Shown here in pieces: positions 1-39,819 of a DNA stretch of 39,819 bases. The DNA is from an uncultured Candidatus Altimarinota bacterium (GTDB lineage Bacteria > Patescibacteriota > Gracilibacteria > BD1-5 > UBA2023). The notes below the pieces were generated by a model, which was not told the origin of the DNA, made no database searches, and was given only the letters and a program-made list of their open reading frames with translations. Numbering within the stretch: the first letter of the stretch is position 1; every line of letters starts with the position of its first letter. The position numbers were made by a program, and so were the translations under genes. The stretch lies in the NCBI GenBank assembly GCA_936941205.1, contig CAKZJF010000057.1:1-39819 (forward strand). Reading direction: 5' to 3'.

Positions 1-39
1 AAATTCTTTTAAAATAATTATTACTCACCTTTTTATATC

Positions 40-462
40 ATGGCACGAATTAATCCCCACATCAATTTCAATGGAAATGCTGAAGAAGCATTTAACTTCT
101 ATAAATCTGTTTTCGGAGGAGAATTTGCAAAGATTATACGATTCAAAGATTTAGCAAGCGATGAATTCCCAGTAGCAGAAAAAGAAGCCAACAAAATAAT
201 GCTTATTACCTTACCTATTGGCAAGAATTTCTTGATGGCAAATGATGTCCCTGAAATCATGGGACGTGCCAATGAAAACGAAAACAGAAGTAAGATATCG
301 GTTACTGCAGAGAGTAGCGAAGAAGCATTCAGAGTATTTCATGGGCTTTCAGAGAGTGGACAGGTCGAAGTGCCTATGGATGAGAACACGGAAGATGCAT
401 GTTTTGCGATGTTTCGTGATAAGTATGGTATTGAATGGATGATAGAATATAACAAGCAATAA
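40..462 (+). CDS. VOC / PhnB-like (glyoxalase-superfamily) protein
   Basis: 140 aa ORF MARINPHINFNGNAEEAFNFYKSVFGGEF..., typical PhnB/3-demethylubiquinone-methyltransferase-like N-terminus; ends TAA; no TGA codons. Confidence 0.85.
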   Translation: MARINPHINFNGNAEEAFNFYKSVFGGEFAKIIRFKDLASDEFPVAEKEANKIMLITLPIGKNFLMANDVPEIMGRANENENRSKISVTAESSEEAFRVFHGLSESGQVEVPMDENTEDACFAMFRDKYGIEWMIEYNKQ

Positions 463-481
463 TAGTTTATAACTTCTTTGT

Positions 482-841
482 ATGCAAAATACCAAAGTAT
501 TCTCGATGCCATTCGCAAAAGTCTATCCACTCTATATCGCAAAAGTAGAGAAAAAGTGACGAACAAAATCCGAAGTGGATGAGGTTATCAAGTGGCTCAC
601 AGGATATGATGCAAAGTGACTCGCTCGTGTACTCGATATGTGAGTTGACTTCGAGACTTTTTTCCGAGAAGCTCCACTCCTCAATCCTGCTCGTACCCTC
701 ATCACGGGGGTTATCTGTGGATATCGTATCGAGGAGATGGAAGATGGACTTATGAAAGAGATTCGCTATCTTGATAAGCTCGTGGATGAACTCGCAAAAG
801 GGAAAGCGATGGAGAAATTACTTTGAAGACCGTGAATATAG
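482..841 (+). CDS. DUF2200 family protein
   Basis: Code-25 [118 protein letters not shown]...; several TGA=Gly. Confidence 0.85.
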
Positions 842-967
842 ATGTTTTTCCTTACATTTTCACGGTAAGAGTTGAAAAAAGACGTGAAATACACAGCTTT
901 TGATACTTTTCATTGTTTCGGTCACTCTCGACGTAAGTAGTAATCCAGTAAAATTTATAATAATACC

Positions 968-1677
968 ATGCTTAGCGAAAAATTTATCAAAAGAGTAAAG
1001 GAAATTATTCCTGAATGACTCTGAGTTTCACCACCCCCGTAATATACTTTTGAAAATATTATAATTCCAGAGTTTGCACGATTTCACTTAATCCAAGTGA
1101 TAGAGAGTTTTTTGACAAGAATTGAAATCTCCTTACTAAAGAAGAAAGAAGGCTTTGTTCTAGAAAAGACTTAGTAAAAAATGATGATGAAACTTTAACT
1201 GTTAATGAATGTGAAACGGTAATATCTGCTTGTGAAATGTATTTTCAGAATAAACCATACAAAAGCTGGTTTAACAAATATGAAGTTTTCTTAAATGCCT
1301 TTTGATATTCATACTATGATTGAACTGCTGTGCATCTTGATTTAGTCCAGTGGGCAACAACACCTTTCTGGTGAGAACTCAATACAATACAGAAAGATGA
1401 ACTTCTAAAGAGGGATCTACCATTCTTAGAACATATGCTGGAAAGAAGATTTGAATGTATTTTTCTTAATGGCAAGACTACAACTCTCGAAGTATCTAGG
1501 CAACTCAGAATATGACTTACCGAAAAAGTCGCAATATATTGATGAAAAAATATCGTACTCTACTCATGAACATATAATCAAACTCCTATAATCTGATGGT
1601 CACCCTATATTCAATCAGCAAACGTCTGAGGATATGAAAAAATTCGTGAACTTGCAAAACTCATACAAACACAATAA
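968..1677 (+). pseudogene. Uracil-DNA-glycosylase-superfamily-like protein, interrupted by a -1 frameshift at a C5 run
   Basis: MLSEKFIKRVKEIIPEGLGVSPPP then TAA in frame; one added C gives ...PPPVIYFGKYYNSRVCTISLNPSDREFFDKNGNLL...FLNAFGYSYYDGTAVHLDLVQWATTPFW...KLIQTQ*. Family call rests on the NPSDREFF and HLDLVQWATTPFW stretches. Confidence 0.6.
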
Positions 1678-1681
1678 TTCT

Positions 1682-2992
1682 ATGCAAAATCCTTCCCTCT
1701 TCCCCCACATCCTCATCAACACTGCAATCGCTGGATTTACCAATATGCTTATCTGGTTTGCAATTACCTTCTGGCTCTATCTCAAGACACATTCTGTCTT
1801 TATTACTGGGATGCTTGGAGGGATTTATCTTGTATTAAATCTCTTCGGTGGTATCTGGTTTGGGTCTCTTGTTGATCACAACAAGAAAAAGCCAATTATG
1901 CTCGTATCATCAACCACTTCTCTCTTTTTCTATTCACTCGCATTTGGGATGCTTGCATATTTTCCTGAATCTACATGGACGGATATGTGGAATCCTTGGC
2001 TCTGGCTCTTCATTCTCGTGACAATGTTCGGAGTGGTGGCAGGTAATATCCGCATGATAGCTCTCTCAACCCTGGTAACCATCCTCATCCCTGAGGAGTG
2101 ACGAGATAAGGCGAATGGAAAGATAGGAGCCGTGAATGGCCTCGTATTTACGGTGGTATCGGTCTTCTCATGACTCATCATCGGACGACTCGGGATGGAT
2201 TGGGCAATAGGTATCAGTATGATGGTAACACTCCTCGTGATACTTCATCTCTTCTCACTCTCATTTCCTCCTGAGTCACACCTCGATGAACGGCATGAAG
2301 ATGATAAGAAGATAGATCTTCGTGGAACAATACGGATTATCGCTGGAATATCTGGACTCTTTGCGATGATATTTTTCGCGATGTTCAATAATTTTCTCGG
2401 AGGGGTATTTATGTCACTTATGGATGCCTACGGACTCTCACTCGTGTCAGTAGAAGTCTGGTGAATCGTCCTTGCCATCACGAGTGTTGGATTCATTACT
2501 GGAGGAATGGTAGTCGGGAAATATGGTCTCGGAAAGAATCCAGTAAAAACCCTTCTTCTCGTGAATCTGATTCTCTGGATTATCTGTTCCCTCTTTGCAA
2601 GCATATCATCCATCTGGCTCGTTGCTATCGGATTTTTCGGATTTATGATGCTCTCTCCGATAGCTGAATCTGCAGAACAGACTATTATGCAAAAAGTAGT
2701 TCCCCTCGAACGTCAGTGAAGAGTCTTTGGATTCGGACAATCGATGGAAAATATCGCTTCTCCCCTCACCGCATTCCTTATCGGACCACTCACACAATTC
2801 CTCGTGATTCCATGGCTTGCAAGTCCTGTGGGAGAATCTCTTTTCGGTGGATGGTGGGGTACAACCCCCGATCGAGCCATGGCAATCATATTTACCCTTG
2901 CAGGATTCATTGGGATTATTGTTACCGTAATTGCATTTGGTACAAAAAGCTATAGAAATCTTACAAAAAACTACCAAGAATCATCTCTCTAG
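1682..2992 (+). CDS. MFS transporter
   Basis: Four ORF fragments (1634, 2195, 2507, 2744) share one frame and join across TGA; many hydrophobic segments; FGGIWFGSLVDHNKKKPIML is the MFS loop 2-3 motif; 437 codons, TAG stop. Confidence 0.88.
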
Positions 2993-3693
2993 AAGAAGAG
3001 AGAAAAGAAGATATAAAGTATCGGAACATGGAGTAAATAAAAGAGTAATGCGTGTTGCCCTATAAAAATCAATGGGGAAAGAATGAGGTTTTTCTTCCAG
3101 AGAAGACAAGAGAGAGTATTGAATTGATTCATCCAATAGGCACAACTATGTCCGATAAGAAAGTATCAAAACCAAGGAAATACAGGATAGTAATCAGCAG
3201 AAAAATATACCTTCGGTGCAATTCAGAATGGCATGAGCCATAGATTCTTTCCATCAAGCTCTGAGAAATAGGTTCCCAGTAATAGTATACCGATACCGAA
3301 GAATATATTCCACTTCCCTGTTCGAATAAACCAGAGAGAAAGAAGAGAAGCTATCGCAAAAAAATGAATGATACCAAAACCAATTCTTTGCTCATAAAAG
3401 AATGTATACGTTACATAGGTGATTGTAAGGGCAAGGATTCAGAGAATTCCAGCTCGTATGAAAGTTCCTCGTAAAAGGATTCAGAGTGTTTTATTCCTCG
3501 AAGAAAGAAAGAACGAAAAACCTGCTAGAAAGATAAATGTAATTCCAATTATTGGCTGGAATCATCTCATATATACATCAAATAATTGAGAAGTTTTTCC
3601 TCAAAATACATGTATAAATAGATAATAGGCATGATAGCAAATCATACCTATTACAGAAAGTCCTCGGATACTATCGATAGCAAGGTAGCGCAT
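2989..3693 (-). CDS. Polytopic membrane protein, DUF1624/HGSNAT-type acyltransferase-like
   Basis: Code-25 [43 protein letters not shown]...PWFGYFLIGHSCAYW...IGQHALLFYLLHVPILYIFF*; 235 codons. Confidence 0.7.
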
Positions 3694-5129
3694 TATTGTC
3701 CTTTAAATAATTCTCTATATTTTCCATATCCCTCTTTTTCTAGGGATGCAACCGGAATGAACCTGAGAGCAGCAGAATTCATACAATATCGCTTTCAACC
3801 TTTTTCCTGTGGACCATCATCAAATACGTGTCAAAGATGAGATCCTGCACGACTACTTTTTATTTCTGTTCTTTCCATTCAGAGTTTCATATCATTGTGT
3901 GAAGTTACCAGAGCCTCATCTATAGGACGGGTAAAACTTGGCCATCCTGTTTTAGAATCAAATTTATCAAGTGAAGAAAAAAGCGGTGTACCATCTACAA
4001 CATCTACATAGATTCCAGTTTCATAATGATTCCAATACGCATTCATAAAGGCTTGTTCGGTTCAACCATTTTGGGTTACTTCGAAAGCAAGAGGGGTAAG
4101 TTTCTTTGAGAGGATATCCTTGCTGGTTATAAGGTTATCGAGTATATCTTTGAGTTGAGATTTCCCGAGCCATCTTTTATACATATTCCCTTGAGGATCG
4201 ATCTGAATAAATGTTGATTGACTCAGTATAGAATACTGTTTTTTGAGATCATCGGCAGTATCATAATCCACCTGAAGTATAATAAGGTCTCATGGAAGTT
4301 GTGTTGTACGGATTTGTTCATCGAAACTTTTACAAGTTGAACACCAATCAGCATGAAAAAATAGGAGAATTCGAGATCAGGTTAATGTCTGAATAATTCA
4401 TGATTGATACTGAATATACTGACCATTTCACGTGACGACTCCACTCAGTGTGGAACCTGTTTTTCCATATTCTTGAATAAAATTCTCTCTACCGCTTCAT
4501 TTCTTGTAGAGACTATATCGGAGAGAAGATTTTTTATAATAATCCTGATGGTACTCTTCTGCAGGGAAAAAAGTGGTAAATGGAAGAGATTGAACCACTA
4601 TTGGCTTGTCAAATTTATGTGATGATTCCAATACCATCTTGGCAGAAGCTATGATATCTTTTTCAATCGTGTTTTGATAATATATTGCTGTTGTATATCG
4701 AAATCCTTTATCTGCAAATTGTCCATCAACTTGCGTGGGGTCAATTTGTGTATAGTACAGATCAACTAAAGTGGTATATGATATTTTGGATGGATCATAT
4801 ATTACTTCAACCGCTTCACGATGTTTGGTAAGACCTGAAGAAACACTATCGTATGTTGCATCTTCTTTACTTCCTTCAGCATATCATGAGATAGCTTCTA
4901 TGACACCATTTTGTGCTTCAAATATACCTTCCATACACCAAAAGCATCATCCAGCAAAATATGCACGCGCGTACGAGTTTGAAGAATTCATATATTGGGT
5001 ACGAGTTTGAGAATAATAAAAACCGAGGAGATATGGAATGAGATAAAGCCATATCAAAAGAGTAACAAGAAGAACAAGTAAGATATTTCTTCGAGTGAAA
5101 AAATATCAAAAAGAAGGAGGTATTTTCAT
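3693..5129 (-). CDS. Membrane-anchored MsrA-thioredoxin-MsrB fusion (methionine sulfoxide reductase)
   Basis: 479 codons: N-terminal TM segment; MsrA GGCFWCMEG...[10 protein letters not shown]; Trx-like [18 protein letters not shown]; Msr[10 protein letters not shown]...RAGSHLGHVFDDGP...[13 protein letters not shown]; stop overlaps next ATG (TAATG). Confidence 0.92.
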
Positions 5130-5139
5130 AAAAAGACTT

Positions 5140-5862
5140 TTAGTAAGGGAGAGAAATAAATTTTTCTTCAAGACGGGTACTATCAAAACGAGAAAGAATA
5201 TTTGCTTCAATTATTTTATCCATTCAGGTTATAATGGCCAATCCAATAATGAAAAATATAATACCAAGAGAGCGTTTAAAAGTACTTCATTCATCTGCAA
5301 AAAAAACAAGTTTTTGGGTCAATTTCCTTCCTAGAATTGCAATCAGCAAGAGCATAAGAGAGAAACCTATGCTATAAACAAATGTATACCAGATTCCCAT
5401 GATAAATGATGCCGGGAAAACAGTTGCCAGAAGAAGGATATAGGTTGGTGAGCAACTGGAAAATACTGGACCAAGTGCTACTCATGTTACAATCGCACGA
5501 AAGACTGGGGAGGAAACATCTTGTACAGTATCAAGATGTTTCTCTGAATGAGTCCAATGAAGAAGGTATTTCAGACGTATCCAAACACCTGGAAAAAGTG
5601 AAATTGTTCACATAAAAATCAAAATAGAACCAGATACATATTTCCAGAAACTACTCGGAACATCAATAAGAACAGTTGATGCCTTGAGAAGTACCGTAAA
5701 AAGTACAAGAGAAAAAGTAAGTGAGCCGATAATGAGATACGGGTACCATCGAGCCCTTTCTCATATGCTCCCTGCTAAAATGATTGGGAGAATGGGGAGA
5801 ACACAAGGTGCAAGAATAGTAAGTACTCAGGCAAGAAATGAGGCAAGAAAAAGAGAAGTCAT
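5140..5862 (-). CDS. ccdA: CcdA/DsbD-type transmembrane thiol-disulfide electron transporter
   Basis: MTSLFLASFLAGVLTILAPCVLPILPIILAGSIGE... with APCVLP and FSSCSPTY cysteine motifs; 241 codons; 6 TGA vs 10 GGN glycines by hand count. Confidence 0.88.
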
Positions 5863-5872
5863 AATTATAAAG

Positions 5873-8347
5873 TTACTTTCGAAGGATTCCTATTAAAATT
5901 AGATATGTTACTCCTGTCATAGCTGATATCAACAGATAATCTGGAATTGAAAATTGGAAAAATCAACCTATTGAGATGGTATAATATGAAAGTATTCATC
6001 CGATAATGATAGATAGAATATATGACACGATAAATAGTGTAATCCGAGTTCAAGCAAGTGATGTATGGATATCTTTTGTGTTTGCACCAAAAAGATTATA
6101 GAGTCGAGATTTCATATCTTCGATAGGTCGTATACGCATAAAAAATGCAACAATTGCACCGATAGCAAAAAGAAATACCACAATAAAGAAAAGTCCAATA
6201 ACTGAGAGGACCTTGGAAGATATATCTCTCACAATTTTCAATATACTCTCAATATCGATAAAGGTTACATGTGGGCCAGAGGCAGCAAGAATTGACCTCT
6301 TCCACTGTTCAGTATCAGCAGCATATTCAGCTACAAAATAAGTTCGTGGAGCATTTTTAAATTCTACAGGATCAAAAGAAAAATAAAAGAATGGACGAAA
6401 ACCTTCGCGAACAGATTCACGAATATTGGCAACCGTCAATGTAATCTCTCGACCTGAAAGGAGAAATGTTACGGTATCACCAAGGGAAATTCCAAGACGT
6501 CAGGAAAATTCATAATCAATAGAAACTTCTCATTTTCCTATTCTTTCTTTTCATCGTATGATTTTATTCTCAAGTGATGTGGTTGTAATATTAAATTCTC
6601 TTGTAAATTCACCACTTGGATTCTCCTCTTTCAAGTGTTCAGCAAGAGACTTTCCATTTACTTTACTTATACGAGCACGGAGAATATCATACATCAGTGC
6701 GCCTGATCCAATTTTTTCTTGTACCTTTCACTTATCTGTCTCAAGAACATTAATGGCATATATGTTCGCAGTAAATGTAGAATCAATGACAAGTTTTGAA
6801 CGAAAAGCGAGAGAAAAACTTACAAATATAAGGAAAAATACCGTTACAGAGACAAGTGATACAGTAATAGGAATGGTTGGAGTTAGTGGCCTGACAAGAG
6901 TTCGAAGTGCATCATAGAAAAAAAACTTTCGTTTTCTCATGCTCGATGATATCTGAAATATCCATCTGTACAGATATCAAAGAATATGCCCGAATATGAA
7001 AAAAAATACTCATACACTTCCTCAAACAAGGAGAGAAAAGAGTGGATTTCCAAAAAGAATTATAAGAATAAGAATCCCAAATGAAAATGGTACAAAGATA
7101 TCAGGTCGAGAGAGATTTTTGAGAGAAATACGAAAATATTTTCAAAAAAGATACTTGAGAATATTCAATTTATTATTTCAATTGTTGTCGATTTGTTCCT
7201 CTGTTCATATGAATTCACTTCCATTCTTGAAGGCAAAGAGTTCTATCCCCTCCTCTTTATTTTCACGAATACCCATTGTCCACCAGGCTGGAAAAAATGC
7301 CATCACTCCAATAGCAATAAGAAGAAAAAGAGAGTGTGGAAGTTCTGTAAAAATAAATTGAAATTCATTCGCCTCTGGAATACGTCGTATCGACCAGATG
7401 ATGCCATCTGAAATACCAATTCCAAGAATGAATGCAATAGGAAATACTACTCCATAGAGCATCAAAAGAAGGATTTGTTGTCGTCTTCGAGTCAGTCCAA
7501 GTATTTCTGTAACTCGAAGGGTGCGTGAGAGATTCTCAAAAAAACTTTCGTGTGCAGAACGGAGTATGACAAAGGCAAAAATACTTGAAACTAAGAGTAT
7601 AAGAGTTATATAATCCGTAAGTGTTTCAACGGTCTCAAGATTCCGCTCAGTCCGCTCTTCAAATGTACGAACTCGATACTGAGAATCTGGCAAAACATTT
7701 TTGAGTATATCTGCTATCCTTCCTGCTCGACGTTCATCATCAAAAGATATATAAAGTGAATGATTGAGTCGTGATCAGGAAGAGAGTAAGAGCGAACCAG
7801 AAAGGATGCTCTCATGAAGAACAATCAGATGATCCTCAGTTCCAAGTGAAAATCCGAGATCACTCGATTCCAAAATTGTATCAGCTATTATAAGTTTTTT
7901 ATTATCGAGGAGAATAGTTCCTGAATTTGCAAATTTCTCAAAGAGTCATGGCGTGACGACGACTCATCCCGTATATACTCATGATGAAAGATTTAGAATT
8001 CATCTTTGTGGATAGGTTCCACTATATGCAACAACCTGAATTAATGATGCCTTCCCCATTTTGTCAAGGAGGGTTGTTGAAAATTCTCTCCTTTCAGCGG
8101 CAATAAATTGTTCTCATGTCAGGTAAGGAGCAATATGTGGTAATATGTTTCCACTTGCATAACCACGAGTTGATATAATAAGATCTGCACCAAAAAGTGG
8201 TCTTGTTTCACTGGCAACAAGTGATTCAATATTGGTAGTAATCTGACGGAGTGTAATAAATCCTGAGCTTGCAAAAATTATGACACAAAACAGAACAACA
8301 AGTGAACGCCAATTTGAGAGTATGATACGTGAAAAGAGTGGAAACAT
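5873..8347 (-). CDS. FtsX-like ABC transporter permease (YbbP-like)
   Basis: 825 codons; MFPLFSRIILSNWRSLVVLFCVIIFASSGFITLRQITTNIESLVASETRPLFGADLIIS...; followed upstream by YbbA-like ATPase and TesA-like hydrolase. Confidence 0.85.
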
Positions 8348-8351
8348 AAGA

Positions 8352-9011
8352 TTATTCTTTTATAAGTTCACCTCCAGTCAATCTGTACGTTATATCTGCA
8401 TGACTCGCGATTCATGCATCATGTGTGATCATGATGATAGTATTTCCTGTTTCATCATGAAGAGTACGAATCAGTTCCATGATTTTAGATGCATTTTTTT
8501 CATCCAGATTTCCAGTTGGTTCATCTGCAAATAGATAAGGAACTTGTGCAACAAACGCGCGTGCAATAGCAACACGTTGTTGTTCTCATCCAGATAATTC
8601 AATCGGATAGCGTTTTCATTTTCCAGAAAGTCAAACTCTTTCAAGAATATCCTCTGTATCATATCTACGAGGAGCCTGTGAAATATCAAGGACAAGATCA
8701 ATATTTTCCTCGACTGTAAGATTTGGGATAAGCTCGAATGCCTGAAATATAAAAGCAATATGTGCTCAACGAAAACGTGTCATCTCATCTCGCGAAAGAT
8801 GAGTAATATTGGTATCTCAGAGTTGTATATCTCAAATATCAGGACGGATAATACCCGCAATCATAGAAAGGAGTGATGATTTTCCTGCACCACTTGCCCC
8901 CATAAGTGCGATCCAGGCACCGGTTTCTATCTGCCAATTCAATTGTTCGAAGAGTTTTATTACTTCCCCTCGAGAAGTATACGATTTTGCAATGTTTTGA
9001 AGTTGAATCAT
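8352..9011 (-). CDS. ABC transporter ATP-binding protein (YbbA/LolD-like)
   Basis: [54 protein letters not shown]...[17 protein letters not shown]...[11 protein letters not shown]; 220 codons. Confidence 0.93.
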
Positions 9012-9013
9012 AT

Positions 9014-9655
9014 TTACTGAGTTATAAGTTTTTCGTTTTCTAATATCTTCATGAGATTTTCAACCACGATGGCATATCATTCTTTTGTTGGATGGATTCT
9101 ATCATCTTGATTGAGCTGAGATTTGAGAGCGACTCATTCAAGAAAAAAATCCATATAAGCGAGTTTGTATTCTTTCGCAAGAGAAGAAAAAATTGCTTTA
9201 TATTTTTCAGCGTATTCAACTCCAAGATTGATTGGTGCGCGCATTCAGGCAAGGAGTATTGGAATATTTTTCTCTTTGATTTTCTCGATTATCTGCCTCA
9301 GATTCTTCTCTATTTCAGAAGTATCCTTTCCCTGAAAAGCATCATTTGCTCAGATGCAGAGAATAATGAGACTTGGTGTATCGCCCTCAAGAATCCAATC
9401 AAGACGAGAAAGAACTCAAGCAGTGGTATCTCCAGAAATACCAGCATTCACCAGACGATACTTGTATCCATCTTTCCGAAGTTTCTCTTCTAATTGACTT
9501 GGATATGCATCGGAAATAGGGAGACCATATCCTGCTGTAAGAGAATCTCCGATAGCAATTATGGTTTTTTCAGTCTGAACAATTGGCATAGGTGTATTAG
9601 ATTGTGTACAAGCTACCAATAATAGAGATGTTACTATAATGAGAACAAATTTCAT
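9014..9655 (-). CDS. tesA: GDSL/SGNH arylesterase, TesA-like lipoprotein
   Basis: MKFVLIIVTSLLLVACTQS (lipobox) ...TIIAIGDSLTAGYGLP...VNAGISGDTTAGVLSRLDWIL...ILCIGANDAFQG...DRIHPTKEGYAIVVENL; 214 codons. Confidence 0.9.
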
Positions 9656-9752
9656 AATAGAAGTATATACCTTTTTACTTCTAAGTAAATACGATTAGTA
9701 ACTTTTTACTTCTGATAAAATTATATGATGTATATCTATAAATCCTATATCT

Positions 9753-12362
9753 CTATATATTCTGATCATTAATATATTCTATAGGATCAAATCTATAGTC
9801 ATCTCCCAGTTTTGGAAAAATATCTACTGGGCTTTCAGGGCGACTAAAGTAATACCCCTGAATATAATCACAGCCAAGTTCTCTCAATGTATCAAGTTGC
9901 TCTCTTTTTTCTACTCCTTCTGCCACTGTTTTAATTCCCATTCCATGGGCCATTTGAATAATTGATGAAATAATTTGTTCTCAATCATGCGTATGAATAT
10001 TCTGGATAAAAGACCTATCAATTTTTAATTTTGTAACTTTGAATTGGTTGAGATAATTGAGGCTAGAATATCCCGTTCCAAAATCATCAATTGAAAGATC
10101 AAATCCCATTTCAGTGAGCTTATCAATAATTATCGTTGCAGTCATAAAGTCCTGAACAAGAACTCATTCGGTAATTTCAAATCAAATATGCTTTGCATCA
10201 AATCAGTGGGATTCCAGGATATCAAGAATATCTTGAATAAGAGACTCTGATAAAAATTGTTTTGCTGAAAGATTGATTCCTATCTTTGGTACATGTACAC
10301 CAAATTTTTTCCATTCTTTTACCTGCTTGCAAACTTCTCATATAGTCCATCGTTCAATAGCAATAATAATCTCGGATTTTTCTTCTGCAATCGGAATAAA
10401 TTTTGCAGGTGATATATATCATAAAACTGGATGTTTCCAGCGAAGCAATGCCTCCATTCAGATAAGACTTCGTGATTTTACATCAATAATTGGTTGAAAA
10501 ACCATAGAAAACTCTTTTCGTTCAATAGCATGATGTAACGCGGTTTCAATGAATTGTCACTCAGAGACAATATCTTTCATGAATCATGTATAAAAATGAT
10601 AACCATTCCTTCAAGTTCTTTTTACACTATACATCGCAAGATCAGCACATCCTTGAAGATCCTCAATATCAGTAGCATCATTGGGATATGTTGCAATTCC
10701 GATACTTGATCCTATAAATATTTCGTTTCCATCTATTATAAAAGGTTCCCGAAGAATCTCAGTAATTTTACTCGCAACATGAGCAATGTCATCGATCGAT
10801 TGGATATTTGATATAGCAACTAAAAATTCATCACCTCATTGACGGCCAATTAAATCACCTCCACGAAGGCATTGTTTCATGCGATATGATACCTGTTTGA
10901 GAAGCTCATCACCAGTAGAATGACCATGTGTATCATTTACATTCTTAAATTGATCAAGATCAATAAACATAAGCGCTATTATTGCTTTTCAACTCTCAGT
11001 ATCATCGAAAGTTCTATTTTTTCTTTCTTCGATTGAGATCATGAGTTTGAAATTATCTAAAAACCCTTTTCTATTAAGAAGTCATGTAAGTGAATCATGG
11101 GTCGCAAGATTTTCCATTTCCATCCTTGTTGCACGCTCTTGTTGAATAGCTAAGTCTTTTTTGATAATTGCTCATTCCATTTCTTTAATTGCTCGATTCT
11201 GCTGTTCTATAGCATCAATCGCTTCTCTTCTTGTTTTTATAAAAATAAAACTAAACAAAGTAAGAAGAAAAGTAACAAGAGCCCCTGAATACAGTATATT
11301 ATCAACATATCCTTGATGATGCATATTCCTTTCAGATTCAGCGTTTGAATGAAGGACAAGTAACCATTCACGATTTGCGATATTTACAATCTTTGTTCGT
11401 TTGATTCAAAATCCAGGTACATCAGTATTATTTTTATGTGAATTAAAAAGAAGCTTGTCCTCATTCTCAATCTTTCAATCATAGATTTGAAAATTAATAT
11501 CAGCAAATTGATTATGTGAAATCTGTGAAATAAGTTTATCTATCTGAAAAACAATTACTGCCCATCAGAATATATTTTCTGCACGTTCTCATGGAGTATT
11601 ATGTGGAATATTTTTTCCATATAGTGGATAATACATGACAAAATTCATAGCGTCCTTCTTACTATCTTGTACTAATGCAATAGGTGATGATAATATGGGA
11701 CGATATTCAGATTGAGATTGTTGCATAGATTCTTTCCTAACTTCATCTGAGAAATTATCAAATCAAAAAACATTTTGGTTTTTTCCTGTAAATGGTTCGA
11801 TATATGTAACTGGCGCATATTCTCAATTGTCTTTTTTAGGAAATAAATTTCCATATGTTGGAAATCATTCTTTCTGGACAGAGAGTACATGCTTATGTAA
11901 TTTCTCCTGAGGAATATACATTGAAATACTAATTCATGGAATCTCTGGAAAATTTTCCTTAATCCGGAGTGATTTTATGTATGCATTGAACTCTTGTCGA
12001 GTAATAGTATAAGATGAATCAAAAAGCCCATGAATACCATACAATACCTGTTCATACGCTTGAATTTTTGATTGTATTGGATAGGCGATATCGAGTAACT
12101 GACTGTCAAGCTGATGGGTAATATCTTGAACTACTGACTCTTTTTCCATGTTCCATAGATATTGAGTAACTGCAAGTGATGATGCAAATATAACTGCAGG
12201 AACAAATTTTCCTATCTCAGAAATCACAATTCCATCAGTCAAAGTGATAATTTCATTAATTTTTCCATGAAAAAACCCTCGTACTCAATCAATGATTGAA
12301 TGGTGCGATGGTTGATCTCTATGTTGACTCGGTTGAGAATTTTTATTATGATTTCAAAACAT
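9753..12362 (-). CDS. CHASE-domain GGDEF-EAL protein (c-di-GMP turnover)
   Basis: 870 codons; TM + CHASE-like GIHGLFDSSYTITRQEFNAYIKSLRI; second TM; GRQGGDEFLVAISN (first G of GGDEF = TGA); EAL domain GMEALLRW...IDDFGTGYSSLNYL...KTVAEGVE. Confidence 0.93.
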
Positions 12363-12556
12363 ATTTAATATTTATATACATATATAGTAAATAGTCAATA
12401 TTTGACACTGATAAAATTAAAAAAAAACGGATCCGAAGACCTGTTTTGAAACATGATTTCTGATGAATTCCTCGGCTTTAACTGCCGATTCGCCATCAGA
12501 ATTGAAATAAGAGAGCATTATAGTACTCATAAAAGTCTTTCTTTTCGAAAGTTTTC

Positions 12557-13411
12557 TTATGAAAAGAGTTGTATGTCTGAATTTTTTGACTGAAAAATAC
12601 TACCATCATTCCGAATAATCACCCCATCAATATTAACAGTTTCTTCTAATGTAATACAGGCCAAATTCCAAGGCATAACACAGAGTGTTGTAGCATACAT
12701 ATCAACGAGTATTCCTGATTTTCACTCAATATAACTGGCAACTACTTCTGTTGAAGAAAGTCCTGTTTTTGGATTGATCAGATGATGATGATTTCACCAT
12801 TTTCGTTTTGTCCCGGCACTACAGGCAAAATATGTATTCTGTAATATATAGATGCCTATAGCCTCATCCGAAGAGAAGGGACTTTCTAGTCATACTTTCC
12901 ATTCTTTATTTCCATACAGATCTCATCAGAAATTAATAAGAAATCTTTCTATTTGAGAATTTAAAAGCATATTCCTCAAAACACCTATCAGATAGCCCTT
13001 CCCTGCGCCACCGAATTCAAGCTCTATATCACCTTCAAGAATGACTCTATCACCGTCGATTTTAATATCTCTATAATCGTGGTATCCAGAACTTTCTCAA
13101 GAAATAATATCTTTCGTCGGACCATATCCAAGTTCAGAAAGTCTTTTTCAAACAGTAGGATCAAAATACCCTTGTGTATCCTGAGATACTTTCAGCATGA
13201 AATCAAGCATATATTTCCCATCATTATCCAGTATTCAGTTTCGTTTCTTATTCACATTCGCAAGCCAATTATCATCTAAAAACCGTGAAAAAGTGAATTC
13301 AAAATGCTGTAAACGATCCGTAATATTGGAAAAAAGTCTTGTGAGATCCTTTTCTGAATCAATAGATATTATTAAATGTGTCCCTATGATGTTTGAGGTA
13401 TACTGTTGCAT
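12557..13411 (-). CDS. apbE: FAD:protein FMN transferase (ApbE-like)
   Basis: MQQYTSNIIGTHLIISIDSEKDLTRLFSNITDRLQHFEFTFSRFLDDNWLANVN...FDPTVGKRLSELGYG...ELEFGGAGKGYLIG...FLINFGGDLYG...HHHLINPKTGLSSTEV; 285 codons. Confidence 0.9.
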
Positions 13412-13454
13412 ATTTTCCTATCATAGTAAAAAAAAGGATGAAACCAACTCATTA

Positions 13455-13874
13455 TTAGAGAGCTGCTAGAACATCCTGGAAAGCATCCGTTGTAATGGAT
13501 GCTCAACCAATGGCATCCATATGAATATCACTTATTTTCTTCCCTATAATCTCAGTAACTCCTCGATTAAATCTCTCATGATACTGTCTATCATGATGAT
13601 CATATCCACTGGTTGTAGCCGATACTGTTTGAAGTGTTTTATCTCCAGCTATCGTCAAAGAAAACGTAGTAGTAATAGTGCCTGAAGGAGTTCGGTAACT
13701 GATATCTTTTACTATAGATTGTATTTTTATATTTCCAGAGTTCTGAGGAATGGAAGATGATTCATTTCATAATACATTCCCTCAGGAAGTATCCTGATTC
13801 TGAGGAACACATCAACTGAGAATGGAAAGAGAAAAAATTACAAGAAGTGAAATCGAGAAAATATGAGAAGACAT
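13455..13874 (-). CDS. FMN-binding-domain lipoprotein, putative ApbE substrate
   Basis: MSSHIFSISLLVIFSLSILSGCVPQ (lipobox) ... GKKISDIHMDAIGGASITTDAFQDVLAAL*; DxxxGAS resembles the covalent-FMN acceptor motif; 44 bp upstream of apbE. Confidence 0.8.
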
Positions 13875-13975
13875 ACACACAAGATAAAAAAATAGAAACC
13901 TATAATACCTATCAAACTTTAAGTACACTTTAAAAAAGAGTCTCATTTTTCCAAAAAGAACTGATTTGATTCTTA

Positions 13976-14003
13976 TTGACATATCATAGTTTCGTCGTAT
14001 ATT
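13976..14003 (+). promoter_or_regulatory. Sigma70-like promoter
   Basis: TTGACA (13976-13981), 16-bp spacer, TATATT (13998-14003); AGGAGA SD at 14027-14032. Confidence 0.6.
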
Positions 14004-14038
14004 TTACCCTATCGGAAACCAAACTTAGGAGACAAATT

Positions 14039-14416
14039 ATGTCGAGAAAACCTCAGATTCGAACCCGGCGCGGAATCATCCTTGGTGATACCGTTATATC
14101 AAAACAAAAAATTCTCCATGATGCCAATGGAAAACAGGTCTCAATCAATACATGTTACCCTGGAGGCATCACAATTCCGATATTGGGATTGCTCGTTGGA
14201 GGAGTATTTACCATAACTGGCGATAGATGGATTGGAATTGGAATTGCAATATTGAGTTGCATTCTTTGGGTCTATTCACGAAAGAAAATCATGGATGATC
14301 CAGAAAGAATTCAAGGTCCAACGAATATAAGTCGCCAAACAGATTCAGAATCTATACCAAAAGGAGCTATTGCGGAAGTAGGGGTTCCTGGTTGGTATTG
14401 GAAATGAATCACATAA
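14039..14416 (+). CDS. Small two-TM membrane protein, unknown
   Basis: MSRKPQIRTRRGIILGDTVISKQKILHDANGKQVSINTCYPGGITIPILGLLVGGVFTITGDRWIGIGIAILSCILWVYSRKKIM...; TGA at 14405-14407 then TAA at 14414-14416; 15 Gly, all GGN. Confidence 0.7.
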
Positions 14417-14420
14417 CAAA

Positions 14421-14445
14421 AGCGGACCCAATGGGTCTGCTTTTT
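14421..14445 (+). terminator. Intrinsic terminator
   Basis: AGCGGACCC-AAT-GGGTCTGCT followed by TTTTT. Confidence 0.8.
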
Positions 14446-14459
14446 AAATGAAAGAAGCA

Positions 14460-15062
14460 CTAAATAGCTGAAGAAATAACTTCCTGAAGTCGCTTTACTT
14501 CTTCGGTCATAGCAGATTCGTCTAACATATTTGCTCATTCAAGCCATACATCGGTAATCTGAGTAATACCAATAAATCCAAGGAGTCCTTTAATATGTGA
14601 AGTCAATGAATCATATCAAGCAAAGTCCGTTCCAATATATTTTCCACCACGTGAACCAATAACAAATGCCTTTTGGATATTATTTACATGACCATGATAT
14701 CCAGTTGCATCCATAGAAAAAGTATCCCCCGCTTTAATAACGAGATCAAACCATGCTTTCAATGATGCTGGCATACTAAAATTCCACATAGGAGCAGTAA
14801 TAACAACATTATCCACATTTCGTAGTTGATGAATATATGCTTTCTGAAGATTTGCCACTTTTTTATCACTCTCTGACAAATTATCATATTCAGCAAAACC
14901 GTAATTCATAGCAATCACGGGACCAGTAAGGAAAAGTGGTGGCATAGTGGAAAGATCTAAAACCTCAATCTCTCATCCAAATTGCTCTGCAGCATATTTT
15001 CAAAGTCGAGTAGAATGAGATAATTCACCACGAGGAGAAGAGATAACAAGTAACGTTTTCAT
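14460..15062 (-). CDS. azoR: FMN-dependent NADH-azoreductase / flavodoxin-like quinone reductase
   Basis: MKTLLVISSPRGELSHSTRLGKYAAEQF...APMWNFSMPASLKAWFDLVIKAGDTFSM...KAFVIGSRGGKYIGTDFAGYDS...LLGFIGITQI; 201 codons. Confidence 0.9.
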
Positions 15063-15151
15063 AAAAAAAATTGATTTTAATAAATAAGTAGGTATACTTT
15101 ATATACTAAATTATTTAAATCAACTGTTACTACGTTACTAAAAAACAACCT

Positions 15152-15457
15152 ATGGAAAAATGATGTCCCATACTCAATATATTTGGCTTTCTCTCAAAGC
15201 GATGGATGTTACTTATATTAAAAACCATTAAAGACGGTGATTCAACATTTAATGGTATCAAGCGAACACTTTCTGGCATTAGTGCGAAAATTCTTTCGGA
15301 ACGACTCAATGAGCTTCAGGAAGAGGGCTATGTTACCCGAACTATTGTGAGTGAAAAACCAATAAAAATTCAGTATAGTCTCACAAAAAAAGGCATATCC
15401 CTTGGATGATGTCTCTCTATGATGGAACAATGGATTATAGAAAATAATTCAAACTAA
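15152..15457 (+). CDS. HxlR-family winged-helix transcriptional regulator
   Basis: MEKGCPILNIFGFLSKRWMLLILKTIKDGDSTFNGIKRTLSGISAKILSERLNELQEEGYVTRTIVSEKPIKIQYSLTKKGISLGGCLSMMEQWI; divergent from azoR. Confidence 0.9.
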
Positions 15458-16392
15458 AAAACAGAACGAATACGCTCTTGAAATTGAACAAGATTCGGTA
15501 AGAGCGTTGAATCTTCTGTCTCTATGCGATGGAGTGAATGCCCAGATAATTCCGCACTTCATGAACTATCAGTCGGCTCTTTTTCGAAAAATCCTACTCG
15601 TATTTTCCATATACCTCATTCATTGACGTATGCCATAGAAAATCCTGTAGATTCGGTACGGAGCCAATTTTCATGACGTGATAAGAATTCACGTGCATGA
15701 CGATAAATCGACATAAAAAAGAATCTATTCATCGAAGATGCAATATTTTCCTGATCGAAGATAGGAAAATCAAGTGAGTACAGTCCACTTCTCTCTGGGG
15801 CGATATGCATTCTGTCGCCTCGTATAAATTGACACTCTTCTTCAAATTCATCGCGAAGTACAAAGTTACTCTGTCGAATACAAAATCGTTCAACATGGGT
15901 AGTATCTTCATGATTAATCTGAACTTCTTTCGTATCTATATTATTTTCATCTCTCTCATGTTCTGCAAAGAGAGTCACGTGAAAGTGTGGACGACGCACT
16001 GATTGTATTGAACCAGACCCGGGTATCATCGAAGTATTAATCCCTACATTGAGGAGATATTTCCCATTATTTAAACCATCTTTATAATCTTTCTCTACAC
16101 TATGTGCTACATGTCAGGTAACTTCTAGAAAAGCCGTCAATTCTCCTTCTGAAAGATCAAGAAGACTCGATATCGTTTCATTTGCTCATGAATAGATAAC
16201 CATACAATCATTATCAGAATACGGTCATCCTTTCATAGTAACCATAAAATCCCTAAATTCCGTAATTACTGATCACCTCTCGCGAAAAGAATCAAGAATT
16301 GACTTTGGGCCCTTCCCAATAGACATGTTTGGGTCTTGTGGTAAACGGTATATACGATGAATATAGCCTGGTGATCCTTGAGATTGTTTCAT
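15454..16392 (-). CDS. Uncharacterised protein with possible HIT-like HFHV motif
   Basis: 313-codon code-25 ORF MKQSQGSPGYIHRIYRLPQDPNMSIGKGPKSILDSFRERGSVITEFRDFMVTMKGGPYSDNDCMVIYSGANETIS...LNVGINTSMIPGSGSIQSVRRPHFHVTLFAEHE...; family assignment weak. Confidence 0.6.
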
Positions 16393-16480
16393 AAAGAATG
16401 TACAAATATTGGTGGATTATACATCAAAATATATAATGTCAATTCTATTCACTGGGGCAAATGTTGTATACAGTGATTTT

Positions 16481-18418
16481 TTATTCTCAAGAAATTGATT
16501 CTCCATCCAATACATTCTCCTTTCCATCTACGATAATCACTTCTCCAGATTGGACACCAAATATCATAGAAGAAGTTCCAATGCTCGATACAAGTTGAAT
16601 CAAACGAAGATGTGCAACTCATTTTTCAAGCACATAGACCGATGGCTCTCCGTATCGTGTCATAATAGCACGAGAAGGAATAATGCTTCCAGTAAAAGTA
16701 GAAGATACTTTTCTAGGAAGTAATAATTCAACTCGAGTTCCAACGGGTTCAGAAAAATCAGTAAGTTCCATTTCAGCATACGACTTATTCCTTAGCAAAT
16801 CTCGTTCATTTCGTACAAGACGGATTCTTCCTGTATATGAATTTTGTGAGGTCTGCGAATATGTCGTCAAAATCATATCTTTCTCAAGAGAAGAGATGAG
16901 AGGGTCAAAAGAAAAAGAAACGATTTTTCCTTCCAGACTTGAAAATCAAAATACTGGTAATCCTGGGGAAATTACAGAACCCGTATCCATCATTTGTTCA
17001 AGAATAATACCATCAAAAGGAGCCTCAATGATTCCAGAACGAATGGAATTAGTTGAGAGATCTCTTTGCATGTCCAGTTCCGATAGTTTTGAACGAACCT
17101 CAGATAATTTCGATTTTTGTTCAGAGAGGAGTATTTTCTTTGATTGTTCGATTTCCTTTTCTGCAACTTGTGTAAGACGAAGTGCATCTTCTTTCATGCT
17201 GATGGATGAACGAAGCATATCAATATTTTTTTCTATATCACTCTCATTCATTCCTTTTCCAGACGTTGCGAGTTTCACGTCTTCTTCAGCAAGACTTACC
17301 CCATCAACGAGTTGTTGAATCTTTAATCACTTTGTGCTTTGAAAAGAATCAAACATATTAAGACTTCCCTTTACTCATGAACCATTTGACGAAAGAAGCA
17401 CTCATTCTAAACTCGATAAAAGTGTTGTTGTATTCTTTTTATATTCATTGAGCATTTCTTCTGGAAAAAGCGAAGAAGAAACAGAATATTCGAGAACAGA
17501 AGCAAGTTTATGGAGCATTTCTCGTTCACGTATAAGGACGCTTGATGATTTCTCGAGAGCAGATTTTAAAGTTTCATCAGAAATATCTGATTTTCCAGCC
17601 ACATGAGCATAATACCAAGCATAAGTCTCTTCATATGCAGCATTAAATTGTATAAACAAAGCTTCTGCTTCTGTTTTTTCGCTGGATTTTTTCGCAGAAA
17701 GATACGGTTCATACGCATCATTCTTAAACCGGTTCCCATCACTTATACCAAGTATCTCATCAGAGAAATCTCGTGCATTTCGAGCGATAATAAAAGCGTT
17801 AGACATGCTTGAGAGTGCATTTTTTCTGATGGTTTGTTCTTCCGAATCCAATAATTTCTTTGTATTCTCAAGATTATTTTGAGCATAGGATAGATTCGTT
17901 TGAGCTTGGCGAACCTTTCCAGAAGCAGTGAGCGCAGAATTTTTAAAGATACTCAATGAATTTTCGAGTGTTTTCTTTGCAAGATCTAAATCCTTTCAGG
18001 CTAAATCTTGATTGATTTTTACTTTCAAATATTCATTATCCATATTGGATATTCTTTCAGAGTAGAGGGTACTGAGTGCCCCATATACTCCGCTTTCTCC
18101 CGTATTCTGAATAATAGCATTCATGCCTGCAGCAGAAATTAATCCCTCTTCATTCCCTAGGATAGCAAGTACTTGTCATTTCTTTACTCGATCTCATACT
18201 TGCACACGGATTTCATGTATTCGACCTGGGGCTTTAAATGAGAGCTTTGTATTCATCTGTCACTCAACTACTCATAATATTTTATCAGATGAAAGAAGCA
18301 CATCTCCTGATCAAACATGATGAACAACGACTCGTTTTTTCATAACTGGTTGTTCTGAATGACAGGAAACAAGAAATAAAGATGAAAAAAGAAAAAAAGA
18401 AAAAATTCGAAATGACAT
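16481..18418 (-). CDS. RND efflux periplasmic adaptor (MFP/HlyD-type) lipoprotein
   Basis: MSFRIFSFFLFSSLFLVSCHSEQ (lipobox) ...MNTKLSFKAPGRIHEIRVQVGDRVKKGQVLAIL... coiled-coil ...RSGIIEAPFDGIILEQMMDTGSVISPGLPVF...; 646 codons. Confidence 0.88.
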
Positions 18419-18433
18419 AAAAAGAAAGATATA

Positions 18434-18952
18434 TTATACAAAAAAGAGTTCTATAATTTCAGACAGTACCAATTCGAGATCCTTCTGTTCACATTGTTCT
18501 CGACAACATCGCTTTGCAAGTCCATCAATCAGAGAGAAAAAAAGCATATTTCGTACAGTATTCCAATTATATTTTTCAGAATATACTATACATACTTGAT
18601 TCTGGATGGTAGTATTTTTTTCCCGCATCCAAATTTCAATCTCTTGAATCTGACAGTATCATTTCTGAGAAACAATAGAAAATAAATTCTTTTCACGGTA
18701 TGGAAAGGTTATCATTTCTTGAATAGATTCCTGAAGATTATCCATTCCAAGTATTGACTGATACTTCTTTTTATAGGTCTCATACGAATACTCAAGCACG
18801 GCAAGAAACATAGATTCCTTGGAGGGAAAATGATAATAGAGCGACGCCTTTTTCATATCAAGTTTTTTTGCTATAGCATCCATCGAAAGGTCTGAGAAGG
18901 ATTGTTCCCAAAACAAAATTTCAATAGTTCTAAGAAGTTCATTTCGTGTCAT
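18434..18952 (-). CDS. TetR/AcrR-family transcriptional regulator
   Basis: MTRNELLRTIEILFWEQSFSDLSMDAIAKKLDMKKASLYYHFPSKESMFLAVLEYSYETYKK...; 173 codons. Confidence 0.92.
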
Positions 18953-18956
18953 AAAA

Positions 18957-18984
18957 TTGACTCAGTGAAGAAAATAATTATAAG
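18957..18984 (+). promoter_or_regulatory. Sigma70-like promoter of the 19014 transcript
   Basis: TTGACT (18957-18962), 16-bp spacer, TATAAG (18979-18984); GGAGG at 19003-19007 before ATG 19014. Confidence 0.5.
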
Positions 18985-19013
18985 TATGGTCGGACTATTT
19001 TTGGAGGTTCATC

Positions 19014-19271
19014 ATGGTAATGTGTGATTGTTCACAGCAAGAATTGGAATCAAGTGTACGAAAGGAATGCCTCGGTCATCTGACAGAAATCCTTGGAAAA
19101 GGAATTTCAACCAGTACTCTGAATCAGATCCTTCATACGAGTGGAAGTCCGATGGAGATTCTGATACGGCTTTCTGAAGCCCATGCAGGACTCAGGATAC
19201 AATCCGATGAACATCAGATTCCACTTCCATTTCGTCCCGGTGGCACTCAGGATGGTGAAGACCATTTCTGA
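19014..19271 (+). CDS. Small unknown protein (standard-code reading, TGA stop) or structured RNA
   Basis: MVMCDCSQQELESSVRKECLGHLTEILGKGISTSTLNQILHTSGSPMEILIRLSEAHAGLRIQSDEHQIPLPFRPGGTQDGEDHF; SD, promoter, terminator 14 nt after TGA; reading TGA as Gly extends it through the terminator to TAA at 19430. Confidence 0.45.
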   Translation: MVMCDCSQQELESSVRKECLGHLTEILGKGISTSTLNQILHTSGSPMEILIRLSEAHAGLRIQSDEHQIPLPFRPGGTQDGEDHF

Positions 19272-19285
19272 CGCCAAACTCGATC

Positions 19286-19314
19286 CCCAGGAGCTATGCT
19301 TCCTGGGATTTTTT
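19286..19314 (+). terminator. Intrinsic terminator, located inside the 3' end of the RND gene
   Basis: CCCAGGA-GCTATGCT-TCCTGGG-A-TTTTTT; T-run only in + orientation. Confidence 0.75.
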
Positions 19315-22300
19315 ATTTGTATTATCATCAAACACTTCTTCTGCATGTTCTTCTATGTGCTTCAATTGAATCTCTGAAACTCTATGAGTTTGGTATTTTC
19401 GAAGAAATGAATAATAAAAGATGGGGATAAAAATGAGGGTCAGTATAGCTGATGCGGAAAGTCCCCAAACAATAGACCAAGCAAGTCAACTCCATACGGG
19501 ATCACTCGTTATAATCAGTGAACCCGCTACGGCTGCAATCGAGGTAAGCATAACTGGAATAAATCGTTTCTTTGCACCCTCAATCACTGCATATTCCAAT
19601 CCTTTTCCCTCTTCTATAAGTTGATTCATATAATCCAAGAGAATAATAGCATTTCCAACTACTATTCCACCAAGTGCTATCGCCCCAATCATTGCAGTGG
19701 CTGTAAAGTATGTTCCTGAAAGAAGATATAGGAGAGAAAAACCAGGAAAAATACCAAAGAATGAAAGAAGAAATGTTGTCATCACAATTCCTCAAACCAT
19801 GAAACTTCCAAATTGGGCAACAATCAAGAAATAAATACCAAAAAGAGAGAAAATCATTGCCAAACCAAGATCACGAAAGGTATCCATAGTAAGTTCCCAC
19901 TCACCTCCCCATTCAATACGATATTCCTTTGCGTCATGTATTCCTTCAAAATAGAGAGCATAGGGAGTTGCGTGAATTTTCTTATACCCCGTTGACTGTG
20001 TAAAAGTATCATCTCATAAAAGAGAATAGAGATGAAGCACTGGATATACAACTGAATTTTCTCAGAGCTCCCCGTATATATGAAACGTCTTGGTACGTTC
20101 ATCGGTATATATATCACCGTACATCATACCATCTTCAAATTGCGCAATATCAGAAAGAAATATACGTTCTCCTTTCTGATTCAGAAAAGAAATATTTTTC
20201 AACATGTTTATATCTTTACGGTTTTCTTTTGAAAATCAAAGAAGAACATTTGTCCCTTCCAAGAATGGGGTTCCCTGGAGAGTAGAAATAGGAAGTGGGT
20301 GAAAATAAATTCCGAGAGTACCCATAACCTGTTCAAAAGAAAGTCCCGTTTCACGAAGTCTCATATGATTCAATTGGAGTCGTACTTCCCTTTTTCCAGT
20401 AGAAGAAGTATTTACGAGATCAACAATTGATTCTTTTTCTGCAATCGAAACTACCTTGGATTCAATAGCGGTAGCAAACAGAGCTAATTCTTTTTCAGTG
20501 AGATCTTCCTGTCATTTAATTTTCATATGAAAGGTTGCAAGCACTGGGGGTCCAGGAGGATCTTCTAAAAGACGAAGTCGTAAATCTGGATAGTATGCAA
20601 GCAGATAATTCCGAAGAATTGGACGTAATGCAATAATGTATTCCTCTGACTTTAAGGAACGTTCTGTATTCGAAAGAAGATTTACTCGCATAGTGAGCTG
20701 ATATTCTCATACTCGATTGGATCATCCACGAAACAAACTTGCAAAATCTGAAAGGAAATGATCCCCCATAGCACTGCTTGTACTTTTTACAATCTGAAGA
20801 TCTTTTCTGAGAGAACCCGTTTTTCCAAGTAAAAAATCGCTCGTACGCTTTTCAATCTCTCGAACGATTTCAACAGAAGTATCACGAGGAGCATCAATCC
20901 AAATATATACCTGATCTCGATCTGCCTTTGGTAACATTCGTGCCTTAAATATCCCAAGAAGTATTGGCGTTATCATTGTGGCGATAAGTACTCCCCAAAA
21001 TAGTATTTTTAATCGAGTTCTTTTTTGTATGGAGTCCTCATTTTTATTAATGTATTTTGAAAGAAATGATTCGTAGATTTTAATAATTTTTGAATCTCAG
21101 TGAGATTCATGTCCAAGACTCCCATCCTTATGAAAGATGTATGCTAAAAATGGATTAATACTAAAGGCCACAAAAAGTGAAGCAAAAAGTGCTATAGAAG
21201 CAAAGACTGGAATCGGTTTCATATAATCCCCCATCATCCCAGTAACAGCAAACATGGCAACAAACGACATGATGCGAGTAATGGTTGAAAAAACAATACT
21301 CATACCAACCTCACGAACTGAATCAAGAATTGCCTCCATTTTCGTTCGTCAAGTTCGAGGCATCATAGCAAGATGACGAGCATTATTTTCTACCATAACA
21401 ATCGAATCATCTACCAGAATACCAAGCGAAAGAATCAATGCAAAAAGAGTAATACGGTTGATATCAAGTCCAAATACAAGAGCAACCAAAAATACAATTC
21501 CAAGGACCATAGGAATACAAAATGATGCATTGAGTGCATCTCGCATCCCTAGAAAAATTACTAGAATAATAAAAACAATCAGGATACTGACAAATAAATG
21601 AAACATCAATTCACTCGTAGCATGTTCTGCAGTGAGTCATTCATTTTGAATGATATGCATTTCAATATTTTTTGGCATTTTCTTACGAAGTTCTTCAATT
21701 CGTTCAAGAAGTTTTTCAACCGTTATAACACTATTGGTTCCTTTGAGCTTTGCTATACCAAGAAAAACTGCATCCTTTTGTTCTGTCGAATTACTCAATG
21801 TATAGTACGAACGAATATCAATGGGTCCTGATATGATATTTGCAATATCTCTGAGATAAATAGAGGTCTTTTGATCTGATATAATAGGGAAATTCCCTAT
21901 TGACTCAATATCTTGGAGTCCATGATTTATATGAACTGATATTTTACCGTGGGTATCATCCACATCTCCAATAACACCATATGAAAAACTCTTTTGAAGT
22001 TGAGTCGTTACTTGTCAGATATCCAATCCTGCTCACTCAATCTTTCCTTGATCAAGTTCTATGGAAATACTATTCTTATATCCACCAAGTACTTCCATAA
22101 CAGTTACTCATGAAATTTGTTTGAGCGACTCTCTGAGCTCTACAACAGCAGTACGAAGGTATTTACCAGCACGCACCGTATCGAGTTCTCATGAATAGGT
22201 AAAAGCGAGCGAAAGCTGTGGAAGATCCTCTGGATCAATCGATCGAATATTTACATCACTCACTCAAAATGGACGCAAATCATAATTGGAATACATCTTA

Positions 22301-22635
22301 TCATAGAGACGGGTTTTAGCAATCTCCTGATCAATTCCAACCTGAAATGCCACCATAACCGATATGAAGCCATTCGTTGCATAGGAAGCAATCGAGTCAA
22401 TTCCTTGAAGTTCTGCAATTTTATTTTCAAGAGATTTTGCTATATACTGGCTTCATTCCGATGCGTCATACCCAGGCGCTGGAATTTCAATCATAAAAGC
22501 CGGAGCAACGATAGATGGATTATACTGCTTTGGAAGCATGATGTATGCAAGAGCTCCAAACAATGCAATAATTACTATAAAAATAGTTGTTATCTTTTGG
22601 TTTTCAAGAAAAAATGCTGTAAATCGTGCTATCAT
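19294..22635 (-). CDS. RND-family efflux transporter (AcrB/MdtB-like)
   Basis: 1114 codons; MIARFTAFFLENQKITTIFIVIIALFGALAYIMLPKQYNPSIVAPAFMIEIPAPGYDASE...LILSLGILVDDSIVMVENNARHL...ALGGIVVGNAIILLDYMNQLIEEGKGLEYAVIEGAKKRFIPVMLTSIAAVAG. Confidence 0.93.
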
Positions 22636-22657
22636 AATTCTATAAATAATAATTTAC

Positions 22658-22702
22658 CTACCGTTTGGTAGTCTATTATAGAAATATGAGCATATAAGTC
22701 AA
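22658..22702 (-). promoter_or_regulatory. Promoter plus candidate operator upstream of the RND gene
   Basis: On minus strand TTGACT-16 bp-TATAAT-AGA-CTACCAAACGGTAG; inverted repeat CTACC-N4-GGTAG directly after the -10. Confidence 0.6.
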
Positions 22703-22789
22703 GAGAAAAATAAACACATCTCCAGAAACAGTTGTATTTTCTTTTTGAATTCCTTATAATTTTGTGGTTTACTATTTTATATTTACCTT

Positions 22790-23896
22790 ATGAGCGACAC
22801 ACAAGTACAAATTCAAGATGATACAACTGCCCCACTCTCAACAATGAACACAAAGCCTCTCTCTTCTACCGAAGAAGCAGAAGTAGAAAAAACCTTCTCT
22901 GAAGCAAAGGATTTTCGACAGCTCGGAGAAAAAATTACTGCCCCACTTGATTCTATTATTGCAGAAACAGCCATAGTAATTGATGGTGATCCTATTATGC
23001 AAGTCTCTGATGAGCTCTCAAAAATGAACTCTTCTGTCCAAGAGGTATATAAGGAAATCATTAATAATGATGGAACCATGATGAAGATTGCAAAATCTGT
23101 TCCCCTTCTTGGTACTCTTATGAAGTCTCTCGACAGCAAATGGGATGAGGCAAAATTTAATATTCAATCCCTCCAATGAAAAATTGAAATGATTTTTTCA
23201 GGATTTGACCAAGCATACAATTCCCTGAATACGAGTATTGATATGCAGAAAAAATTCCTGGAAGGTATCGATGCAAATCTCGGGAAAGTAGTTGCCTATC
23301 GTGACTTTCTTTCTACTAAAATTGAGGCATTCAAGGCACAATGAGCAGAAACAACGGATGAAACCGCAAAGATGAAGCTTGATATGTTTATTCGTCAAGT
23401 GGAGTACTTTCAATCCAATCTCAATGTTCTTATCGGAAATCTCGATATGGCTCGAAAACGACTTCTTATGCGACTGGATGCAGCTGCAAAGCTTTCACTC
23501 TCTATGAGTTCGTCTCGCCCAATATTTAAGACCCTTCTTTCCACGGCTCTCATCGAAACGAGTTCACAAAAGGCGCTTGATGCATCCATGAAAGCAATTG
23601 ATGTTATGGGAGAAACGATTGATAAGATGTCTTCTGAGCTTACTGACAAAGCAATTGAATCCTCTCGAAAAAGTGAAGAGCTTTCTTCAAAACCAGTCCT
23701 TTCTTCGGAAGTTTTCGTAGAAAATGTTACAAAACTCAAGAACCACTTCGAAACAATTGAGGCATTCCGAGCACAAGTAAAAATCGAGGCTGATGCTGAG
23801 AAAAAGGCCTTCGACGATGCAAGTCTAGAGCTCGCAAAAGTAAAAGTTCTCAATGCACAAGAACAAGAAGAACTCGCAAAAGAATTAAATCAATAA
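22790..23896 (+). CDS. TelA-family (toxic anion resistance-like) protein
   Basis: 369 codons; ...DFRQLGEKITAPLDSIIAETAIVIDGDPIMQVSDELSKMNSSVQEVYKEI...SVPLLGTLMKSLDSKWDEAKFNIQSLQGKIEMIFSGFDQAYNSLNTSIDMQKKFLEGI...LDMARKRLLMRLDAAAKLSLSMSSSRPIFKTLLSTALIETSSQKALDASMKAIDVMGETID. Confidence 0.8.
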
Positions 23897-23981
23897 AACT
23901 CCCCAAAATAATCTCTTTTGGAGCAAGAAAGTAATTAAAAAGTATCATATATAATCTTATTGTTTTAATCTGTATTCAACC

Positions 23982-24260
23982 ATGAATCGATCTAAAAAAG
24001 TCACGCTAGGAATATATTTTTTTGCTTTTGTATTACCAATACTCGGAATGATGAATTGTTCAGGATGGAATGAGGGAAGTATGGTTGTTGAATCTTGTAT
24101 TATTGATGGTACTATTTTTAGAGCTTACGCAGATTTCTATTATGGTTGGTTACTTATATCTGCATTCATGGCTGGAGCCCCCATATTAATATTTATTGGA
24201 ATTGTAGTTTTTCTGACAAAACTCATCTCAAAAAGAATTGATAAGTTAGAGAACAAATAA
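23982..24260 (+). CDS. Small membrane protein, unknown
   Basis: MNRSKKVTLGIYFFAFVLPILGMMNCSGWNEGSMVVESCIIDGTIFRAYADFYYGWLLISAFMAGAPILIFIGIVVFLTKLISKRIDKLENK; two TM segments. Confidence 0.65.
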   Translation: MNRSKKVTLGIYFFAFVLPILGMMNCSGWNEGSMVVESCIIDGTIFRAYADFYYGWLLISAFMAGAPILIFIGIVVFLTKLISKRIDKLENK

Positions 24261-24379
24261 ATTTACACTGACTATGTCAACTGCAAAATATTTGCATAAA
24301 AATCTTTCTTTTTATCAAGGGGGATTTTTTTGTATTTTCCCATATTTTTCCATATAATTACCCTACTTATCAATCCACC

Positions 24380-25591
24380 ATGCTTACACGAATCCTCGAA
24401 AAATCATCCGAACAAAAGCCAATAACAAAAGAAATCGAGAAAAAAGTAGATGAGCGCGGCTTCTACTTGTACGAATGGATTTCCTCCGAAGAACTTCGAA
24501 TGACGCTCGATAATGATTATCTTACCATCGTACGATATGGAAGTATTCCACTTGCAATTATTGCAGCAATTGCGGGTTTTATCGGATTTGCCGGAGGAAT
24601 CCCTGGATCAATCATAGCTATTCTTATGGTTCTTGGATTATTCTATATAGTTATCTTTATTCTTCTTTTCTTTGGATTTCTTCGAAAATCTTACCTCTAT
24701 ACGAGAGGGGCAAATGTAGTGATTACAGATAATCATTTTGTACAGGGTGGGAAAATACTTGCAAAAAATAATACCAATTCCATTCAGGAACGTTTTTCCC
24801 TCTATGAAAGAGTATTTCATGAGAAATTTCTAGAAGCCTCACGTCTTGCTGAAAAAAAGCAAATTGAGAAAAAAGCCCTCTTTGATAATCTCAAGGATAT
24901 AGCCATGGGATGAGGAAATATTATCAAACATGTGGGGCGTTCTCGTGATTCTGGAGGGATAATTCTCGTGATTCTTATTGCTGGGTTTCTCTATAGTTTT
25001 ATGATGGCAAGTGTATACTTTATCGGGATGTTTTTCATCGCAATTTTTGGTCGTATATTTGGTTGGCTGGCCCATATGTATCTCTTAGCCATAAGTAATA
25101 AAGAACATATTATTCAAAATTTATTTGGAGAAATAGATGAAAGTGCACAGAAACTTGAGAAGGAAAAAGAAAATATAATCAATCTCTTAAGTGAAGCATC
25201 AAGGAATGAATGGAAAGAAAATCTCCTCGGGAAAATTAACGAATCTACTACACTCCTCGGGAAAATATCAGGAGACGCAGTCAATGATAGTATAAAGCTT
25301 CGAAAAACTTTAGAAGACTCATCATTTAAAGATATCTTCAATTTTATAAAGTATAATAATTGGATAAAGAAACAGATTCTAGAACCAATTGATTCCATAC
25401 TTTTGCTCATAGAAAAAAACTATGCTACAATAGAGAAGACCATCTCTTCTCTTGAAGATGAAATTATAAAAACAACAGACCCATCCCTTAAGAAACCACT
25501 TGAAATTCAAAAAGAACGACTTTTGCTTCAAAAGGAAAGTTTCAAAAGAATCATAAGAATGCTTCAAGGATATAAGGAAAAACTTTCTTAA
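24380..25591 (+). CDS. Membrane protein with long coiled coil, unknown (cluster paralog family)
   Basis: 404 codons; multiple TM segments then coiled coil; C-term TTDPSLKKPLEIQKERLLLQKESFKRIIRML resembles the ORFs at 27685 and 28494. Confidence 0.75.
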
Positions 25592-25604
25592 TACCATTCG
25601 TTTC

Positions 25605-26417
25605 ATGCAACATTTAAGAGATCTATTCATAGATAGTAATATCTCAATCGAAGAGATCCGCGATAAAGTAAGAGCAATAGAATATTACAAGTATCCTACT
25701 TTTCCAAAAAGTATAAAGTGGTTTATGGCATATTTGATTTTTGTTCCAATCACACTTGTTTTTTTGGATGAATTCTTCGATGTTTCAAAATCAAATATAT
25801 TTACCAATCAAATTGCAATTATTGTCTTTATTGGAAGCATTATTCTTGGAGTAATCATACCCATTCTATACTATATCTGATTTTTTCTTATCTATACTCC
25901 AAACAAAAATTCTAAACGACATAATCAAGTACTCTCTTTTCTTGATCAAGCTATACAACATACTACCATAATCCAAGAACAGTATTCTGAATTAAAAATG
26001 TTAATTGAGACCGATAAAACAGTATCTGGAATTGATCCAAAAACAGTTATACATATACGAGATAAAATCCAAGAAATCACAAAAGCAATATCGCTCATAA
26101 AACAAACGTGAAAGAGGCTCAAGATGGAGCGACAATATGCTCATGTATTTGTAAATGAAAGACTGTACGATACCTACATTGAATTATTTACTGAAAAATA
26201 CCAAGAAATAAGTCTTCGTCTCTTTCTTGGTTTTGAAGAGACTATAAATGAATGGATGAATTCTCATACCCATGAGCTTATAGAACTTGAAAAGAGTATA
26301 AATCAACAAATCATTCAACAACCATTAGAAATAACTATTAATTCCCCTCTCACACTTCAACAAATACGATTACAAGATCATATTTATTCTCTCAAACAAG
26401 TTCAAATTACTTCCTAA
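25605..26417 (+). CDS. Membrane coiled-coil protein, unknown
   Basis: 271 codons; MQHLRDLFIDSNISIEEIRDKVRAIEYYKYPTFPKSIKWFMAYLIFVPITLVFL... two TM helices then coiled coil. Confidence 0.72.
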
Positions 26418-26426
26418 TATTTTTTT

Positions 26427-27671
26427 ATGACACAAAAAGATTCTGGTTTCGATGCATTTTTTCAAGCGATTACTACCTCTCCTGAATTTAAAGATGCAGT
26501 TACAAAAGATTGGAAGTGAGATTCACTTGCATCTCTTGAATCCTCCCTTGAAGAAATGCAATCATGAGTAGATAAGGCTGCCAATATTATGAAAAACTTT
26601 GATAGTACTTTTAATACGCCAGAAGCTCAATCAGCTATAAATCCTCCAAAAACTGGAAATCCACAGGATGAACAAGCTCCTTCAATCATAGAAGTGCAAC
26701 GATTTGAAAAAAAAGAATGAAAACCATGGGGATTCGAAGCGGTTGCTGGGATGGATGTACTCAAAGATGAACTTCAAGATAGTTTTATTAAGCCAATTCG
26801 TTTTAAGTTCTTAATAGAACGACTCAAAAAACAATCTCCTGATATGGAAAGTACCCCAGAAGAAAAAAAGAAACATGAACTTCTCTTGAAACTCTATAGT
26901 GAATATGAGAAATTTAAAATTTCTATTCCAACAGGAATGCTCTTCTATGGCCCTCCTTGAACAGGAAAGACATTCATTACCAAGAAACTTGCTGAAGAAC
27001 TTGGTTGTGGCTTTGTTGCAAAAAATATGGGCGAATTTGGTTCATCATATCTCCATCAGACCACAAAAAATATTAAAGACTTTTTTACTGCTACCAAAAA
27101 AGCTGCCGAAAAAGAACCAATTATCTTATTTTTGGATGAGATTGACTCACTTGTCTCTGCTCGAACGGATCGAGTTGATGCAAATAAGGCAGAGGAAATA
27201 AGCCAATTCCTCCAGGAATTCAATGCACTCGAAACAGCACCAAATCTCATAGTTATTGCAGCAACCAATCGGCCTGATCATCTCGATCCAGCTATCCTTC
27301 GTTCTGGACGTCTTGATAAAAAAATCTATCTTGGACCTCCTGATGAGATAGCTCGTCGAGAGCTTTTCAAGATGTATATAGAAAAATCTGGACGTCCTCA
27401 TGAAGCTCTCGATTATGATGAGCTTTCTCATCTTACAGAATGATATGTTTCTGCTGATATTGAAACCATGTGTGATGAAGTTGCACGCGATGCTTCGAGA
27501 AATCTTCTTGAACTCCTTGATGAAGCTGAAAATGGTTCACTTACCGATACAGATCTCAGTGGACACACTATTACGATGGATTCCCTTCGTAAAACTATTA
27601 TAGAAACTCCATCTTCTCTCAAGATGGTAGATATGAGTATATATGAGAGTTGGCTGGAGAAGGTTAAGTAA
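26427..27671 (+). CDS. AAA+ ATPase (classic AAA clade; FtsH/p97/spastin-like module without TM)
   Basis: 415 codons; Walker A GPPGTGKT (third-residue Gly after PP = TGA at 26958), Walker B IILFLDEIDSL, sensor/Arg fingers ATNRPDHLDPAILRSGRLDKKI. Confidence 0.93.
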
Positions 27672-27684
27672 GTTAAATACTACT

Positions 27685-28392
27685 ATGAAGATACAAGCAA
27701 CTGAACTCTTAATTAAATACAAAAATGTATTAATCAACTCACAAGTTAAAATAGATGAGCGATCGAAGGTAATTCTCAGTCATCTTACTAAAATGTCTGT
27801 AATATTTTTAGTAGTGATGACATTATTTATTGGTCTTTCAAAAGGAAGAACAGGTGGTGATCCATTTAAAATTATTATGTTCAATATTTTTTATGGCTTA
27901 ATAATGTGAATACTTGCATATACTCATCCTCTTATACCCAATTTTCTTATTTGAAATATTATCACACCACTCCTCACTTTACCATTAGTAAAAATTTCAA
28001 AAGATATAGAGAACCTTATTGCAAAAATTAACAATACCATAGACCTCATCCAAGATATGGATGAAATACTTGATTTTTTGGATCATCTTCAAAAAATATT
28101 AAAATTTCTAACGGTCTATAAGTTCCTTTTTAGATTCTTGGTATGAGTCAATATAGAAGATATTTTCGAGGAAACGAAGATATGGGTAATGTGAGTTTTA
28201 CGAGACCTCAAGTCAGATCTCAATATCCAGATTATGAATCAGCAATCAATTCTCAAAACAGCAAAATCCGAAGTCGAAATACATATCTGATGAACCACCG
28301 AACTCAATCAAGTCTCAGAACTCCAGAAAGTTCGACTTGATCGACAGATTGAACAATTTGAAGAATTACAGAAAGTAATAGTGAAGATATAG
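27685..28392 (+). CDS. Membrane coiled-coil protein, paralog of 28494 ORF
   Basis: 236 codons; C-term AKSEVEIHIGGTTELNQVSELQKVRLDRQIEQFEELQKVIVKI. Confidence 0.75.
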
Positions 28393-28493
28393 TTTGCTTC
28401 AAAAAACTTATTGTGATAAAATTTTCCTAACACTCCAGATATTTGATATGAATGTATATGAGGATAGTTTGGAGATAATAAAATAGAAATTAT

Positions 28494-29210
28494 ATGCAAA
28501 AATCTCCATTCCTCTTGAATCAATATAAAACTATCAAAAATAAAATCCAAAAAGATATAAATACATCTATTTATACTTATGCTTGAATATGGGGATTTAT
28601 ACTAACTATATTAATAATTTGTTATAGTGTAATTAAGATGGTTTTATATATTGAGAACCTATTTCCATGAAGTATGGAAAATATCTCTCTTCTTATTTTT
28701 ATAGTACTGGGTATTATTATAATTGGTATATGATCTATTTATACTATATACAAACTCGTTAATAATTTACTCATATTTCCTATCAATGTTATTCTAAAAA
28801 TGACTGAAAATCATATTTATTCACTCAATAAAAGTATCAATAATAAAATATATGATTTACAGCAAATTGATGAAATACTTGATAAATTAGAAAATGCTAG
28901 ATATTTATATAGATTTCTTTTTATTATACGTCGAAGTATCTACTATTTGAGTAGAAAGAATTTTTCCGCACTTTCCAAAATTATTGAATCTAACATAGAT
29001 TGGATATTATGAATTCTTGCTAATCTCCGATCTGACCTCCAGATTCGTCTCACAGAACAACAACAAACTCTTCAATCCGCCAAATCTGAAGTCGAGAAGA
29101 ATATAACCTGAAATACTGATCTAAATCAAGTCTCTGAACTTCAACAAGCTCGTCTAAATAGACAGATCGAGCAATTCAAAAATCTTCAAAAAACTCTGGT
29201 ACAAGTATAG
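28494..29210 (+). CDS. Membrane coiled-coil protein, paralog of 27685 ORF
   Basis: 239 codons; C-term AKSEVEKNITGNTDLNQVSELQQARLNRQIEQFKNLQKTLVQV. Confidence 0.75.
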
Positions 29211-29241
29211 TAATAAATTCATCTTCTATTTATAATACAAT

Positions 29242-30147
29242 ATGGAACAACTCGGCTGAATCATATTTCTTGTTATTTTTCTTCTTATTCTCCCTTGAAT
29301 TGCCATCTATTGAGCTTATAAATGGGTACAGGGACTTTTTCAGGATATAAGAAAAACAGAAAATGAGAGGAAAAAGATGGAGGAAATAGATGATGTTTCT
29401 TATAAAAACATTGAAAGTGAACAAGAATTCCATCAATATTCATTTTACCCTACATGAATGAGTCGAACATTTTCAACAAAACCTATAATATGATGAGAAA
29501 TTACGAAACAACAAACTCTCTTCTATACACTTACATGACTCTCTTTTCTTACTTGAAAATATAAATACACTGAAATTGTTTTAAGGAATGTAAATACAAG
29601 ATATTTTGTGAATAATAAGATTGTTATTACTGAACATTTTTGAAAATTTTATATCCTCTATACATGATTTATTACATATTTATTTACAGCATACTGATAT
29701 AGCTTTATTCTAGGAGTATGTACACTTCTCTTCTTCGCAATAACCAATAAAAAAGTTCTAGAAACATTTATGAATGAAAATTCGCTCTATTTGGTAATTT
29801 ATATGCTTACTGTTATTCCAATTAGCATCCCTGCTATATCAGTATTAAATCCAAGGAGATTTATAACACTACTCAAACAACAATCTATGGAATCATTAGA
29901 GTTTGAGGATAGCTTTGATGCCTATTCAAAAGATCCTATTGAAGCAAGAACCATTATAACACCTGCACTCATGGTTCGAGTAGAACAATTCAGTAAACAA
30001 TGGTGACTAAAATGAAAAATCAGGATCATTTGGAAATGAAATGATATCATCTTTGCGATTAAATGAGATATCGATACTCTCAAGTGAGGAGATGACTTCC
30101 TGATATCTCTCCAAGAATATTTAAATCTCAGTTATTATAAAATATAA
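29242..30147 (+). CDS. DUF3137-like membrane protein
   Basis: 302 codons; MEQLGGIIFLVIFLLILPGIAIYGAYKWVQGLF...LEFEDSFDAYSKDPIEARTIITPALMVRVEQFSKQW...NDIIFAIKGD. Confidence 0.72.
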
Positions 30148-30186
30148 ATATTCACTTATAGAATTTGCTTTTCATTTCTCAATATG

Positions 30187-30210
30187 ATACCCTATTAGGG
30201 TATTATTTTT
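30187..30210 (+). terminator. Terminator or attenuator between DUF3137-like gene and lemA
   Basis: ATACCC-TATTA-GGGTAT followed by TATTTTTTATT. Confidence 0.5.
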
Positions 30211-30225
30211 TATTCTAAACTTATT

Positions 30226-30849
30226 ATGACTGGAACCACATTGGAAACACCTGTATTTGGTATTCTTGGAGAAACAACCAATACACTCTTATGACTTGGT
30301 GGGATTGCACTTATTATTGGGCTTTATTTCATCGTCACATATAACTCAATCATCAATGCAAAAAACTCTACAGGTGAGGCATTTTCTGCAATTGATACCG
30401 TTCTTCAGAATAGATACAATCTTATTCCAAATCTCGTTGAAGTTGTAAAAAAATATGCTGCACATGAGGTAGCTGTATTTGATAAAGTTTCAGAAATGCG
30501 AGCTGCACTTCTTTCCAATACTGACAAATGAAGCAGTGAACGATTCTCGAAAGAAAATGAACTTCAATCTACTATGAAATCACTCTTTGCAGTTGCTGAG
30601 AATTATCCAGATCTCAAGGCAAGTACAAACTTTCTCGAACTTCAAACTCAATGGGCTGAATTGGAAGATCGTCTCCAATGAGCTCGTCGAGCATATAACT
30701 CTGCCGTAAAAATGCTCAATAATAAAAAGGAAATGTTCCCTTCTAATATGGTTGCAAAGATGATGACACTTCCGGAATATGCTATGTTTGAAGCTGAAGA
30801 GGCTGCTCGAGTAGAAAAGATGGATGCAAAAGCTATGTTTAATGCATAA
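30226..30849 (+). CDS. lemA: LemA family protein
   Basis: 208 codons; [58 protein letters not shown]...[69 protein letters not shown]. Confidence 0.95.
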
Positions 30850-30864
30850 TACTCTCTAACTGAT

Positions 30865-32199
30865 ATGTTTAATATTGATTTTGCAACTCTCCCTGAAGAG
30901 TCCAAGAAACATCTTGCCCCAGAAGAAATAGTAACTCTCAACTCACTCTTCTCAGATCCTACCATCCAAAAACAACTCGAAGATATCGAAGAGCAACGAA
31001 AAATACGTCAAAAATGGAAATATGCAGTATATGGTTGATGTAGTGTTCTCACTCTTGGACTCTCATTTTTACTCGGAAATGATGAGAATATTTTCATAAA
31101 ATTATTAGATGGATTCTTTTATACCATTGGTTCTGGGGATAATTCTTTCTCTCCAGTAATCTGGACTGCTATTGGTTCCTATTCTCTGGGGATTGGTATT
31201 CTCTATAAAAAGTTTGCATCAAAAATTGAAATTCCTCTCAAAAGCGAAGTACTGAGTAAAATGTGTCCACTCCTCTATTCAAAACTGGAATATAGTTACG
31301 ATGAAAAACATTCTTTTGATGAACTTGAAATTCTTAAGACGAAAGAATTTCTTGATTCGTATGATAGTCTTGATCGTGTTGAAGACTCTGTACATTTCAA
31401 CGTAGAAAAGGATGGAAAAATCTTCTCAGTAAATGGATTTGAACTTGAAACATCTGAAATGCGATGAAGTGGAAAAAATCGAAGAAGAGTAACTACAAAT
31501 CACTGTTATCTCATGAAAGCAGTATTTCCTTATGCACGAATTCCCCTTCAAGATGATCTCCATATTCTCTCTGATCAGGCAGATTCAAACACAAGTAAAA
31601 AATGGTTTCTCCCAATTTTCTTTACCCTATTTTCTAGTCCATTTCTTATAGTAATACTCTCTCAAATATCAGAAAATCTTTGGTGGATAGGTCTCCTATG
31701 AGGTATTGGAATCGGAAGTATGTTTTATTTCTATAATAAACGAAAGATAAATGAAAACCGTATTCATCTCGAAAATATAGAGTTTGAAAAGCTCTTTGAT
31801 GTAAAGTGTGAAGATCAAATAACAAGTCGTATGATACTTACTCCAGCATTTATGGATCGTATAGTTCAGTTCATACAAAAAACATGAAATCAGTATGAAT
31901 TTATATTTCAAAGTAATATCATGTATGTAAAAAGACATATTCATGGAAATTATCTAGAAGCTGGAACAGAAAAAAATATGCTTACGAATTTACGATGATT
32001 TGTTCAATTTTATACTGATATGCGTGAAATTATTTCTTTTACACACGATATGAATCTGATGTATCTCTCAAAGACCACAGATCAAAGTGGCATTATCAAT
32101 AAAGGGACTGCACTCCCTGCAATCATTCCAATCCAAATGATAAAACCAAATAATAATACAAATGGATTTTTCTCTAAAATTACTGCTCGCTTTGCATAA
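30865..32199 (+). CDS. DUF3137 family membrane protein
   Basis: 445 codons; ...YSKLEYSYDEKHSFDELEILKTKEFLDSYDSLDRVEDSVHF...VFPYARIPLQDDLHIL...LENIEFEKLFDVKCEDQITSRMILTPAFMDRIVQF. Confidence 0.85.
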
Positions 32200-33597
32200 T
32201 TATGCAACATCTATCACGTTTCCTTTTTCAAACCAAGATATCCGCTCATATGAGCGGATTTTTTCTTGCATCCCTTTTGGAATCCCTATTTGATATACGA
32301 TTTCAACGAATTCTATAGCAGTCCGCTCAATATTTGTACGGAGTAATCCGTCTGGAATAAGTGCATGCGGGCGGAGATATAACTGCATATTTTTAAAATC
32401 CCTTTTCCAATTCTGTTTTATTTTTTCGATTTCTCCTATACAGATATCAATGACATCTGGATTTCCTGCGCGGAACTGGAAAAACATATTTTCAAATGCT
32501 CGTCGTTTTACATCAAGATATTCCCCATTTCTAAATTCTTCTAAGAGTGCTCAAAAAAACCATGCGATAGAATCTTTCAGATTCGCTTCGATATAATCAG
32601 TTCGTTCATATATCGCCTGATTTCTTCAATCCCTCTCCAGTGCAAGGGCCATTTCAAGCTGAGAATTCATTGATACAAGTTCTTCGATACGCCTATTAAG
32701 AGAGAGATTCTCTCGAACTCGTTCTGATCATTTCTTTTCATTGACTCGAAGTGCCTGAGCCTCATGAGACAAATTTGCAACCTGCTCAGAGAGTGTTTTT
32801 CCAGGGAGTTTCAACGGAGACATAACCTTTTCTATTGCCCTATATCCTGTCTCAATAGGAACAAGTTTCTGCCACCAATTTTGAAATTTTTGTGCATTCT
32901 TTTGTGCTACTTCCAAAAGTACTATACGTTCTTGGAGATTTGTTTTGAGTGATATATTTTCACTACTCACTTCCGATAATTCTGTACGTAAAGAGAGAAG
33001 CTGTTCTTGAATTGAAACATTATTTTTTCGAAATCGACGGATAGCATCCTGAAGAAGTGAATGTATTGACTTTTTTCATTCTATAGCCGTATCAGCTCGA
33101 GTAGTCTCATTATGCAAATCTCTGAGAATCTGTGCTATCTTATCACCGTACACTCGTTCCATATAAGCAAGAGCTGCATCTCATCATTTTGCAGACATCA
33201 CGGATAATATTCGAAATACCGATGCATTCACCTGAACTGTTGTCTGAAAAATGGATTGTTCAATAATATCTTGAAAAGAAGCACTCACTTGTTTAGAAAG
33301 GGATGCATAGTAGAGATCACTCCCATTATCGATTCCATGTGTAATTGCTTGTTCGATAGAATGTACAAGTTTTTCTATAGAACATGTTAGATCAGCATCA
33401 AGTACTCGTTTTCGTAAAAAGAATTCAAACAAAGATAAGCATGTGAGGGCAAATTCTTTTTCAAAATCCTTACATATTCCTTGAATTCATTTTGGATTAC
33501 ATCGAGCATCATAAACGGCGCAGAAAAAGCGCTCTCCAAAATACTTGAGTTGAGTACTATCATTTTCCTGTAATAGAGAAGTTGAGCTGTTATTCAT
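32200..33597 (-). CDS. Coiled-coil protein, unknown
   Basis: 466 codons; MNNSSTSLLQENDSTQLKYFGERFFCAVYDARCNPKGIQGICKDFEKEFALTCLSLFEFFLRKRVLDADL...; long heptad-rich centre, one continuous code-25 frame. Confidence 0.7.
32240..32264 (+). terminator. Intrinsic terminator (perfect 20-bp palindrome) for the + strand operon
   Basis: ATCCGCTCATATGAGCGGAT followed by TTTTT; lies inside the 3' coding part of the convergent gene. Confidence 0.75.
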
Positions 33598-33659
33598 ACT
33601 ATATAAGATATATATTAATATAAATTGTCAATTAATTTATAGAATCATTACAAAATAAC

Positions 33660-33687
33660 TTTACAAATGAAACATATTCCGTATTAT
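33660..33687 (+). promoter_or_regulatory. Sigma70-like promoter of RRM gene
   Basis: TTTACA (33660-33665), 16-bp spacer, TATTAT (33682-33687); leader of roughly 100 nt before ATG 33791. Confidence 0.5.
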
Positions 33688-33790
33688 GGTTCACGTAAGT
33701 TGTTCGTTGTACGCTATCGTCAATCTGTTTGCACAGTTTCAGGTGAGTATAAAAGAGATTTACGTGTTTTATTTTTTCTTTTTTATTGTT

Positions 33791-34081
33791 ATGGCTAAAA
33801 AGCTATTCGTAGGAAATCTTAGTTGGAAAATGACTAATGAAGACCTTTACAGTGTATTTGCTGAATTCGGAGAAATCGAAGAGGCAGTAGTTGCTATCGA
33901 CAAACTCTCTGGTCGTTCTAAGGGGTTTGGATTCGTTACTTACGTTGAAGACGCAAGTGCAGCATCTGCTATCGAAGCTCTTAATGGTGCTGAGATTGAA
34001 GGTCGTCAGATTGCAGTGAATGAAGCTCTTCCTCCAAAACCACGTGAGGAACGTCGAAGTTTCCGCAATGATCGTTACTAA
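33791..34081 (+). CDS. RRM-domain RNA-binding protein
   Basis: MAKKLFVGNLSWKMTNEDLYSVFAEFGEIEEAVVAIDKLSGRSKGFGFVTYVEDASAASAIEALNGAEIEGRQIAVNEALPPKPREERRSFRNDRY; RNP1 KGFGFVTY and RNP2 LFVGNL. Confidence 0.96.
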   Translation: MAKKLFVGNLSWKMTNEDLYSVFAEFGEIEEAVVAIDKLSGRSKGFGFVTYVEDASAASAIEALNGAEIEGRQIAVNEALPPKPREERRSFRNDRY

Positions 34082-34103
34082 TATATACGGTACGATACAA
34101 TAT

Positions 34104-34129
34104 AAAAACCCCACTCACGTGGGGTTTTT
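34104..34129 (+). terminator. Intrinsic terminator
   Basis: AAAAACCCCAC-TCAC-GTGGGGTTTTT. Confidence 0.9.
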
Positions 34130-34201
34130 ATATTGCTCATATGTCAATATTTGACGAATTATACATTATAATGTATCCTATACATATACTAACAAGTTCT
34201 T

Positions 34202-34543
34202 ATGATAGACTATGCTCATGAATGGAAAGAATTTCAAGAACTCCCACTCGAGGAGAAAAAGAAAATTGCCCTCAATATTATAAGTCAGTTCAGATGAAAA
34301 TGAGAAATATTTGATCTCATATTTGAGTACCTGACCCGAGGGAATAATATTACGGAGCAAGATTGTATTGATGTATATCAGAGTCTTATGAAAACTTCTT
34401 TTGGAGTAGAAAGTGAGAATGAAAAACTCGCCCTCGAACAACTGAATACTATTAAGGCAAAGTGACTCCGTATGAAAGAAATAGAACTTTCAGAAAGGAA
34501 GGATACCGAGCAGGATGCGATTCAAATGATTAATTCTCTATAA
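34202..34543 (+). CDS. Hypothetical protein
   Basis: 114-codon code-25 ORF MIDYAHEWKEFQELPLEEKKKIALNIISQFRGKGEIFDLIFEYLTRGNNITEQDCIDVYQSLMKTSFG... Confidence 0.65.
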
Positions 34544-34553
34544 TTTCCCACAT

Positions 34554-35432
34554 ATGTATACATTTAAGAAAAAGCTCAATCACATATCTCTCTTTTATGA
34601 TATAAATAATCCAGAGAGGAATGAACAAATCCCTCCTCAAGAATGATTAGATAAAGCAATGAAGAATGCTGACAAAAATAATTCGGTTGTATTTAAAGAA
34701 AATCTTGAAAGTACTCAGATTAGTTTAAAAGCTGAGCTTAATAACGAAGCCCTTAAGAAACCATATGGCCCTGAAGCACTCAAAAATATTATAGGTCAGG
34801 AAGCGGGTGGAGATGCCAATCGTTTTTATGCAACATTGCCTTCAGAAAAACTGAATGATTATATTGTTTGGTTAAATAAACTTGCTAACCAGATGGAAAA
34901 GAACCCTAGTCTATATTGACTGCAACCAAAACAAAAACAAAATACTGTTCAAGAACCAGTAATTCAACAACCCGAACCAACCTCATTAAATCAATTATCA
35001 GATGCATGAGTAAATCAAGGACCATTGCCAAAATTTGAACCTATAAAGCGTGGAGGTACAACTTTTAACCGAGAAGGATATGATGGAGTAACTCAAGAAA
35101 AAATTCAACAAGCAAGTGTACTCCTCAGTGAAATAGAACGCTCAAGTTTTGCAAATCCAAATACTAAAAAGAAATTAAAAGATCTCCTTACAGATCTTGC
35201 GAGAAGGAATGAATCAATTCCAAATCCACATCCAAATGCTCCAAATGCCCAACGGCCAGTAGGGGTACCAATATCAAATGATGCACTTAGCAAGTTATGA
35301 CTCAATCTAGGACAGATTAATAGTCTCCGATTAAATATGTCAATCAAATATCCAGAAAATGGTCCAGCACTTGATCCTGATAAAAACAAGCAAAAAAAAG
35401 TATCAGCAATAAAGCTTCTAGAACTGAGTTAA
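34554..35432 (+). CDS. Hypothetical protein
   Basis: 293-codon code-25 ORF MYTFKKKLNHISLFYDINNPERNEQIPPQEGLDKAMKNADKNN...KLLELS*; Pro/Gln-rich linkers. Confidence 0.65.
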
Positions 35433-35448
35433 AATTGATTTGATTCAA

Positions 35449-35476
35449 AAAAACACCCGATATCGGGTGTTTTTTA
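35449..35476 (+). terminator. Intrinsic terminator
   Basis: AAAACACCCGATATCGGGTGTTTTTT. Confidence 0.85.
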
Positions 35477-35507
35477 TTTCTATCTCTTTTTGTACCTCTA
35501 AATGAAA

Positions 35508-35582
35508 TGGTAGCGCTACGGAGAATCGAACTCCGGTTTACGGGATGAAAACCCGGTGTCCTAACCACTAGACGATAGCGCC
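35508..35582 (-). tRNA. tRNA-Glu(TTC), CCA encoded
   Basis: Minus strand GGCGCTATCGTCTAGTGGTTAGGACACCGGGTTTTCATCCCGTAAACCGGAGTTCGATTCTCCGTAGCGCTACCA; anticodon TTC. Confidence 0.96.
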
Positions 35583-35640
35583 AAATCCTTACGGAAATCC
35601 TTGAGAGGATGCGATCTAGAGGGACAAAAAGAGATAAAAA

Positions 35641-35717
35641 TGGTCGGAGACGCGAGACTCGAACTCGCAACCCCGTGCTCCCAAAGCACGTGCGCTAGCC
35701 AATTGCGCCAGTCTCCG
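35641..35717 (-). tRNA. tRNA-Pro(TGG), CCA encoded
   Basis: Minus strand CGGAGACTGGCGCAATTGGCTAGCGCACGTGCTTTGGGAGCACGGGGTTGCGAGTTCGAGTCTCGCGTCTCCGACCA. Confidence 0.95.
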
Positions 35718-35733
35718 AAATTTTTACGTAAAA

Positions 35734-35810
35734 TGGTGGGCGTACGTGGACTTGAACCACGGACCTCAGCATTATCAGTGCTGCGCTCTAACCAGCTGAG
35801 CTATACGCCC
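35734..35810 (-). tRNA. tRNA-Ile(GAT), CCA encoded
   Basis: Minus strand GGGCGTATAGCTCAGCTGGTTAGAGCGCAGCACTGATAATGCTGAGGTCCGTGGTTCAAGTCCACGTACGCCCACCA. Confidence 0.96.
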
Positions 35811-35903
35811 ACAAAAGTGGAAAAGGTACAGACGGCAAGGGACAAACATGATTGTATCTTACCGCCTGTACCTCTTATAATGCCATTCTTATTGAGAAAC
35901 AAA

Positions 35904-35979
35904 TGGAGCGGGTGATGGGACTCGAACCCATAACAGCCTGCTTGGAAGGCAGGGACTCTAGCCATTGAGCTACACCCGC
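35904..35979 (-). tRNA. tRNA-Gly(TCC), CCA encoded
   Basis: Minus strand GCGGGTGTAGCTCAATGGCTAGAGTCCCTGCCTTCCAAGCAGGCTGTTATGGGTTCGAGTCCCATCACCCGCTCCA; anticodon TCC. Confidence 0.96.
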
Positions 35980-36051
35980 AAAACTTTTCTCGAAAGAGAG
36001 CATGGGCATTGTATAAAAATGTATCTTCTTGTCAAAACAATTTTCTACTTT

Positions 36052-36357
36052 TTATGCTTTTTCTCATTCTGGGAGCCATAGGAAAAGTGATAAATCAATC
36101 TTTTTATCCTGTATTTTTACCCCATCTGACTCTAAGCGAATTATCTTATTCTCAATTCATCCACGGTATCCAGAAATTTTTCCATTACTTGCTATCACCT
36201 TATAACATGGGTATCTATCTAGTTCTCGATTGGCTGACAACATAGATGCAATTGCACGAGGAGAAGTATGAAAATATTCTGCTAGTATCTTATAAGTTGT
36301 CACCTTCCCTTTTGGAATAGAAGATAATAGTCAAAATAGCTCATATTTTATGCTCAT
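36052..36357 (-). CDS. MGMT-family (alkyltransferase-like) DNA-binding protein
   Basis: MSIKYELFGLLSSIPKGKVTTYKILAEYFHTSPRAIASMLSANRELDRYPCYKVIASNGKISGYRGGIENKIIRLESDGVKI...; IPKGKVTTY and PCYKVI motifs. Confidence 0.85.
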
Positions 36358-36359
36358 AA

Positions 36360-36986
36360 CTATGCTTTTTTAAAAATATAGAGTACCCGATCTTGTCATC
36401 CTATATCATAAAATACCTCATCAAACAAGACAAGTCCGAGTGCTTTCATAGCTTTTTCACCATCTTTCCATTCTTCTTCACTTGGCATTTTATAAAGCAC
36501 AATCTTCCCTTTTGCTGAAAGAAATGGTACAGACCATTCAAGAATCTGAGGGAGATATGCAGTTGCCCGAGAAACAACCAGATCATATTGTCATCGATGT
36601 TTCTTCTCCAATGCAAGCTTCTCGGCCCTTTCATGGATAGAACAAATGCCATGAAGACCAAGCTCATGAATAAAATGATCCATGGCTTTTACTTTTTTTC
36701 CAACACTGTCCAAAAGAACCACATCGAGATCTTCATCCATAATTTTTAATGGAATACCTGGGAATCATCCTCCACTTCCAATATCAAGCAATCTCCCTTC
36801 TGGTTTTGCAAATCGATATATCATCAAAGAATCAATAAAATGCTTCTCAATAATTCCTTCTTTATCACGAATTGCGGAAAGATTCGTATGGCTATTGTAC
36901 GTAATAAAAAGTGTCAGAAACTGTTCAAAGAGTTCAAATTCTTCTTCAGTTAACTGAATATTATAATTGGAAAATATATTATGCAT
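36360..36986 (-). CDS. rsmG: 16S rRNA (guanine527-N7)-methyltransferase RsmG
   Basis: MHNIFSNYNIQLTEEEFELFEQFLTLFITYNSHTNLSAIRDKEGIIEKHFIDSL...LLDIGSGGGFPGIPLKIM...VVSRATAYL; 209 codons. Confidence 0.93.
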
Positions 36987-37058
36987 ATGTCGAGTAGTAT
37001 TGACGCAGTATACAGACAAATAATTGAAAATCAAAAAAGATTCTGGTAATATCACTAT

Positions 37059-37736
37059 ATGACTTGATATAACATTGATAAAACTCTTCCACCTGAAAAA
37101 ACAGAAGAAGGGAACATTCTCGCACAACACCATATGAACCGAACTCGATGAGTCGGAAGTTCTCCTGTTCAACAAGAAAACTTTACCACTCAATCACCAA
37201 AGACGGTAATTTCAGAAAACCTTAAAAAACACGTTCAAGAACTTTCACAAAAGAAAAAAAGAATTATAATTTCAAGGATTCGAACTATCGAAGGAGTGTA
37301 TGAATATAAAAAATGAGAGTCTACCTGGTATCCATATACCCAAAGTGGATGAATTCAAGAGAAAGAAACATTTCGGGCTCTTGAAAAGGAATTTCGTAAA
37401 AATCAACAAAATACAAGCCATAAACAAGAACGACTTTTCCTTCTTTCACTCATGGAGTATGTAAAAAGCCTCTTACCGAAAGCACATACGGATACAGAGA
37501 AAACCATGGAACAGATTTTTCTCCAGGAACAAGTCGATGAAACAAAAATGCTAGTTGACCAACTTCTTGCATCATTCCAGCCTCCGAGTGTTCAAGATGA
37601 ACTTACCTCTATCCTGGTAGCACTTACAGAGAAAAAATACAATGAACTTCCGAAACTTAGGAAACGTGTTCTCGATCTCATTGATGCAGAACATCATGCT
37701 CGAGAATTAGGATATTCCGAAGAAGATGACCAATAA
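37059..37736 (+). CDS. Hypothetical protein
   Basis: 226 codons MTGYNIDKTLPPEKTEEGNILAQHHMNRTRGVGSSPVQQENF...ELGYSEEDDQ*; in-frame extension upstream to ATG 36987 is broken by TAA 37047-37049. Confidence 0.65.
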
Positions 37737-38358
37737 TAATCAATCAATTATGAATCAAAGAGAATTCACAGTACAAGCAACAGAACATCAAGAATCCTCT
37801 CAAATTCTTGATGTTTTCATGAAACAAGTTCAAGAAAAAATCGGAATCACTCTTGATGCGGATTCGATTGATTCTCATATTTCGTATATTCCTAGCAATA
37901 AAGAAGGGGGGTTTACTCTCCTATTTGATAAAATCGAAGTGGGACATATAACTTATGAAATGAAAGAGGATGAAAAACACCCAAATGGGAAACATATTGT
38001 CATACATATGTTTGGAACTACCAATCTTCACTCTGATTCTAGGAATAGTTCCAATCTTCCATTTTATCGAGATTTACAAAAACTCCCTACTGAGAATCCA
38101 TCTATCAAATATTTATGACACGTACTATTTGCACACTTTGTACGTACCCATGCACAATGATATACAAAAATATTTCTTGACGTACTCGATACAAAGGAAT
38201 ATTGGAGAGATAAAGTTGGAAAATTTTTAGTAACCCAAGGACTTATCACACGAGCACACAGTCAAGGAATGGAAGTAGTATATACCCTTCCCTCTTCAAG
38301 AGAGGAAACAAGTAGTCTCGAGGCTAAACTTGCACGATATGGCATAACTCCTCCTTAG
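37726..38358 (+). CDS. Hypothetical protein
   Basis: 211 codons MTNNNQSIMNQREFTVQATEHQESSQILDVFMKQVQEKIGITLDADSI...KYLGHVLFAHFVRTHAQGYTKIFLDVLDTKEYWRDKVGKFL...YGITPP*; overlaps preceding ORF by 11 nt. Confidence 0.65.
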
Positions 38359-38362
38359 GAAG

Positions 38363-38965
38363 TTACCAACGCTTAAAACTTGGACATGCCTGGGTAACAT
38401 CAATAAGTGAAAATCAAGGATGCTGTATAGCATCTTTTATTGTTTGTTTTAATTCAGCAAATTTTAATGAATCTGCACGTACTGCAAATCGACATCAGGC
38501 TTGTTTTGCGAGTTCAACCGGATCAAATGGGGCAATCGTGTTTCCTGTTGGAGTTGTTTTTGTCTTTGCACCGAGTGGAGTAGTAGGACTTGCTTGACCT
38601 GTTGTCAGAGCATAATTCTCATTATTAAAAACAATATATGTCATATCAATATCTCTTCGGCACGCATGTATAAAATGCCCCATTCCAATTCAATATCCAT
38701 CACCATCACCTCATACAGCCATAACGGTAAGTTCGGGCTTAGTAATCTTTACTCCGGTTGCAAATGGAAGTGTTCGTCCATGGAGGGTTTCTGCTGCATA
38801 TCCATCAATATATTGAGAGGCCTTTCCAGAACAACCAACACCAGATACTACAACTCTCTGATGCGATTCTATCCCGAGTTCTTTAAAAGCATTTTTTATA
38901 GCCATTATAATAAGAAAATCCCCGCAACCAGGACACCATTGGATGTTTGTAAGTCAAGAACGCAT
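38363..38965 (-). CDS. korB: 2-oxoacid:ferredoxin oxidoreductase beta subunit
   Basis: MRSGLTNIQWCPGCGDFLIIMAIKNAFKELG...VSGVGCSGKASQYIDGYAAETLHGRTLPFATGVKITKPELTVMAVGGDGDGYGIGMGHFIHACRRDIDMTYIVFNNENYALTTGQASPTTPLG. Confidence 0.95.
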
Positions 38966-38966
38966 A

Positions 38967-39819
38967 TTATTGAAGGGTTAAAAGATCTTCCATATAAAAT
39001 GGTAACAAATCATATTTTCTAAGATGTCGGATTTCAAGACCTTCGATATATGCAAGTCAGAGCTCTTTTGTAAGATATCCTTCGAGTTGTCCAGAATAAT
39101 TATTCTCAACGAAAACAATCTCTTCACACTTCATGAGTTCATCACGGAGACGAACATCAACGGGTGCGAGGAACTTGATAATCACCAGTCCCCATTCAGG
39201 ATTTTGCTCAACAAAAGCTCGAGCCGTATAGGCATTAAAACTGGTTGTTATCATTTTTTTCTTGGCAGATGGATTTACCACTTCATATCCATAGATACCC
39301 TCTTTTTCAAAGAAATTCTGAAGTTTTTTCGCTCGTTTTTCCGTCATTTTTACTTTCATTTCCATCTCTTCAGTTGTTGCACCATATTCATCATGCTCAT
39401 AACTTGTTGCTATAAAGTCTCCATTTATAGTACCAACACGAACATATGGAGAAATCCCATCATCCGTGAGCTCATATCGCTTATAATCAGCACTTGGCGT
39501 TTCAAGAAGTTTTCCACGCTCAACAGGAGCAGGTTTTAATGCTCCGATTGAAACCTTTCCTTCTGAAAATTGTTTATCCGTAAGAAGAATAACAGTTGTT
39601 TGATATTTTTGAGCAATGTTGAGTGATTGCCCCCCCATATAATATCATTCTTCCATAGAAGATGGAATCATAACAACATTATCAGTATCACCAAATGTTG
39701 GACGAACTGCATAAAGCATATCACCCTGTTCATGATAGGTCGGAGTTCCAGTGCTTGGGCCTGCTCGTTGAGAAAGCACTGCTACAATAGGAAACTCAGC
39801 CTGAGCTGCAAAAGAAAGA
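38967..39819 (-). CDS. korA: 2-oxoacid:ferredoxin oxidoreductase alpha subunit (5' end beyond window)
   Basis: ...SQRAGPSTGTPTYHEQGDMLYAVRPTFGDTDNVVMIPSSMEEGYYMGGQSLNIAQKYQTTVILLTDKQFSEG...MKCEEIVFVENNYSGQLEGYLTKELG... Confidence 0.93.

Follow-up and report, generated by a model that had tools for sequence, protein, structure and literature searches.

Among the described systems that come closest to the locus reported here, Vps4 reads the C-terminal motifs of ESCRT-III proteins and NSF acts on SNAREs. TelA-type proteins are widespread, and to our knowledge no mechanism has been established for them. The CesSR response of Lactococcus to cell-envelope stress includes telA1 and its XpaC-like neighbour (PMC3139573). 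In this study, which was based on a window of 39,819 nucleotides from an uncultured Candidatus Altimarinota bacterium of the Gracilibacteria (contig CAKZJF010000057.1, assembly GCA_936941205.1) and on related genomes, gene neighbourhood and co-occurrence support the membrane module that a preliminary description of this DNA had proposed, i.e., an AAA ATPase together with a TelA-like protein and coiled-coil membrane proteins. To date, this module is apparently undescribed; a literature search revealed no paper that describes it, or that mentions TelA together with this ATPase or with Gracilibacteria. Compared with the TelA/KlaB systems, a dedicated AAA ATPase and a family of proteins with a common tail are added here.

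Results

All of the features described below lie on the forward strand. The genes were read with TGA as glycine (code 25), because in the genome of the window the LemA match spans two TGA codons and the AAA frame spans five; under the standard code 11 the open reading frames were interrupted at TGA. The nine genes initially reported between 22790 and 32199 are indeed co-directional, but their number under code 25 is ten (g1 to g10). Gaps of 85, 119 and 101 nt separate genes at junctions other than that between g8 and LemA, where a terminator-like hairpin with 10 pairs and a T run (30184-30206) is located. Because of this 10-bp stem before LemA and the gaps elsewhere, the cluster is probably not transcribed as a single unit, and the hairpin is likely to mark the boundary of the module. 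The palindromic terminator noted earlier at 32240 was found at 32240-32259, 3' of g10; it falls within the 3' coding end of a convergent gene (32200-33597). Two genes had no conserved counterpart at the locus in the relatives that were examined: g2 (23982-24260; 92 aa, two TM helices), whose membership is doubtful, and g8, which was observed only here. For g2, g3, g4, g6 and g7, nothing exceeded the cut-offs of Pfam, NCBIfam and PADLOC.

The ten genes do not form one unit as had been supposed; they divide into a core, g1, g3 and g5, and a separate LemA-DUF3137 pair. That the core is conserved, and gained and lost together, is well supported. Among the 77 genomes of the order, many of which are draft MAGs, g1 was present in 38, g3 in 33 and g5 in 29, and pairwise Fisher tests of their co-occurrence gave p values of 1.6e-12 (g1/g3), 7e-10 (g1/g5) and 1.6e-9 (g3/g5), or 1e-6 to 2e-4 when the pairs were counted by genus. 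The order g1-g3-g5 is kept in two families while the genes in between vary, and the association goes beyond chance for g1, g3, g5 and the tail proteins, though not for LemA/DUF3137. The ATPase accompanies g1 in 27/38 genomes; in some genomes (G156, G330 and G331), the two genes lie apart. Eight genomes hold g1 and g3 without a g5-type ATPase, and four hold the ATPase with no g3 detected, so that this ATPase may be one that the module can dispense with or replace. The module is patchy, being found in about half of the genomes and in differing gene contexts, and the variable inserts at its loci in relatives include, among others, a Fic protein and an SF2 helicase whose C-terminal part holds TM segments. 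The joint gain and loss of the core and of the tail-bearing membrane proteins suggests an accessory membrane-remodelling module of some Gracilibacteria. In some relatives, genes for TPM-domain proteins and histidine kinases adjoin it.

The most conserved member of the core is g1 (22790-23896; 368 aa), a soluble, all-helical protein that is 61-87% identical across two families. Its initial designation as TelA-like holds in the sense of a distant relative and fails in the sense of Pfam membership. The window protein gave no match to Pfam TelA (PF05816) at E<=1, below the curated cut-off of 30 bits, and a search of its own genome with PF05816 returned nothing; one of ten relatives matched at 3e-4, with best values of 3e-4 to 4e-4 at about 20 bits. 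The g1 profile gave no significant result against only three divergent TelA sequences from Patescibacteria, and a set of nine that included plasmid TelA was then used. Against this set, hhalign gave E 4.5e-4 over 241-338 columns at a probability of only 33%, while neither the reversed profile nor any of 20 column shuffles went below E 0.049; the homology was full-length and collinear. Neither a tblastn search of plasmids with Patescibacteria TelA nor a PDB search with the g1 profile produced a match, and the AF2 model, helical and of low confidence (pLDDT 55), was left out of the fold search. Like TelA/KlaB, g1 is a soluble helical protein of similar length that shows weak collinear homology and lies near TM-protein genes, as do the TelA genes of several plasmids. 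Moreover, a g1 homologue in another family (G144) has an SPFH protein as its neighbour, and in Paracoccus, too, TelA lies close to an SPFH gene. Unlike TelA/KlaB with KlaC or XpaC, g1 falls under the Pfam threshold and its partner g3 is no XpaC by Pfam, as 0/17 g3 orthologues matched PF10112 at E<=1.

The core membrane protein g3 (24380-25591; 403 aa) consists of a pair of TM helices accompanied by a small beta element, followed by further TM segments and a long C-terminal helical hairpin. In its AF2 model (pLDDT 80), this tail (25355-25588) is formed by two confidently predicted helices (residues 322-364 and 368-402). Foldseek gave no significant match for g3; t-SNAREs ranked first at a non-significant E of 0.15-0.5, which is a lead only. 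The preliminary description rightly recognised paralogous TM/coiled-coil proteins, and the relationship extends further: g3 and a variable set of proteins, mostly with two TM helices, end in a single homologous hairpin of ~70 residues. In the window, it is common to g3, g4 (25605-26417, tail 26196-26414; 270 aa, two TM helices), g6 (27685-28392, tail 28171-28389; a membrane protein of about 235 aa) and g7 (28494-29210, tail 28989-29207; 238 aa), a 2-TM paralogue of g6. The g6 frame opens at 27643, and its start was set at the ATG at 27685 to avoid an overlap with g5. For g3 against g6/7, hhalign gave 7e-6, and for the g3 tails against the other tail families 1e-6 to 7e-5, values that 0/40 heptad-preserving shuffles attained. 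False similarity arises easily between helical coiled coils, although heptads are controlled for by these shuffles. The tail profiles did not match the C-termini of the TelA-like or AAA proteins, and the TelA profile holds no counterpart of the tail. Within the order, tail proteins are confined to genomes with core genes (29/40 vs 0/37 without), also when g3 is left aside (22/40 vs 0/37; p 1.2e-8). They are expanded into a tandem array in one relative (G329), and a genome of another family (G177), in which no core was detected, carries tail-like proteins in tandem. Tail matches in frames of 1187 and 3701 aa outside the order (G088, G134) seem to be chance coiled coil and were discarded.

The earlier identification of g5 (26427-27671; 414 aa), which begins 9 nt past g4, as a soluble AAA+ ATPase is confirmed by a PF00004 match at E=9.5e-36 and by the lack of TM segments. 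The Walker A and B motifs, sensor 1 and two arginine-finger positions are intact, as had been stated, and invariant among 18 orthologues, as is Tyr208 at the pore-loop-1 position. With an AAA_lid_3 match of 1e-5, slightly under its cut-off, g5 is a classic AAA ATPase with a single CDC48-like cassette, preceded by a conserved N-terminal motif (GFDAFFxAxTxSPEF). It resembles Vps4/CdvC acting with ESCRT-III in its single classic cassette, its membrane setting and proposed substrates that have a common C-terminal helical element. In contrast to Vps4/CdvC, it reached 130 bits against the cut-off of 650 of the NCBIfam CdvC equivalog, the cluster gave no ESCRT-III/PspA match and the proposed substrates are integral membrane proteins. 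The Pfam matches listed for g5 (25 families, the last four weak matches excepted) included no MIT domain. The likeness to NSF and SNAREs consists of a CDC48-related AAA protein, the proposal that helical bundles are taken apart at a membrane and the t-SNAREs at the top of the fold search; the differences are that the g3 fold matches were not significant (E>0.1), that there is one AAA cassette and that no SNARE family matched. The AAA cassette of FtsH belongs to the same broad class, but g5 has neither a TM anchor nor a match to the zinc protease domain; FtsH genes are present separately in the class genomes that were inspected, and those weak AAA matches outside the order that were inspected were FtsH. 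The IetA/IetS defence system was also considered and rejected, the IetA match covering the AAA cassette only and no partner protein being matched in the cluster.

The LemA and DUF3137 domains were correctly recognised in the preliminary description. LemA (g9, 30226-30849) matched PF04011 at 7.8e-46 (156 bits, cut-off 26.2), and DUF3137 (PF11335, cut-off 26.1) was matched by g10 (30865-32199) at 3.2e-20 (72.9 bits) and, in part, by the membrane protein g8 (29242-30147; 301 aa) at 9.2e-11 (42.2 bits), which is probably a divergent paralogue of g10. Their proposed role as parts of the machine is rejected because of their distribution over the genomes. The pair, g9 and g10, shows no co-occurrence with the module (p = 1). 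It lies downstream of the module and co-directional with it in the window and three related genomes, i.e., two genera only; elsewhere it is unlinked, since there are genomes that have the pair and lack the core, and in G131 and G330 it is located at a different site. LemA-DUF3137 is an independent passenger pair outside the module.

Discussion

On these grounds we lean, with somewhat less than even confidence, towards a mechanism in which an AAA hexamer, for which the TelA-like protein would be the adaptor or scaffold, would pull on or disassemble coiled-coil complexes of the tail-bearing membrane proteins. On the cytoplasmic side of the membrane, the shared hairpins may form bundles, either among themselves or together with the TelA-like protein. 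The ATPase would be recruited via its conserved N-terminal motif or via the TelA-like protein, would assemble as a hexamer and would thread protein through its aromatic pore loop (Tyr208). Unfolding or disassembly of the tail bundles could then allow the variable membrane domains to be assembled, reset or exchanged, an action comparable to that of NSF on SNAREs or of Vps4 on ESCRT-III C-terminal motifs, with g5 a member of neither family; LemA and DUF3137 would take no part. For an action of the ATPase on the coiled-coil proteins, the common hairpin now provides a candidate handle, whereas the action itself we infer. A more general version, which we regard as doubtful, is a motor-and-tag system in which a Vps4/NSF-like AAA protein and a TelA-type adaptor would serve an open-ended, diversifying set of membrane proteins, which they would reach by way of a single interchangeable helical tag at the C-terminus.

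It is possible, if on balance unlikely, that g1 and the coiled-coil membrane proteins instead form a static scaffold for envelope protection that stabilises the membrane during stress, as TelA might with XpaC or KlaC, and that the ATPase is a chaperone for its biogenesis or turnover and not a motor. Such a scaffold would agree with the co-occurrence of g1 and g3, which is tighter than that of either with the ATPase, and with the eight genomes that dispense with it; the TM-protein genes beside plasmid TelA, the CesSR response of Lactococcus telA1 and its XpaC-like neighbour (PMC3139573), and the adjoining TPM-domain and histidine-kinase genes point the same way. It accounts less well for an ATPase that is present in 27/38 genomes with g1, inside the g3/tail cluster and here immediately past g4, or for a tail that has no counterpart in the TelA profile. 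The "envelope stress" of the preliminary description enters solely through this analogy with TelA-XpaC of Lactococcus, and "secretion" found no support.

The patchy presence in differing contexts, the SF2 helicase and Fic inserts and the tail proteins arrayed in tandem in G329 would also be expected of a conflict or defence island, in which the core serves changeable effectors, such as the membrane-anchored helicase, Fic and others, and the tails diversify in an arms race. We consider this improbable, as the PADLOC search matched only AAA and helicase domains of a generic kind, the TelA-like protein is highly conserved and the window itself holds no effector-like domain. The original proposal of one operon-encoded machine for envelope stress, remodelling or secretion that includes LemA and DUF3137 draws on the adjacent, co-directional genes in the window and three related genomes of two genera; with LemA-DUF3137 also present where the core is missing or lies elsewhere, p = 1 and a terminator-like hairpin before LemA, it is very improbable. 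Hardly any weight is left for chance neighbours of unrelated function as an account of the cluster: the 85-119-nt gaps at several junctions and the lack of conservation of g2 and g8 at the locus would fit, but the co-occurrence and the shared tails refute it for g1, g3, g5 and the tail proteins. It may apply to g2, g8, g9 and g10.

With a TelA-like protein tied to a motor and to a defined family of membrane proteins that bear the tail, the locus leads to a testable hypothesis on TelA itself, namely that coiled-coil membrane complexes may have it as their adaptor or scaffold. Should the tail serve as a docking tag, bacteria would have a parallel to the C-terminal motifs that Vps4 reads, and this in CPR bacteria, whose genomes are small and which are thought to depend on other organisms.

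Results

Contig C57, which carries the cluster, belongs to a draft genome of 1.3 Mb. Its genes have to be translated with TGA as glycine (NCBI code 25), because TGA occurs twice within the LemA match and five times within the AAA frame. When read with this code, positions 22790-32199 hold ten plus-strand genes: g1 (TelA-like), g2, g3, g4, g5 (AAA), g6, g7, g8 (partial DUF3137), g9 (LemA) and g10 (DUF3137). The palindromic terminator previously placed after the cluster is present (32240-32259), inside the 3' end of a coiled-coil gene (32200-33597, minus strand) that directly follows the cluster and is convergent with g10; its 465-aa product is conserved next to DUF3137 in one relative (locus L032). 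The minus strand of the window also encodes an MsrA-thioredoxin-MsrB fusion protein (3693-5210) and, in this small Gracilibacteria genome, a CHASE-GGDEF-EAL protein (9753-12362), which is a cyclic-di-GMP enzyme with a sensor.

The gene neighbourhood is kept in relatives, as locus annotation showed the order g1, g3, g5 in loci from two families, with varying intervening genes. Of the 77 genomes analysed from the order, 38 had g1, 33 had g3 and 29 had g5, and these three core genes co-occurred (pairwise Fisher p of 1.6e-12, 7e-10 and 1.6e-9; 1e-6 to 2e-4 by genus), their presence being patchy also inside genera. Conservation is strong for g1, with 61-87% identity to the window's own copy, and far weaker for g3 (25-83%). 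A search with g5 across 192 genomes of the class revealed full-length orthologues only inside the order; the matches outside it covered the AAA cassette only, and those inspected were FtsH. Beyond the order, g1 occurred in one sampled genome of the class, G144. At three loci (L035:5939-8926, L037:5090-8116 and L038:5533-8589) the ATPase adjoins an unusual membrane-anchored helicase of the SF2 (ResIII/DEAD) type. It is ~1000 aa long, has TM segments predicted close to its C-terminus and ends in a conserved KIEKLWI; a gene of 353-392 aa comes after it. Variable genes in relatives include those for a Fic protein (L043:6199-6939) and a TPM-domain protein downstream of g3 (L047:9525-10397).

The paralogy proposed among the coiled-coil proteins proved real and specific: g3 aligns with g6/g7 over the last ~50-70 residues (hhalign E 7e-6), and their membrane parts showed no similarity. 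These C-terminal tails of g3, g4, g6/g7 and of a family of 150-185-aa proteins in relatives matched one another at E 1.9e-12 to 3e-3, mostly <=2e-4, while none of the 40 heptad-preserving shuffles per pair, in five pairs, reached the real value (best 0.008). The C-termini of g1 and g5 did not match the tails. The g3 tail is predicted to form two long helices, 322-364 and 368-402 (AF2 model, pLDDT 80). When the 662 proteins encoded at the first 40 loci were examined, all significant tail matches were in the cluster or adjoining g1, almost always at the extreme C-terminus, and a whole-genome search of the organism's own genome found four tails, every one in this locus. Every one of the 29 genomes of the order with tails also had core genes, whereas the 37 genomes lacking core genes had no tails; for tails other than that of g3, the counts were 22 versus 0 (p 1.2e-8). 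The exception, G177 from another family of the class, has three tandem membrane proteins (L119:5161-7936), two with a tail match (~1e-8), and neither a g1 (TelA-like) nor a g5 (AAA) partner was detected there. Contig C111 of G329 (L090:322-8256), from a 2.4-Mb bin with 6% contamination, consists almost wholly of tandem membrane proteins ending in the tail; this large expansion of paralogues lies apart from the ATPase.

The Pfam TelA model did not recognise g1 of the window and matched, weakly, in only one of ten relatives. A profile of 25 g1 sequences matched nine TelA proteins (KlaB and its relatives from plasmids, and Patescibacteria TelA) collinearly at E 4.5e-4; neither the reversed profile nor any of 20 column-shuffled ones did better than 0.049. 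In G144 the homologue adjoins an SPFH/SHOCT protein, and it reaches Pfam TelA at 4e-4; an SPFH gene likewise lies near TelA in Paracoccus. We take g1 to be a distant relative of TelA that falls outside the family when the curated threshold is applied. At one relative's locus (L034:3485-5926), a histidine kinase, a TPM-domain protein and a tail protein lie immediately upstream of TelA.

Discussion

The preliminary description had joined TelA, the ATPase, the coiled-coil proteins, LemA and DUF3137 into one membrane system, and LemA and DUF3137 have to be removed from it. Of the 77 genomes, 12 had DUF3137 above the cut-off, and core genes were present in six of these 12 and absent from the other six (p = 1); the LemA-DUF3137 pair occurs in G131, G330, G149 and G362 at loci lacking g1, g3 and g5, and it is found downstream of the ATPase only in the window's genus and the genus labelled g6 (distinct from the gene). 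Together with a second terminator-like hairpin between g8 and the LemA gene (30184-30206; a stem of 10 pairs plus a run of T), this favours the view that the pair is independent and lies downstream of the module by happenstance.

In Lactococcus, TelA is tied to envelope stress, and telA1 goes up in the CesSR response together with the XpaC-like gene next to it (PMC3139573). By Pfam, g3 is not XpaC. A fold search with g3 ranked t-SNAREs first, which is a lead and no evidence because E was above 0.1. Since our literature search, which found no paper describing the TelA-like, AAA and tail-protein combination, covered only a minority of subscription papers, the combination is provisionally undescribed.

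The claim of a soluble AAA ATPase held: judged by its sequence, g5 carries the complete set of motifs expected of a classic AAA ATPase that is active, and neither a TM segment nor a protease domain was found in it. In sequence it is nearest, among proteins of solved structure, to CDC48/p97, and the invariant Tyr208 appears at the expected place of the substrate-gripping pore loop, judging from a by-eye comparison with known AAA proteins. The comparison with CdvC/Vps4 and NSF is one of functional analogy only. Because g5 would be an unfoldase that lacks a protease, and its gene lies among those for tail-sharing membrane proteins, the simplest explanation is a motor acting on bundles of the shared C-terminal hairpins, either by pulling on them or by taking them apart. 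The analysis shows the module, the homology of the tails, the distribution of these genes and the ATPase motifs; beyond that, the proposed motor would be a hexamer recognising the tails, the TelA-like g1 may serve it as an adaptor or scaffold, and its action would have a consequence for the membrane.
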